Shown here in pieces: positions 1 to 52,918 of a DNA stretch of 52,918 bases (position 1 is the first letter of the stretch; every line of letters starts with the position of its first letter). The notes under the pieces are model-generated. The model saw only the letters and a list, made by a program, of their open reading frames with translations, had not been told where the DNA came from and made no database searches. This DNA comes from Chthoniobacterales bacterium (GTDB lineage Bacteria; Verrucomicrobiota; Verrucomicrobiia; Chthoniobacterales; UBA10450): the NCBI GenBank assembly GCA_025935755.1, contig JAICUQ010000005.1, positions 1 to 52,918 of the forward strand, written 5' to 3'. Made by a program: the position numbers and the translations under genes.

Positions 1-411
1 CGCCTCTTCGCCCGAGCTCGGCTGCGACACCAGTAAATCGTCCAGGTTCACGCCCAATCGTTTTGCGTAACCGGGGTCCAGCGCGTGCTCGACGTCGATG
101 AATGCTGCAAGGCCTCCGGCCTTTTGCGCCTGCGCGATGACGGTCAACGCAAGCGTCGTTTTGCCGGAGGATTCAGGGCCGAAAATTTCGATGATTCGCC
201 CCCGGGGAAATCCACCAACCCCAAGCGCGCGATCGATCAAGATGTTTCCCGTCGGAATGACATCGATATCTACGATCTTGTCTCCGCCTAAACGCATGAT
301 CGCGCCTTCCCCGTAGTCTTTCGCGATCTGCTGAATCGCTAAATCGAGATTTTTGTTTCGAGCGGCAGCCACTTTATCAACGGCTGTTTTTTCTTCGGTC
401 TTTGTCGCCAT
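1..411 (-). CDS. recA: Recombinase RecA (N-terminal 137 codons; 3' end outside window)
   Basis: RecA forms ATP-dependent filaments on single-stranded DNA for homologous recombination and SOS induction. The translation from the ATG at 411 gives a short Lys-rich N-terminus, the RecA start region ([18 protein letters not shown]), the Walker A motif GPESSGKT at residues 78-85, and the block [18 protein letters not shown] that follows it. The frame is open to base 1, so the protein runs off the window; full-length RecA is about 350 residues. Identification is by sequence identity to invariant RecA blocks. No LexA-type operator was recognised upstream. Confidence 0.97.
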
Positions 412-484
412 ATCAGAAAGAATTTAACTACGACTCAGGCGAGCTTTCGCCAAGCACAAAAGCGCCAGGCGTCGGACCGCGGCA

Positions 485-521
485 ACGAAAAGGCCGCGAG
501 CTTTTGGCTCGCGGCCTCAAA
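485..521 (-). terminator. Rho-independent terminator after the Hsp20 genes
   Basis: A perfect 11-bp inverted repeat (AGGCCGCGAGC at 491-501, GCTCGCGGCCT at 507-517) with a 5-nt loop lies 23 bases past the Hsp20 stop codon. On the minus strand the stem is followed by TTTT, as expected for an intrinsic terminator of the leftward hsp20 transcript ahead of recA. Confidence 0.7.
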
Positions 522-540
522 ACTTCGACCTTTCTGCTTG

Positions 541-912
541 TTACGAAACAGTGATCTTCCGGGGCTTCACGTGCTCGGCCTTCGGCAAAGTCAACGTCAC
601 CAGGCCCTGATCGATCTTTGCGCTGATTTTCTCGGCATCAATCGACGGATCGATCTCGAACATGCGACGGAAATTTTCCGGGCACGATTCGCAATGAATC
701 AACGTTCCTTCCATCGCCGGAAGTGAACGCCGTCCGATAATTTTCAGTTCGTTATTTTCAACTGAAATCTCGAGGCCATCTTTTTTTACGCCGGGCATTT
801 CAATCTCGAGCATGTAACCATCGGCGATTTCCGTGACGCTCGCCGGTGGCGTAATAAACTGCTCCGCCTGCGCGCGATCAGATTCACGAGTTTCTCGGGT
901 TAAAGTGTTCAT
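541..912 (-). CDS. Small heat shock protein (Hsp20/alpha-crystallin family)
   Basis: ATP-independent holdase chaperone of 123 residues. The alpha-crystallin domain spans roughly residues 25-118: it opens with a beta-strand run (ADGYMLEIEMPGVKKDGLEI) and ends with the typical GLVTLTLPKAE strand before a short basic tail. It has a cysteine pair (HCESC) in the middle that is not usual for the family and could be redox-active or metal-binding; this is speculation. A Shine-Dalgarno-like AAAGGA lies a few bases before the ATG at 912. It follows the other Hsp20 gene by 27 bases and probably shares its transcript. Confidence 0.93.
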   Translation of the reverse strand: MNTLTRETRESDRAQAEQFITPPASVTEIADGYMLEIEMPGVKKDGLEISVENNELKIIGRRSLPAMEGTLIHCESCPENFRRMFEIDPSIDAEKISAKIDQGLVTLTLPKAEHVKPRKITVS

Positions 913-939
913 AGTTAAAGTCCTTTCAATTTTCCTGGT

Positions 940-1404
940 TTATCTCACCTGAATTTGTTTTGGTTTCGCTTCCTCCGCCTTAGGCAATGTCACCTTGAGA
1001 ATGCCATCCTGGTAGGTGGCAGCGACCTTGGCGGGATCCACACGGGTCGGCAGCGCGATACTCCGACGGAAGGTGCCGACGTAACGCTCAGTGCGTTGAG
1101 CCGCTTCACCATTCTTAGCCGTCTCGCGTTTGCGCTCCCCGCTGATTGTCAGCGTTCCGTCATGCAAAGAAATGTCGATGGCATCTTTGCGCATCCCGGG
1201 CAACTCGATCACAGCGACGAAATGGTCGCCACTTTCGTAAAGATCGAGTGCGGGTGACCACCCGGTAAAGAGTTGACCGGTCCGGTTAAAACCAGACCAA
1301 AACGGCATATCGAAGAACGAGTTCAACTCGTCTCGCAGATTGCTCCAGCGATCCAGCGCTGTGTAAGGCGTCGAATTCGGAGCTTGATAACGAATTAAGT
1401 TCAT
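940..1404 (-). CDS. Small heat shock protein (Hsp20/alpha-crystallin family)
   Basis: Second Hsp20 chaperone, 154 residues. The N-terminal arm (about residues 1-45, rich in aromatic residues: FFDMPFWSGF) is followed by the alpha-crystallin domain with ALDLYESGDHFVAVIELPG and the C-terminal strand GILKVTLPKAEEAKPKQI. The reading frame is open further upstream to 1497, but the start at 1404 is chosen because AAAGGAGG lies 11 bases before it and the upstream extension does not look like Hsp20. It is the first gene of a two-gene hsp20 operon. Two diverged paralogs in tandem are common in soil bacteria. Confidence 0.93.
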   Translation of the reverse strand: MNLIRYQAPNSTPYTALDRWSNLRDELNSFFDMPFWSGFNRTGQLFTGWSPALDLYESGDHFVAVIELPGMRKDAIDISLHDGTLTISGERKRETAKNGEAAQRTERYVGTFRRSIALPTRVDPAKVAATYQDGILKVTLPKAEEAKPKQIQVR

Positions 1405-1682
1405 AATTTTCAAATCCTCCTTTGTTGGAATTGATGATTTGTCTCCGATGATTCGGTAGCTCGGCTCGTGCCAAAACAGCAGCGGGCGCGGGTCCATGTA
1501 TAAAAGTGATATTCTCAGCGATTTAGGCGAAAACCGACCAACTACATACGAAACGGGTTTGGCCTAATTGGCACAAACAAATCGCGAACATGTCAGTTGT
1601 GGGGACAAAATTTCACTGTTCTCTCACGGCGCCCCAGCCGACGGCTTGACAATTTTGCCGTGAAACGGTTACGAGTCGCATT

Positions 1683-2387
1683 GTGACCTCCGCAAGGGAA
1701 AGTCGCTCTGAACTCGACGCGATGATCGCCGACATCGAGCTCACGCTCGTCAGCATCATTCAAGGTGTCGCGCTCACGGTGCTGATCGAAACCTCGCGCG
1801 AGGCGATCGCCACATTCGACTGGATGATGTGGCCGTACGTGCTCTCCGGTCTGATCATCATTTTGGTCTTCTGGTCCCGTGTTGTGCTCCACATCCTTAC
1901 ACTCATCCGCTGGCCGTTAGAGTTCGGGCACAATTTTCTCTATATCGGTTGTGCGCTGGTGGAGGCGTTTTCATTCGCACAGCTTGGAAACCCCGGACGC
2001 TGGTTTGCATTCATATCGGCATTTCTCGCGGTAGGTTGGTTGCTGTTTGCGTATGATATGCGCCTGATTCGCACGCGAGTGCACGATCGTACCGGCGAAG
2101 CAAGCAGCCGCTTATATGCCCTGGTGACACGCGATCAGAACCTCAATCTCGCGTTCTTGTTGCCCGCTTTCTTCCTCGTGAATGTAGCTTGTGCGGTTGC
2201 AATTCATTTGCGGCCGGAGTTTTTTATCGGCCGAAACGGACACGTTTGGCTGATCGCAGTGCAACTCATTGCTTTCGCAGGATACTTGTCGTACGTCCTG
2301 CGCTTTTATGCCAGGCTCGCACCCTTGATCGCGCAAGCGCGCGCGGAATGGCGCACCAATACTGATGCCAACGAAAATTCGGCTTAG
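1683..2387 (+). CDS. Six-helix integral membrane protein of unknown function
   Basis: A 234-residue polytopic membrane protein starting with GTG; an ATG 13 codons downstream is an alternative. Hydrophobic segments are seen at about residues 18-36, 48-70, 78-97, 99-118, 145-167 and 180-200, with a basic loop (RLIRTRVHDR) after the fourth. The C-terminus is hydrophilic and probably cytoplasmic. I do not recognise the family and see no catalytic motif. It is divergently oriented from the hsp20 pair, sharing a 180-bp intergenic region with it. Confidence 0.75.
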   Translation: MTSARESRSELDAMIADIELTLVSIIQGVALTVLIETSREAIATFDWMMWPYVLSGLIIILVFWSRVVLHILTLIRWPLEFGHNFLYIGCALVEAFSFAQLGNPGRWFAFISAFLAVGWLLFAYDMRLIRTRVHDRTGEASSRLYALVTRDQNLNLAFLLPAFFLVNVACAVAIHLRPEFFIGRNGHVWLIAVQLIAFAGYLSYVLRFYARLAPLIAQARAEWRTNTDANENSA

Positions 2388-2449
2388 CTGACAGTGGTTA
2401 GCGTTGAAGTGTCAATTGGTTTCGGCGCTCACCCGAGATTTTCAGGCGA

Positions 2450-3955
2450 ATGAAACGGCGTGCGTCTACAGAGCCATTTGGGCCTAACGAGTTCTGGTGG
2501 GTGATCGCTTTTTGCCTGCTCGCGGCTGCCCGCGTGTTTTCTTTTTCTGCTGCTTTTCCGTTTTTCAACAACGTGGATGAACGGCGCCACTTGGACGTGG
2601 TGATCAAATATGCCGAAGGCCAGGTGCCGCGCGGTGTGGAGTTGATCTCGCCGGCAACGCTTCCCTATCTATCACATTACGCGTCGCCTGAATTTCTCTC
2701 GAGACCCGAAGAGTTCGAGGACAGCGATTTCGGACCGATGTGGAAGCATCCTGTCGAAGAAGTCGCGCCGACGATCGCAAAGATCGAAGAGATTTGGGGT
2801 CGCACGCCTAACCAGCAATGCTCGCAGCCACCCCTCTATTACCTTGGTGCTGCCGCCTGGTTCCACATCGGAGAGTGGCTCGGCATCAAAGGCGCTGGTG
2901 CCCTTTATTGGATTCGATTTCTTAACATCCTCTTTATTACCGCGCTGGTTTGGTTGGCCTACGTGGCAGCCCGAATGATTTTTCCCGGGCAAATTGGCCT
3001 GCGACTTGGCATTCCGCTTTTGACCGCCGCGGTGCCGCAAGACGCATTTTACGGAATCAACAACGATGTCCTCTCACCGGTTTGTTTCGGGCTGGTGTTC
3101 GTCTGTTTGATCAAATGGTTCAGCCAAAAACGGGTCAGCATTGCTCTGGGAATCGCAACCGGCCTGTCGATCGCCGCCGCGTATCTGACGAAGCTCAGCA
3201 ACTTGCCAGTGATCGTTGTCGCCCTCGCCGCGATTTTGTGGTGGTGCATCGCCGAAGCGCGAGTTGGAAAATTTCGCGCAGCGATACCGCCGCTCTGTGG
3301 ATTGGTATTTTGTGCCGCGGTTCCGATCGTGGCGTGGCTCGTCTGGATGAAAGTTCATTTCGGCGATTTCACCGGCGCTGCATCAAAAGCGCAATTGCTC
3401 GGATGGACACCCAAGCGATTCGTAGACTGGTGGTCACACCCAATTTTTACGGTCCCTGGAATGTGGACGTTCCTGGCGGAACTTATTGCGAGCTTCTGGC
3501 GCGGCGAATTCATGTGGCACGCGCGTATCATCGGTTTCAAAGGATTGGAGTTGTTTTACGTCCTTTCCTCTCTCGGCCTGATTCTTGTTGCGGTCGTTGC
3601 ACTGATACGAGGGCGCGACAAACAGGCGAACGAGACACAGTGGCGTGTGCTTTGGATCGCAGTGGCATGCGTTCTCGTTCCAATTGTGTTCCTCGCGTCC
3701 TTATCCGTGCAGTTCGATTTTGGGGCTTGCCTGAACCCGTCTCGCGAGCGGCCCTACTTTTTCCAGGGGCGGCTGATGCTGGGCGCGCTGATCCCCTTCG
3801 CGATGCTTTATGTGTACGGGTTAAGTCGCCTCCTGCGGAACGACGCTAATCTTCTGCTCGGAATCGTTGGCGCGATTGCCGTCACCATCACGGTGTCGGA
3901 TGCCTTAGCGAACAGCGTCGCTTTCACCAGCGCGTACAATTGGTTCCATATGTGA
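2450..3955 (+). CDS. Polytopic membrane protein resembling DUF2142 / GT-C type glycosyltransferases
   Basis: A 501-residue protein with about 10-12 hydrophobic helices. After the first helix comes a large extracytoplasmic loop beginning NNVDERRHLD, and a QPPLYYL motif follows around residue 125. The acidic-residue plus PPxYY arrangement is characteristic of DUF2142 and of GT-C fold lipid-linked sugar transferases such as ArnT/PMT families. A role in transferring sugars to lipid or cell-surface carriers is therefore inferred, not shown. The last 51 bases overlap the 3' end of the convergent gene at 3905. Confidence 0.6.
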   Translation: MKRRASTEPFGPNEFWWVIAFCLLAAARVFSFSAAFPFFNNVDERRHLDVVIKYAEGQVPRGVELISPATLPYLSHYASPEFLSRPEEFEDSDFGPMWKHPVEEVAPTIAKIEEIWGRTPNQQCSQPPLYYLGAAAWFHIGEWLGIKGAGALYWIRFLNILFITALVWLAYVAARMIFPGQIGLRLGIPLLTAAVPQDAFYGINNDVLSPVCFGLVFVCLIKWFSQKRVSIALGIATGLSIAAAYLTKLSNLPVIVVALAAILWWCIAEARVGKFRAAIPPLCGLVFCAAVPIVAWLVWMKVHFGDFTGAASKAQLLGWTPKRFVDWWSHPIFTVPGMWTFLAELIASFWRGEFMWHARIIGFKGLELFYVLSSLGLILVAVVALIRGRDKQANETQWRVLWIAVACVLVPIVFLASLSVQFDFGACLNPSRERPYFFQGRLMLGALIPFAMLYVYGLSRLLRNDANLLLGIVGAIAVTITVSDALANSVAFTSAYNWFHM

Positions 3956-5092
3956 AGGCCATTCAAGTTTGCTGTCCAGATAAAGGACCACGAAGGCGAT
4001 CCCTACCAACGGCTGAAGAATTTTTTCGACAACCCCCAACACAAAAGCAGTGATGTTGAAGCCGCTGGCCTTCTGCGCCTCGGTCATCTGCTGCAATAGC
4101 GTTTGCGGATCCTGGGTGGTCATCAATTCATTGAAGTAATAATGCAGTGTCCCCCATTGGCCGCCAAACGTGATCGCCAGCACAACGGCAAACCAGATGG
4201 AAGCGATGAGCGCGCCGCGCCACAAGGGACGTTGGATCCGTGGCAGATCGCCTCCGCTGCGTGCCAGGTCGCGACTCTCGCGCAGTGAATCGATGAATCC
4301 TGCGTTTTCGAGAACGGTAAATTGCTGCCAAAACAGCACGTTGACAAAAAACCGGCCGAACATCCAAACCTGCAGGACGAGTAAAGCAAGCGCGACAAGG
4401 GCCAGCAACACCGATGACCCTGCCGCAAGGGACATGGCTGCGATCGCCAAGCCGAACACCATGAGTAGGAAGAAAACGCCGTAGACAAAGATACAAAGCG
4501 CGGCGACTCGCGGCCAAAATTTCACTGCTTCATTGAGTACGCCGATCAAGGTGACGCGATTCCCCCGTACAATATCAGCAGTAAGGATTTGGATTCCCGC
4601 GATGTAAACAGGCCACATCACAATGGAGAGAATTAACATCAGGAAAGCGAAACCAGCGGCGAGACCCGAGACCACATCGATGTTTTCGCCTTGTGGCGGC
4701 TTAACGAATGCGCTTGTTAACTGACTGGCTATCGACGGCAGCAACACCAGAAGCGTAAGGCCCAGGAATTGAAAAAAACCTTTCCGATAGATCTGAACCG
4801 TTTCAGTTAAGATTTCGCCAAACGTGCGGCGCGAGAATTGCACGGGCGGTTCTGTGAGAGCGGCAGACGAGAGCGGCGGTGGCACGTCGAAGAGACCGGG
4901 GATTTGCGCTGCCGTTGTCCAAACGTCTACATCAACCTGGCGCGCCTCATTGGTTGGCAGCAATCGGCCGTCCGCTTTCCATTCCCGCAACGTCTCGATG
5001 TTTGCCGGGCCATAGTCGCTGCCCTGCACACGCACAATCCATTCTTCGGTCACCCCTTGATCATCCAGCATCATGCATTCAGAATCCAGCAT
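3905..5092 (-). CDS. GYF_2/DUF4339-like domain membrane protein
   Basis: About 395 residues. The N-terminal 60 residues (EEWIVRVQGSDYGPANIETL ... VWTTAAQIPGLFD) match the GYF_2/DUF4339 pattern: an aromatic strand, YGP, then L..W...GRL. A polytopic membrane part with about six helices follows, resembling the glycerophosphodiester phosphodiesterase membrane domain type (GETLTETVQIYRKGFFQFL-like entry region). GYF_2 domains are thought to bind peptides; function here is unknown. The start is uncertain: 5092, 5074 or 5071 are all possible and avoid the divergent gene at 5102. The 3' end overlaps the convergent gene at 2450-3955 by 51 bp, and both frames look genuine. Confidence 0.65.
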   Translation of the reverse strand: MLDSECMMLDDQGVTEEWIVRVQGSDYGPANIETLREWKADGRLLPTNEARQVDVDVWTTAAQIPGLFDVPPPLSSAALTEPPVQFSRRTFGEILTETVQIYRKGFFQFLGLTLLVLLPSIASQLTSAFVKPPQGENIDVVSGLAAGFAFLMLILSIVMWPVYIAGIQILTADIVRGNRVTLIGVLNEAVKFWPRVAALCIFVYGVFFLLMVFGLAIAAMSLAAGSSVLLALVALALLVLQVWMFGRFFVNVLFWQQFTVLENAGFIDSLRESRDLARSGGDLPRIQRPLWRGALIASIWFAVVLAITFGGQWGTLHYYFNELMTTQDPQTLLQQMTEAQKASGFNITAFVLGVVEKILQPLVGIAFVVLYLDSKLEWPSHMEPIVRAGESDAVR

Positions 5093-5101
5093 TAGCCTGC
5101 A

Positions 5102-6013
5102 ATGAGATTGCTGTTGATCGACGGTCATTACTACGTTTATCGGTCGTTTTTCGCCATCCCGAATCTCTCGAATTCCCGGGGCGAACCGACTAACGCCATT
5201 TTCGGATTTACGAAAACGCTGCGCCTGATGGTGAAACATCTGCAGCCCAAACTCGGGGCGGTCGTTTGGGATGAAGGCCTGCCGCAGCGAAGAGTAGAAT
5301 TACAACCCGCTTACAAAGAGACGCGCAAAGAGATGCCCAAGCCTATGGTCCCGCAGCTGGACTTTATTCGGAACCTCACACCTTTGCTGGGTTTCCGAAA
5401 TATTTCGCTTCCGGACACCGAAGCCGACGACTTGCTGGGTTGTTATGCCATCGCCGCATGCAAGCGGGCCGGAATGGAAGTCGTGCTCGCCACCAACGAT
5501 AAGGATTTGTATCAACTGGTGGGTCCTTGCGTGAAAGTCTATACGACTGCCAAAACGGACCTGGCTTCACCGAAAGACGCATTTGCATTACTCGGCGAAG
5601 AGCAGGTTACGGCGAAATGGGAAGTCTCTCCCGGGCTAATTGGTGACGTGCTCGCATTGACGGGCGATTCAGTGGACAACATTCCGGGGATTGGAATCGG
5701 GCGGAAAAGCGCCGCCACGCTAATTCGTGAATTCGGCAGTCTCGAAAATCTGTTGAACAGCATCGAGAAGGTCAAAAGCGCGCGCACGCGTGAGAAGCTG
5801 GCCAACGCTCGAGAGCAGATATTGCAAAACCGGAAAATGGTCGATCTGGACTGTGAAATGGAACTGCCCGTAGCAATCGATGACCTGCGAATCCAGCCCA
5901 ACTATTCCGCGCTGATATCGGCCCTTGAGAAGTGTGAGTTTAAGTCGCTTCTCCAGGAAGTGCGGGACGAAGCAGCGAAAGTCGAGACCGTTGTGCAGGG
6001 TAATCTTCTGTAG
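5102..6013 (+). CDS. Stand-alone 5'-3' exonuclease / flap endonuclease domain protein
   Basis: A 303-residue protein matching the 5'-nuclease domain of DNA polymerase I without any polymerase part. The order is: MRLLLIDGHYYVYRSFFA start with the first metal-binding Asp, FTKTLRL, then TEADDLLGCYA and ATNDKDLYQLV with clustered acidic metal ligands. The helix-hairpin-helix region is GDSVDNIPGIGIGRKSAATL at about residues 190-209. Such proteins process flaps and RNA primers. It is divergent from the GYF_2 gene with at most 9 bp between proposed starts. It could complement a Pol I located elsewhere; E. coli Xni/ExoIX is the analogue. Confidence 0.9.
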   Translation: MRLLLIDGHYYVYRSFFAIPNLSNSRGEPTNAIFGFTKTLRLMVKHLQPKLGAVVWDEGLPQRRVELQPAYKETRKEMPKPMVPQLDFIRNLTPLLGFRNISLPDTEADDLLGCYAIAACKRAGMEVVLATNDKDLYQLVGPCVKVYTTAKTDLASPKDAFALLGEEQVTAKWEVSPGLIGDVLALTGDSVDNIPGIGIGRKSAATLIREFGSLENLLNSIEKVKSARTREKLANAREQILQNRKMVDLDCEMELPVAIDDLRIQPNYSALISALEKCEFKSLLQEVRDEAAKVETVVQGNLL

Positions 6014-6113
6014 AGCCAGCCACGAGAACACCGGAACTCGACCAGGCACGAATTTTTCGTAAAAAAGTTCGAACGCGCACGTCTCCAGGCTGTCGAATCT
6101 AACAGGTTAAGGC

Positions 6114-6185
6114 GATTCGGGCGGTGGCACGAGTTCTTCTAGAAGTTGTTTCTCCTTAGCGTGCGCTGCCCGAATCAATTTTTTT
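6114..6185 (+). terminator. Putative intrinsic terminator after the exonuclease gene
   Basis: GATTCGGGC (6114-6122) and GCCCGAATC (6168-6176) form a 9-bp stem. The loop contains a smaller palindrome around TTCTAGAA, and a run of seven T residues (6179-6185) follows. The long loop makes it weaker than a textbook terminator. The rest of 6014-6276 shows no gene; a minus-strand 39-codon open stretch (6116-6233) has no ATG. Confidence 0.45.
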
Positions 6186-6276
6186 GCCAAAATTCGGCGG
6201 CCAGCAACGGGCTTTGCTGGCGGTGTTCAATAGACGCCGTCGGAATTTATACGTATGGTGCGGCCTTCGCTCGCCC

Positions 6277-7125
6277 ATGAATCCCGACGATTACAATCCG
6301 ATTGCTGCAGCACTGAAAGAAGACATTGGTAACGGCGACATCACCAGCGACTTTTTTGTTCCCGAAAGACTGCAGGCGATCGGACGTATCGTTGCGCATC
6401 AACCCGCCGTGATTGCGGGAACTGCGACCGCCGCGGAAATTTTTCGGAAAGTAGATCCCGCAACGGAGGTCCAGATCGTGCACGCAGATGGCGATGCTGT
6501 CGTTCCAGGCGATGTGGTGATTGAAGTGCGCGGGGTTGCGCGCTCGATTCTCAAAGCCGAACGCGTTGCGCTGAATTTCCTCCAGCGCCTCTGCGGCGTC
6601 GCTACGCTCACCCGCCAGTTTGTTGACGCAGTCGGAAATCATCCCGCCAAAATACTCGACACGCGCAAGACGACGCCTGGGCTGCGTGTACTTGAAAAAG
6701 CTGCGGTTGTGGCCGGTGGAGGCGTCAATCATCGTTCCGGGTTGTACGATATGGTTCTTGTGAAGGACAACCATCTTGCCGCGCTCGGAGGACTTTCCGG
6801 CTTTGCCGATCAGATCCGGCAGCTTCGTAAGGAACGGCCCAACATCAGGATCGAAGTCGAGGCGGACGATTTGGAGCAGGTACGGGCTTTCGTCGAGATT
6901 GAGGGCATTGACGCTATTCTTCTGGACAACATGGTGCCGGCGCAGATTCGGGAAGCATTGGCCCTGAGGAGAAACAACATCAAGTTCGAGGCGAGCGGTG
7001 GCATCACCCTGAAAAACGTCAGACGGATCGCCGCCACCGGCGTTGATTTCATTTCCATCGGCGCGTTGACGAATTCAGCGCCCGCGGTCGATCTAGGGCT
7101 GGAAATGACTCATGTCCACGGCTGA
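6277..7125 (+). CDS. nadC: Nicotinate-nucleotide pyrophosphorylase (carboxylating)
   Basis: Quinolinate phosphoribosyltransferase of de novo NAD synthesis: it converts quinolinate and PRPP to nicotinate mononucleotide, CO2 and pyrophosphate. The 282-residue length is normal. Diagnostic blocks are LKEDIGNGDITSDF near the N-terminus, NFLQRLCGVATLT, LDTRKTTPGLR with catalytic Lys/Arg, GGGVNHRSGLYDMVLVKDNH, VEVEADDLEQ-like and FEASGGITLKNV near the C-terminus. The ATG at 6277 is chosen over an upstream TTG because the family begins at this point. It overlaps birA by 14 bp, so the two are cotranscribed. Confidence 0.95.
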   Translation: MNPDDYNPIAAALKEDIGNGDITSDFFVPERLQAIGRIVAHQPAVIAGTATAAEIFRKVDPATEVQIVHADGDAVVPGDVVIEVRGVARSILKAERVALNFLQRLCGVATLTRQFVDAVGNHPAKILDTRKTTPGLRVLEKAAVVAGGGVNHRSGLYDMVLVKDNHLAALGGLSGFADQIRQLRKERPNIRIEVEADDLEQVRAFVEIEGIDAILLDNMVPAQIREALALRRNNIKFEASGGITLKNVRRIAATGVDFISIGALTNSAPAVDLGLEMTHVHG

Positions 7126-7789
7126 CAAATCGAATCGGCTGGTTGCTGATCAACTGCAAGCCGCACTTCCAGGAGCCATCATTGGCCGGAAGATCATTGT
7201 GCTCGAACAAACCAGCTCAACTAATGACGCCATTTCGCGGATCGCATTGATAGATGCTTCGTTGTCCATACCAGAGGGTCTGGTTATTTTCGCCGAATAC
7301 CAAACCGACGGGCGCGGCCAGCGTGGCAAACGCTGGGAATCAGCAGAACGGAAAGGACTTTGGTTTTCAATCCTATTACGACCCGAAATTCAGCTTGCCG
7401 AATCGGGACAACTCACGATTTGGGCAATGGAAGCCACCTCGGACGTGATCCGCACCACGTTTGGCCTGGAGCCCGAGATCAAGTTGCCTAACGACATACA
7501 AATTCGCGAGCGCAAAGTATCCGGTGTGTTGGTGGAGATGCGCGCGCAACACCAGGCGGCGCATCTGGCTGTCGTCGGAATCGGAATTAACGTGAACCAA
7601 TGCGCCGACGATTTTCCGGCGGAGCTTGAAGACCGCGCCATATCCCTCGCAATGGCGTTAGGCAGGCAGGTTGATCGTCAAAATTTTGCGATCGCTCTTC
7701 TGCGAAAACTGGATGTGACCTACCGCGAAAAATTCCTTTGTCGCGAAGCTGTAGCCGCGGCCGGTGCGCGCGGCAATGCCGGTATGTAA
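7112..7789 (+). CDS. birA: Biotin--[acetyl-CoA carboxylase] ligase, catalytic domain only, short C-terminus
   Basis: Activates biotin to biotinyl-5'-AMP and transfers it to the biotin carrier protein. The catalytic core is intact: TSSTNDA at about 34-40, the biotin/AMP loop GRGQRGKRW at 67-75, KLPNDI at 124-129 (usually KWPND) and KVSGVLVE with the catalytic Lys at 135. It lacks the N-terminal DNA-binding domain (class I ligase, no operator role). It also ends at 225 residues: after VTYREKF the frame runs into a low-complexity Ala/Gly tail, with no recognisable SH3-like C-terminal domain. Overlap with nadC by 14 bp indicates a vitamin-cofactor operon. Truncation by a small indel is possible. 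Confidence 0.9.
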   Translation: MSTADKSNRLVADQLQAALPGAIIGRKIIVLEQTSSTNDAISRIALIDASLSIPEGLVIFAEYQTDGRGQRGKRWESAERKGLWFSILLRPEIQLAESGQLTIWAMEATSDVIRTTFGLEPEIKLPNDIQIRERKVSGVLVEMRAQHQAAHLAVVGIGINVNQCADDFPAELEDRAISLAMALGRQVDRQNFAIALLRKLDVTYREKFLCREAVAAAGARGNAGM

Positions 7790-7817
7790 TGGTCTGCGCC
7801 GCGGTAGATCCTTTACG

Positions 7818-8963
7818 CTACGAGTTCCCCTGCTCCGATAACCACTCGCGATATACCCGCGGCGAAATTTCGGACGGCTTGATCTCGCTGCGCCCGCCCC
7901 AAAACACGTTGGTGTAAGAAACGGGGATATCGCACACGCGCAGGTGCTCATCGATCGCAGCCTTATGATCGAGCAGCAGTCGCTTATCTGTGCCGTGCGC
8001 TACAGCCATGATATTGACGTTCTTGAATTCGGGGCCCGCTTCGCGCCAGTAGCAATGCGTTAGAATGTGATGCCGCCCGACCTCACCTCCGGTCTCAATT
8101 TCGCGACCCGGCGGCACGGCCCAATGAAATAGCGCGTTGAATCGTGTCACGCGCACGCCGCCCAGAGATGGTTTGACATGTTCGAGAAATGTAGAAAAAC
8201 GCCCAACGATTTTTTTGGCCGTCAAATCCTCCGCCACGCGACAGAATTCTGCGAGCGTTACGCCCGCTTCATTTGCGCGGGCAACCCAGGGGGACGGCTT
8301 GATTTCCTCCGGCGTAAACTCGCGCTTCAGAGCAAACAGAACATTCCATTGCCGTTCGGTAAGCTCGACCTTTTGCACCGCCATCATTTTCGCGGGGTGA
8401 TCGGCTTTGCTTCCCGGCACAACTGTTTTACGCCGGACGTGCCCAACGCCGAGTGTGAAAATGCCGTTCGCGGGCATGACACGAAAGCGCTCGGCGCCAA
8501 CTTTTGTCGTCAGCAATTCGCAATGCTTTTGAAGCGAAAATCCCTGAGGAACTTTCAAGGTTGTCCAGAGTTTATAGTCGGATCCGGCGCTGACTGTATC
8601 TGTCGAGCGGAGTACGACGTGACCAGAGAACGGATCACGTTGAAACATCCAGTCGAACGCGACGTCAATTTTATCTTCGGGGACTTTCCACGCGACCAGC
8701 GCGCCTTCGGCCAGGTTGGTGGCAAGCAGCGTTTGCCGGACCCGCCGGATCGTTCTCGCGCGCAACATCGCAGCGATACGCGCCATCACAACCTCCACAC
8801 CCACCCCCGAGCGATTCGCAATTTCTTCAAATGGCTCCGGAACAAATCCTTCAATCTTGTCTTCCGAAACGGCCAGGATTTTTCCGTTGATTGGATCGTT
8901 GTGCTCAACCGGCAGCATATCAATTAATCCGCCGCGTGCGGGACCTTGTCCAACTGCACCCAT
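7818..8963 (-). CDS. Two-domain siroheme decarboxylase-like protein (AhbA/AhbB, NirDL-type fusion)
   Basis: A 381-residue protein made of two related halves. Each half has an Lrp/AsnC-like helix-turn-helix part followed by a ferredoxin-like domain. In half one, IRRVRQTLLATNLAEG then LVAWKVPEDK and WTTLKVP can be recognised. In half two, GVRVTRFNALFHW then THCYWREAGP and NIMAVAHG appear; the HCYxR pattern is the siroheme decarboxylase signature, while half one has only GHVVLR at that place. Known AhbA/AhbB (NirD/L/G/H) convert siroheme to didecarboxysiroheme for heme b or heme d1; whether this protein is catalytic is inferred. The start at 8963 lies 6 bases after the hemolysin III stop; an alternative ATG at 8918 follows a GGCGGA. 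Confidence 0.7.
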   Translation of the reverse strand: MGAVGQGPARGGLIDMLPVEHNDPINGKILAVSEDKIEGFVPEPFEEIANRSGVGVEVVMARIAAMLRARTIRRVRQTLLATNLAEGALVAWKVPEDKIDVAFDWMFQRDPFSGHVVLRSTDTVSAGSDYKLWTTLKVPQGFSLQKHCELLTTKVGAERFRVMPANGIFTLGVGHVRRKTVVPGSKADHPAKMMAVQKVELTERQWNVLFALKREFTPEEIKPSPWVARANEAGVTLAEFCRVAEDLTAKKIVGRFSTFLEHVKPSLGGVRVTRFNALFHWAVPPGREIETGGEVGRHHILTHCYWREAGPEFKNVNIMAVAHGTDKRLLLDHKAAIDEHLRVCDIPVSYTNVFWGGRSEIKPSEISPRVYREWLSEQGNS

Positions 8964-8969
8964 TGTTTT

Positions 8970-9653
8970 CTAGGTTGCGCAAATGAACACCGCGGCAAAG
9001 TGAGAGACACTGCCGGCCAGCACGAACAAATGCCAGATGAAGTGGCCATAACGGAGCCGCTCGTTGGTGAAAAATAAAGTGCCTGCGGTGTACGCAATGC
9101 CACCGGCGACCAACCAGAGCAGCGCCGACGACGGGATTGCCAGCGCGAGAGGACGTATGACGGCCAGTCCGATCCAGCCTGTCCCAAGATAGAGAGCCAT
9201 CGAAAGCCTCCGGTGACGTACTGCGCCGCGTGTTGCTTTCATAGCGACGCCGAAAAGCGCCAGTGCCCACACAATCGCGAGCATTGGTAATCCACCACCG
9301 ACGAGCAAGGGGCCCAAAGCAAATGGTGTGTACGTTCCTGCGATTAACAAAAAAATTGCGGCGTGATCTATGACTTGAAGAAATGATTTGGTATGAGTCC
9401 GGGGCCAGCAGTGATAGAGAGTCGATGCCAGGTACACGAGCAACATCGTTGTTCCGAAAATGATCGTCCCCGCGAGAAAAGGGATGTTTCCGTGGCGCAC
9501 TGCTGCCAAAACCAGAATCGGGACGCCGATGATCGCTCCCAGTAGCCCGACGGCATGACTTACCCCGTTTGCTATTTCTTCGCCCGGCGACTGGGTCCAG
9601 CCCTGCAACGGCAGCGACTCGCCAATAGCATTCATCAACACACAATCATGCAC
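8970..9653 (-). CDS. Hemolysin III / PAQR family membrane protein (YqfA-like)
   Basis: A 227-residue, seven-helix membrane protein. It carries the PAQR/HlyIII signatures: EEIANGVSHAVG at the start, STLYHCWP after the second helix, IDHAAIFLLIAGTYTPF in the middle and GHFIWHLFVLAGSVSHF at the C-terminus. The conserved Ser/His/Asp/His residues form the metal site of the family. Bacterial members are linked to membrane homeostasis; haemolytic activity is not established. ATG at 9653 or 9632 could be the start. It is upstream of and nearly touching the siroheme-decarboxylase-like gene, so the two form an operon of unclear logic. Confidence 0.92.
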   Translation of the reverse strand: MHDCVLMNAIGESLPLQGWTQSPGEEIANGVSHAVGLLGAIIGVPILVLAAVRHGNIPFLAGTIIFGTTMLLVYLASTLYHCWPRTHTKSFLQVIDHAAIFLLIAGTYTPFALGPLLVGGGLPMLAIVWALALFGVAMKATRGAVRHRRLSMALYLGTGWIGLAVIRPLALAIPSSALLWLVAGGIAYTAGTLFFTNERLRYGHFIWHLFVLAGSVSHFAAVFICAT

Positions 9654-9778
9654 GCATATGAGCGGAGTTTGCCAAACAAAAATCCTAACCTGATTCCCCG
9701 TGATCGACTTTCTGGTTGAGTGCTTGCCGCCTCAAAGCGTTGCGTGGGCAGGTTGTTGCGTTGAACGTTCGCATTGAA

Positions 9779-10474
9779 GTGATCAGGGCAATTCTTTTCG
9801 ACGCGGCAGGTACACTCCTCTATTTGACCAAAACAGTGGGCGACCATTACGCCTGCGTAGGTCGTGAAATCGGATTGGATCTCGACGCGGAGCAACTGGA
9901 GCACGCGTTTCACGAAGCATGGAGGCAAATGCCGCACCGCCCGGCCGCGGATGGTCCGAGGGAAAATGACGACAAAGAGTGGTGGCGCGATCTGGTCGGT
10001 CGCGTATTCGATCAAATCGCGCCTTCATTGAGTGAACTCGATCGCGATAATTTTTTCGAAATCGCTTACGAACATTTCGCCGAGCCAGGCGTGTGGGAGC
10101 TCTACCCCGAAGTGCCTGAAGTGCTTGATCAACTGCGGCCGCGTTTTCAACTCGCTGTGGTCTCAAATTTTGACGGCCGGTTGCGATTCATTCTCGAGCA
10201 CCTCGGCATTTCCAAGTATTTCAGTTACGTCTTCATCTCCAGCGAACTGGGTGCAGACAAACCGGACCCGGAAATCTTTCGCCGAGCACTAACTCTGATG
10301 CATCTAAACGCGAATGAGGTCATTCACGTTGGAGATGATCCGGAACGCGATTGGAAAGCAGCCGCCGCCGTTGGCTTGTCGGTTTCTCGATTGGACCGAC
10401 CAAACAATTCGCTGCGCGATTTGCTCCGATTCTTGAATCTGTCGGACAACCACATCGCTTGCGAGAACCGCTAA
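9779..10474 (+). CDS. HAD superfamily hydrolase (HDHD3-like)
   Basis: About 231 residues. HAD motif I is ILFDAAGTLL at the N-terminus, motif II lies in AVVSNFD around residue 130, the motif III Lys is in SSELGADKPDPEIF, and motif IV is HVGDDPERDWKAA. The second Asp of motif I (normally DxD in phosphatases) is Ala, as in HDHD3/haloacid-dehalogenase-like members, so the substrate is open. GTG at 9779 is proposed because it gives the usual MIRAILFD start; TTG at 9761 or 9716 would extend it. No clear Shine-Dalgarno decides this. Confidence 0.85.
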   Translation: MIRAILFDAAGTLLYLTKTVGDHYACVGREIGLDLDAEQLEHAFHEAWRQMPHRPAADGPRENDDKEWWRDLVGRVFDQIAPSLSELDRDNFFEIAYEHFAEPGVWELYPEVPEVLDQLRPRFQLAVVSNFDGRLRFILEHLGISKYFSYVFISSELGADKPDPEIFRRALTLMHLNANEVIHVGDDPERDWKAAAAVGLSVSRLDRPNNSLRDLLRFLNLSDNHIACENR

Positions 10475-10579
10475 CATGGGAGGCGCGGTTCGTTGAACCC
10501 TTGCAAATGTTATCAGAACTTCAACAGGTTCGCTGCAATCTTTGCGATCGGTATTCAGGACCGCCGCTAGAAAATGACC

Positions 10580-10609
10580 AGAGATCCTTCGCCTGCGCTC
10601 AGAATGATA
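10580..10609 (+). repeat. Solo arm of the AATGACA repeat family
   Basis: The stretch reads AGAGATCCTTCGCCTGCGCT followed by CAGAATGATA. It is close to the sequence at 32534-32563, and its end resembles the right ends at 24026-24044 and 33331-33346. It appears to be one arm of a dispersed inverted-repeat element whose other arm is absent or degraded here. Confidence 0.5.
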
Positions 10610-10643
10610 ATTGGCGTTGGTGGAAGTTTGAGCGCGATTAAAA

Positions 10644-10701
10644 ATTGGGTCGGCCGGGACTCGAACCCGGAACCAACCCCGAAAGCTTTCGGGGCTGCTC
10701 T
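10644..10701 (-). pseudogene. tRNA-Lys 3'-half fragment carrying a palindrome in place of the anticodon arm
   Basis: Bases 10644-10677 are identical (34 of 34) to 10953-10986, which is the T-arm and acceptor 3' strand of the intact tRNA-Lys. Upstream of it on the minus strand, the anticodon arm is replaced by an 18-nt perfect palindrome (CCCCGAAAGCTTTCGGGG). Before that only AGAGCAG of the D-arm remains. The fragment starts right at the GIY-YIG stop codon. It cannot fold into a full tRNA. Confidence 0.8.
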
Positions 10702-10947
10702 TTAGTTGGCAGACTTCAGGACGGAGAGTACAAGTCGCGGGTTCTTTTTACGTTTGAGACTCTGCTCGAGTTTGCGTGCTTCGATCATCGACGGGAGCTC
10801 CTTCGCCGCGACAAGTTCAATTTGGCCGCCAAATCGGCGTGTTGTGTGATTGCTGCCGCGCTGGTGTTCGGCGATTCGCCGTTGAAGGTCCTCGGTCGCG
10901 CCGATGTAATATCGGCGATCGCCACGCAAGACGTAGACCCAAGCCAT
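10702..10947 (-). CDS. Small GIY-YIG nuclease domain protein
   Basis: An 81-residue single-domain GIY-YIG protein, as in the UvrC N-terminus and many free-standing YhbQ-like proteins. The motif is split as WVYVLRGDRRYYIGAT (residues 3-18), followed by the Arg-rich helix LQRRIAEHQRG. Near the C-terminus come the helix Glu in EARKLEQSLKRKKNP and a basic tail. The ATG is only 7 bases past the 3' end of the intact tRNA-Lys, so it is probably cotranscribed with it. Its stop codon abuts a tRNA 3'-half fragment, so the gene lies between two copies of the tRNA 3' part. This layout suggests a tRNA-associated mobile cassette. Confidence 0.88.
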   Translation of the reverse strand: MAWVYVLRGDRRYYIGATEDLQRRIAEHQRGSNHTTRRFGGQIELVAAKELPSMIEARKLEQSLKRKKNPRLVLSVLKSAN

Positions 10948-10954
10948 AAACCAT

Positions 10955-11027
10955 TGGGTCGGCCGGGACTCGAACCCGGAACCAACGCCTTAAAAGGGCG
11001 CTGCTCTACCGATTGAGCTACCGACCC
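10955..11027 (-). tRNA. tRNA-Lys (anticodon TTT)
   Basis: The minus strand folds as a cloverleaf: acceptor GGGTCGG/CCGACCC, D-arm GCTC...GAGC, anticodon loop CTTTTAA between GCGCC and GGCGT, and T-arm CCGGG TTCGAGT CCCGG. The anticodon is TTT. The discriminator is A and CCA is not encoded. It is the only complete copy in a locus full of tRNA-Lys fragments. Confidence 0.96.
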
Positions 11028-11284
11028 TCGAAGTTTCAGTTTCCTGTAGCTAAAAAAATTTTCAATCCAGAACCAACCCCGAAAGCCTTCGGGGCTGCTC
11101 TACCGATTGAGCTACCGACCCTCGAAGTTGCAGTTTCCTGTAAGCTAAAAAAATTTTCAATCCAGAACCAACCCCGAAACCTTTCGGGGCTGCTCTACCG
11201 ATTGAGCTACCGACCCTTCGAAGTTTCAGTTTCCTGTAGCTAAAAAAATTTTTCAATCCAGAGCCAACCCTGAAACCTTTCGTT
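11028..11284 (-). repeat. Tandem ~94-bp repeats containing tRNA-Lys 5' halves
   Basis: Unit 1 (11028-11121, 94 bp) and unit 2 (11122-11216, 95 bp) are nearly identical, and a decayed partial unit 3 runs to about 11284. Each full unit holds, on the minus strand, the complete tRNA-Lys 5' half (acceptor strand, D-arm). Then come a CCCCGAAAG..TTCGGGG hairpin in place of the anticodon arm, GTTGGTTC, and an A/T-rich spacer ending in TTTTTTTAGC. No T-arm is present. The rest of the gap to 11456 shows nothing recognisable. Confidence 0.85.
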
Positions 11285-11456
11285 GCGTCGACCTTCAAGC
11301 AAGCTAATCAGATTCAGAGCAATGGACCGCAGCTTATTTCAAACAGAAAGGAGAATCGCGATCGCATCGGGTCAATGATCGCGATTGCTAAACCGAATCT
11401 TGCAGTGAAAGGCCTGAACTCGGCCGATCCGTTACTCCCATTCGCCACAGCCGATC

Positions 11457-12101
11457 GTGATTTCTCACAATCATAAATGCATTTTCGTCGAGGTGCCGAA
11501 GACTGGCTCGACAAGCGTCCGAGCAATCCTCGGCAAAGCATGGAGACCGCACCTCGATTTGGTACAAATCAAACAGCTAATGGAAACGTCCTGGACCGAG
11601 TTCGGCGGAAGAACGAACCGAATCATGGCTGCGCTCTATTTGCTCCGCCCCGAGGAACGCCGAAGAGAAACCGGACGGCGGCAATTCGAATCCTACTTCA
11701 AGTTCGGATTTGTTCGCAATCCATGGGACCGGGTTGTATCGCTGTATGAGCGCACGGAAGCATTACAACTCCGGAATGAAATGAGCTTTGAACAATTTGT
11801 CGACTGGATCGAGTACAGCAGTGCCACATGCGTCCATTCGTCCCCGCATCGTTACCAACTTGATTGGTTTGTCGATGCGAACGGACATTTGTTAGCCGAT
11901 TTTATCGGTAGATTTGAGCGACTCGACGAGGATTGGGCTTTCGTAGCACAGAAACTCGGTGTGGAAAAGAAGTTGCCGCACCGGCGCGAGAACCCCAAAA
12001 CGCATCATTATACGGAATACTACACTCCTCGAACAAGAGATGTTATTGCAGCCAAGTTCAAAGTAGATATTGACCGATTCGGTTATGAGTTCGCCGGCTA
12101 A
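11457..12101 (+). CDS. Sulfotransferase family protein (carbohydrate sulfotransferase type)
   Basis: A 214-residue PAPS-dependent sulfotransferase. The 5'-phosphosulfate loop is PKTGSTS (residues 14-20) after the first strand KCIFVEV, and the 3'-phosphate motif is FVRNPWDRVVS (85-95). Both are hallmarks of sulfotransferase family 2, which sulfates sugars. The start is GTG at 11457; no better upstream codon exists. The next gene starts inside its last 17 bases, so it begins a three-gene same-strand group acting on cell-surface sugars or glycolipids. The acceptor cannot be told from sequence. Confidence 0.88.
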   Translation: MISHNHKCIFVEVPKTGSTSVRAILGKAWRPHLDLVQIKQLMETSWTEFGGRTNRIMAALYLLRPEERRRETGRRQFESYFKFGFVRNPWDRVVSLYERTEALQLRNEMSFEQFVDWIEYSSATCVHSSPHRYQLDWFVDANGHLLADFIGRFERLDEDWAFVAQKLGVEKKLPHRRENPKTHHYTEYYTPRTRDVIAAKFKVDIDRFGYEFAG

Positions 12102-12822
12102 GATAAAAGCGATTGTCCTCACTTGTGACCGCTATCGAGCGATCACGAAACACATGATCCTGAAATACGATCATCTGTGGCCGGATCATCCGTTCGTTTT
12201 TCATGTTCCTTATCAGGAACTTCGCGGAACCGATACCGACCGCATCAAGTACCACGCGGCGCCTGAGGATATCAAGGGAACCATCTTACATCTGCTCGCC
12301 GATATCGATGACGAGGAATGGATTTACTGGTGCGTGGACGACAAATACCCGATCCAGCTTCCCACCGACAAGGTGACCACTCTGATCTCGCATGCCATGC
12401 GTTCACCTGGGGTCGATGGCATGTTGTTCTGCAGATGCCGGGCGCTGCTGAGCATCCCCCGGCTCACGCTTCATCCTCACAGAGTGAAAAACCTGTTCGG
12501 GGATGTGTATCTTGAACGAAAGGGTTGGTGGCAGATATGGATCCATCAAATCCTGCGAGCCAAGGTGCTTCGATATCTCTTCAAGCATTTGCCCGATCAT
12601 ATTCCGAACGCCAAGGCGATGGATGATCTCAAGGACGATGTACCAAAGTTGCCGGAGCATAGATTGTTCGTGACGGAAAAAAATTATGCTGTCTTTGGCG
12701 AATCCACCCGGCGCGGCATGATCACACAAAACTGCTACGAAAGCATTGTGCAGTCAGGAATTGAGCTGCCGGAATGGTTTCAACAGCCAGACGGCGAAAA
12801 CGTGACGATCGGGAAATTGTGA
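12085..12822 (+). CDS. Glycosyltransferase-like protein of unknown specificity
   Basis: About 245 residues. It begins with a Rossmann-type strand (KIKAIVLTCDRYRAI) and has an acidic CVDDKYPIQL segment near residue 90. This resembles the DxD metal-nucleotide-sugar site of GT-A enzymes, with W-Y before it as in many of them. The remainder (GWWQIWIHQILRAKVL and YAVFGESTRRGMIT) is not assigned to a known family by eye. Overlap with the sulfotransferase and a 25-base gap to the next gene support a joint role in surface glycan synthesis. It could instead be a nucleotide-sugar-binding protein without transferase activity. Confidence 0.6.
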   Translation: MSSPAKIKAIVLTCDRYRAITKHMILKYDHLWPDHPFVFHVPYQELRGTDTDRIKYHAAPEDIKGTILHLLADIDDEEWIYWCVDDKYPIQLPTDKVTTLISHAMRSPGVDGMLFCRCRALLSIPRLTLHPHRVKNLFGDVYLERKGWWQIWIHQILRAKVLRYLFKHLPDHIPNAKAMDDLKDDVPKLPEHRLFVTEKNYAVFGESTRRGMITQNCYESIVQSGIELPEWFQQPDGENVTIGKL

Positions 12823-12846
12823 GCGACTGGCGCGCCGCATACTGAA

Positions 12847-13521
12847 ATGTTTGCCCCTTCCGATTTTCTCGAGCTTGAACACACCGCTCACTCGAAGTTG
12901 TTCGAGAACCAGAATTATGTTTGGGACGCTCTCAAACAGATCGCGAGTTACTTGCAGTTCAGGCTGAAACCGGCTGTGTTCGGCGAGCTAATTGGCAAGC
13001 CGTTCATCAGCAATCGCGTGTTCATTGGCAGAGGAACCGTCGTTGAGCAGGGCGCGGTTTTAAAAGGACCGGCGTGGATCGGCGAAAACTGCCAAATTCG
13101 CAGTGGTTGCTATGTGCGCGAGAACGTCATCGCCGGCAACGGCGTTGTAATGGGCAACTCGTGCGAGTTTAAAAACTGCATTCTATTCGATGAAGCACAG
13201 GTACCGCATTTCAATTACGTCGGAGACTCCATCCTGGGTCATCAGGCGCACCTCGGCGCGGGTGTGATTCTGTCGAACGTCAAACTCAATCATGCTGAGA
13301 TCGCAGTGACTACACCGCAAGGCGAGATTCCAACCGGGTTGCGAAAATTCGGTGCAATCGTCGGCGACCGAACCGAGATCGGGTGCAATGCCGTGATCAA
13401 TCCCGGCTCAGTGATCGGACGGGATTGCATGATTTATCCCGGCGTAAACTTCCGCGGCGTCCTGCCAGACGGCAGCAGGGTCAAATTGCGCCAGGAATTA
13501 CACGTGATTGGAAAACGCTGA
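12847..13521 (+). CDS. Left-handed beta-helix (hexapeptide repeat) protein, GlmU C-terminal-like
   Basis: A 224-residue protein formed of imperfect hexapeptide turns from about residue 55 on: VFIGRGTVVEQGAVLKGPAW, IGENCQIRSG, VIAGNGVVMGNS and IVGDRTEIGCNAVINPGSVI. This fold is shared by the acyltransferase half of GlmU and by sugar-nucleotide N-acyltransferases. There is no N-terminal nucleotidyltransferase domain; the first 50 residues are a helical cap (LEHTAHSKLFEN). The segment HFNYVGDSILG holds the His and Gly-Asp pattern of nucleotidyltransferase-associated LbH proteins. It is probably the third gene of the sugar group starting at 11457. Confidence 0.82.
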   Translation: MFAPSDFLELEHTAHSKLFENQNYVWDALKQIASYLQFRLKPAVFGELIGKPFISNRVFIGRGTVVEQGAVLKGPAWIGENCQIRSGCYVRENVIAGNGVVMGNSCEFKNCILFDEAQVPHFNYVGDSILGHQAHLGAGVILSNVKLNHAEIAVTTPQGEIPTGLRKFGAIVGDRTEIGCNAVINPGSVIGRDCMIYPGVNFRGVLPDGSRVKLRQELHVIGKR

Positions 13522-13694
13522 GGGCTTGCCTGCTGTCCTGCCCACGAATTGCCGACGCATCGGAGTCCCGTCTCATCCGGGCGGGTTGCAAGAAACATGG
13601 GGGAAATTCTGATAGCTGCCGGATTTTTTTTGATCTGGCAAGCGTCTCAATGACGGCTTGCGTGCGATCTAACTCTTTGAAAGGGGAACAACCG

Positions 13695-14024
13695 ATGGGT
13701 CACTCTGCTCAACAGGACTCTGCGCCTTCGTGTGCGGAGCCAATCAGCGGCTCTGCCAGATCGGAGGTGATCAAGCTCATCCGGCACCGGCTGCACGAAC
13801 CGCTCGGCCCGACATTGTTAGTGCTGCAGCTCCTGCTGCGCGAGGAAGCACTTTCCCCGCAGGGTGTTGCACTCATCCGGATGCTCCAACGCAACATTAA
13901 AGAAGAAGTACGCGCCATCCGGGAATTGCTGACGATTATCGAGAAATTCGTTGAAAAGCCGAACCAGTCGGATGGCCAGGCAGAACAGCGGTTGGAAGAA
14001 TCCCCTCAACCGCGTTTGTCTTGA
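13695..14024 (+). CDS. Orphan DHp (HisKA-like) helical-hairpin protein
   Basis: A 109-residue protein with a good ribosome site (AAAGGGGAA) before the ATG. Residues 24-85 match the two-helix dimerisation/phosphoacceptor domain of histidine kinases: IRHRLHEPLGPTLLVLQLLL has His31 followed at +5 by Pro36, as in H-E-x-R-T-P. Then SPQGVALIRMLQRNIKEE and AIRELLTIIEKF form the second helix. No ATP-binding domain, sensor or receiver is present here or in the adjacent genes. It could be a phosphotransfer protein or a dimerisation decoy. The match is by eye and moderate. Confidence 0.6.
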   Translation: MGHSAQQDSAPSCAEPISGSARSEVIKLIRHRLHEPLGPTLLVLQLLLREEALSPQGVALIRMLQRNIKEEVRAIRELLTIIEKFVEKPNQSDGQAEQRLEESPQPRLS

Positions 14025-14102
14025 GGTTTGTCGGCGTTCGCACGGTCGCGGAATTCCGCCGAAACGAACAATGATTTAACGTCGATGGTTCAGTCGGCAT
14101 CA

Positions 14103-15512
14103 ATGAAATACCGAATCTTCACTTACTACGGCGACGCACTTCCTATAGCTCAGAAACTGCAGCAGGAAGGTTGTGAAGTTGTAGTTGGCATGGTCCACGA
14201 CAAGGCAGCGATTCATTCTGCCAGAGAAGGCGAGCTGCGACTGGAGAATACCGAAGCCAAGAGGCGCCGACTGGCACTGTTCGATGGGTTGATTGAAAAG
14301 CGCCCGGCCAATCTTTTGATCGACGAAATGCGCGGCTACCAAAACCCCGAAGAGTATTTCGTGTTTTTCGATCGCAACCACTTGTTCCAGTTCAGCGATC
14401 AGATCGCGGACATGCCATTCCACGGCAATTTCCCAACTGAAGCAGATTACTTGTTCGAACGAGAGCGCGACGATGCCAAGCAACTCGTCCGTGAGCATTA
14501 TCCTCGCCTGCATGTGCCCGACGTAAAACCGTTCGATGACGTGGAGGAGGCGCTTCACTTCCTCAACTCCACGGAACAACTGTGGGTGCTTAAAGGTCAG
14601 GATGATAGCGTGAAGACTTTCGTTCCTGACGTTGACGATCCAAAACTCGCTGCCACACAGATCATCGAGATTCTGAAAGAGAACAAAGCGGCCTATGACG
14701 ATTCCGGATTTATCCTCGAAGAGTTAATCAATCCCGCCATTGAAATCACGCCGGAGAAAATCTATTACGATGGCGTGCCGTTGGCGGTGGTCCTCGAGTT
14801 TGAAAATAAGCCGTTCGGCAGCGGAAACATTTCGATCCAGACTGGATGTTCGCAAAATCTGCTCTTTCCGATCGGAATGAGCGACAAAATCAACGCCATA
14901 GCTTTTCCGCCGATCGTCGATGAAATGGCAAAGCAGCATAAAGGTCTGTTTTATTGGGATGCCTCGCTTCTGATCGACAAGCGGACCGGCAAAATTTATT
15001 TCGGCGAATTCTGTTCAAACCGCCCCGGCTATAACTCACTGTTCACTGAGCTCGCGCAATGTCCGTCAGTGAACGATTATTTTTCGTCGGTTGCCCGAAA
15101 AGAGAGCCCTTTCAAGCTCGGAACCGTTGCTACTTCAGTCTTGCTCTTGAGTCCCGCCACTGACGAGGAGACTGGCCGGACTGCTGAGGGACTGCGCATC
15201 GACTATAAAGCGGAGATCGAAAAAAATCTCTGGTTATGGGATGTCCGCCGCGAACGTAATCGTCTTGTCACCGTCGGCGACGATTGGAATCTCGGGGTGA
15301 TCACCGGCGCTGGTGATTCCATCGATCAGGCCGTTAATTCGATGTATAAAAGCGTGGATGGCTTCTCATTTGCCGGCGCTTATTACCGGCCGAAGTCCGA
15401 CTTTCTATCGCTCGATTATCCGACATCCATATTGAACCGCGTCAATTACGGCCTGGAGAAGAAGCTTTATCAACTGCCTTTCAACGTAAGGGTCGCTGAC
15501 ATCAAGAAGTAG
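14103..15512 (+). CDS. ATP-grasp protein related to phosphoribosylamine-glycine ligase (PurD)
   Basis: About 469 residues. The N-terminus (KYRIFTYYGDALPIAQKLQQ) is the PurD-like pre-ATP-grasp strand-helix. The central part has the ATP-grasp pattern: WVLKGQDDSVKTF as the nucleotide lysine region, FILEELINPAIEI, GLFYWDASLLID and YFGEFCSNRPGYNS, the last being the metal-ligand Glu/Asn region. It is longer than standard PurD and not in a purine operon. An amide or peptide ligase with another substrate is therefore possible. An alternative ATG at 14085 exists. Its 3' end overlaps the convergent amidohydrolase by 11 bp. Confidence 0.75.
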   Translation: MKYRIFTYYGDALPIAQKLQQEGCEVVVGMVHDKAAIHSAREGELRLENTEAKRRRLALFDGLIEKRPANLLIDEMRGYQNPEEYFVFFDRNHLFQFSDQIADMPFHGNFPTEADYLFERERDDAKQLVREHYPRLHVPDVKPFDDVEEALHFLNSTEQLWVLKGQDDSVKTFVPDVDDPKLAATQIIEILKENKAAYDDSGFILEELINPAIEITPEKIYYDGVPLAVVLEFENKPFGSGNISIQTGCSQNLLFPIGMSDKINAIAFPPIVDEMAKQHKGLFYWDASLLIDKRTGKIYFGEFCSNRPGYNSLFTELAQCPSVNDYFSSVARKESPFKLGTVATSVLLLSPATDEETGRTAEGLRIDYKAEIEKNLWLWDVRRERNRLVTVGDDWNLGVITGAGDSIDQAVNSMYKSVDGFSFAGAYYRPKSDFLSLDYPTSILNRVNYGLEKKLYQLPFNVRVADIKK

Positions 15513-16287
15513 TTATCCCGAATATGCGCGCGGCGTTCGCGTGCATGACTAACTCGCGCTCGGCTGGTTCCATCTCAAGCGCCTGCACCGCTCCCAAATA
15601 CTCCCTCTGTGAGTACAATGGATAATCCGTGCCGAACAAAAACTTTTGGTACGAATACAGAAAAACCCGCACCTGTTCCATGCGTTGTTTGAATACCTTT
15701 ACGTCATGAGCAGTGATCGGCATGTTTTCCGCGAAGAATGCTGACATGTCAGCAAAGACATTTTGATTTTTCGCCAGGACGGCCGCGCAATCGATCAACC
15801 ACGGGTTGCCCATGTGCGCCATCACGATGTTGAGATTTGGGAAACATGTCGCTACTCGATCAACCTGTAACGGGTGCGAATATTCCAGCAAACCAGTGCT
15901 GCCGGCTTCGAGAACGCCTGTGTGAAACATGATCGGCACGTCGTGCTGTTCGCAATACTCGTATAGCTGGTGAAGCCGCTCGTCGTTAGCCGAATACTCC
16001 TCGTACCCTAGATAAAACTTCAATCCTACGACTCTCTCCTCCTGAAGAAGTCGGGTAAGCTCCTCGACGTACTTCAGCTCGACGGTTTTTGAAAAGACGC
16101 AATTTACCAGCGCCCACAGTCTATCCGACCGGCTGACCGCATCGAGTACTTGAACCACATTGGAAACGTCTCCGGGAAGCGTCTCGGCAATCACGATCGA
16201 CGCGTCGATTCCTGCTTCATCCATCGATTGAAGCAATTTGTCTGCGTCACCGTCATCATCGAGATGGGTATGGCAATCGATCACCAT
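15502..16287 (-). CDS. Metal-dependent hydrolase, amidohydrolase-2 family
   Basis: A 261-residue TIM-barrel hydrolase. The HxH metal motif is VIDCHTHLD (His6, His8). Further ligands are the His in IMFHTGVLE (about residue 140), HMGNPW (about 176) and the Asp in LFGTDYPL (about 228). This is the pattern of amidohydrolase-2 enzymes such as uronate isomerase-like and decarboxylase-type proteins. The substrate is unknown. It faces the ATP-grasp gene tail to tail with 11 bp overlap. A degenerate repeat copy (16301-16325) sits just upstream of the start. Confidence 0.88.
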   Translation of the reverse strand: MVIDCHTHLDDDGDADKLLQSMDEAGIDASIVIAETLPGDVSNVVQVLDAVSRSDRLWALVNCVFSKTVELKYVEELTRLLQEERVVGLKFYLGYEEYSANDERLHQLYEYCEQHDVPIMFHTGVLEAGSTGLLEYSHPLQVDRVATCFPNLNIVMAHMGNPWLIDCAAVLAKNQNVFADMSAFFAENMPITAHDVKVFKQRMEQVRVFLYSYQKFLFGTDYPLYSQREYLGAVQALEMEPAERELVMHANAARIFGITTS

Positions 16288-16476
16288 CGGTTTACTAAAG
16301 GCCTGCCGTGCACCTCTTCAACGTGGTTTTCATGCTCAACTCATTTTGCCTAACGATCAGTGGCGCGGCGGCACCCGCGCGAGAGAGCTGATTTGGACGA
16401 TCGTTGAGAATCTGCGGTGGGTAGCACCTTCCGGTTATCGATAGATACAGGAGAGACCGGCGTGAAGCGGAATCGG

Positions 16477-17112
16477 TCAATAGTTTGCCAGTCTCGTTAG
16501 GTGATACTTTCGCCGCGGCGCTTCTGATAATCCCAGCCTTTCAGAGATGTCGGAGCTGTGCGTGGCCTTACCAGAAGGCCATTCTTTTGCAGGTATGGCA
16601 CTTCTCTTACGGATTCCAACGGTTTTGGTGTGGTTATCGTTTACCACCCGGCCTGAATCGGCATCGATAAATTGAAACATCGTCTGGATCTCCGAGCGGG
16701 AAAGGAGGGCGCGCTTTTTCTTCTGCTCTTGAAGCAACCCTGTAAGTTCGTCGTTCCAGCCTCGTTTGCGCATGAATTCATTCCACATATGAATCTCGCC
16801 TTCGGAGCGCCGGTGACCCATCCCGAAACACGACTGCAAAATCGCCTCGTCTGTGAGCCCCTGGTTCGCGTAACTGACCAACAACTCGTAAGTAACTCCT
16901 AAAAACATCGCGCACTTTTGATCGAAATCCTTTTCGAAGTCCTCGACATGTCCAGGAGGTAATTCGCCTCGAGCGATACTACGAATTTTGTCGAGCATTC
17001 GACCGAAATAGACCAAGCCGCATGTCTGTTCGTACGGACTGCGAAGACCTGGTCTCTTTGCCCCACCCTGATTCACAGTTTTGTTAGGGACTTCCTTAAG
17101 GAATCCTGCCAT
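16477..17112 (-). CDS. DUF5069 domain protein with C-terminal extension
   Basis: A 211-residue protein. The DUF5069 core covers about residues 24-155: LRSPYEQTCGLVYFGRMLDK, IRSIARGELPPGHVEDF, FLGVTYELL, DEAILQSCF and IHMWNEFMRKRGWNDE. Members are cytosolic proteins of unknown function found mainly in Verrucomicrobia and Planctomycetes. Family members usually end near the FIDADSGR segment, but here the frame continues about 55 residues, rich in Arg/Lys/Ser. That tail could be real or result from a lost stop. Confidence 0.85.
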   Translation of the reverse strand: MAGFLKEVPNKTVNQGGAKRPGLRSPYEQTCGLVYFGRMLDKIRSIARGELPPGHVEDFEKDFDQKCAMFLGVTYELLVSYANQGLTDEAILQSCFGMGHRRSEGEIHMWNEFMRKRGWNDELTGLLQEQKKKRALLSRSEIQTMFQFIDADSGRVVNDNHTKTVGIRKRSAIPAKEWPSGKATHSSDISERLGLSEAPRRKYHLTRLANY

Positions 17113-18049
17113 TGGCTGTCAAGAACGTTTTCGCGCCGGGTGTCAACGGGACCGCATCAAAATAACGGCGGCGACGCTCGCGCGCCGCCGCCTGGATTGA
17201 AGGTTCTGCTTGCCTCGGCAGGCGTCGATCCGGTTCTACCAAGGAAGCGGACAGACAATCGAAGTTACCACTCCCGTACCCGGGTGAGCAGGATCTCCGT
17301 CGTAGCCGGAATCGGTTTGGACAATTACCATCATGGGCACGTCACCGGTGATCGGCGAGCGCGACTGCTTTATCGAGCTCGACACCATAACTATAGCGAG
17401 ATTTCATTTCACTCATTACGCCATTCAGCGGTGACGATGCTGAAAGCCGTTGTCGCCGTTCAGAGGTGTACTGCAGGAAAACCGGTGAGATCTTATGAGG
17501 AAAAATTGTGCGTGACCGAACACAACGTCCAGCATGACACCATTCCACCTTGCGCCCGTGCTTGTCCCAACGAGCGACCACGACGCGATAAAAAAATCCG
17601 CCCGCCGATTTTCACCAGTGGGCGGAAACTTGTTTAACGTTTCGAGTCTTGGATTACGAACCAGAAGGCCGAGCAGATCATACTGCGGAGAACCGGTGAA
17701 ATCTTCGCGTAAGGATGAGTGTGCTCCGGTCGATCTTTTTACCCATGTAAATAACGCGGTCTCTGGGGCGCGCCGATTCGGCGGGCGTGGTTCGGAGCTT
17801 CCCCGAGCCACAGCGTTGCGAGCTTTTCACTTCTTTTGCGAGGGCCAGCTAATCCGGGAAGGCCACGGGACCTCAGCTCTTTTCGGCCCTACGGGCGCGC
17901 TCAGTGTTGTCTTCTCGATGTCAGAAAACGCGCGTTGATCTCCCGTTTTTTGAGTCGTCACACGTTGTTCTTGCGTTCGAGTGCCGGATAGGTTGCGAAG
18001 ACGGGACAGCGGCCACAGGCTTGGTCTTAGAAGTGGCAGAAGCTCGGCC
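17113..18049. other. 937-bp gene-poor gap with repeats and decayed coding traces
   Basis: No convincing intact gene. It holds a GC-rich hairpin (CGGCGGCG 17166-17173 with CGCCGCCG 17183-17190). A minus-strand 50-codon stretch at 17236-17388 reads like the end of an exported protein (GYDGDPAHPGTGVVTSIVC). A repeat copy lies at 17455-17515, related to 18689-18747, and a shorter relative at 17680-17715. There is also a minus-strand terminator-like hairpin: TCCGCCC 17597-17603, GGGCGGA 17620-17626, with seven T on the minus strand. The region looks like eroded former gene space. Confidence 0.6.
17455..17515 (+). repeat. Dispersed repeat, copy 1 (GTTCAGAGGTGTACTGCAG)
   Basis: The first 22 bases are identical to 18689-18710, and the following 35 align imperfectly (CCGGTGAGATCTTATGAGG here, CCGGGGAAATCTTACGCGGG there). 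A third, weaker match lies at 17680-17715, and an inverted one at about 16301-16325. Confidence 0.65.
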
Positions 18050-18589
18050 CTATTCGCAGGGCGGGATTTCTTCCAAGTGCGATCGGCCACTATTTCCCTC
18101 GCAGCGCGGTCCGTTAACGAAAATGGTGCTGTTGTAATTTGCGTAGCAGGGCGGGACCACCGCGGCAAAGTTTATCACTACCGGCTCGGTTCCGTAGTTG
18201 AATACACGGTGCACACGGCCAGGCGTTTCAGAGAAGGCACTGCCAGCGGGTAATACCTTGAGCGCTGTCCCGCACCCTTCATCTTCAGTGAGGGTTCCGC
18301 TGACGATTACGCCCCAAATCGGCCCCGGGTGGAAATGCCAGGGAAAGGATTCTCCCGCGGCGAAGGTGACCTGAAACATCGAGACGATCTTGCCGCTTGG
18401 GAGCGTGCCTTCGCCGAACGGAACGAAATCGAATGCGCTGGCGATATTCGCGGAGAGCAGGCCCAGCGTTAAAAGGAGAGTTCCGTAGAACGCCAGCTTG
18501 GGTTTCGCGGTTATCCGTCCAAAGGCCGGTTTTACAGTTTGGATCTCGCTCTGGTTATTTATCGATGTGTTTGGGTTGTTTGCTTTCAT
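18050..18589 (-). CDS. Secreted or membrane-anchored single-domain cupin
   Basis: A 179-residue protein. A long N-terminal arm precedes a hydrophobic segment (LAFYGTLLLTLGLLSANIAS, about 33-52) ending in ASA. This fits a signal peptide with an extended n-region or a membrane anchor. The cupin barrel follows: motif 1 is WHFHPGPIWGVIVSGTLTED with metal-binding His and Glu equivalents, and motif 2 is GRVHRVFNYGTEPVV. A Shine-Dalgarno AGGAAG lies before the ATG at 18589. The physiological substrate is unknown; such cupins often carry metal or bind small organic ligands. Confidence 0.82.
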   Translation of the reverse strand: MKANNPNTSINNQSEIQTVKPAFGRITAKPKLAFYGTLLLTLGLLSANIASAFDFVPFGEGTLPSGKIVSMFQVTFAAGESFPWHFHPGPIWGVIVSGTLTEDEGCGTALKVLPAGSAFSETPGRVHRVFNYGTEPVVINFAAVVPPCYANYNSTIFVNGPRCEGNSGRSHLEEIPPCE

Positions 18590-18602
18590 CGGTGCTTCCT
18601 AA

Positions 18603-18621
18603 ACAGGTGAAGATCACCTGT
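18603..18621 (-). promoter_or_regulatory. Palindromic operator-like site in the cupin leader
   Basis: ACAGGTGA-aga-TCACCTGT is a perfect 8-bp inverted repeat with a 3-nt spacer, 13 bases before the cupin start codon and just upstream of its AGGAAG ribosome site. It could be a repressor operator or an RNA hairpin that controls translation. A run rich in A (minus strand) precedes it. Confidence 0.5.
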
Positions 18622-18688
18622 GTTTTGTTTTCCTTTTGTTTCTTGTTTTGCGCCTCCTATGACTTCTCACCATAAGAAGTCATTTTTG

Positions 18689-18747
18689 GCCGTTCAGAGG
18701 TGTACTGCAGAAAATCCGGGGAAATCTTACGCGGGAAGTTTGTGGTT
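18689..18747 (+). repeat. Dispersed repeat, copy 2
   Basis: Begins with the same 22 bases as 17455-17476 and continues with an imperfect match for about 35 bases. It is followed by CCGCGGATGTCGCGGATATT, leading into the MITE-like element at 18784. Together with that element it fills most of 18590-18931, where no gene is seen. Confidence 0.65.
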
Positions 18748-18783
18748 TTTTCTAAACCGCGGATGTCGCGGATATTCCGGAGC

Positions 18784-18926
18784 GGGGAGCGCATGCGCTC
18801 ACCCATGCTGATTGTGGCGCCCCCGCCGCAACATGCTTTGTGCGGAGAAGATGTCTGGTGTTCTGCGAAAAAACGTTCGCGATCGCGAGGGCACGATCGC
18901 CAGCACGCTAGGCGCGTGCGCTCCCC
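18784..18926. mobile_element. MITE-like element with 10-bp terminal inverted repeats
   Basis: The ends are GGGGAGCGCA (18784-18793) and TGCGCTCCCC (18917-18926), a perfect inverted pair 143 bp apart overall. The pentamer GGAGC flanks both sides directly (18779-18783 and 18927-18931), as a target-site duplication would. The interior has GATCGC-type palindromes and no ORF. The right copy of GGAGC ends one base before the kinase stop codon at 18932. No transposase is nearby, so mobilisation in trans would be needed. Confidence 0.6.
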
Positions 18927-18931
18927 GGAGC

Positions 18932-21805
18932 TTATTTCATCGCGACCGGCTGCTTGGCTTCTTCGAGGAGGTTTTCGAAGCGCGGATCGCCACGAAGCGG
19001 ATCCCAGAACGGCAGCAGTTTCAGGTTGCCATAGCTAAGGTCGCTCGGGCGGCGGATGATACTGGCAAGCTGGTCGAGGGCGAGATCTTTATCGCCAACC
19101 CAGGCAGCGATCACTGCTAAATACTCGGCCACGACCACGCCCTCGAGCGCGTCCTTTTCCAGAGGAAGAAGTTCGGACGCACGCCGGCCTTCGCGCATCG
19201 CTTCTTCTTTGCGTCCAAGTCCTGCGTCGATTAAACCAAGGAAAACAAGCTCCTGGGCGATACCGGGTTGAGCCTGCACAATTTTCTCTTGTTCCGCGCG
19301 TGCGGCAGTGAACGCGGCCCGCGCCTTGCCAGCGTCGTTTGCCATGCGAGCGAGAACGCCTTCGATAAACGGACGATTGAAGTGTACGCTGTCGCCCAAA
19401 GAAATTGGCGGACGATTGAAGTCGACACTGTCGCCAAAGGAAATTGGATTCTCGCCTATGGCGACTAAGCCATTTTTGGCAGTTGCAACATTCCGTTCGA
19501 CGAGTGCGCAGCCAAGCCAGTAATTGGGCCAATACGGGAGAGCACTAGGATTTGTGGCCCGAATCGAATCGATCAGTTGGTGCAACGGCCGGATATCCGC
19601 TTTCTCAGCGTAATCAACGTACGCTAGGTCAACTTTCGCCTGAATATTGCTCGGCTCGACGGCCAATAACCGATTCAACGCCGATCGTTCCTTAGCATAC
19701 CGTCTGAGCCACCAGTAATTTATCCCAACGCAATTCGCCAACTCCCGATCGCGCGGGTTGAGATCAAACGCGTGCTCAAAATTTCGCGTGCTCTCTTCCC
19801 AACCTCCTTGACGCCTTTGGATAGCACCCATCAGATTGAATACCCGCGCGTCATTGGGCAGGGTTTGTCGGGCAATGTCCAGTTCGGCCAGCGCACCATC
19901 ATAATCGAGATGGCCCCAATAAAGATTTTGTGCACGAGCCAGGTGCGTTTCGCCCGCATCAGGACGAAGGATGGTTGCTGATTGGATGGCTGCTTCGGCC
20001 AACGCCAGGCGCGCGGAAATATGGTCTAAGCGATCCCAATAAAACCAGTCATGGATGTACGCGAGCTGGCAATAAGCATCAAAAAACAATGGATCACGCG
20101 CCACGGCCTGATTCAGCAGATCGACCGCCTCAAGTAAGTCCGCTTTCCCAGTGAGGCTGTTGTCCGAGCTCAGAACAAGATTGTTTGCTCGGCTGTAGAG
20201 ATCGAAAGCTGTGACATCGGCAGTTGGCTTTCTCTCGAGAGCCAGTTTCTCAGGACCCGAGATTTTCGTGTGGAGCTGCTCAGCAACTTTTTGTGCAATC
20301 TCGCTTTGGATTGCGAACATATCATGCAAATCACGATCGTATTCTTCCGCCCATACGTGAGTGTTGGTGCGGGTGTCAATTAACTGCGCATTCAAATGAA
20401 TCCTGGCTCCGTCCCGGCGGACGCTTCCTTCCAATACGTGCGAGACACGAAGCGCATTACCGATCTCCCGCGCGTTCTGCTTGGCCCGATATTGCAGAAC
20501 GCTTGTGCGGCTTATCACTTTGAGGTCGGCGATTTTCGCCAGCTTAGTGAGAATGTCGTCCTGCACGCCGTCGGCAAAGAACACCTGCTCTTTGTCCTCG
20601 CTCAAATTTTCAAATGGTAGCACAGCAATGCCGGTCGTAATCGGGTTCTGCGTTAGTTTGCTGTTCCAAACGATCCAACCGACAGCGACTGCCAGCGCTG
20701 CTAATGATGCAGCTAATACCGCGCTGGTGGGATTTCTACGCGCCCATTTCTTTCCTCGTGTGATGATTCCAGCGTGTCGAGCCACGATCGGTTCATGCTT
20801 TAGCCAACGTTCCAGATCTTCAACCAGCGCGAGAGCAGACGAGTAACGGCGCTGTGGATCTTTCTCGAGACACTTCATACAAATCGTCGAGAGATCGTGA
20901 TCTATCTTCGGATTCCACGCCCGCGGTGGCCTCGCCTCAGTATCCAGCAATAGCTTAATTGTTTCGTAGGTTGTTCCGCCAGCAAAAGGCGGATGACCAG
21001 TGAGCAACTGGTAGAGGACTGCGCCCAGCGCATATACGTCTGTCGCTGCTGTTAGTGCCGCGTTATTTCCTACAGCTTGTTCAGGTGCCATGTAGCTCGG
21101 CGTGCCCAGCACTTCTATCGTGCTTGTGAGGGTGCTCTCAGTCTCGATCAATCGCGCGAGTCCGAAGTCAGTTAGATGCGGTTCACCTTTTTGATCGAGC
21201 AGAATGTTTCCCGGTTTAATATCGCGATGCAAAATGCCGTGCTCGTGCGCGTAATGAACAGTTCGCGCTACCTTCGCGATTAGTTCGACTGCGTGTCGGA
21301 TTGGCATTGGCTCACGCTTGACCACTGCGTCAAGTTGGCCGCCTTCGATGAACTTCATGCTGAAGTAGCACGAACCATCGCGCTCGCCGATTTCGTGAAT
21401 CGGAACAATGGATGGATGCTCGAGGCTGGCGGCGGCTTCGGCTTCGCGGCGAAAACGTTTCAGGTGCGATTCGGTTGCCCACTGGCCGAGGCCAATCACC
21501 TTGAGTGCAATAGTGCGGTTCAGACTTTTCTGCCGGGCTCGATAAACCACGCCCTGACCGCCACGGCCGATTTCTTCCTGGACTTCGTAATCGCCAAAAT
21601 CTGTCATCGTCCGCGCGGACTTCGGCGTGCGCCCTTCGCCTTTAAGTTGGGCGGTGGACACTGGACGTTGAGCGTTCGACGTTTGCACTTCCTCTGCCAG
21701 AAGATTAAGACCTGTCTCGAGTTGGCAAGCTGGGCAGCCTCCCTGTCGCGCGTCGACGGGAATCTTTGCCCCGCATTTTTCGCAAACGCTGCTGACCGTC
21801 GTCAT
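18932..21805 (-). CDS. Ser/Thr protein kinase with zinc ribbon, TolB-like domain and TPR repeats
   Basis: A 957-residue membrane kinase. An N-terminal zinc ribbon has Cys8, 11, 24 and 27. The PknB-like kinase domain has the glycine loop GRGGQGVVY (80-88), Lys102, HRDIKPGN (193-200), DFG (213-215) and YMAPEQA. A single helix (about 375-397) is followed by a TolB-like/FlgO-type domain (IAVLPFENLSEDKEQVFFAD ... LKVISRTSV) and then TPR repeats to the C-terminus. The kinase is probably cytoplasmic with a periplasmic sensor part. It directly follows the sigma gene at 21864, giving a sigma-kinase operon. An upstream TTG (21850) would add 15 residues. A 39-bp duplication lies inside the TPR region. 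Confidence 0.92.
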   Translation of the reverse strand: MTTVSSVCEKCGAKIPVDARQGGCPACQLETGLNLLAEEVQTSNAQRPVSTAQLKGEGRTPKSARTMTDFGDYEVQEEIGRGGQGVVYRARQKSLNRTIALKVIGLGQWATESHLKRFRREAEAAASLEHPSIVPIHEIGERDGSCYFSMKFIEGGQLDAVVKREPMPIRHAVELIAKVARTVHYAHEHGILHRDIKPGNILLDQKGEPHLTDFGLARLIETESTLTSTIEVLGTPSYMAPEQAVGNNAALTAATDVYALGAVLYQLLTGHPPFAGGTTYETIKLLLDTEARPPRAWNPKIDHDLSTICMKCLEKDPQRRYSSALALVEDLERWLKHEPIVARHAGIITRGKKWARRNPTSAVLAASLAALAVAVGWIVWNSKLTQNPITTGIAVLPFENLSEDKEQVFFADGVQDDILTKLAKIADLKVISRTSVLQYRAKQNAREIGNALRVSHVLEGSVRRDGARIHLNAQLIDTRTNTHVWAEEYDRDLHDMFAIQSEIAQKVAEQLHTKISGPEKLALERKPTADVTAFDLYSRANNLVLSSDNSLTGKADLLEAVDLLNQAVARDPLFFDAYCQLAYIHDWFYWDRLDHISARLALAEAAIQSATILRPDAGETHLARAQNLYWGHLDYDGALAELDIARQTLPNDARVFNLMGAIQRRQGGWEESTRNFEHAFDLNPRDRELANCVGINYWWLRRYAKERSALNRLLAVEPSNIQAKVDLAYVDYAEKADIRPLHQLIDSIRATNPSALPYWPNYWLGCALVERNVATAKNGLVAIGENPISFGDSVDFNRPPISLGDSVHFNRPFIEGVLARMANDAGKARAAFTAARAEQEKIVQAQPGIAQELVFLGLIDAGLGRKEEAMREGRRASELLPLEKDALEGVVVAEYLAVIAAWVGDKDLALDQLASIIRRPSDLSYGNLKLLPFWDPLRGDPRFENLLEEAKQPVAMK
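19371..19448 (-). repeat. In-frame 39-bp tandem duplication within the kinase TPR region
   Basis: Two adjacent 39-bp units (19371-19409 and 19410-19448) differ at only a few bases. They encode 13-residue repeats in tandem (ISFGDSVDFNRPP then ISLGDSVHFNRPF). The reading frame is kept. It looks like a recent slippage duplication. Confidence 0.8.
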
Positions 21806-21863
21806 CTTGCTGGCTTGGCCATTCGTCCCTTCAATAAAATAATGCAGCAAATCATGGCGAAGC

Positions 21864-22631
21864 TTACGCGCGCAACACGGTAATCAGGTGGCGCAGCTCA
21901 TCTTCGATATCGACAGCAACCGCTACCGTGTGCGCGACTTCTTCGCGCAACAGTTCCCGATAACGTTGACGAAATCGATGGAAAGCTTGGTTCACAGCAT
22001 TTTCGGTCATGCCTAACTCACGTGCGATCTCGACTTGCGAAGAGTGATCCGGGTCGTTGGTGAATGATTTCTGCAGCCGGTCAAACAACTGGATCTTGCC
22101 GGCGACACGATGCTCCTCTTCCAGTCGCGCGAGGACTTCGTTGAGTACTGTCATCGCCCAACGACGTTCGTAAATCTGGTCCGGAGTCGCTGTGTCCGCC
22201 GGTTCGAAACTGGCGTTTTCCCCGTGGTGAAATTGATCCAACGAAATCAATCGCTGGCCTTCACCGCGTTTAATTGCCATCGCACGGTTGTGCTCGTTGG
22301 TCAGGAAATGTTTCAGCGACGTGAGCAGATAAGAACGCAGGCGTCCCTTCTCCTTGCGAACGGTATCAAAATCTCGACGCTCCAGGAGCAGCGCAAAGAA
22401 ACCCTGTGTGAGATCTTTTGCCTCCTCCGGTTCGGTGCCCTGTCGCCTTACGAACGCATAAATTGGTCGCCAATAGGTGCGGCAAAGTTTTTCCAACGCC
22501 GCTTGTGCAGTCGGCGTCGGGCCTTGCGCCTCAAGGACCACGCTCCAGTGAGTGGTTGTAAACGCGACCGCTGCACGCTGTGCAGTTGGAACAATCCCAT
22601 TCCCCGTGGCCTGATTCTCATTAGCAGGCAC
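21864..22631 (-). CDS. ECF-type RNA polymerase sigma factor
   Basis: About 255 residues. Region 2 is seen as THWSVVLEAQG (entry), LCRTYWRPIYAFVRRQG, EEAKDLTQGFFALLLERRDF and RLRSYLLTSLKHFLTNEHNR. Region 4 is VEIARELGMTENAVNQAFHRF with a following basic helix RQRYRELLREEV. This subtype (TTHWSVV start) is typical of Verrucomicrobia and Planctomycetes, usually next to a Ser/Thr kinase as here. The frame is open far upstream through tRNA-Ser, but that part is not coding. GTG at 22631 is the proposed start, without a clear ribosome site. Confidence 0.9.
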   Translation of the reverse strand: MPANENQATGNGIVPTAQRAAVAFTTTHWSVVLEAQGPTPTAQAALEKLCRTYWRPIYAFVRRQGTEPEEAKDLTQGFFALLLERRDFDTVRKEKGRLRSYLLTSLKHFLTNEHNRAMAIKRGEGQRLISLDQFHHGENASFEPADTATPDQIYERRWAMTVLNEVLARLEEEHRVAGKIQLFDRLQKSFTNDPDHSSQVEIARELGMTENAVNQAFHRFRQRYRELLREEVAHTVAVAVDIEDELRHLITVLRA

Positions 22632-22758
22632 GTTTGCAATCCAAACAAGAAGTCGCGCGAGAAACAAGTCTGCAGAAGGTACCTTTTTACCCGCAGTCAG
22701 TCCCAAATCTTGACGCGGCTGGTTCGCGCGGCGCCCGCACCTATGTGGGACAGCCAGC

Positions 22759-22869
22759 ATGCCTGAGATTCCGGTGGACCACACATACGAGGGCAAGACC
22801 GTCGCTCTCCATGTCGGCGATGTGCTCGTCGTCACACTGCCGGTCAACATGCCGACCGGTCTGCACTGA
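22759..22869 (+). pseudogene. Fragment of a chagasin/I42-type cysteine protease inhibitor
   Basis: A 36-codon plus-strand frame contains GKTVALHVGDVLVVTLPVNM followed by PTG. This matches the conserved entry of I42 inhibitors (G..V.L..GD.L.V.LP.NPTTG). It stops right after the loop that contacts the protease, so the rest of the immunoglobulin-like fold is missing; no signal peptide is present. It most likely is a gene remnant in the 302-bp gap between the sigma gene and tRNA-Ser, where I see no other gene. Confidence 0.45.
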
Positions 22870-22933
22870 GCGTCGCATCGTACGACCAGAATAGCCTTAC
22901 ATGAGTTGCTCAGTTTGAGTTGGTTAAGTTCAA

Positions 22934-23021
22934 TGGCGGATGGGGGGGGATTCGAACCCCCGGTGCCTTTCGGCACACACGCTTTCCAGGCGTGCACAAT
23001 CAACCACTCTGTCACCCATCC
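22934..23021 (-). tRNA. tRNA-Ser (anticodon GGA)
   Basis: Type II tRNA on the minus strand: acceptor GGATGGG/CCCATCC, D-arm with GAGTGGTTGA, and anticodon stem-loop CACGC CTGGAAA GCGTG. A long variable arm follows (GTGCCGAAAGGCAC), then T-arm GGGGG TTCGAAT CCCCC. The anticodon is GGA. Discriminator G is followed by an encoded CCA (22934-22936). Confidence 0.96.
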
Positions 23022-23024
23022 CAG

Positions 23025-23090
23025 ACTCGTGCTCGTAATCGTGCTCCTGCTCGCGCTCGAGTCCAATCGATTACGATTACGAGCACGAGT
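23025..23090. repeat. 18-bp perfect inverted repeat between hemQ and tRNA-Ser
   Basis: ACTCGTGCTCGTAATCGT (23025-23042) and ACGATTACGAGCACGAGT (23073-23090) are perfect complements with a 30-nt spacer that repeats the CTCG theme. It starts 3 bases from the tRNA-Ser 5' end and ends 5 bases before the hemQ stop codon. There is no T-run, so it is more like a REP-type element than a normal terminator. Confidence 0.75.
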
Positions 23091-23095
23091 AGAAG

Positions 23096-23911
23096 CTACA
23101 ACTGCACGCGACGGAACAATTCGTCGAGTGGTAATTGGATGCCGATGTAGAATTCGCCGAAATCGGCGTATTCGGCACTGACCGGGTCGAAACGCATTTT
23201 GTACACCACGGCTTTAATCTGAAACGTGTCGCGCGCGAAAAGAGTCACGCCCCATTCCGCATCATCGAGACCAGTCGAACCGGTGATCAACTGTTTGACT
23301 TTGCCTGCGAACTCGCGACCCACAGCAGCGTGTCCTTTCATCAACTGGCGTCGTTCCTCATACGGGAGTGCGTACCAATTACGCTGTTCACCACGGCGCT
23401 TACTCATGTTGTAAAAACAAATCACCGGCCAGTCGGGTAACGTCGGGTACACACGGTCCTGCCGGTAATGTTGGATCCGTTCCCGAAATGATCTCAACGC
23501 CTCTTCGAGCTTCGCAGGATCCTTGCCGACACCGGAATCCAGTGTCTGAGCATATTCTTCCTCGGTCGTGATGTATTCACTCTCCTCAGTCAACGACAAA
23601 TAACTGTAGACGGGCGTGAGCACATCTGCGCCTAACGAGAGCGATAATCGTTTCTCGATTCGGTTGGCGTTGTGCAGATCAGGGGTGATCAGCATGAAGC
23701 CGATATCAGCCTTAGGCGTGACCATCCCAAGCGTGAGTAATTGTGTGGAATCCATCGCACGCACATCCTGCACCAACGCAGAAAGGTTTGTTTTCGCCGC
23801 GTTCTGCTCCTCGCGGCTGAGTAACTGCCACTGGCCGTACTCGATCCGGTAAAACAGATGAAGGCAGTGCCACCCGTCCTCGGGAACAAGCGTCGCGTTC
23901 TTGTCAGTCAT
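23096..23911 (-). CDS. hemQ: Coproheme decarboxylase (HemQ/ChdC, chlorite dismutase family)
   Basis: Last enzyme of the coproporphyrin-dependent heme pathway; it oxidatively decarboxylates coproheme to heme b using peroxide. It has 271 residues. The catalytic Tyr lies in FYNMSKRRGEQRNWY (Tyr167), followed by ALPYEERRQLM and the proximal His in MKGHAAVGR (His194). The end has AEYADFGEFYIG. These match HemQ rather than true chlorite dismutases, which have a distal Arg instead of this arrangement. It is a single gene followed by an 18-bp inverted repeat and tRNA-Ser. Confidence 0.92.
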   Translation of the reverse strand: MTDKNATLVPEDGWHCLHLFYRIEYGQWQLLSREEQNAAKTNLSALVQDVRAMDSTQLLTLGMVTPKADIGFMLITPDLHNANRIEKRLSLSLGADVLTPVYSYLSLTEESEYITTEEEYAQTLDSGVGKDPAKLEEALRSFRERIQHYRQDRVYPTLPDWPVICFYNMSKRRGEQRNWYALPYEERRQLMKGHAAVGREFAGKVKQLITGSTGLDDAEWGVTLFARDTFQIKAVVYKMRFDPVSAEYADFGEFYIGIQLPLDELFRRVQL

Positions 23912-23957
23912 CGAAGTAGTGTCGGACGCGAAAAGGGGTGGTCAAGCCGCTGAGCGC

Positions 23958-24044
23958 GTCATGGTGAACGCAGCGAAGTCGAAGGATCCCGTGATTCGAA
24001 TCAAACGGCCTCGCAACGCGGTTCCTCGACTTCGCTGGAATGAC
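23958..24044. repeat. Inverted-repeat element of the AATGACA family, full copy
   Basis: GTCAT (23958-23962) and AGCGAAGTCGA (23972-23982) are matched in reverse by TCGACTTCGCT (24026-24036) and ATGAC (24040-24044). The inner part is not conserved. It fills the gap between hemQ and the rhomboid-like gene. Related copies: 33221-33346 and solo arms at 10580 and 32534. Confidence 0.7.
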
Positions 24045-24048
24045 ATTA

Positions 24049-24846
24049 TTACCCAGTAGTTTGAACCTTCGGTAAATGCGCCATGCAATATTCTTCGCCG
24101 TCGCGCGCGACACGGAAATCGAGATTCGGATCGCTTAGCTCGGTCGCGCCACAAACCGCGCAGCGATGCAGCGCTTCGGTGGTACTGCGCGAGTCCGACT
24201 CAAAACGTTTGCGTCGTGTCGAAACGCCGTGCCGGTGCCGAGCGTGATGAATAATCTCCGGTCCGAAGAAAATAAAATAATTGGCGAATGCGATCACCAG
24301 GGCCGCGCGATAGGAGTTGGGCCGCATGAAAAATCCGAGCAGTAGATACGCTGCTAATGCCCAGCCGAGCCATTTGATTTTAACCGGGAGAATAAAAAGG
24401 ATGTAGATGACTTCGTCTGGATAAAATCGCGCGAACGCGAAGAACAACGACGCGATGAGCATGAGGTTGGAAAAATTGCTGCCGAAAAAGAATGCCGCGG
24501 CGGTCGTGCCAATCATGCCTACAACAAAATAGAGTGTGAGTCGGAAGGCGCCCCAAGCGCGTTCGAGACCTTCGCCAATGAACCATAGAAACCAGAGTGC
24601 CAGCACCAGCCACAGTGTTTGCATTGGACCGGGCGCTCCGATGCCGCGCGGAATGAAAATGTAGGTGACCAATCGCCAGATTTGACCATGCCGAATGCGC
24701 GCCGGATCCAGATCGAGTACCAGGACGAACTCCGGGTATAACAACATTAACACCCAAACCAGCGCCGTGAAGCCAATCACGATCCGGATCAGCCCTGGAA
24801 TACCGAGGAAACTAAAACGGCGTTCGAGTTTATCCAGCCAGGTCAT
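24049..24846 (-). CDS. Rhomboid-like membrane protein lacking the catalytic motif, with C-terminal zinc-knuckle-like tail
   Basis: About 265 residues. Six hydrophobic helices start after LDKLERRF. HGQIWRLVTYIFIPRG matches the rhomboid entry loop (W-R-l-x-T-y-x-F). The GxSG catalytic serine motif and the second catalytic His are not found, so it is likely a pseudo-protease (derlin-like) or unrelated with the same start. The C-terminal 45 residues include HRCAVCGATELSD and EEYCMAHL, with Cys/His pairs that may bind zinc. ATG at 24846 is proposed; GTG at 24879 would add 11 residues. Confidence 0.65.
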   Translation of the reverse strand: MTWLDKLERRFSFLGIPGLIRIVIGFTALVWVLMLLYPEFVLVLDLDPARIRHGQIWRLVTYIFIPRGIGAPGPMQTLWLVLALWFLWFIGEGLERAWGAFRLTLYFVVGMIGTTAAAFFFGSNFSNLMLIASLFFAFARFYPDEVIYILFILPVKIKWLGWALAAYLLLGFFMRPNSYRAALVIAFANYFIFFGPEIIHHARHRHGVSTRRKRFESDSRSTTEALHRCAVCGATELSDPNLDFRVARDGEEYCMAHLPKVQTTG

Positions 24847-24873
24847 TGCTCGGCGGACAGTAATGCAACATTC

Positions 24874-24998
24874 CCTCACCTCAATGCTCTCCCTTTAGCA
24901 AAGGCGAGCGGCGACTCCGATCACGAATGGCAAGCGGCAGCGAATGGATCCCAGCATTTTTCCCCTCCTCCGCCGTCGAGGAGAGCATGAAAGTGAGG
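24874..24998. repeat. Inverted-repeat element upstream of gcvT
   Basis: CCTCAC + ATGCTCTCC (24874-24879, 24884-24892) pair with GGAGAGCAT + GTGAGG (24980-24988, 24993-24998), with a 4-nt mismatch bubble in the same place on both arms. The 87-nt interior holds small palindromes and no ORF. It occupies most of the gap between the divergent rhomboid-like gene and gcvT. Confidence 0.65.
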
Positions 24999-25057
24999 AA
25001 TCGGTTTCAAATTGTGCGGCCTCCTTGCGGAAGATTGCGCTGAGTCTAGTTTCGTTT

Positions 25058-26209
25058 ATGACTGAAGCCGCACACAAAAAGACGCCGCTTTACGACGAGC
25101 ATGTGCGGCTCGGGGCGAAGATGGTTCCCTTCGCGGGCTGGCTAATGCCGGTGCAATACACCAGCATCGTCGAGGAACATCAGGCAGTGCGGAACAATGT
25201 CGGGATGTTCGATATTTCTCACATGGGCCAGTTCACCGTCGAGGGCGCCGACGCTCAGTCCTGGCTCAACAGCATGCTGACTAACAATCTCGACAAGCTC
25301 GAGGTGGGAATCGGTCAATACACTTTCTTGCTTAATGATCGCGGCGGGATAATTGACGATTTGATTGTTTATCGTGTCGCCGAGCAGAAATACCTGCTGG
25401 TCGTAAACGCCGGTCGTGCTGATCAAGATTTTGCATGGCTGCAACAGCACAACACAGGAGATGCCTCCGGCTTGCCCCACCGCGAAGATCCCAAGCGGGA
25501 CGCATGCGCTACCTTGACCAGCCACACCCCGAAATTTGGTGCAGTAGCGATTCAAGGCCCAGCGACCATGGCTTTGTTTCGCGCGCTCTTCGGTGATGAC
25601 GCCGAACTGCCAGCTCGAAACCACATTGCCGATATTGCGTTCGACGCAACGAGCGTTTCAGTCGCGCGCACCGGCTATACTGGTGAGGATGGTATCGAAG
25701 TTTTTTTTTCCGCAAAGGACGCGGCGAAGTTTTGGGGTGCCGTGCTCGAAAAAGGTAAGCCGCTCGGGATCAAGGCATGCGGTTTGGGAGCACGCGATAC
25801 ATTGAGATTGGAGATGTGCTATCCACTCAACGGTTCGGATCTGTCGCCGGAACGAAATCCAATTGAGGCGGGACTGGGGTTCTTCGTTGATTTAAGCAAA
25901 GCAGATTTCATCGGTCGCGACGTGTTGGTGAAGACTAAAGAATCAGGGCCTGCTGAAAAGCTGGTTGCGTTCCGGATGAAACAGAAGGGTCCGCCGCCGC
26001 GGCCGCACTACGGCGTGTTTCGAAATGGCGAGCGCGTTGGGGAAGTCACGAGCGGCACGCTTTCTCCAAGCTTGAACTGTGGCATCGGCATGGCGTATGT
26101 GTCGTCGGCGCACGCGAAGATCGGCTCTGAAATTGACATCGAAATTCGCGCGCAAAAATTCCCAGCCACAGTGGAAAAGAAACCGCTCTACAGGAAACCA
26201 GCACCATGA
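25058..26209 (+). CDS. gcvT: Aminomethyltransferase, glycine cleavage T protein
   Basis: T protein transfers the methylene group from the aminomethyl-lipoyl H protein to tetrahydrofolate, releasing ammonia. It has 383 residues. Markers: PLYDEHVRLGAKMVPFAGW, MFDISHMGQ, NDRGGIIDDLIVYR, ARTGYTGEDGIEVF, GLGARDTLRLEMCYPLNGSD (catalytic Asp region) and GEVTSGTLSPSL. ATG at 25058 fits the family start. A block of about 19 residues (134-152) comes from an inserted palindromic repeat and is not typical. The stop overlaps gcvH by 4 bp (ATGA). gcvP is not in the window. Confidence 0.95.
   Translation: MTEAAHKKTPLYDEHVRLGAKMVPFAGWLMPVQYTSIVEEHQAVRNNVGMFDISHMGQFTVEGADAQSWLNSMLTNNLDKLEVGIGQYTFLLNDRGGIIDDLIVYRVAEQKYLLVVNAGRADQDFAWLQQHNTGDASGLPHREDPKRDACATLTSHTPKFGAVAIQGPATMALFRALFGDDAELPARNHIADIAFDATSVSVARTGYTGEDGIEVFFSAKDAAKFWGAVLEKGKPLGIKACGLGARDTLRLEMCYPLNGSDLSPERNPIEAGLGFFVDLSKADFIGRDVLVKTKESGPAEKLVAFRMKQKGPPPRPHYGVFRNGERVGEVTSGTLSPSLNCGIGMAYVSSAHAKIGSEIDIEIRAQKFPATVEKKPLYRKPAP
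25457..25512 (-). repeat. Palindromic GTAGCGC...GCGCTAC element inserted in frame in gcvT
   Basis: On the reverse strand this matches the intergenic copy at 27986-28046: ATGC-CTCCGGCTTGC and CAAGCGGGACGCATGCGCTAC-like blocks correspond. The left terminal GTAGCGC is degenerated, while the right GCGCTAC is intact. It encodes roughly residues 134-152 of GcvT (GDASGLPHREDPKRDACATL) without breaking the frame. Confidence 0.65.
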
Positions 26210-26583
26210 TGATTCCAGACGATTTGCTCTACACCGAAAGCCACGAATGGATTAAGCGCGAAGACGATAAAATCCGGGTGGGCATTACGGATCACGCACA
26301 ATCCGAATTGACCGACGTGGTTTATGTCGAGCTGCCGAAGCTTGAATGCCAGGTGAATGCGAAAGAGCCGATCGCGGTTGTTGAATCGGTGAAAGCGGCC
26401 AGTGACATTTACGCGCCAGTAAAAGGCACAGTGGTAGAGGCCAACACGGCGCTTGAAGCCGATCCAGGCCTGATCAACCGCGAACCGTATGGGCAAGGCT
26501 GGATATTCGTTCTCAAGATCGAGAATCCCGACGAGCTCAAGAATCTCAAAGACGCTTCCGGCTATAAAACGCACATCGGTTGA
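26206..26583 (+). CDS. gcvH: Glycine cleavage system H protein
   Basis: Lipoylated shuttle of the glycine cleavage system, 125 residues. The start LLYTESHEWIK and the block VGITDHAQSELTDVVYVELP are conserved. The lipoyl lysine is in VVESVKAASD, and the C-terminal half has INREPYGQGWIFVLKIENP. It overlaps gcvT by 4 bp, and its stop overlaps the next TTG start by 4 bp, so translation is coupled in both directions. Confidence 0.97.
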   Translation: MMIPDDLLYTESHEWIKREDDKIRVGITDHAQSELTDVVYVELPKLECQVNAKEPIAVVESVKAASDIYAPVKGTVVEANTALEADPGLINREPYGQGWIFVLKIENPDELKNLKDASGYKTHIG

Positions 26584-27134
26584 AACTGGAGTTCTTCGAA
26601 ACATCCGCGGATTTCCGAAGCTGGCTGGAGAAGAATCATTCGACGGCAACCGAGCTATGGGTTGGCTTTTACAAAAAGGCTTCAGGAAAACCGAGCATCA
26701 CATGGCCAGAGTCGGTCGATCAAGCACTCTGCTTCGGCTGGATCGACGGGATCCGGAAGCGTGTCGACGAAATCAGTTACCGGATCCGGTTCACGCCACG
26801 GCGGCGTGGAAGCATTTGGAGCGCAATCAACATCAAACGCGCCAAAGAACTCGTTAGGCAAAGACAGATGCGGCCCGCTGGATTGCAAGCATTCGCTGCA
26901 CGCATCCAGAATAAATCGGGGATCTATTCGTACGAACAACGCAGCACGGAGTTGAACGAGCCGTACGCGAAACTGATAAAAAAGAACAAAGCCGCCTGGA
27001 ACTTCTTGCAAAAACAGCCGCCGTCATATCGCAAAATGATCGGCTGGTGGATTGTCAGCGCGAAGAAAGAAGAAACGCGAATGGCTCGCCTGACGAAATT
27101 GATCCGCGAATCTGCGAAAGAAAAGCGTTTATAA
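26580..27134 (+). CDS. YdeI/OmpD-associated family protein
   Basis: A 184-residue cytosolic protein. Typical pieces are FETSADFRSWLEKNHSTATE, WVGFYKKASGKPSITWPESV, ALCFGWIDGIRKRVDEISY and RIRFTPRRRGSIWSAINIKR. The C-terminus holds the basic repeat PPSYRKMIGWWIVSAKKEETR. Members are called bacteriocin-protection or polymyxin-resistance related; the molecular activity is unknown. The start is TTG, overlapping the gcvH stop (TTGA), so it is a third cistron of the gcv operon in this genome. Confidence 0.9.
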   Translation: MKLEFFETSADFRSWLEKNHSTATELWVGFYKKASGKPSITWPESVDQALCFGWIDGIRKRVDEISYRIRFTPRRRGSIWSAINIKRAKELVRQRQMRPAGLQAFAARIQNKSGIYSYEQRSTELNEPYAKLIKKNKAAWNFLQKQPPSYRKMIGWWIVSAKKEETRMARLTKLIRESAKEKRL

Positions 27135-27139
27135 CGCGA

Positions 27140-27820
27140 TCAGCCTGTTGAGCCTTTCTTGATTGCGAAGCCGATGTATCCCCAGCGGCCCCATTCGTGG
27201 TGCGAACTGCGCTGGAAATCGCGGCGCCCGGTCTTCTTTTCGTGCGCGTAGGTTTTGGTCACGAATTCAGGAAAGGCTGCATTCATCTGGACGTCGTGTG
27301 ACACAAGCAACCCGCCGTCGCGCAGGCGTGGCCAGAACGCGCGAAATTCCCAGAGCATGTGCCGATAGCTATGCGAGCTGTCGTGCAGGAACATATCGAC
27401 TGACTCAGGTAGTCGGTTGGCTTTGAGCAAATCTTCGATTCGACCACGCACCGGCTCGAACTCACTGCGCAGTTCGTCTGGAATCAGGACACCTTGCTCG
27501 CAATCTTCGCTCAGTTCGATGCTGTACAGTTTCGAGGTAGCAAGTTTTTCATCAACAAGCGCCTTCAAGATGAACGCGGAGGACATGCCGATAAATCCGC
27601 CCGATTCGACGACCACCACAGGCCGCAACCAACGGGTCAATCCGTAAAGCGTTGCGCAATCTAGTGCTCCCATCACGCCGTCGCTGCCGTAAGCGTCCCG
27701 GCGGCTGATCATGTCGGACATGAATTCGCTGACGCGGATTTCCTTCGCGAAACGCGCAACGGCATCCCACATAGAGTAAAAGGATGTTGATGACGACGAG
27801 GTCTGAGCGGTTTGGTTCAT
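27140..27820 (-). CDS. Class I SAM-dependent methyltransferase (Methyltransf_24 type)
   Basis: About 226 residues. Motif I of the SAM fold is VVVVESGGFIGMSSAFIL, where the acidic ESG and following Gly residues bind the cofactor. A later acidic strand end (LYSIELSED) matches motif II, and DMFLHDSSHSYRHMLWEFRA is the family's HDSxHxY motif. Such O-methyltransferases act on small molecules or surface sugars. The frame is open to 27886; ATG at 27820 is chosen because the extra part is basic and unlike the family. The gene converges on ydeI with 5 bp between stops. Confidence 0.82.
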   Translation of the reverse strand: MNQTAQTSSSSTSFYSMWDAVARFAKEIRVSEFMSDMISRRDAYGSDGVMGALDCATLYGLTRWLRPVVVVESGGFIGMSSAFILKALVDEKLATSKLYSIELSEDCEQGVLIPDELRSEFEPVRGRIEDLLKANRLPESVDMFLHDSSHSYRHMLWEFRAFWPRLRDGGLLVSHDVQMNAAFPEFVTKTYAHEKKTGRRDFQRSSHHEWGRWGYIGFAIKKGSTG

Positions 27821-27932
27821 TTGACGCCGGCGAGGCAGTGGAAATACGCGCATTTTGCGTGAGGAACCCGAAAACATTCGCCGCACTTTGAACCGAGGCG
27901 AGTATTATTTCGCTTCGCTCTGGTCGGAAGCG

Positions 27933-27970
27933 CACGCTTGCAGCGTGAAGAGAAGAGCATCCTGCTCTTC
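27933..27970. repeat. Two small hairpins in the gap upstream of xseB
   Basis: CACGCT-tgc-AGCGTG (27933-27947) and GAAGAGCA-tcc-TGCTCTTC (27952-27970) are adjacent perfect hairpins. They lie directly before the palindromic element at 27986. No T-run follows. The rest of 27821-28204 shows no gene. Confidence 0.6.
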
Positions 27971-27985
27971 CAAGTCGGGATTAAA

Positions 27986-28046
27986 GTAGCGCGAGCGTCC
28001 TCGCTTGCGCGCCTGATGGAAACTCGCAAGCCGAAGCATGCGCTAC
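27986..28046 (+). repeat. Palindromic GTAGCGC...GCGCTAC element, intergenic copy
   Basis: A 61-bp element bounded by GTAGCGC (27986-27992) and GCGCTAC (28040-28046). The first half contains GAGCGTCCTCGCTTGCGC as an inner hairpin and the second half CGCAAGCCGAAGCATGC. It matches the acnA copy (35803-35854) over both arms, with about 9 extra bases in the middle, and the gcvT copy on the other strand. Confidence 0.75.
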
Positions 28047-28204
28047 TTCAGATCATCCCAAGCTCGATTCCCTCGGTTTTTGCAACCCCGGCAGTGCAGG
28101 TTTCATGGGCAGGAGGCCGAACGAGGCAGGCTGGAACGCGCGCGCTCCGAAGCAAGTCGCCCTTTTTTCCTAACGAAGCTGTGCTTAATTCCTCCGTTTT
28201 CCCC

Positions 28205-28522
28205 ATGAGTAGTAAACCGAAGCCCCGTGAGGCAGAGCTGAACTTTGAGGGCGCGATGGATCGGCTCGAAAAAATTGTCGAACAGATGGAGTCGGGTAAA
28301 TTGCCCCTCGAGGATCTGATCGTTCGCTACGAAGAAGGGATGAAACTGGTGAAAACCTGCCAGGAGCGCCTCGCCAACGCCGAGCAAAAGATTGAAATCA
28401 TTACTCGAAACAGTGCGGGGAAAGCCGTAATTAAAGAATTCGAGCCGGCGCAGGAGGCGAGCCTTCCCGAGAAAGCAGCGGTCGAATCCGAAAGCACCGA
28501 TGACGAAATCAAACTCTTCTGA
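28205..28522 (+). CDS. xseB: Exodeoxyribonuclease VII small subunit
   Basis: XseB with XseA degrades single-stranded DNA in both directions. It has 105 residues. The core is LNFEGAMDRLEKIVEQMESG, KLPLEDLIVRYEEGMKLVK, CQERLANAEQKIEII, which is the family's coiled-coil pattern. A Glu-rich, non-conserved tail of about 35 residues follows. ATG at 28205 is the family start although the frame is open upstream. xseA is not here. The dxs start codon lies inside its last 23 bases; an xseB-dxs pairing is common in bacteria. Confidence 0.93.
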   Translation: MSSKPKPREAELNFEGAMDRLEKIVEQMESGKLPLEDLIVRYEEGMKLVKTCQERLANAEQKIEIITRNSAGKAVIKEFEPAQEASLPEKAAVESESTDDEIKLF

Positions 28523-30446
28523 AAATCAGCAAACCCTTACAACGACAGACGCCCCGAAGCGTTTGCTCGATGGGATCCGTTCGCCAGCCGATATCAAAGC
28601 GCTCCGTGAACAGGATTTGCCGCAACTCGCCCAGGAAGTACGCGATGAGCTGATCAAAGTGCTCTCGCAAACCGGCGGCCACCTCGGCCCGAACCTCGGC
28701 GTTGTAGAGCTGACAATTGCGTTGCATCGAGTGTTCAACACACCGCGTGATCGGTTCATCATGGATGTCAGCCACCAGGGTTACGTCCACAAATTGTTTA
28801 CCGGACGCCTCGATCGGTTCGGCACGATGCGTCAATTCGGCGGACTCAACGGTTTTCTGTTGCGCACCGAAAGTGAGCACGATTGCTATGGTGCGGGTCA
28901 CGCAGGAACTGCTTTGTCTGCAGCGCTGGGCATGGCCGTCGGACGCGATTTGCGAGGCAGCGACGAGAACATCGTGGTCGTCGCAGGCGATGCCGCTTTC
29001 ACGTGCGGAATCAGCTACGAAGCGCTCAACAACGTCAAGGCACACACAAAACGCTTCATCGTGGTGCTAAATGACAACGAATGGTCGATCGCAAAAAACG
29101 TCGGCGCAATTGCCAATTACCTGAATACCATCGCAACCAGTCCGACTTTTGCTCATCTCCATGAGAAAGCGCGCCGGTTTGTGGAAAGTATCGCGGGCAA
29201 ATCCATCGCAGACTTCGCGCATAAGGTAGAAGAAAGCTTCAAAGGTTTGCTTGTACCCAGCGTCATTTTCGAGGAACTCGGTCTGCGTTATTACGGGCCG
29301 ATCGATGGACACGATATTCCTCTGCTCATACGGACATTTGAATTTTTGAAAACACAGGACGAGCCGGTTCTCTTGCATATCCTGACCAAAAAGGGAAAAG
29401 GCTACGCTCCCGCCCTCAAGCAGCCAGATAAATTCCACGGTCTCGGCAAATACAAGATCGAAAGCGGCGAGACCGCTCCGACTCCGACTCCGACATATTC
29501 GGAAATTTTCGGGAAAACCCTTGCGAAATTCGCGGACACAAATCAGAAGCTGGTTGCGATTACCGCGGCGATGCCGAGCGGCACGGGCCTGTCGCACTTT
29601 GCCAAGGCGCATCCGGAGCGTTACTACGACGTGGGGATCGCTGAAGAACACGCCACGCTTTTTGCCTGCGGCCTGGCGACGCAGGGATTGCAGCCGTTCC
29701 TCGCGATTTACTCCACTTTTTTCCAGCGCGCGTACGACATGGCAATCCACGACATCGCCATTCAAAATTTGAATGTGAAGCTCTGCATGGACCGCGCTGG
29801 ATTAAGCGGCGACGATGGTCCGACGCACCATGGGTTGTTCGACATCGGTTATTTGCGACACGTCCCGAATTGGGTGCACATGCAGCCGAAGGACGAGGAC
29901 GAATTCGTCGACATGCTCTGGACCATGTTGCATTACAATTCCGGTCCGATTGCCGTTCGTTATCCCCGCGGTTCGGGGACCGGCGCAAAAATCAAACCGG
30001 AACCGAAGCTGTTGGAAATTGGCAAGGCGGAAGTCGTACAACACGGGCGTGAGGTGGCGATATTCGGGCTCGGCGCGATGTTTGAGATTGCCGAAGAAGC
30101 CGCACGCAAGCTGGAAGAAAAAGGGATTTCCGTCGCGCTGATTAATCCCCGCTGGATCAAACCAATGGACACCGGCACGCTCGAATTTTTCGCGCGAAGC
30201 GTGGACGTCGTGTGCACGATTGAAGACCACGTTTTACACAACGGTTTCGGTTGCGCGGTCATGGAGCATCTGCACACGCAAATGATCAACACACCGGTGG
30301 TGCGGATCGGTTGGCCCGATCAATTCATCGAACACGGCGCCGTTCCAATCCTTAGAAAGAAACACGGCCTTACAGCCGACGCGCTCGTCGAAAAGGTTGT
30401 TCCGCTCCTTCGCAAGAAATCCAAGGCCACGCCATCTGTGGCCTGA
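28500..30446 (+). CDS. dxs: 1-deoxy-D-xylulose-5-phosphate synthase
   Basis: First enzyme of the MEP isoprenoid pathway: a TPP-dependent condensation of pyruvate and glyceraldehyde 3-phosphate. It has 648 residues, normal for the family. Blocks: GGHLGPNLGVVELTIALHRV, HQGYVHKLFTGR, GHAGTALSAALGMA, ALNNVKAHTKRFIVVLNDNE, IDGHD, GIAEEHATLFACGLA (the conserved Glu), and DRAGLSGDDGPTHHGLFDI. The TPP-magnesium motif reads GDAAFTCG (163-170) where most Dxs enzymes have GDGALTGG; the Asp is kept but the following Gly is Ala. Overlaps xseB by 23 bp. Confidence 0.95.
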   Translation: MTKSNSSENQQTLTTTDAPKRLLDGIRSPADIKALREQDLPQLAQEVRDELIKVLSQTGGHLGPNLGVVELTIALHRVFNTPRDRFIMDVSHQGYVHKLFTGRLDRFGTMRQFGGLNGFLLRTESEHDCYGAGHAGTALSAALGMAVGRDLRGSDENIVVVAGDAAFTCGISYEALNNVKAHTKRFIVVLNDNEWSIAKNVGAIANYLNTIATSPTFAHLHEKARRFVESIAGKSIADFAHKVEESFKGLLVPSVIFEELGLRYYGPIDGHDIPLLIRTFEFLKTQDEPVLLHILTKKGKGYAPALKQPDKFHGLGKYKIESGETAPTPTPTYSEIFGKTLAKFADTNQKLVAITAAMPSGTGLSHFAKAHPERYYDVGIAEEHATLFACGLATQGLQPFLAIYSTFFQRAYDMAIHDIAIQNLNVKLCMDRAGLSGDDGPTHHGLFDIGYLRHVPNWVHMQPKDEDEFVDMLWTMLHYNSGPIAVRYPRGSGTGAKIKPEPKLLEIGKAEVVQHGREVAIFGLGAMFEIAEEAARKLEEKGISVALINPRWIKPMDTGTLEFFARSVDVVCTIEDHVLHNGFGCAVMEHLHTQMINTPVVRIGWPDQFIEHGAVPILRKKHGLTADALVEKVVPLLRKKSKATPSVA

Positions 30447-30466
30447 GAAAGCGAACGCGCCTTATC

Positions 30467-30589
30467 CGGTTATCCCGGCGCAAAGACGCGGAAGGCGCGC
30501 GCGGTTTCAACCTGGCCTCCGGCGAGTTCAATACGGCCGTCGGTTGGCTGGCCCTTTATTTACGAAAGCTTTCCTCGACGGGATATTAG
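30467..30589 (+). pseudogene. Remnant of an NTA-GxxAL repeat surface protein
   Basis: A 40-codon open stretch without a start codon reads LSRRKDAEGARGFNLASGEF followed by NTAVGWLALYLR. The pattern GEFNTAVGWLAL is the repeat unit of Verrucomicrobial NTA-x-G-x-x-AL proteins, similar to trimeric-adhesin heads. Everything before and after is missing, so it is a decayed fragment between dxs and the convergent exported-protein gene. Confidence 0.5.
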
Positions 30590-30658
30590 GCTACTTGGAT
30601 CAAGGTGGTCCACTACCCTCCGCCTGGCAGTAATGACACCCGCACCCTCTCTAGGTGA

Positions 30659-31258
30659 TCACTTGGGAATTCCTGCCGCGAACCATCCACCGGATGCAGC
30701 ATTCCGGATGAGAAGCACAGGGCTAGTGCAAGGATTAGGCGGCGCAGGCGAAAGCGTGTCGTCAATGCGAAAATCACCATTCACTTCAAGCGGCACGCCT
30801 GCAGGATTTGAGTTGTGTTGGACATTGCCGTCGTTCGCGCAGAAGAGCGTCGCAATAACGCTGGCGTTAGCGTTGCTTCCGACGGCATTGCCGGAGCCAA
30901 GAAGGAGACCGCGACCGTCGACACGGATACTTCCGTCCTGCTTTACATCGGCCGCGAGGTCCCGGATCACCCAAATCTGGCCAGCGGCTGCGACTCCTCG
31001 CACCGTGGTATTCGCCGAACCAGTCGGGATAACACCGATGCCTCCATCGAACCTGACCAGATTCTGGGCCCGGGCTGATTCAGCAACGGCTATCATGACG
31101 AGCACTACGCCTCCGACAACCAATAACGTGCCTAACAAGGAACGGCGTTTGATAGCGCGCTTCGACATTTTGGGATTCGATATCGACATCTTGAACAATG
31201 ACGCTGAGAGCCTTCTGATCGCATTCATGACTGGAGGATCGCACCGATGGCTGACCAT
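30659..31258 (-). CDS. Exported hypothetical protein
   Basis: Up to 199 residues. A basic n-region (KRAIKRRS), a hydrophobic stretch LLGTLLVVGGVVLVMIAVA and ESARAQN give a signal peptide. The mature part is small and Gly/Asn/Val-rich (FDGGIGVIPTGSANTTVRGV and GNAVGSNANASVIATLFCAN), with two Cys (in LFCAN and NPCTSP) that could form a disulfide. The family is not recognised. Starts at 31258, 31228, 31189 and 31168 are all possible; the last gives the most compact signal peptide, but none has a clear ribosome site. Confidence 0.65.
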   Translation of the reverse strand: MVSHRCDPPVMNAIRRLSASLFKMSISNPKMSKRAIKRRSLLGTLLVVGGVVLVMIAVAESARAQNLVRFDGGIGVIPTGSANTTVRGVAAAGQIWVIRDLAADVKQDGSIRVDGRGLLLGSGNAVGSNANASVIATLFCANDGNVQHNSNPAGVPLEVNGDFRIDDTLSPAPPNPCTSPVLLIRNAASGGWFAAGIPK

Positions 31259-31326
31259 GACTGGCCAAATTAAGTTACTGTTTAGTTACTTTTCATAGTT
31301 GATCATTGACGGGCAGTTTGGCTCGC

Positions 31327-31365
31327 AAAAAGCGAAGGGCGCCTTCGTTTCCGAAAGCGCCCTTC
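31327..31365 (-). terminator. Terminator of rnpB
   Basis: GAAGGGCGC (31334-31342) and GCGCCCTTC (31357-31365) form a 9-bp stem whose loop can extend pairing (TTCG..CGAA). On the minus strand the stem is followed by GCTTTTTG. It lies 6 bases past the proposed RNase P RNA 3' end. Confidence 0.7.
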
Positions 31366-31371
31366 ATAGTT

Positions 31372-31784
31372 CGATGGCGATAAGCCGAATTCTGTCGGCC
31401 CAGCAGTTGCGGGCCTGATGATCATTCATCTCATCCGCCTCGCACGCGGGACGGATGCCCGTCCCGCACACGCGGGACGTGGTGCGACGATACCCGAGGA
31501 TTTAGCGGGCCGGCTGCCCTGCCTCTGTTTTGTCTTGCACCGCATGGGGTTTTTCGTGCCTCGCGAATTGCTCCGCGAGCGGTGAGCTCTTACCTCGCCA
31601 TTTCACCCTTGCCCGTACTTTTCTCAAAGAACCGGCGGTGTGTTTTCTGTGACACTTTCCGTCAACAACCGCTTTCGCAGATATTGCCCGCGTATTTTAC
31701 GCGGCATGCTGCCGTATGGTGTTCGGACTTTCCTCCAGCGAGTCCCGCCAGCGCGGGATCCACCGGCGATCATCTGCCATCGGC
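31372..31784 (-). ncRNA. rnpB: RNase P RNA (bacterial type A)
   Basis: Catalytic RNA of RNase P, about 413 nt on the minus strand. Conserved blocks in order are GAGGAAAGTCCGAACACC, ACAGAAAACACACCGCC, AGGGTGAAATGGCGAGGTAA with GAGCTCACCG, and ACAGAATTCGGCTTATCG near the 3' end. Helix P1 pairs CGATGGC with GCCATCG, which sets the ends at about 31784 and 31372. A variable helix contains an added REP-like palindrome (31446-31479). A terminator follows at 31327-31365. Confidence 0.95.
31446..31479 (-). repeat. Palindromic insert in a variable arm of RNase P RNA
   Basis: GCGGGACG occurs at 31446-31453 and 31472-31479 and its complement CGTCCCGC at 31460-31467, so the middle copy can pair with either neighbour. 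This extra GC-rich material lies between the conserved P-RNA blocks and is not part of the core. Confidence 0.55.
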
Positions 31785-31934
31785 GCATAATGTAGCGCAG
31801 AAACAAAAATCTGGAAGCCAGCGCGCTATGAATTTCGGAAGGACAAACGCAGGAAGGGCTTTACGCCGCAGGCGCTTTTGGAATGCGGTGTCTTGACACG
31901 GCATTAGATCGCGAAGCAACAGTCCTTTCTCTGG

Positions 31935-32423
31935 TCAGAAAGGTGAGTGCACATTCATCAGAAAAATTGTGATCATCGCCAGCGCGATGATTACTTTGGC
32001 GAGCATTGAGCCAATGTTTCCGAGCAGACTTCCCCACCCTGCGCGGCCAGCGTCGATCATTCGTTTGCCCGCGATGACTTCACCTGCGATTGCGCCAATG
32101 ACTGGGCCAATGAAGAGGCCGATCAAACCAAAAAACAATCCGATTAGCGCTCCCAGGATCGCGCCAAACGTTCCCCACTTCGTGGCACCGAAATATTTCG
32201 CCCCGAAATATCCAGCGAGAATGTCGAGCGCGTATGACACCAGCGTCAACAAGCCGAGCACAATGATTGTTCGCCAGCCGATACTCTTGTCGGGTCCGAG
32301 CATTATTCGGTGAATCACCGCCGCCGCGAGGATAATCGTGGTACCCGGTAAAACGGGAACCACGGTGCCGATCAAACCGACAGCGAAAAGCACAATCGTC
32401 AAAAGCCACCAGAACAGTTCCAT
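31935..32423 (-). CDS. DUF456 family membrane protein
   Basis: A 162-residue polytopic membrane protein. The start ELFWWLLTIVLFAVGLIGTV then VPVLPGTTIILAAAVIH is the DUF456 signature, where PxLPG lies between helices one and two. A Gly-rich central region (GTFGAILGALIGLFFGLIGL) forms close-packed helices with GxxxG spacing. The function is unknown; DUF456 proteins are widespread small membrane proteins. It is a monocistronic gene. Confidence 0.9.
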   Translation of the reverse strand: MELFWWLLTIVLFAVGLIGTVVPVLPGTTIILAAAVIHRIMLGPDKSIGWRTIIVLGLLTLVSYALDILAGYFGAKYFGATKWGTFGAILGALIGLFFGLIGLFIGPVIGAIAGEVIAGKRMIDAGRAGWGSLLGNIGSMLAKVIIALAMITIFLMNVHSPF

Positions 32424-32533
32424 CGTAAAGGTTCAGGCGTTGCAGGGTTTCAGCGTGGAAGCGGTAAGTGATGATTCATAGCGATTGCAGTGACATCTCT
32501 GAGCAAGGCCTTACGCAAATTAAACGTGTGATC

Positions 32534-32563
32534 AGAGATTCTTCGCTTCGCTCAGAATGACAG
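32534..32563 (+). repeat. Solo arm of the AATGACA repeat family
   Basis: AGAGATTCTTCGCTTCGCTC is followed by AGAATGACAG. A weak counterpart (TGACATCTCTGAGC) lies about 45 bp upstream, so this may be a degraded full element at about 32489-32563. Confidence 0.55.
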
Positions 32564-32576
32564 GAAGGGAGGATCA

Positions 32577-32648
32577 CTTCAACGCTTCAACGCTTCAACG
32601 CTTCAACGCTTCAACGCTTCAACGCTTCAACGCTTCAACGCTTCAACG
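32577..32648 (+). repeat. Nine perfect tandem copies of an 8-bp unit (CTTCAACG)
   Basis: 72 bases made only of the octamer CTTCAACG repeated nine times without a mismatch, ending 72 bases before the peroxiredoxin ATG. The gap 32424-32720 holds no gene. Perfect short repeats change copy number by slippage, so promoter spacing could vary between cells. Confidence 0.95.
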
Positions 32649-32720
32649 ATCTCTTTGACCCTCTGCATGCTGAATTTATAGTGAATTTCCTACTCAAAAT
32701 CACAACCAAAGGATTCACCC

Positions 32721-33215
32721 ATGCCACTTGCCGTTGGAACGAAAGCGCCAGACTTCACCTTATCCACCAAGGTCCCTGCTGGAACCAAGCAGATCCGGCT
32801 CAGCGACAACTTTGAAAGCAAGAACACACTGTTGCTTTTCTTTCCGATGGCCTTCACGAAGGTGTGCACCGCGGAAATGTGTGAAGTTAGCGCCGGGCTG
32901 AATTCGTACATCGGCTTGAACGCTGCTGTGTATGGAATCAGCGGCGACAATCCGTTTGCACAGGCCGCATGGGCGGAGAAGGAAAAGATCATCGTGCCAT
33001 TGTTAAGCGATTACGAACACAAGGTGGCTAAGGCTTACGACGTGATGTACGATTCTTTCCTGCCGCAGATGGATTTGGGCATGGGCGGCGTTCCAAAGCG
33101 CTCCGCATTCGTCGTGGATAGGAATGGCCTAATCCAGTACGCGGAGAGTAACGACGACCCGGGGAAGTTGCCAAATTTCGAGAAGATTAAAACCAAACTG
33201 GAAGAGCTGAAATGA
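32721..33215 (+). CDS. Peroxiredoxin (AhpC/TSA redoxin family, PrxQ/Bcp-like)
   Basis: Thiol peroxidase of 164 residues that reduces hydrogen and organic peroxides. The active-site loop FFPMAFTKVCTAEMC contains the peroxidatic Cys49 and a second Cys54 four residues on in the same helix, as in atypical two-Cys PrxQ/Bcp enzymes. The thioredoxin fold starts APDFTLSTKV and ends near GVPKRSAFVVDRNGLIQYA. An AAAGGA ribosome site lies before the ATG. The 9 x 8-bp tandem repeat is just upstream and acnA follows. Confidence 0.93.
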   Translation: MPLAVGTKAPDFTLSTKVPAGTKQIRLSDNFESKNTLLLFFPMAFTKVCTAEMCEVSAGLNSYIGLNAAVYGISGDNPFAQAAWAEKEKIIVPLLSDYEHKVAKAYDVMYDSFLPQMDLGMGGVPKRSAFVVDRNGLIQYAESNDDPGKLPNFEKIKTKLEELK

Positions 33216-33220
33216 ATGCC

Positions 33221-33346
33221 GTCATGTCGAGCAAAGTCGCTGCAACGGAATGCCGAAGCATGAGGCGAGGCTTTCAAAGATCCCGATGTGAGACCTGCAG
33301 TACTGCCATGGGATTGCTCGAATGCGCTTCGTTTCGCCCGAATGAC
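33221..33346. repeat. Inverted-repeat element of the AATGACA family between peroxiredoxin and acnA genes
   Basis: It opens with GTCATGTCGAGCAAAGTCG (33221-33239) and closes with TTCGTTTCGCCCGAATGAC (33328-33346), an imperfect inverted pair matching the element at 23958-24044. The 126-bp element fills almost the whole gap and ends 10 bases before the acnA start, so it supplies most of the acnA leader. Confidence 0.65.
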
Positions 33347-33356
33347 AGAACTTAAA

Positions 33357-36308
33357 ATGAATGACGAATTTAATACGCTAAAAACATTCGACGCCGGTAA
33401 AGGCCGGGAAGGCCTTTTCTTTTCATTAACGCACCTGGAAGAAGAAGGAATCGGCAAAATTTCGCGGTTGCCGGTCAGCATTCGAATTGTGCTGGAATCG
33501 GTGCTGCGCAACTGCGACGGGAAAAAAGTCCAGCGTAAAGATGTAGAAGCGCTTGCAAAATGGAATGCGAAGTCCCCAGCGAACACCGAGGTCCCATTTG
33601 TCGTTGCGCGCATTGTGTTACAGGACTTTACCGGAGTTCCGCTCATCGTTGACCTCGCGGCGATGCGTAACGCTGTGCAACGCCTCGGACGCGATCCGAA
33701 GATCATCGAGCCGCTCGTGCCGGTCGACCTCGTCGTCGATCATTCCGTCCAGGTCGATTTCTTTGGGTCGCCGCGCGCTCTGGAACTCAATTTGGACATG
33801 GAGTTCAAACGCAATCGCGAGCGTTACCAGTTTCTCAAATGGGGACAACAGGCATTCAAAACTTTCCAACTCATTCCGCCGGGCATCGGAATCGTGCACC
33901 AGGTCAATTTGGAATATCTCGCGAAAGGCGTCCTGACGAGTAGCGGGAACCTCCTCCTTGGGAAGAATAAAAACGCAACCGGGACAGATGCGCTGCTTTA
34001 TTTCCCTGACACGCTGGTCGGCACTGATTCGCACACGACGATGATCAACGGCCTTGGCGTCGTTGGCTGGGGTGTCGGCGGAATTGAGGCGGAAGCCGGG
34101 ATGCTTGGACAGCCTGTTTACTTTTTAACGCCGGAAGTGGTAGGCGTGCACATCACTGGAAAATTGCGCGAAGGGGTGACCGCAACCGATCTCGTCCTGC
34201 ACATTACAGAGTTGCTGCGCGCGCAAAAAGTCGTCGGCAAATTCGTTGAGTTTTACGGTGAAGGTGCTGCGTCGCTTCCCGTACCTGACCGCGCAACCAT
34301 CGGCAACATGTCTCCCGAGTACGGCGCCACGATGGGTTTCTTCCCCGTTGACCGCGAGTCGGTGAATTATTTGCGAGCTACCGGACGCACCGAGGAACAA
34401 TGCCTCGCGTTCGAAAATTATTTTCGGGCCCAGAAGATGTTTGGCATGCCGCGAAAAGGCGAAATTGATTACAGCGTTGATATCGATTTGGATCTGGCCG
34501 ACGTGCAGCCGAGCGTTGCCGGGCCGAAGAGGCCGCAAGACAGGATCGATTTACCGGAGCTCGGGACAAAATTTCGCGAGCTTCTTGAAAAACCGGTGCC
34601 TGACGGCGGCTACGGGAAGAAACAGATCGATCTTCGCGAAAAGCATGTCGTCGAATTGAATGGCAGCGCGCCACGCAACGACACAATGTTTTCTACCGAT
34701 ACAAAGGAGCATCAGGGGATCAGGCCCGGTGAACCAATGAACGTGCTGGAGATGGTTGCAAACCGGCCGACACCCGATCCGAGCAAGGAGATCGAAGCCG
34801 AATCCAGCCAGGTTTTTCCACCCGGGCGTACTCACATTGGCCACGGTAGTGTCCTGATCGCCGCGATAACCAGCTGCACCAACACGAGTAATCCCAGCGT
34901 GATGATCGCGGCCGGGTTGTTGGCCAAAAAAGCCGTCGAACGCGGTTTGCATGTAGACCCTGGCGTGAAAACATCGCTCGCTCCGGGATCGCGCGTTGTT
35001 TCCGATTATCTCGAAAAGACCGGTCTCCAGAATTATCTCAACCAGCTCGGATTTAATCTCGTCGGCTACGGTTGCACGACTTGCATTGGCAACTCAGGTC
35101 CGCTGCATCCAAACATCGAAAAAACAATCCACAAATACGATCTGGTCACCGCGTCGGTTCTTTCAGGAAACCGGAATTTTGAAGCGCGCGTGCATCAGCA
35201 TATCAAAGCGAATTTTCTGATGTCGCCGCCGCTTGTAGTTGCCTTCGCCCTTGCCGGCCGAGTCCACATCGATCTTTCCCGCGAACCACTTGGTAAAGAC
35301 AAGGACGGCAAAGAGACTTTTCTTCGCGATCTGTGGCCGACTCTTAAGGAGATCCAGGAGATGATGCAGAAAGCGCTCACACCGGAAACATTCCGCAAAT
35401 TTTATCGCAATTTCGCAGAACAAAATCCCAAGTGGAACGACATCCCATCGAGCACAGGCGACATTTATCAGTGGGACGAAAAAAGCGATTACATTCATGA
35501 CCCGCCGTTCTTCGAAGGCTTCTCCATGGAGCCGGGACATATCGCAGAAATCCGGGGCGCTCGCGCGCTTGGTATTTTCGGCGACACCGTCACGACCGAT
35601 CACATCTCGCCTGCAGGAGCAATCAAAGAGAGTTCCCCTGCCGGAAAATATTTGGTGTCGCGCGGAATTCAGCCGCGCGATTTCAACAGTTACGGCAGCC
35701 GCCGGGGTAACGATCTGGTGATGACTCGGGGCACATTTGCGAATGTGCGAATTAAAAACCTGATGGTGCCGGGAACGGAAGGCGGCGTGACGAAATATTA
35801 TGGTAGCGCAAGCGTCCCGCTTGCGAAGGAGCGCAAGCCAAAGGCTGGCGCTACTCTTGGCGAACAGATGACGATCTTCGACGCCGCGATGAAGTATGCG
35901 GAGACGAAAACTCCATTGGTCATTCTCGCCGGGCACGAGTACGGGACAGGCTCGTCGCGCGATTGGGCCGCAAAGGGGACCCGTTTGTTAGGCGTGAAAG
36001 CGGTGATCGCCGCGAGTTTTGAGCGCATTCATCGTTCGAACCTTGTCGGAATGGGCGTCTTGCCGTTGCAATTTCCAGAGGGGACCAATGCGCAATCGCT
36101 CGGTCTGGACGGCTCGGAGAAGTTTTCGATCACAGGTCTATCCGACTCGATCAAACCAGGACAACAGGTGACGCTGGAAATAGAAAAGACAAGCGGAGAG
36201 AAACAAACGTTGCCGGTGAAGCTCCGAATCGATACGCCCATCGAGATCGATTATTACCGTCACGGCGGGATTTTGCCGTTTGTGCTCAGGCAATTGCTGT
36301 CGAAATAA
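33357..36308 (+). CDS. acnA: Aconitate hydratase A
   Basis: TCA-cycle enzyme interconverting citrate and isocitrate with a [4Fe-4S] cluster. It has 983 residues, longer than the usual 890-900. Cluster ligands are in [13 protein letters not shown] and [12 protein letters not shown]. Other blocks are [50 protein letters not shown] and [20 protein letters not shown] with FERIHRSNL. Part of the extra length is a palindromic repeat encoding about residues 816-833, and part lies around residues 395-470. ATG at 33357 fits the family start; an ATG at 33342 would lie in the upstream repeat element. Confidence 0.95.
35803..35854 (+). repeat. Palindromic GTAGCGC...GCGCTAC element inserted in frame in acnA
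   Basis: A 52-bp element with intact ends GTAGCGC (35803-35809) and GCGCTAC (35848-35854) and two inner hairpins (GCAAGCG/CGCTTGC and AGCC-aaa-GGCT). It encodes [18 protein letters not shown] between the conserved EGGVTKY and [11 protein letters not shown], where aconitases normally have only a few residues. The frame is not broken. Confidence 0.75.
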
Positions 36309-36413
36309 CAATTGTTGGGCGTCGTTGTGAGACGCCAGTTCTGCACGTGGCACCTGATGGTTTCGGGCAATCATCGCTTTCCTCGCGAATTGTTTGCCGT
36401 CGGCAAAATTCAA

Positions 36414-39335
36414 CTACTTGCTGGCCGCCTTGGCTGCGGCAATGATTTTTTCGAAGCGCGGATCGCCGCGCAAATCATCCCAGCACGGATTCAAGAGGAG
36501 ATCGCCGTATGTCGGCGTGTATCCGGGAAGCCTCACGATTTTTTCGAGTTGCGCGAGTGCTGCATCACGCTCGCCCGTCCACGCGTACACCAGCGCCAGG
36601 TTGGCAATGTTCACCGGGCCGTTGAGTGACTCCGTCGCCATCGGCTGGAGCTCGACCGCGCGAAGCGCCTCGCGGATTGCATTTTCTTTTCGACCAAGGC
36701 CGGCATCGTACCTTGCCAAAGCGGCAAGGTAGTCTGCTTGATCGTAGGGTTTGTCTCTGTCTCGCGCCTCGTCCGCCCTGCGCGCGGCTGCAAACGCATC
36801 GAGCGCGTCCTGTTTATCGCCGCGCGCACGGGCAACTTGTGCCTGAGCCCACTCCGGAGGTCCACCGAACGCGCCGAACTGAGATGCCGCCCCCTTCGGT
36901 CCTCTCATGGCGACCATGCGATCGGCCTCATCGTAATCCCGGAGGTAGAGCGCTGCTGTGAATCGCGTGCCCCAGATGTATGGCGTTGGATTGAAGTCCA
37001 CCGGGACTTGTTTAAGAAGACGTTGAGCCGCGATTGGATCACCCTGCGCCAGCTTGATTTCGGCGATGTCTGTCTTAAACGAAGGATTCTCTGCCTTACC
37101 GTCGGACGCCCTAAGCGCGAGTTTTTCGCAGTCGGAGTAGCGGCGCATTTCAAAACAAGTCGCCCACAGATGGTATGCGATCTCGCGATTGCGTGGATCA
37201 AGTTCACTCGCTCTTTTGAGGTCGGCGAGTGAAGCGTCCCAACGATTCTGATGCCTGCCAACCATCGCGCCAAGGAAAAGGGCTTCGGGATTGTTCGGCA
37301 GTTTTTGCCGAACAATCATCACTTCGTCGCCCGCTCGGCCGTAGTAGGACACCGCTTCCGCCGAACTAACCTGAGAAGCAGTGTACCAATAACAACGCGC
37401 GAGGGCTAAGTGAGGTTCGGGCAAATCCGGGCGCAATCGCAGGGCCGTGTCCGCCGCTTTCTTTGCTAACTTTAAATGCCTGGCTGTGTCGAGTTCCTGA
37501 CCTAAGTCGCCCACTTCAATCTCAGCTTTTGCGAGCTCACAGTACGCCAACGCGAAGTTTGGATCGCGCTCTGTTGCCTTTTCGAGCAACTCGACTCGTT
37601 GGGCCGCTGGCTTTTCGGCGCCGTGCCAGTTTTCGTAGATGTTCATCTCCTTGGCTTTTATGTAATAGGCGTACGCGACCAGGTCCGCGGTTGGTCGTTC
37701 CTGGATTGCGGCCTTTTCCGATGGCGAAAGTTCGGCCCGAAGTTGATCGGCGATTCGCTGCGCGATCTCGCTTTGAATGGAAAAAATATCGGAAAAGTCG
37801 CGGTCGTAATGCTCAGCCCAGAGATGCGCGTCCTTACGGGCGTCAATCAGCTGCACGTTGACCCGAACTCGCGCACCCGCGCGTTGGACACTTCCTTCAA
37901 CCACATGCGAAACGCCCAGAGTTCTTGCGATGTCGCGAAGGTTACGCTCCGAGCCGCTCTTGTATTTCATCACGCTGGTTCGGCTGATAACCTTCAGGTC
38001 GGCAACCTTAGAGAGATCAGTCAAAATTTCGTCTTGCACGCCTCCCGCAAAAAATGCGTTTTCTTCGTCTTTGCTGAGATTTTCAAAAGGCAGGACAGCA
38101 ATACTTTTCTCAGGTGGCGGGTTCATCGCCAGGTTTGGACGGCGAACGAACGTGAATGTCAGCGCCAGAGTAGCTGCTAACAGCATAACTACTAGAGCTA
38201 CGGGCGATCGTACCCAGCGCAGCCAGAAAGGAGCAGTGGCGCGTTGTAATTTGAATTCCAGTTTCCGCCGCAGCTCTTTGAGCGCGTGAAGCAGGTCAGG
38301 CGCACTGTGATAGCGTCGAGCGGGATCTTTGCCTAACGCCTTGCTAACAATCTGCTGAAGCCCAGCAGGCGCGCGGGCGACGGAACGGCTAAGCGCCGGC
38401 GGTTCTTTCCCAAGAATTGAAGATATCACCTCTTTTGGTGTGTCACCGCTGAATGGCCCATGACCAGTTACCATTTCGTAAAGCACCACGCCCAGACTCC
38501 AGATGTCGGTAGTCTTATCAACATGGCCCCCGCGCGCTTGCTCCGGTGACATGTAACGGACGGTTCCCAGCACCGAACCTAAATTGGTTTCAACCAGCAA
38601 CAGTGCTTCATGTTTCGGCAACGATGTTGAAAGCTCCTGCTCGGCAAGCTTCGCGATTCCAAAGTCGAGCACTTTTGCGTAGCCATCCGGCCGAAGCATG
38701 ATGTTCTCGGGCTTGATGTCGCGATGGATGATTCCCGCGTGATGAGCGGCGGCGAGCGCACTTGCAACCTGAATCGCGACGTCAAGCGCTTCGGTCAACG
38801 GCATACGCCCGCGCGCTAGACGATCGCGCAGCGTTTCGCCTTCGATCAATTCACTGGCAATGTAATGAATCGAGTTGTCCTCACCGATCTCGTAAACGGT
38901 CAGGATGTTCGGATGATTGAGCGCAACCACCGCGCGGGCTTCTCGTTCAAACCGCTTCAGTCGCTCGGCGTCATCAGTAAACCGCAACGGCAAAAGCTTG
39001 AGCGCAGCTTTTCGGCGGGCCACGATATCGGTCGCAAGATAAACCTCACCCATGCCGCCGGTGCCGATCGATTCAGAAATTTTGTAGTGTCCGATCGTCT
39101 TCCCTACGAGCGATTCAGCGTCGCCATTTTGAATAATCCTGGCTGCGAGACCGACAGCTGACTGCTCAATGAAACCGTTTGCTCGTTGGCGTGAACTCAG
39201 AAGCGCTTCGACTTTGCGGCGCAGAACCGCATCGCCCTCACAGGCTCTGTCGAGAAACGCGCCAACCTGATCCGGATCTTGATCCAGCGCCTCGCGATAG
39301 ATCTGTTCAATCGTTTGAAACCGCGCCGGCGTCAT
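36414..39335 (-). CDS. Ser/Thr protein kinase with TolB-like domain and TPR repeats
   Basis: A 973-residue membrane kinase paralogous to the one at 18932. The N-terminal 50 residues (FQTIEQIYREALDQDPDQVG, AFLDRACEGD) are the typical helical cap. The kinase has GTGGMGEVYL (91-100), Lys113, HRDIKPEN (204-211), DFG (224-226) and YMSPEQARGG. A helix at about 390-412 is followed by the TolB-like domain (IAVLPFENLSKDEENAFFAG) and TPR repeats. Start 39335 is preceded by AGGTGG; ATG at 39374, abutting the sigma stop, is an alternative. It is cotranscribed with the sigma gene at 39375. Confidence 0.92.
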   Translation of the reverse strand: MTPARFQTIEQIYREALDQDPDQVGAFLDRACEGDAVLRRKVEALLSSRQRANGFIEQSAVGLAARIIQNGDAESLVGKTIGHYKISESIGTGGMGEVYLATDIVARRKAALKLLPLRFTDDAERLKRFEREARAVVALNHPNILTVYEIGEDNSIHYIASELIEGETLRDRLARGRMPLTEALDVAIQVASALAAAHHAGIIHRDIKPENIMLRPDGYAKVLDFGIAKLAEQELSTSLPKHEALLLVETNLGSVLGTVRYMSPEQARGGHVDKTTDIWSLGVVLYEMVTGHGPFSGDTPKEVISSILGKEPPALSRSVARAPAGLQQIVSKALGKDPARRYHSAPDLLHALKELRRKLEFKLQRATAPFWLRWVRSPVALVVMLLAATLALTFTFVRRPNLAMNPPPEKSIAVLPFENLSKDEENAFFAGGVQDEILTDLSKVADLKVISRTSVMKYKSGSERNLRDIARTLGVSHVVEGSVQRAGARVRVNVQLIDARKDAHLWAEHYDRDFSDIFSIQSEIAQRIADQLRAELSPSEKAAIQERPTADLVAYAYYIKAKEMNIYENWHGAEKPAAQRVELLEKATERDPNFALAYCELAKAEIEVGDLGQELDTARHLKLAKKAADTALRLRPDLPEPHLALARCYWYTASQVSSAEAVSYYGRAGDEVMIVRQKLPNNPEALFLGAMVGRHQNRWDASLADLKRASELDPRNREIAYHLWATCFEMRRYSDCEKLALRASDGKAENPSFKTDIAEIKLAQGDPIAAQRLLKQVPVDFNPTPYIWGTRFTAALYLRDYDEADRMVAMRGPKGAASQFGAFGGPPEWAQAQVARARGDKQDALDAFAAARRADEARDRDKPYDQADYLAALARYDAGLGRKENAIREALRAVELQPMATESLNGPVNIANLALVYAWTGERDAALAQLEKIVRLPGYTPTYGDLLLNPCWDDLRGDPRFEKIIAAAKAASK

Positions 39336-39374
39336 ATGCCACCTAATCTGAGGGCTGGCAGCAATGTACCTCAT

Positions 39375-39953
39375 TTACGCGTCGTTCCGCAATTCCGTGT
39401 AGAGCCACACTTTCGCAAATTCCCAATCGCGCCTGACGGTGGTCCGCGAAATTTTTAGCACCTCCGCGATCTCGTCGTAGTTCAAACCGCCAAAATATTT
39501 CAACTCGACAATCTGCGCCTTTCTCGAGTCGAGCGCTGACAATTGTTGCAGCGCTTCGTGGAGCTCAACGATCTCTTTTGATTCCTCCGGTGAAACGAGC
39601 GCTGCTTCGTCTAATTCCAGTTTAAGCGCGCCGCCGCCGCGCTTTTGCGCCTGCTGAGTCCGTGCATAGCTGACCAGAATCTGGCGCATCGCTCGTGCTG
39701 CTACGGCGAAGAAGTGCGCGCGATTCTGCCAACGGGGATTGGTTTGATCGGCCAAGCGCAGATAAGCCTCATTGACCAGCGCGGTCGTTTGCAACGTGTG
39801 GTCGCGACGCTGTCCGCTCAGATGAAAATGAGCAACCCGTCGCAGTTCCTCGTAGACCAATGGCGTCAATTCTGCGAGCGCAGCGTCGTCGCCTTGACTC
39901 CACTGCAGCAGCAGCTCGGTCACTCTTTGTTGAGAGAGAGACGACATGTCCAT
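39375..39953 (-). CDS. ECF sigma factor (Sigma70_ECF subfamily)
   Basis: A 192-residue sigma factor. Region 2 has LVYEELRRVAHFHL, LQTTALVNEAYLRLAD and RAHFFAVAARAMRQILVSYA, the hallmark of the Sigma70_ECF (ECF STK-linked) group. Region 4 is QIVELKYFGGLNYDEIAEVL with KISRTTVRRDWEFAKVWL. The stop codon directly touches an ATG of the kinase frame. There is no anti-sigma gene; the kinase is expected to control the factor, as proposed for ECF-STK pairs in Planctomycetes and Verrucomicrobia. Confidence 0.94.
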   Translation of the reverse strand: MDMSSLSQQRVTELLLQWSQGDDAALAELTPLVYEELRRVAHFHLSGQRRDHTLQTTALVNEAYLRLADQTNPRWQNRAHFFAVAARAMRQILVSYARTQQAQKRGGGALKLELDEAALVSPEESKEIVELHEALQQLSALDSRKAQIVELKYFGGLNYDEIAEVLKISRTTVRRDWEFAKVWLYTELRNDA

Positions 39954-40198
39954 AACACTTCGTCGTCATAGCCTACCCCCCCGAAACCGTTCTGCACGCA
40001 TAAGCGTCTGCGAACAAAGTTTCTCGATTCCGATGGTCACTTTGATCGGTCGTGTGCGTGCTATTGCAGTGGAACCCGAATCAATTACGAGCACTGCAAA
40101 TATTGACATCCAGCGACAAACATCTTGCGCAAGTGAAAGTAACCACCTCCAACGCCACGAACTCGGCGCGTAACTCGCAGCCATAGCTAGACAACGCC

Positions 40199-40276
40199 GC
40201 ACTGTAGCCGCCTCGCTCTGTCGAGGCGAACACGTCCGCACTGTAGCCGCCTCGCTCTGTCGAGGCGAACAGGTCG
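40199..40276 (+). repeat. Two tandem 39-bp REP-like units
   Basis: Each unit starts GCACTGTAGCCGCCTCGCTC and continues TGTCGAGGCGAACA; the first 34 bases are identical in both. Each contains the hairpin CGCCTCG-ctctgt-CGAGGCG. A third, diverged copy lies at 41713-41744. Confidence 0.85.
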
Positions 40277-40455
40277 GCCGGACGCAGCCCAGGGTTGAAC
40301 ATCGTGGAACCCGCTCGACGCGCCGTTTGGCGATCCAGATTTGCGCCGCCGTCCGGTGGCATCGTCTTGGCGCATCGCGCTGACCCACATTCCCATGGAG
40401 CGCACGGCGAAATCGCTTCGGCTCGCACAAGCCTACAGAAAAATTTGGTTCAAAC

Positions 40456-40529
40456 GAGCACTTTGCGGGCTCCTTTGCGTTTTCTCGCAGTGAAACCCGA
40501 AATCTCAAACCAAAAAGAACTAAAAAACA
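40456..40529 (+). promoter_or_regulatory. 74-nt leader cassette, copy 1
   Basis: From GAGCACTTTG to the ATG at 40530. It aligns over its full 74-nt length with 41823-41896 at roughly two-thirds identity, including GCGTxT, CAGTG, CTCAAA/CTCAAAACC and an A-rich end. It has no GGAGG ribosome site; translation start may rely on the A-rich leader. Confidence 0.6.
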
Positions 40530-41720
40530 ATGAATCCATTCACTCAGTTTAAAAAAACACGAATTGTCGTTAGGTTAATTTTCGGTGTCGTGTCACTCGC
40601 GGTGGGGGCAACCGCGTTTAGCCAACGTAGCCTGGCCCCGAGGCATTTGCCACAGCCGGCATCACAGATGCAGTACAGGGTAGTTGATCTTGGCGGTCCG
40701 AATGGGACTGCGAACGTCATTACCGATTCGGGTCGGATTGTCGGCTCAATCGCTTTCCCGGGCGGGAACAGAGATGCGGCATTTTGGCCTAATCCTCAGA
40801 ACCCAGCAATTGATCTCGGTACATTACCCGGTTTCGCCGGAAGCAGAGGCCTTGGCATTAATTCTCGCGGCCAGATGGTCGGGGCGGCGCTTCCTTTCCC
40901 CCAGTTTTCGGAGGCTCAGCCAGCATTTTGGGCAAGCAGTCAAAGTGCGCCGGTGGAACTGAGTGTCGTGCCGTCCGGCTTTTTCGGCTTCGCGTCCGGT
41001 ATTAATACAGAGGGCCAGATTGCCGGCACGATCTATTCTGCAGATACTCTAAGCGCTGTCGTCTGGCCAGACAGCAACGCAGCGCCCATTTATCTCACCC
41101 AGTTAGGCAATAACTTCCCGTCCGGCAGTGCTTTCAGCGTCAATGCGGCGGGCAACATCTTCGGAGACGGCTATGACGCGAATTTCATTGAATCGCATGC
41201 TTTGTTCTGGGCCAGCAGCACAAGCGCGCCGGTCGCGCTGGCTTCACCCGGCGGGGATTTTATTTACACCGATGTGGGCGGTCTCAGTTCATCTTTTCTC
41301 ACAGCTGACGGACTTAACAACGCCGGCGAGATGGTTGGTTTCGCCTGGAAGGCTGACTTCTCCGAAACTCGTGCTGTGTTCTGGGCCGGCAGCTCAAGCC
41401 CCGCAGTTATCCTCAGCACGAGCGATGAATTCCCTAACGGTACAGCCGAGAGCCTGAGCGAGAACGGCCAGATCGTAGGCGCGGCCTTCGACGCCGACTT
41501 TTTTGATGCGCACGCTTATCTATGGCCGGATTCGAACAGCCCGGGTATTGATCTGAATACGCTGATTCCATCTGACTCAGGCTGGGAGCTCCTGGATGCC
41601 CACAGTGTTAATAATCGCGGCGAGATCACCGGCGAGGGGCTTCTCAACGGATCGGGGCATGCCTACGTGCTCATCCCCGTGCGAGGACCACTTAGCCCGC
41701 GTCGTGAGCCGGCACTGTAG
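40530..41720 (+). CDS. Exported HAF-repeat protein
   Basis: A 396-residue secreted protein. The start MNPFTQFKKTRIV leads into a hydrophobic signal segment (RLIFGVVSLAVGATAF). The mature part consists of about seven HAF-type repeats with the pattern x-L-G-(T)-x....GIN..GQ..G......AFWP/ (for example GLGINSRGQMVGAA, ASGINTEGQIAGT, ADGLNNAGEMVGFA, SLSENGQIVGAA, and AxLWP), which fold as propeller-like blades. The function is unknown. The stop codon lies in a REP-like repeat (41713). The N-terminus and leader match the next gene. Confidence 0.8.
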   Translation: MNPFTQFKKTRIVVRLIFGVVSLAVGATAFSQRSLAPRHLPQPASQMQYRVVDLGGPNGTANVITDSGRIVGSIAFPGGNRDAAFWPNPQNPAIDLGTLPGFAGSRGLGINSRGQMVGAALPFPQFSEAQPAFWASSQSAPVELSVVPSGFFGFASGINTEGQIAGTIYSADTLSAVVWPDSNAAPIYLTQLGNNFPSGSAFSVNAAGNIFGDGYDANFIESHALFWASSTSAPVALASPGGDFIYTDVGGLSSSFLTADGLNNAGEMVGFAWKADFSETRAVFWAGSSSPAVILSTSDEFPNGTAESLSENGQIVGAAFDADFFDAHAYLWPDSNSPGIDLNTLIPSDSGWELLDAHSVNNRGEITGEGLLNGSGHAYVLIPVRGPLSPRREPAL

Positions 41721-41744
41721 TTGCCTCGCTCTGTCGAAGCGAAC
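41713..41744 (+). repeat. REP-like unit overlapping the HAF protein stop codon
   Basis: GCACTGTAGTTGCCTCGCTC then TGTCGAAGCGAAC matches the units at 40199-40276 with a few changes. The TAG in its GCACTGTAG provides the stop of the HAF gene, so the last residues (PAL) come partly from the repeat. Confidence 0.7.
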
Positions 41745-41822
41745 GCTTGAAGGAGGCAGCCTGCAAAGGAACTCTCCAAGGCCATCCCGAAAATGTTTTC
41801 ACAAGGAAAATTCATTTCAGAT

Positions 41823-41896
41823 GAGCACTTTGATCACTCTTTCGCGTCTATCCCAGTGGGACCAAAACCTCAAAACCAACAAGAAAGAAAAAACTA
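41823..41896 (+). promoter_or_regulatory. 74-nt leader cassette, copy 2
   Basis: From GAGCACTTTG to the ATG at 41897, the same length as copy 1 and alignable end to end. The homology continues into the first 12 codons of both genes. Confidence 0.6.
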
Positions 41897-42424
41897 ATGA
41901 ACCCATTAACTCGCTTCAAGAAAACGCGAATCCTATCACTGGTCATTGCACCCGCGCTGATCGCGCTCGCAGTGAGTTTAACGAGCCAGGCACTGGGGCA
42001 AAGCCGGACTCCGATGATGTTGAACGGAATCATCGACGACTTTTCGCCGGTGCTCGACGCGAACGGGCCATGGCAGGTATCGGGACACTGGTCGCTCATG
42101 CTCATTGGCAATAGCGGCCGCGGAAACTTCTCAGTCGCGATCAACATGGTGCGCGCTGAAGATCCTGACAACCGCAGCCCCCATACGCATCACGTCACGC
42201 TTAGCAGTGGAGAGGTCACGCCGTTACCAAACGGCTTGCAGATCAGCGGCAACGCAATGATCACAGTAAACGGGAATCTGGCTGGCTTCTCTGGCTCTCC
42301 CGTAACTGTGCAAATCACCGGAGGCAGCGCCGTTCCGTTTAGCAATATCTCGCTGACATTCGGCGGCGCCGCAGTAGGACATTTTGGTGACCAGCCTTTT
42401 CACGGCGTGGTTACGCAACGGTAA
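41897..42424 (+). CDS. Exported hypothetical protein sharing its N-terminus with the neighbouring HAF protein
   Basis: 175 residues. MNPLTRFKKTRI is identical at 10 of 12 positions to the start of the HAF protein. A signal segment (LSLVIAPALIALAVSLTSQA, LGQS) follows. The mature part is a small beta-rich domain (GPWQVSGHWSLMLIGNSGRG, NFSVAINMVRAED, THHVTLSSGEVTPLPNG). The family is not recognised. The two genes are otherwise unrelated, which suggests that the leader and signal region were exchanged as a module. Confidence 0.75.
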   Translation: MNPLTRFKKTRILSLVIAPALIALAVSLTSQALGQSRTPMMLNGIIDDFSPVLDANGPWQVSGHWSLMLIGNSGRGNFSVAINMVRAEDPDNRSPHTHHVTLSSGEVTPLPNGLQISGNAMITVNGNLAGFSGSPVTVQITGGSAVPFSNISLTFGGAAVGHFGDQPFHGVVTQR

Positions 42425-42447
42425 GAACTGAAGCGAGTGAAGCAGCT

Positions 42448-43179
42448 CTACAGCCCGCTTGCCCGCCGCGAGGGTAGAACCTCGCGCGTGTCAACTTTGA
42501 TCGGTGACCCGTCAGCTATGAAGGCGGAGTGCGGCCGCTCACTTAATGTTTCGGCGAATGGCGCGCCGTAGAGAGTTGCAACGTCCGCGTTCAATTCGAA
42601 GCTGGTCGCGTTCCAAATCTTCCAGCGCGGGTGTTCAACACGATATTCGCTACAGCCGCTGCGCAGAGCAGTGTAACCCCAGTAATGTTCCGTGATGAAT
42701 TCGGCGTGCGATCCTTCCACAACAGATTGCGCCTCGCCGGTCGCTGTCATTTTGAGTGATTCCCATTTTCGGCGGCGTCGCCAGGAGTATTCCACTTTCA
42801 GACTTGCGCCTACGTGATCGATGTCGTGCTTCATCGGAACGGCGACGTAGTTTTCGCCATAAAACGCCCGCGCTATGAGAGCGATTGCAGGACGCGGCAC
42901 CAATTCCCGGATGAAAACCACGCCGCGCCGCCACGTATCGGCCGATTTTCTGCGGACATAGAAACGCAGATTTACTTCTTCGAAATCGTGGTGCAGCGGA
43001 ATTGGAAGACCGAGCAGACGTGTGTCGAGAAATAGAAACCCTACGACACTGAGGAAAGTCTCACCGTTTTCGAAATCGAGTTCGGTTCCTGCCGGGACCA
43101 GTGGTATGACCAGCTGAGGATCGACTACATAATTCAGCATGGCCAAATAACGCCAGTTGGCCGTGAGAAATGGTTGCAC
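42448..43179 (-). CDS. DUF2071 (YqjF family) protein
   Basis: A 243-residue cytosolic protein. The start PFLTANWRYLAMLNYVVDP and then LVPAGTELDFENGETFLSVV, GFLFLDTRLLGLPIP and FEEVNLRFYVRR are the DUF2071/YqjF pattern, which belongs to the acetoacetate decarboxylase-like fold. The conserved Asp/Lys of true decarboxylases was not looked for reliably. The biochemical role is unknown. It converges on the upstream exported gene with 23 bp between stops. Confidence 0.88.
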   Translation of the reverse strand: MQPFLTANWRYLAMLNYVVDPQLVIPLVPAGTELDFENGETFLSVVGFLFLDTRLLGLPIPLHHDFEEVNLRFYVRRKSADTWRRGVVFIRELVPRPAIALIARAFYGENYVAVPMKHDIDHVGASLKVEYSWRRRRKWESLKMTATGEAQSVVEGSHAEFITEHYWGYTALRSGCSEYRVEHPRWKIWNATSFELNADVATLYGAPFAETLSERPHSAFIADGSPIKVDTREVLPSRRASGL

Positions 43180-43239
43180 GGGTTGCGATGAGACGGTCAG
43201 AGGTCGGCGTTACGAAATCGATTGCAGGTCGGTCTTCCG

Positions 43240-45315
43240 TTACTGCAATAGTCTTTCCAAAGAAGCACTTGGTTGCGTGCCGAGCGCCGTCGCGCGCGCG
43301 TAATGTTCCCGGGCAAGTTCCCTCGACGAAGGGTGCGCAGTGATAAGAATGACCGCGAGATTGAAGTGCGCGTCGGCATAATTCGGATCCTTGGCGATCG
43401 CCTGAAGCATTTCCCTTTCTGCCTCCTGTTGCCGTCCTTTTTGGCTGGCTGTGATACCGAGGTAATTGTGCGCGGTTGCACTGTTCGGATTGATCTTGAT
43501 TGCTTTTCTCAATTCCTTAAGCGCTTCATCGAACCGGGACTGGCGATAATGCACGATCCCGAGAGTAGTGAGCACGAAAGCATCATTCGGCGCAACGGTC
43601 AGGGCTTTCTCGAGGTTTGATTCCGCCGATTGCAGCTTGCCCGTTCGAAAGTAAACCACCCCGAGATTCGACAGAGCGTCGAGATTGTTGGGATCTTTCG
43701 CCAACATCGTCTGATACTGTTTTTCGGCGGTTCGATATTTGCCCTGCAAAACGTTCTTTCGAGCCGACGCCGCGATGTCTTGAAATTCTTTCGTCAACGC
43801 GCTGGGAGGTGCTGTTGCCACTGCGTCCGATTTCCCAGCTTCTGCCGTCGATTTCTTTTCGAACATAAAGCTCATTTTCAGTGCGCCGGGTTTCTCTTTC
43901 GAGACTGATACGACGGGTTGTCGGAACAGAGCAAGTTCGTCGGCTGTTAACCTGGTTATAGGTTGGCCCAAAAATTCGATCTCTTTGTTCAGCAGATCCG
44001 AACGGACCTTCAGTCTCTCCAACTCGGCGAACACCAGCTTCCTGGCCTCATCGCGTCGTGCTTCTTCCTGGCGTTCACGAACGACGATGTTTCGCAGCAG
44101 TTCGTTTTCTCGCACAAGCTGCGATGAATCCTCGTTATTCGCGCCGGCTAATTTAGCGGCCTGAAGTTCTGTGCCCGCGTGTTCCAGTTCGACGTCGAGT
44201 TCCGCAGCCCGAGCCGCCAGGTAATGATTTCTGTTTTCGGTTTCGGTAAGCTGCTGTTGAAGCTGTGCCAATTGTCGTTCCAGATCGACCAGTTTCTCGG
44301 TGCTCTTCGGATCATCTTCGCTGAGTTTTCTAATTTTCTCCTCCGCAGTCGCCAGCTTCTGCTGCAAGTCATTCTTCTCTGCGACGAGCGACTCAAAACG
44401 CTGTTGCGATTCCTTAGCTGATTTCAACTGGAAAAGCGCGTCGTCCCGTTCATGCTCAAGCGCAAGAATCTGATTGCTTGCCTCGGCAAATCTGGCCTGA
44501 GTGTCGTCTCTTTGCTTTTCGGCAGTGACACGCGCCTGATCGGCTGCGGCGACAGCTCCTTTTAATTGTTCAACTTCAGCGCGCAATTGTTGATGTTCCT
44601 TGATACCTTCCAAACCCTGGGACGCCTTAATCGACTCCTGAAGCTGAACGAGTTGATCGCGGGCTTGAGCCTCCGTCTTCCTGGCTTCATCAACATCGCT
44701 TTGAGCCCGCTCCAGCTTTGAATTCGTTTCCTTCAAGCGCGTATCGACTACTTCCTTTTCTTTTCGCGCGCTCTCCAGATCTCCACGTGCCTTGCCGAGG
44801 GCCGCTTGCAGTTCAGCGACTTTGTCGCGCAAATTCTTTGTGCCCGTTTTGTTTGTAGCATCGGGGGACGCGGCAGTCACGGTGTTGTTAGGCTGAGGCG
44901 CTAGTGCTTCTGGGCCAGGTTCCGACCAGGCGTCACTCTCAGGCGCTGCGGGCGCAATATCCGGCAGCGGGCTTGCGCTCGCATTGAGTCGGGTTTGCCT
45001 CGTCAGTCGTTCTTGAAGTCGCAAAATCGCTTCGCTGATCTTACGGCCCCGATATTCCACCACGGCTGACTGCCACTGTGAGTGTGATCGGCGCAGCTCC
45101 TCAATCAGGCTGCCAGCGAAGCGGTATTTAGCTAAAGCAGTCTTGAATCGATCCTGATGTTCAAGCTTCTCACCCTGTTGTGCCGCAAGATACGCTTTCA
45201 GAAAGATTTCGCTTGGGTCGTCCTGTTGCGCGATCACGCGCACCGTTCCCGAGAGGACAAATACAGCTGCGAGCCAGGTGGTCGCGCGTCGCATTACATT
45301 GCGCCGCCACGCCAT
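43240..45315 (-). CDS. Exported coiled-coil and TPR protein
   Basis: About 691 residues. The signal peptide is MRRATTWLAAVFVLSG ... VIAQQ. A TPR-like helical part (AYLAAQQGEKLEHQDRFKTA) is followed by a long heptad-rich coiled coil (about residues 170-470: LRDKVAELQAALGKARGDLE, TRLKETNSKLERAQSD and similar). The C-terminus has four TPRs (YQTMLAKDPNNLDALSNLGV, VAPNDAFVLTTLGIVHYRQS). It resembles envelope scaffold proteins that organise periplasmic complexes. ATG at 45315 has AGGCGG upstream; ATG at 45294 would also give a signal peptide. Confidence 0.82.
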   Translation of the reverse strand: MAWRRNVMRRATTWLAAVFVLSGTVRVIAQQDDPSEIFLKAYLAAQQGEKLEHQDRFKTALAKYRFAGSLIEELRRSHSQWQSAVVEYRGRKISEAILRLQERLTRQTRLNASASPLPDIAPAAPESDAWSEPGPEALAPQPNNTVTAASPDATNKTGTKNLRDKVAELQAALGKARGDLESARKEKEVVDTRLKETNSKLERAQSDVDEARKTEAQARDQLVQLQESIKASQGLEGIKEHQQLRAEVEQLKGAVAAADQARVTAEKQRDDTQARFAEASNQILALEHERDDALFQLKSAKESQQRFESLVAEKNDLQQKLATAEEKIRKLSEDDPKSTEKLVDLERQLAQLQQQLTETENRNHYLAARAAELDVELEHAGTELQAAKLAGANNEDSSQLVRENELLRNIVVRERQEEARRDEARKLVFAELERLKVRSDLLNKEIEFLGQPITRLTADELALFRQPVVSVSKEKPGALKMSFMFEKKSTAEAGKSDAVATAPPSALTKEFQDIAASARKNVLQGKYRTAEKQYQTMLAKDPNNLDALSNLGVVYFRTGKLQSAESNLEKALTVAPNDAFVLTTLGIVHYRQSRFDEALKELRKAIKINPNSATAHNYLGITASQKGRQQEAEREMLQAIAKDPNYADAHFNLAVILITAHPSSRELAREHYARATALGTQPSASLERLLQ

Positions 45316-45395
45316 ACCAAACCGCCTGGGGAGAGGTTTCCGGTCCACCGGCGCTGACAATTAGTGGACCGCACGGGAAAAGTCGAGCCCTTTGT

Positions 45396-45423
45396 TTGCA
45401 AAGAGGAACGAGAATCTTAGACT
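45396..45423 (+). promoter_or_regulatory. Sigma-70-type promoter for tRNA-His
   Basis: TTGCAA (45396-45401) and TAGACT (45418-45423) are separated by 16 bp and lie 20 bases before the tRNA 5' end. Match to consensus is moderate; there is no competing gene on this strand. Confidence 0.35.
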
Positions 45424-45442
45424 CTGTTTCGCGCAATTTTGT

Positions 45443-45515
45443 GGTGGCCGTAGCTCAATGGTAGAGCCCCAGATTGTGGTTCTGGTTGTTGCGGGTTCGA
45501 GTCCCGTCGGCCACC
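45443..45515 (+). tRNA. tRNA-His (anticodon GTG)
   Basis: Acceptor GTGGCCG/CGGCCAC with the extra G(-1) at 45443 facing C73, D-arm GCTC AATGGTA GAGC, anticodon arm CCAGA TTGTGGT TCTGG and T-arm GCGGG TTCGAGT CCCGT. The CCA end is not encoded in full (CCAG). Confidence 0.96.
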
Positions 45516-45676
45516 CAGTGTTTGAAACTTCGGATTCAACGAAGATCCAGGAGCGCAGCTGCAACGCCGCGGCCAAATGGGGCAGCGTTCCTTAAGGATG
45601 GGCGCTTGAAATTCTTGCAAGTTCGTAATTTTTTTCTTGCGTGGAGAGATTACGAATCTGTAATCTCGCGCGCGCA

Positions 45677-48031
45677 ATGTCTAAAGATCGTAAATCCGCA
45701 CGGCGCCTCTCGGCGCACTCCGAGTCATTTCCTAACCAACCGTGGCTGATTGTTATTGCAACGCTGGTTGTTTTTTTATCTATACGCCAGCCCATCGCGG
45801 CCCAGACCGCAGATGTAAGCGGGGTCGTTGTCACGGCTGAGGCCGTGGCAACTCCGACGCCTCATGACAATTTCAGGGAGATGCGTCAGCACATCATGCC
45901 CGAAGTAGCCGGCACGGAAATTACCGTCACAAAGAAGGCGACCGTGATAAAGCTCGACCAACAGCCGCCGGTGGAAAATAACAACGAGCAGGAGCTTTTC
46001 GTCAAAGCTCCTGGATTCCTGATCACCGAGCAGCACACGCCGGGACAATTTAATTTTAACTATCGTGGACTGGGCAATCCTCAGGAATCGGAATTCACTC
46101 TTGTGCTGAGAGACGGCCTGCCGCTCATGAGTGATTGGATTGGGTTCCCTACTCTTTACTACCTGCCGTTTCCACAAAGCATAAGAGAGATTCAATTCAT
46201 CCGCGGCGGTAGCAGCTTGCTTTACGGGCCGGAGCCAGCGCCAGTCGTTAACTTCATAAGCAAACGTCCTGAGCCAGGGTCGCCGTGGAATTTCTACACC
46301 GAACAGATTGGCGGTGGTTACGGCTATTATTCCACCTACAACGTGATTCAGGAAGCCATGGGCCCATTGGAATTTCGACTCGACGGCGGGTACGTACGGG
46401 CCGACGGGCAGCGCGACAACAGCCAATATGATATTTGGCAAACGGACCTGTATTTGGGTTGGAGACCTGACGAGCACCAGTTGTTGTCACTGGAATTTTA
46501 TTCCAGTCGCTTCGACGGTGGAGATCCGGGACGCATCCCGTACAAACAATGGGTGAACGACCCCAATTTTTCGTTTACGCCATATAACAACAACTGGGTT
46601 GATCGTTACACTACCATTCTCAGTTACCAGCGTGACTTCGGACAAGGCTGGCTGTTGCTGGCGAAAGGTTGGTTCACCCATCAGGAAATCGACGCGCGCA
46701 CCGCAGCAAACCTGAACCCGGGCGCGCCTCATCCCTTTCCTACAAGTACCACCTTCGGTTACGAAACATTCAACAATGGTGGAGCTGACGTACGCTTCCG
46801 CAAACTGTGGGGAGACGACAGCATTTTCAAAGGCAGCGCTTTAACCTTTGGCGGCGTTGTTTATCACGGCGACGCCCCATTCATCAGATACACGCTTAAC
46901 GAGGAAAACAGCGGACCGGATTTTTTGTACGCATCTCGCGGATCGACTTCCGACATCATCCCTCTCGACCAATCGCGGACGGCAGACTACCAGGCGTTCT
47001 TCATAGAAGATCTTGTTCGTATTGGAAAATTTCACATGGTGGGATCGTTCCGGCTTGATCATGAAACGGTGGAAGTTGATTCGACGCATGCGCCGTGGCT
47101 GGCCACCGTGCCTCCTACCGGACCGGCGAGTATCAGTGCCGATCATTGGATTCCGCTCTGGGGGTTCGGAATGGGCAATGATTTCGGCAATCGCAATGAG
47201 ACTTACTTCAGCGCGTCTTCGGGTTGGCGACCGACGCGGTTCTTCGACATCGCTGGAACCACCCGCACCATCGCTTTCGGTGAAAGTATACCCGACCCGT
47301 TTGAATCTCTGGACTTCGAATTAGGAGTGCATGGTACGCCCTACAAAGGATTTTGGTACGATGTCGGCCTGTTTTGGATGTTATTCGACAACAGAACCGA
47401 GACCCAAAACATCAGCAACACTGATTTCATCATCCTGAACACTGGGAGCACTCGCCACCGCGGCTTGGAAGGCGAGCTCTACTACGATTTTCTGGCGCCC
47501 TTCCAACACCCGCCAGCACTCGAGGTGCAACCTGGGCCCTACAAAGCAGTCATCGATTCCAAAGCCGCACCTGTGCCCGGCGTGTTGCCCACCGATTATC
47601 GCCCATACAAGTTAATCGCCTTCAGCAATGTGCAGTTGCTCGATGCGGAATTTACGGAAAGCGCTCTCCTTCAGCCTGGAGAAGATAGAACACTCGTCGG
47701 CAATACGCCGGCGTTTGCGCCCGACCTCGTGTTGAAGGGTGGGATTTCCTTCCAAAGAGAGCACTGTTTCAACATCGCTTTGACTGCAGTTTACGTCTCC
47801 CAGCAGTTCTGGCAGGACACTAATATTGGGAGCCCGTCAATCCCGAAAGCACACATTCCGCCCTACAGTGTTTTCAACCTTTCGGGAGAGCTTTACCTCA
47901 ATAAATATCTGCGTTTGATTGCCGGAATCTCGAATCTAACCGACGCGAAATATTATAATCGCGTATTCGCGAACGGCATTGAGCCCGCGCCGCGTCTGAG
48001 CGGTTACGGGGGCATTTCGCTGAGCTTTTGA
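45677..48031 (+). CDS. TonB-dependent outer-membrane receptor (FecA-like)
   Basis: 784 residues. A signal peptide (LIVIATLVVFLSIRQPIAAQ) is followed by a plug domain (GFLITEQHTPGQFNFNYRGL, RDGLPLM, IREIQFIRGGSSLLYGPEP, PVVNFISKRP) and then the beta-barrel with aromatic-ended strands. The last residues are ISLSF, with the C-terminal Phe needed for Bam-dependent insertion. The Fe(III)-dicitrate receptor family is the closest by plug sequence; the true ligand is not known. No Fur box or riboswitch was recognised in the 160 bases after tRNA-His. ATG at 45677 is chosen for the compact signal peptide. Confidence 0.92.
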   Translation: MSKDRKSARRLSAHSESFPNQPWLIVIATLVVFLSIRQPIAAQTADVSGVVVTAEAVATPTPHDNFREMRQHIMPEVAGTEITVTKKATVIKLDQQPPVENNNEQELFVKAPGFLITEQHTPGQFNFNYRGLGNPQESEFTLVLRDGLPLMSDWIGFPTLYYLPFPQSIREIQFIRGGSSLLYGPEPAPVVNFISKRPEPGSPWNFYTEQIGGGYGYYSTYNVIQEAMGPLEFRLDGGYVRADGQRDNSQYDIWQTDLYLGWRPDEHQLLSLEFYSSRFDGGDPGRIPYKQWVNDPNFSFTPYNNNWVDRYTTILSYQRDFGQGWLLLAKGWFTHQEIDARTAANLNPGAPHPFPTSTTFGYETFNNGGADVRFRKLWGDDSIFKGSALTFGGVVYHGDAPFIRYTLNEENSGPDFLYASRGSTSDIIPLDQSRTADYQAFFIEDLVRIGKFHMVGSFRLDHETVEVDSTHAPWLATVPPTGPASISADHWIPLWGFGMGNDFGNRNETYFSASSGWRPTRFFDIAGTTRTIAFGESIPDPFESLDFELGVHGTPYKGFWYDVGLFWMLFDNRTETQNISNTDFIILNTGSTRHRGLEGELYYDFLAPFQHPPALEVQPGPYKAVIDSKAAPVPGVLPTDYRPYKLIAFSNVQLLDAEFTESALLQPGEDRTLVGNTPAFAPDLVLKGGISFQREHCFNIALTAVYVSQQFWQDTNIGSPSIPKAHIPPYSVFNLSGELYLNKYLRLIAGISNLTDAKYYNRVFANGIEPAPRLSGYGGISLSF

Positions 48032-48075
48032 CGGGTGACGGTACTGGTGTGAAATAGAGAATTCACATTTAACCA

Positions 48076-48149
48076 GTGCCTGTAGCTCAACCGGATAGAG
48101 CTTCTGACTTCGGATCAGAAGGTTGGGGGTTCGAATCCCTCCAGGCACG
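48076..48149 (+). tRNA. tRNA-Arg (anticodon TCG)
   Basis: Acceptor GTGCCTG/CAGGCAC, D-arm GCTC..GAGC, anticodon arm TCTGA CTTCGGA TCAGA and T-arm GGGGG TTCGAAT CCCTC. The loop reads TCG, decoding CGA. Discriminator G; CCA is not encoded. It lies 18 bases before ribD. Confidence 0.93.
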
Positions 48150-48167
48150 TTGTTGATTCTCTCCATC

Positions 48168-49235
48168 ATGACAACTGGCCGGGACGAAAGATTCATGCGC
48201 GTTGCCCTGAGCGAAGCGAAAAAAGCGCTGGGCCTAACGAGTCCGAATCCTGCAGTAGGCGCCGTGCTGGTCATCGATAATCGCATAGCGGCGAAAGGAC
48301 ATCACCGGGAAGCAGGATCCGCTCATGCTGAAGTTGAATGCCTTCGCAATTTTGATGCACCGGTTCCCGCGCGGGCTACGCTTTACATAACGTTGGAACC
48401 GTGTTCGACCGCGGGCCGCACCGCGCCGTGCACCGCTGCGATAATCAAGGCTGGAATCAGACACGTAGTCCTCGGCGCAACGGACCCGAATCCGCGGCAT
48501 TCGGGCAGGGGTATCGTCGAGTTGCGAACCGCAGGGGTCCGGGTAAGTGAGGGGATCCTGGCAGAAGAGTGCACGCGACTGAATGAAGCGTTCAACAGAT
48601 GGATCGTGGCAGGGAAGCCCTTTGTGATCGCAAAGTGCGGCATGTCTCTCGATGGACGGCTGACACGCCCGCCTAAGGAGTCGCGATGGATCACCGGACG
48701 CGATGCCCGACTTCACGCAAACCGGCTGCGCGCGTCGGTAGACGCAGTGCTCGTCGGAGCGGAAACGATTCGAGTCGATAATCCACGCTTAACCGTCCGC
48801 GGTGTCCGGCGGGCGCATCAACCCTGGCGAGTTGTGCTGACCCGCTCAGGCCGGTTGCCGCGACAGGCTCACGTCTTGTCGGACAAATTTGCAGCGCGAA
48901 CTTTGATCTATAAACGAAAATCCCTGCAATCGGCACTGAAGGATTTGGGGCAACGCAATATCACGAGCGTGTTGATCGAGGGCGGCGGCGAAATTCTCGG
49001 TGAGGCGCTCGACCAGCGGTTGATCGATAAAGTGCAAATCTATTTAGGGCCAATCTTGACGGGAGGACCGGTTATTGCGTTTCCCGGAAAAGGAGCAGGA
49101 AAAACTGCTGATGCGTTATTTTTGCGCGATGTCGAGTACGAACAAATTGGTCAAACTGTTGCGATTACAGGCTATCCGAGCGTTCCGGGCTGCGGACAAA
49201 CCACGAAACTTCCCAGCGATTCATTTGTTAAATGA
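48168..49235 (+). CDS. ribD: Bifunctional riboflavin biosynthesis deaminase/reductase
   Basis: Converts 2,5-diamino-6-ribosylamino-pyrimidinone phosphate by deamination and then NADPH-dependent reduction in riboflavin synthesis. It has 355 residues. The deaminase zinc site is HAEVE (His53-Glu55) and LEPCSTAGRTAPC (Cys79, Cys88). The reductase domain starts around residue 150 (FVIAKCGMSLDGRLTRP, SRWITGRDAR, DAVLVGAETIRVDNPRLTVR, VLIEGGGEILGEAL). ATG at 48168 is the family start; the frame is open upstream through tRNA-Arg. No FMN riboswitch precedes it. Confidence 0.95.
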   Translation: MTTGRDERFMRVALSEAKKALGLTSPNPAVGAVLVIDNRIAAKGHHREAGSAHAEVECLRNFDAPVPARATLYITLEPCSTAGRTAPCTAAIIKAGIRHVVLGATDPNPRHSGRGIVELRTAGVRVSEGILAEECTRLNEAFNRWIVAGKPFVIAKCGMSLDGRLTRPPKESRWITGRDARLHANRLRASVDAVLVGAETIRVDNPRLTVRGVRRAHQPWRVVLTRSGRLPRQAHVLSDKFAARTLIYKRKSLQSALKDLGQRNITSVLIEGGGEILGEALDQRLIDKVQIYLGPILTGGPVIAFPGKGAGKTADALFLRDVEYEQIGQTVAITGYPSVPGCGQTTKLPSDSFVK

Positions 49236-49249
49236 ACAGGAGGTCAATC

Positions 49250-49495
49250 ATGAAGAAACTTCTGTTGATTGCCGTCGTGGCTGGGGGATTGATGTTTGCA
49301 GGGACCACGCGTTCTGATGCTCAAGTTTACTTCAGTATCGGCTTCGGTCCCGGTTATTACGGATACTATCCGTATAGCTACTATTATCCGTACCGGTACT
49401 ACGGACCGTATTATCGTGCGTACTACCGACCGTACTACTGGTACGGCGGGCATCGTTATTACCGCAATCATCATCCCTACCATTACCGGCACTAA
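49250..49495 (+). CDS. Small secreted Tyr/Pro-rich protein
   Basis: 81 residues. Signal peptide MKKLLLIAVVAGGLMFAGTT with cleavage near SDAQ, then about 55 residues made almost only of Tyr, Pro, Arg, His and Gly (PYSYYYPYRYYGPYYRAYYR and onward). A perfect AGGAGG lies 7 bases before the ATG, which decides this start over the in-frame ATG at 49232. It follows ribD with 14 bp in between. Tyr-rich secreted peptides of this type may act in the envelope or matrix; no enzymatic role is suggested. Confidence 0.82.
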   Translation: MKKLLLIAVVAGGLMFAGTTRSDAQVYFSIGFGPGYYGYYPYSYYYPYRYYGPYYRAYYRPYYWYGGHRYYRNHHPYHYRH

Positions 49496-49519
49496 AGTTT
49501 GACCGGAGTAGCCACACCG

Positions 49520-49555
49520 GGCTGGCTCGACGCTATCGAGCCAGCCTGATTTTTT
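49520..49555 (+). terminator. Rho-independent terminator after the Tyr-rich gene
   Basis: GGCTGGCTCGA (49520-49530) and TCGAGCCAGCC (49536-49546) form an 11-bp perfect stem with a 5-nt loop, followed by TGA and six T residues. It ends the ribD / Tyr-rich transcript. Confidence 0.9.
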
Positions 49556-49598
49556 AGCGACAGCTCGCCGCATCCTCGAAGGCACGCAACGCGGCGAT

Positions 49599-50222
49599 TT
49601 ACTTTCCCGATTTTGCCGAAGGCGCCGGTTTGGCAGAACCTTTGGCCGGCTCATCGAGCTGGAACTCTTTTCTCAACTGTTGAATCAATGCGGGTATTTC
49701 TTTTTGCCTCTCGATTTCGATTTGTTGCCGTAGAGTCTGTTCGACTTTCCGGCGTTCCTGGATGTACCGAGATTCGAATCGAGCTCGCTCCTGTGGACTC
49801 AGTTGGAGACCTGAATCACGAACTGCCGCGTCGGCTTCGCGCGTAATCATTTGCCGACGCATGGTCTCGCGCTGACGCATGAGATTACGCTGCTCGGGAC
49901 TCATCTGATTCCAAATCTGAGCGTTGCGCTGGAAATTCTGGCGAGCATCCGGCGGCATCGCGAGCCAGCGTTCCCGCACGCTCTGTCCTGAAGGCCCTCC
50001 CTGGGGCTGACGCGCAGGTGGCCCATGAGGTTGACCTCCTGGCGGCCCGTGCGGCGCAGCCATCGGCGGAGGCCCATGGGGTGCCATAGGCGCCGGGCGG
50101 TTAATCGGGGCACGATGCTGTTGTTGCGCCCGCGCTTGTGAGACAGCGCTACACAAAACCAGAGCGACCAAGCCAACGAATAATTTACAAGGTCGGCTTA
50201 TCGTCCCACACGTTATTTTCAT
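49599..50222 (-). CDS. Secreted Pro/His-rich protein with C-terminal helical domain
   Basis: 207 residues. A signal peptide (LFVGLVALVLCSAVSQARA) is followed by a low-complexity Pro/His/Gly region (RPAPMAPHGPPPMAAPHGPP). A charged helical domain has the pattern RERWLAMPPDARQNFQRNAQ, MSPEQRNLMRQRETMRRQM and LSPQERARFESRYIQERRKV. The MPPDAR/MSPEQR motifs recall DUF3106-like and LTXXQ/CpxP-type periplasmic proteins. It overlaps the anti-sigma-like gene by 38 bp and probably belongs to its regulatory unit. Confidence 0.78.
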   Translation of the reverse strand: MKITCGTISRPCKLFVGLVALVLCSAVSQARAQQQHRAPINRPAPMAPHGPPPMAAPHGPPGGQPHGPPARQPQGGPSGQSVRERWLAMPPDARQNFQRNAQIWNQMSPEQRNLMRQRETMRRQMITREADAAVRDSGLQLSPQERARFESRYIQERRKVEQTLRQQIEIERQKEIPALIQQLRKEFQLDEPAKGSAKPAPSAKSGK

Positions 50223-50538
50223 CCCAGGCGATCAGTTCATCCAGATCAGCCACGACGTCATAATCCTGTGGATCGACTTTGGCCACTACATCTGAGTCGC
50301 TGGAAGACGTTGTACGCGGACCAGGATAATGCGTGACAAGAGCGAGTGCAGCAACGACCGCTGTAACAGCAGACGCTCCAACCATCTTTCGCACGCTGAA
50401 CCAATTCCGCAGCCGCTCGAAATAATCCGGCTTCTGCCGAATTTCCCTCAGGACGTCCCGGGCAAAAAATGGCGAAAGCGTGGGCTCAGGAAGCCGGCCT
50501 AGAACATCCCATAGCTCTTTGTCATCTTGAGGTTCCAT
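50185..50538 (-). CDS. Anti-sigma-factor-like single-helix membrane protein
   Basis: About 117 residues from the ATG at 50538. The N-terminal cytoplasmic part (DDKELWDVLGRLPEPTLSPF, FARDVLREIRQ) is followed by a transmembrane helix (MVGASAVTAVVAALALVTHY) and an acidic Ser/Asp-rich outer tail. This small layout is common for anti-sigma factors in Verrucomicrobia, and the next gene is a DUF3106-like secreted protein as in such loci. No ZAS zinc motif is seen. The frame is open to a TTG at 50607 that overlaps the rpoD stop. Confidence 0.62.
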   Translation of the reverse strand: MEPQDDKELWDVLGRLPEPTLSPFFARDVLREIRQKPDYFERLRNWFSVRKMVGASAVTAVVAALALVTHYPGPRTTSSSDSDVVAKVDPQDYDVVADLDELIAWDENNVWDDKPTL

Positions 50539-50603
50539 GTTGTCCAATCGATTCAACAGCCTGCATTCCTCGAAGTTGCGCTCCAACGCGCTCGAAATTA
50601 TGA

Positions 50604-52445
50604 TCAAATTCCCGGCGCTTCAAGAAAACCTTCCAGCTGCCGAATCCTGGTGGGATGCCGCATTTTGCGCAACGCCTTTGCTTCGATCTGGCGGATTCGC
50701 TCGCGAGTGACTTGGAATTGTCGGCCGACTTCTTCCAAGGTTCGGCTGTATCCGTCCACGAGACCGAATCGCTGCTCGAGGACTTGCCGTTCCCGGTCGG
50801 TGAGTGTTTCTAGGACATCCTTGATCTTCTCCTTGAGTAAGACGATCGCAGTCATGTCACTCGGGTTTTCGGCGCCTCGATCTTCGATGAAATCGCCGAA
50901 ATTGGTCTCCTCGCTTTCGCCCACGGGCGACTGCAGAGATATTGGCTGCTGAGCCATTTTTAGCACAGCCCGGACACGATCCACCGGAAGCAATACTTCT
51001 TCAGCAACTTCCTCAGGAGTGGGTTCGCGGCCGTATTCCTGTACCAGTTGCTTTTGCACGCGTAGGAGTTTGTTGATCGTCTCGATCATGTGCACCGGAA
51101 TCCGAATGGTGCGCGCCTGGTCGGCAATCGATCGGGTAATCGCCTGTCGAATCCACCACGTCGCATAAGTTGAAAACTTGTAGCCGCGCCGATACTCGAA
51201 TTTCTCGACAGCCTTCATCAGTCCCATGTTCCCTTCCTGGATCAGGTCGAGAAACGACAAACCGCGATTGGTGTACTTCTTTGCGATTGAAATAACCAGA
51301 CGAAGATTGGCTTCGACCATTTCGGTTTTGGCCTTGAATGCCTGGCGTAGCCAGGTTTTCAGCGTCCGATATTCTTCGGAATAATCGGAAAGCGAAAACC
51401 ACAAGCTGGCTTCCAAATCGCGCATCTTGTTCTCGAGCTGCAGCCGCCGTTTTTTGCCGCGAGGATTCTTGGCGAGCTCGGTCTGAAGATACAGCGATGT
51501 GTGATGCGCCTCGTCGGCAAGATGTACAAATTCTTCGGTAACCCGCTGCTTGAAGTAAAAGCGAGGATAAATCTTCTGCAGGGTCGCCATCGTCCGTTGG
51601 AGTGCCCTGCCCTTTTGCGACGTTTTCTTTGAAAGACCAACTTCTGAGAAATGCCGGTTAATGGACACGCTCAACTGCCCTACCTGCTTACACAATCGCG
51701 GCAGGTGCTTCATGTATCGTTCGCGACTCTCGATTTTCTTATCGAGGATAACGCGATCGAAGCGCTCGCGACCTTCAATGAGTTTCTCAGCGAGATCCAA
51801 ATGCCCGCGGGCAACAAAGCCGAAGCGACTGAGTTGTTTTTGAACCATCGCTTCAGCCTCCTCGATTCGCTTCGAGATCTGGACTTCCTGGTCCCGGGTC
51901 AGCAGCGGAACCTGTCCCATCTGCTTGAGATACATTCGCACCGGGTCATCAAGGATATCAACCTTGGGTGTCGCTCTCCCTTCTTCTTCCTCTTCTTCAT
52001 CATCGACGTCTTTTTTACCGTCTCTGTAACGGTCAACCTCGGAGGCCTCAATGATGTCAATCTCCAGGCGACGCAGACGTGTCAGAATCAGGTCGAGTTC
52101 GTCAGCATCGGTGATTCCTTCCGGTAACGCCTCATTCAGATCGTCGAACGTGAGATAACCTTGTTCTTTCGCCAGCTTGATCAGCTCCCGAATGCGGGCT
52201 TGAACTTCAACCGAAGAATACAGGCCCGTTACTCCCACCGTTGGCACGGAGAGCGACCCATTATGGTTCCCTTTAAGTGAAGAAGACTTGATACGGGCGC
52301 GCTTGCGAACAGAGCCGCGCGCCGCCTCGCTGTGATTTCTTTGTGAATTCAAACGCTTTTTCGGTACGCTCCGGTTTCGGCTGCTTTTAAGCCGACGAGC
52401 CGACGACTGTCGGCTGCCCCCCTTTCGTTTCGAATGCCTTGCCAA
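50604..52445 (-). CDS. rpoD: RNA polymerase primary sigma factor RpoD
   Basis: Housekeeping sigma factor of about 613 residues. A basic N-terminal stretch is followed by region 1.1 ([20 protein letters not shown]), an acidic linker ([10 protein letters not shown]) and region 1.2 ([20 protein letters not shown]). Regions 2-4 then follow: [55 protein letters not shown], and the region 4 helix [20 protein letters not shown]. The start is uncertain: TTG at 52445 ([10 protein letters not shown]) or TTG at 52565 overlapping dnaG; there is no in-frame ATG. dnaG-rpoD is the conserved macromolecular synthesis operon order. Confidence 0.95.
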
Positions 52446-52506
52446 GTTTGTTCGGTTAAGGATTTGGTCTAAGACCTTCGGCTTGCCACACTCTATTTGA
52501 AGAGAC

Positions 52507-52918
52507 CTATGTGTCTCCTCCGCCGACGGGCCGGCAAAAGTCGTGGAGCTGTTCCTGCAGGTCAAGAATTTGTTTTTGCAAATTTACGACCTCACCAGCG
52601 CTCAACCCGGCGGCTTTGATCCGGTTTTTTGCCGTCTCCAACCGGCGACGCACAACACCATGGCAGATCCCCTGCCACCATTTTCGGACCACTGTCTCTG
52701 TAGCTGCAGGCATCTTTTGCATTAGCCATGAGGAAACGAGCCGTTCTTCCTCTGGCGAAAGAGTAGCCATGAAGGCGTTGAGTGACGGGGTATCGTCCGG
52801 TTTGAGCTCGCTGTCGAGAATCCGGATTAGGATCTCTGTGTCCGGCACCTGCTCGAGAATCTCGCGCCATTTCTGCGCATGAAGAAAATTGCGGGCATCC
52901 GTATCGCGCAGCGCCAGC
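52507..52918 (-). CDS. dnaG: DNA primase DnaG (C-terminal 136 residues; 5' end outside window)
   Basis: Synthesises RNA primers for replication. Only the C-terminal helicase-interaction domain is in the window. It reads from base 52917: [40 protein letters not shown], a Trp-rich [16 protein letters not shown] segment and [16 protein letters not shown] near the end, fitting the helical DnaB-binding region. The call rests on this plus its position directly before rpoD with no other gene between; catalytic domains are not visible. Confidence 0.8.

Follow-up and report, generated by a model that had tools for sequence, protein, structure and literature searches.

The window, that is, the whole stretch of 52,918 nucleotides analysed here, contains an intact tRNA-Lys(UUU) gene closely followed by a small GIY-YIG nuclease gene, with incomplete copies of the same tRNA on either side. 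Every feature of this locus is carried by the minus strand. Read along this strand, the locus begins with a decayed unit (11282-11217) and two 5'-half units (11216-11122 and 11121-11028), each composed of a tRNA-Lys 5' half, a hairpin and a spacer; the tRNA-Lys(UUU) (11027-10955) comes next and is followed downstream by the GIY-YIG ORF (10947-10702), an AGAGCAG remnant, a hairpin (10694-10677) and a tRNA 3' half (10677-10646). The individual features are:

11217-11282, minus: decayed third unit of spacer and hairpin remnant (11269-11282), without a recognisable 5' half
11189-11216, minus: upstream tRNA-Lys 5' half of unit 2 (intact, 28 nt)
11172-11189, minus: upstream hairpin of unit 2
11122-11171, minus: spacer of unit 2
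11094-11121, minus: upstream tRNA-Lys 5' half of unit 1 (positions 1-28, intact, 28 nt)
11077-11094, minus: upstream hairpin of unit 1
11028-11076, minus: inner leader or spacer from the first upstream hairpin to the intact tRNA, which might carry a promoter (promoter test negative for the Lys type)
10955-11027, minus: intact tRNA-Lys(UUU), found by ARAGORN and Rfam (tRNA-Lys(TTT), 75.7 bits)
10702-10947, minus: GIY-YIG nuclease gene, 81 codons, 7 nt past the tRNA 3' end (ORF and Pfam)
10695-10701, minus: AGAGCAG, tRNA 5'-half remnant of the downstream outer copy
10677-10694, minus: downstream hairpin CCCCGAAAGCTTTCGGGG, replacing the anticodon arm
10646-10677, minus: displaced outer copy of the tRNA-Lys 3' half (positions 42-73 of the tRNA), with the same sequence as in the intact tRNA

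A sequence-only reading of this region had proposed an 81-codon GIY-YIG gene 7 nt after the tRNA-Lys 3' end, an exact 34-bp duplication of that end, and a palindrome in place of the anticodon arm in the fragments on both sides. The first is confirmed by ARAGORN, Rfam and Pfam (E 5e-13), and the second by the identity of 10644-10677 and 10953-10986 over 34 bp. The third holds for the recognisable outer copies, in which the hairpin CCCCGAAnnnnTTCGGGG (10677-10694, 11077-11094 and 11172-11189) substitutes for the anticodon arm. The tandem 5'-half units of the same reading comprise two full units, the supposed third being recognisable only as a hairpin remnant and spacer, with a tRNA 5'-half match at chance level (153 of 500 shuffles as good). 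The three outer copies fold more stably than their shuffles (z of -2.5, -3.6 and -4.1). The tRNA at 10955-11027 is the sole match to the exact tRNA-Lys(UUU) core in the genome of the window, a draft of 270 contigs that is 90% complete. Elsewhere in the window, a bacterial RNase P RNA of class A lies at 31368-31782 on the minus strand.

The window protein scores 49.6 bits against the Pfam GIY-YIG family (PF01541), above the curated cut-off of 22.6, and has the catalytic Tyr, Arg and Glu of the GIY-YIG superfamily. Across nine aligned proteins Y5, Y14, G16, R24, H28 and E61 are invariant, and we take Y5, Y14, R24 and E61 to be the catalytic Tyr, Arg and Glu positions. The nuclease genes are under coding constraint, with pS of 0.75-0.78 versus pN of 0.17-0.26, silent sites being saturated in most pairs. 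A phage or plasmid origin was considered and rejected, as phages and plasmids gave no match to the window protein at E 1e-5 and none of 93 pattern matches in a scan of viral contigs (alignment A2) was confirmed. The direct repeat of the tRNA 3' end around the nuclease gene recalls an attachment site, and the locus could be what is left of an integrase-type element that formerly used the tRNA 3' end in this way and was reduced to one gene. This origin appears highly improbable, however, in that the roughly 260-380 nt between tRNA and downstream half are occupied by the nuclease ORF and leave no room for an integrase, and neither the upstream 5' halves nor an insertion point in the anticodon arm fits insertion at a tRNA 3' end. 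Between the repeats of the window no integrase-sized ORF was found, and the locus does not classify as a tyrosine-integrase element.

The same anatomy recurs in many other genomes, largely draft MAGs, which rules out an assembly artefact of a single locus. A second locus in the genome of the window (contig C266) starts with an intact initiator tRNA-Met and a GIY-YIG gene and continues with GGCTCATAA, the hairpin TCCCGCGCCTGCGGGA, an exact tRNA 3' half and a second GIY-YIG gene. On contig C27 of this genome (G000, ~58-120, minus; L009), near the contig end, lies a tRNA-Gln-like remnant with CCCCGAAAGCTTTCGGGG replacing the anticodon arm; its acceptor 5' strand looks lost, and no nuclease was found alongside. 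In the genus and near relatives, a protein match at E <= 1e-3 was obtained in 30 of 58 genomes, that of the window included. The loci retrieved from this search comprise 45 distinct arrays, of which 29 start within 150 nt past a same-strand tRNA 3' end, one starts at 151-260 nt, and none lies near an opposite-strand tRNA; in 26 of the 45 the tRNA 3' half is clearly repeated downstream. The clear targets at this level are Lys, elongator Met, initiator Met and Asn. Upstream 5' halves are seen at Lys, elongator-Met and Asn loci, the nearest unit of 5' half and hairpin, where present, beginning ~85-115 nt ahead of the tRNA.

A profile search of the phylum gave matches at E <= 1e-8 in 160 of 387 genomes. 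Among the matches listed, 68 arrays were examined (29 of the best and 39 lower); a same-strand tRNA lies no more than 150 nt from the start in 34 and no more than 260 nt in another 7, and 2 arrays are near a tRNA of the opposite strand. A clear 3' half, usually behind a hairpin, follows in 24 arrays (24 of the 34 that are tRNA-linked), and a clear upstream half is present in 10 of the 68. Half of the sampled arrays have no same-strand tRNA within 150 nt, and some of these apparently tRNA-less homologs show repeated tRNA pieces on inspection (L149, L166 and L237, as well as L187 of the named set described below). In L237 the piece is tRNA-Phe-like and, by eye, an inverted-repeat insert splits the T loop of the downstream copy, not the anticodon arm, and the preceding tRNA has no recognisable 5' half. 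The targets in the phylum extend to Pro, Arg, Ala, Thr and Ser, with weaker copies for Cys and Gly. Cassettes with one order and spacing of parts thus recur at many tRNA species, a comparison that the sequence-only reading had suggested. Three GIY-YIG copies follow one tRNA at L159 (Arg), L211 (Ala) and L223 (Thr). In a separate scan of 32 named loci, with genomes partly repeated, 23 are tRNA-linked and 9 are not, 7 of the latter being from Actinomycetota. The other hosts are verrucomicrobial MAGs (Verrucomicrobia, Spartobacteria, Chthoniobacterales and one Akkermansia), with the exception of L193 (also L305; JAIOQI010000003.1), a contig labelled Alphaproteobacteria whose elongator-Met cassette stands beside the verrucomicrobial elongator-Met clade on the nuclease tree; a downstream half was looked for there and not found, and the case reflects either misbinning or transfer. 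Depths such as 30cm in the sample names point to soil, and the window would accordingly stem from a verrucomicrobium living in soil. Two homologs, L227 and L238, lie 300-500 nt past a tmRNA, which was rejected as a target as no tmRNA fragment was found downstream.

Homologs from two control phyla behave differently. Matches were obtained in 46 of 299 genomes of the phylum of G439 (Alphaproteobacteria) at E 1e-12 and in 10 of 198 genomes of that of G440 (Mumia, Actinomycetota). From these, 45 loci (L305-L349), fewer than the matches listed, were examined, and L305 was left out because it lies on the same contig as L193. Of the remaining 44 copies, one has a same-strand tRNA within 150 nt and a second tRNA half is seen in none, so the tRNA linkage is not general to the protein family. 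The tRNA-Ala genes found upstream of L320 (203 nt) and L324 (134 nt) in the phylum of G439 were dismissed as ordinary, with no second half or hairpin by eye.

In a tree of the nucleases (74 rows, 86 columns; 36 of 71 inner branches open), the larger GIY-YIG clades sort by the identity of the target tRNA, and this grouping spans distant families. The tRNA labels require 16 changes compared with a shuffled mean of 47.8, and none of 200 shuffles was as low. Initiator Met, Lys, elongator Met and Asn need 1-2 changes each and Ser needs 4, and Pro (5 changes) and Ala (3) are barely clustered, with 57 and 26 of 500 shuffles as low. The match of clade to tRNA points to the anticodon arm as the predicted cleavage target. 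From the target-wise clustering together with the patchy distribution described below, we infer horizontal transfer.

To compare occupied and empty sites, the tRNA genes of 35 genomes of the genus were gathered by their exact cores, by which diverged second copies would be missed. The Lys core occurs exactly once in each of 26 genomes and twice in none (9 without a match uncounted), the elongator-Met core exactly once in each of 28 (7 uncounted), and the initiator-Met core once in 27 and twice in G013 (7 uncounted). Scripted classing gave 5 occupied sites among 26 for Lys and 2 with the upstream half only (L133 and L142), to which L135 and L141 were added by eye. For elongator Met, 7 of 28 sites are occupied and 3 keep the upstream half only, among them L255, which retains a truncated nuclease; for initiator Met, 13 of 27 classified sites are occupied. 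The 250-bp flanks of the 23 occupied sites compared were aligned to those of the empty ones, the scars L135 and L141 being treated as empty. An empty partner matching on both sides with junction gaps of 0-7 nt was found for 5 of the 23, so the relatives do hold the empty sites that the sequence-only reading called for. The pair L285/L278 has zero gap on either side and near identity, L124 has no gap to L130 (right) and to L137 (left), and the gaps are within 2 nt for L277/L287, 4 nt for L132/L139 and 7 nt for L258/L268. At these sites the outer halves adjoin the same flanks as the uninterrupted tRNA of the empty relatives, the outer 3' half in particular adjoining the native flank, and the aligned junctions place the insertion inside the anticodon arm, in tRNA genes that are conserved. 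Among the other 18 sites, none has a partner within 7 nt on both sides. The site of the window is one of these, and as the search gave it no empty counterpart with matching flanks, its boundaries rest on analogy.

Presence and absence at an otherwise matching site, a signature of homing endonuclease genes, is thus seen for 5 of 23 occupied sites, and the states of a cycle of gain, decay and loss, namely empty, occupied, frameshifted (L016/L125) or truncated, and nuclease-free sites that look like scars, all exist within one genus, the direction of change among these states being presumed. In G013, a single MAG contains an occupied (C18, L285) and an empty (C85, L303) initiator-Met allele whose flanks are almost identical, as could result from an insertion that is still segregating or from a mixed bin. 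These site states also bear on whether the gene serves its host, with a GIY-YIG protein that processes or repairs the neighbouring tRNA and is co-transcribed with it, and with fragments that are by-products of tandem tRNA duplication. Such a role would suit the coding constraint, the shared strand and the close spacing, the gap from tRNA to nuclease being 5-25 nt in 56 of 89 cases. It is less easily reconciled with the patchy presence (5 of 26, 7 of 28 and 13 of 27 sites), the frameshifted copy, the different targets of the larger clades, and the broken outer halves lying flush with native flanks at matched sites, and we regard it as very unlikely.

The order at occupied Lys and elongator-Met sites is target 5' half, hairpin, leader, intact tRNA, GIY-YIG gene, hairpin and target 3' half. 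At those matched sites of both types that have an upstream half, this half adjoins native sequence and the intact copy is the inner tRNA, which places the tRNA inside the insertion. The cassette in these types therefore spans the region between the two target halves, intact tRNA included, instead of the 309 bp between two 3' ends that had been proposed from the sequence of the window. A full replacement tRNA is not universal, because the initiator-Met type never shows an upstream half (none in 13 occupied sites); in the simplest reading, this cassette would bring no more than a new 3' half, by which the native 5' half is completed. At one of 12 initiator-Met sites, L301, a paired change in the T stem distinguishes the inner 3' half from the outer one, as expected if one of them is foreign; at the remaining sites the two show either no difference or slight decay. 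The core of the inner tRNA-Lys is the same as that of its presumed target, and the intact inner tRNA argues against simple resistance of the occupied allele to the enzyme.

The stretch after the upstream hairpin was at first read as a decayed T arm, which was abandoned; by eye, the Lys loci resemble here the native region upstream of tRNA-Lys. The measured likeness of the Lys spacers is slight, at 0.56 with the native region of their own locus and 0.51 with those of other loci, against 0.48 after shuffling. Among themselves the inner spacers score 0.61 for Lys and 0.58 for Met versus 0.48 for shuffled sequences, and the native regions 0.55 (Lys) and 0.58 (Met). As the inner spacers are about as alike as the native regions, travel of the spacer with the cassette is not proven. 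A promoter-like TANNNT 15-18 nt after TTGGTN is present in 9 of 12 elongator-Met loci, which are related to one another, with 0.97 expected. The same pattern occurs in none of 12 Lys types (0.74 expected; a further Lys locus, L133, did not fit the pattern), and for this reason no general claim of a cassette promoter is made.

A perfect stem of at least 6 Watson-Crick pairs lies by the 3' half in 55 of 66 downstream copies, compared with about 2 of 66 in shuffles; the 66 count five loci twice whose nuclease is in two pieces, and the figure without double counts is 51 of 61. Within initiator Met the stems are TCCCGC/GCGGGA and TCCGGC/GCCGGA, and elsewhere TCCCGAC/GTCGGGA (Asn), CCCCGAA/TTCGGGG (Lys and elongator Met) and TTCCGGT/ACCGGAA (Thr), with a variable loop of mostly 3-4 nt. 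Because the stem sequences differ by paired changes, we think that the fold of the hairpin matters. The palindrome is not peculiar to the cassette: CCCCGAAnnnnTTCGGGG is a dispersed hairpin of the genus, a longer pattern of it matching 21 of 39 genomes and none of the 14 from other families of the order, with no match for a reversed control. A search for it beside tRNA halves, also suggested by the sequence-only reading, found such associations, 11 of 61 unique sites being tRNA-linked by a strict score and a few more by eye, and most sites lie elsewhere. The dispersed form GCCCCGAAnnnnTTCGGGGTT can occupy the loop of a longer inverted repeat, as if inserted at its tip (L079, L085, L090, L095, L074 and L100). 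A near match to this hairpin, AACCCCGAAAACTTTCGGGG, is found in the spacer directly past a 16S rRNA 3' end (L010 1056-1075; G000 C61:19055-19074).

This dispersal raises the possibility that a REP-like hairpin of the genus passively enters loops, those of tRNA arms included, with a secondary association to the nuclease. Besides the low share of tRNA-linked sites, 7 of the 50 other sites lie between short inverted flanks against 1.4 expected, and at L089 (G003 C80) the upstream elongator-Met half holds a second hairpin, CCCCGACgaatGTCGGGG, within its D loop. The initiator-Met, Asn, Thr and Pro cassettes, however, carry other hairpins at the corresponding place, and we give passive insertion very little credence. 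A different role for the hairpins would follow if the GIY-YIG protein were an anticodon-directed RNase toxin and the hairpin-bearing half tRNAs its decoys or antitoxins; the hairpin does sit where an anticodon nuclease would be expected to act, and the larger clades do match tRNA identity. GIY-YIG enzymes of this kind are, however, known as DNA nucleases, the upstream half is missing from many occupied sites, and part of the downstream halves are decayed, which makes such a system very unlikely.

We conclude that the locus is best explained by a cassette family that breaks an apparently single-copy tRNA gene and supplies its replacement, and that a small DNA-cutting enzyme encoded in the cassette probably spreads it. 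On these comparisons, the element is probably a mobile cassette of the homing type, with the anticodon arm of a tRNA gene as its point of entry. The GIY-YIG enzyme would cut the uninvaded tRNA gene near the anticodon, and the break would be repaired from an occupied copy, with the tRNA halves serving as homology arms. The cell would survive since the cassette delivers a working tRNA copy and, because the target looks single-copy, would then depend on it. If the two 3' halves, which are identical, recombined, the nuclease alone would be lost, leaving a scar of 5' half and hairpin before a working tRNA, and L133 and L142 match this prediction; loss of everything between the border hairpins would deprive the cell of a working tRNA. 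The stacked 5' halves of the window may have arisen by repeated invasion and loss or by tandem duplication. In the arrays examined, the counts of upstream units, nucleases and downstream halves disagree, and simple nested insertion is therefore not the whole story. The proposal of a minimal tRNA-targeting homing cassette without integrase thus remains the best reading, backed by the empty sites and the other tRNAs, and was revised in its extent and in the specificity of its hairpin. Its alternative, a repeat family of tRNA origin that the nuclease maintains, is superfluous; remnants of invasion are the better reading of the upstream repeats. For the wider picture the chances seem about even: a phylum-wide selfish family that repeatedly replaces essential single-copy tRNA genes, in which each enzyme lineage breaks one tRNA species and installs an expressed copy, with dependence of the host on that copy, turnover of the tRNA genes by homing, and hairpins, constant in shape but changing in sequence, that silence or insulate the broken halves.

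Homing elements in essential genes usually survive by splicing out as introns or inteins. The cassettes would be evidence for another route on bacterial chromosomes, in which an essential RNA gene is broken and a spare is supplied. They would also assign a role to a large number of very small GIY-YIG genes that are little understood, explain tRNA fragments adjoining tRNA genes, and provide a set of enzymes with tRNA-gene specificities that can be guessed from position. The closest solved sequences to the nuclease family are PDB 1zg2 (E 1e-13) and 1ywl (E 6e-9) of UPF0213, which differ in being deposited as hypothetical proteins, with the homologs examined in two other phyla lacking the tRNA architecture. 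Group I introns of tRNA genes share the insertion region and an endonuclease aimed there, but in the cassette the broken tRNA is replaced, not spliced; the window gave no Rfam hit to a group I intron at the gathering threshold and is not assigned to that class. Free-standing GIY-YIG genes adjoining tRNA genes, as in the cassette, are known from T-even phages, where SegB and enzymes of its type have been linked to DNA breaks in tRNA-containing regions and to recombination in them (PMC13096335). In contrast to the cassette these are phage genes, and the portion of that account considered here mentions neither a split target tRNA nor a hairpin. Among the literature matches listed (open-licence PMC articles, by title and start of abstract), tRNA-replacing bacterial GIY-YIG cassettes are undescribed. 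The closest precedent in logic, as far as the part of the source considered goes, is given by the mobile ORFs of fungal mitochondria (Allomyces atp6; Glomus atp6, atp9, cox2 and nad3), in which an endonuclease ORF, encoding a LAGLIDADG enzyme in three of the four Glomus cases, inserts inside a gene and brings a replacement C-terminus, the native gene end being displaced downstream (PMC3630166). An endonuclease ORF within a gene, a replacement end and a displaced native end downstream are common to both systems. The fungal elements concern protein genes in mitochondria, with border hairpins unmentioned in that part of the account, whereas the cassettes described here occupy tRNA genes on bacterial chromosomes, encode GIY-YIG enzymes, are bordered by hairpins and, in some types, bring a whole replacement gene. 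On this comparison the cassettes would belong with the homing elements that replace a gene end, here for tRNA genes on bacterial chromosomes.
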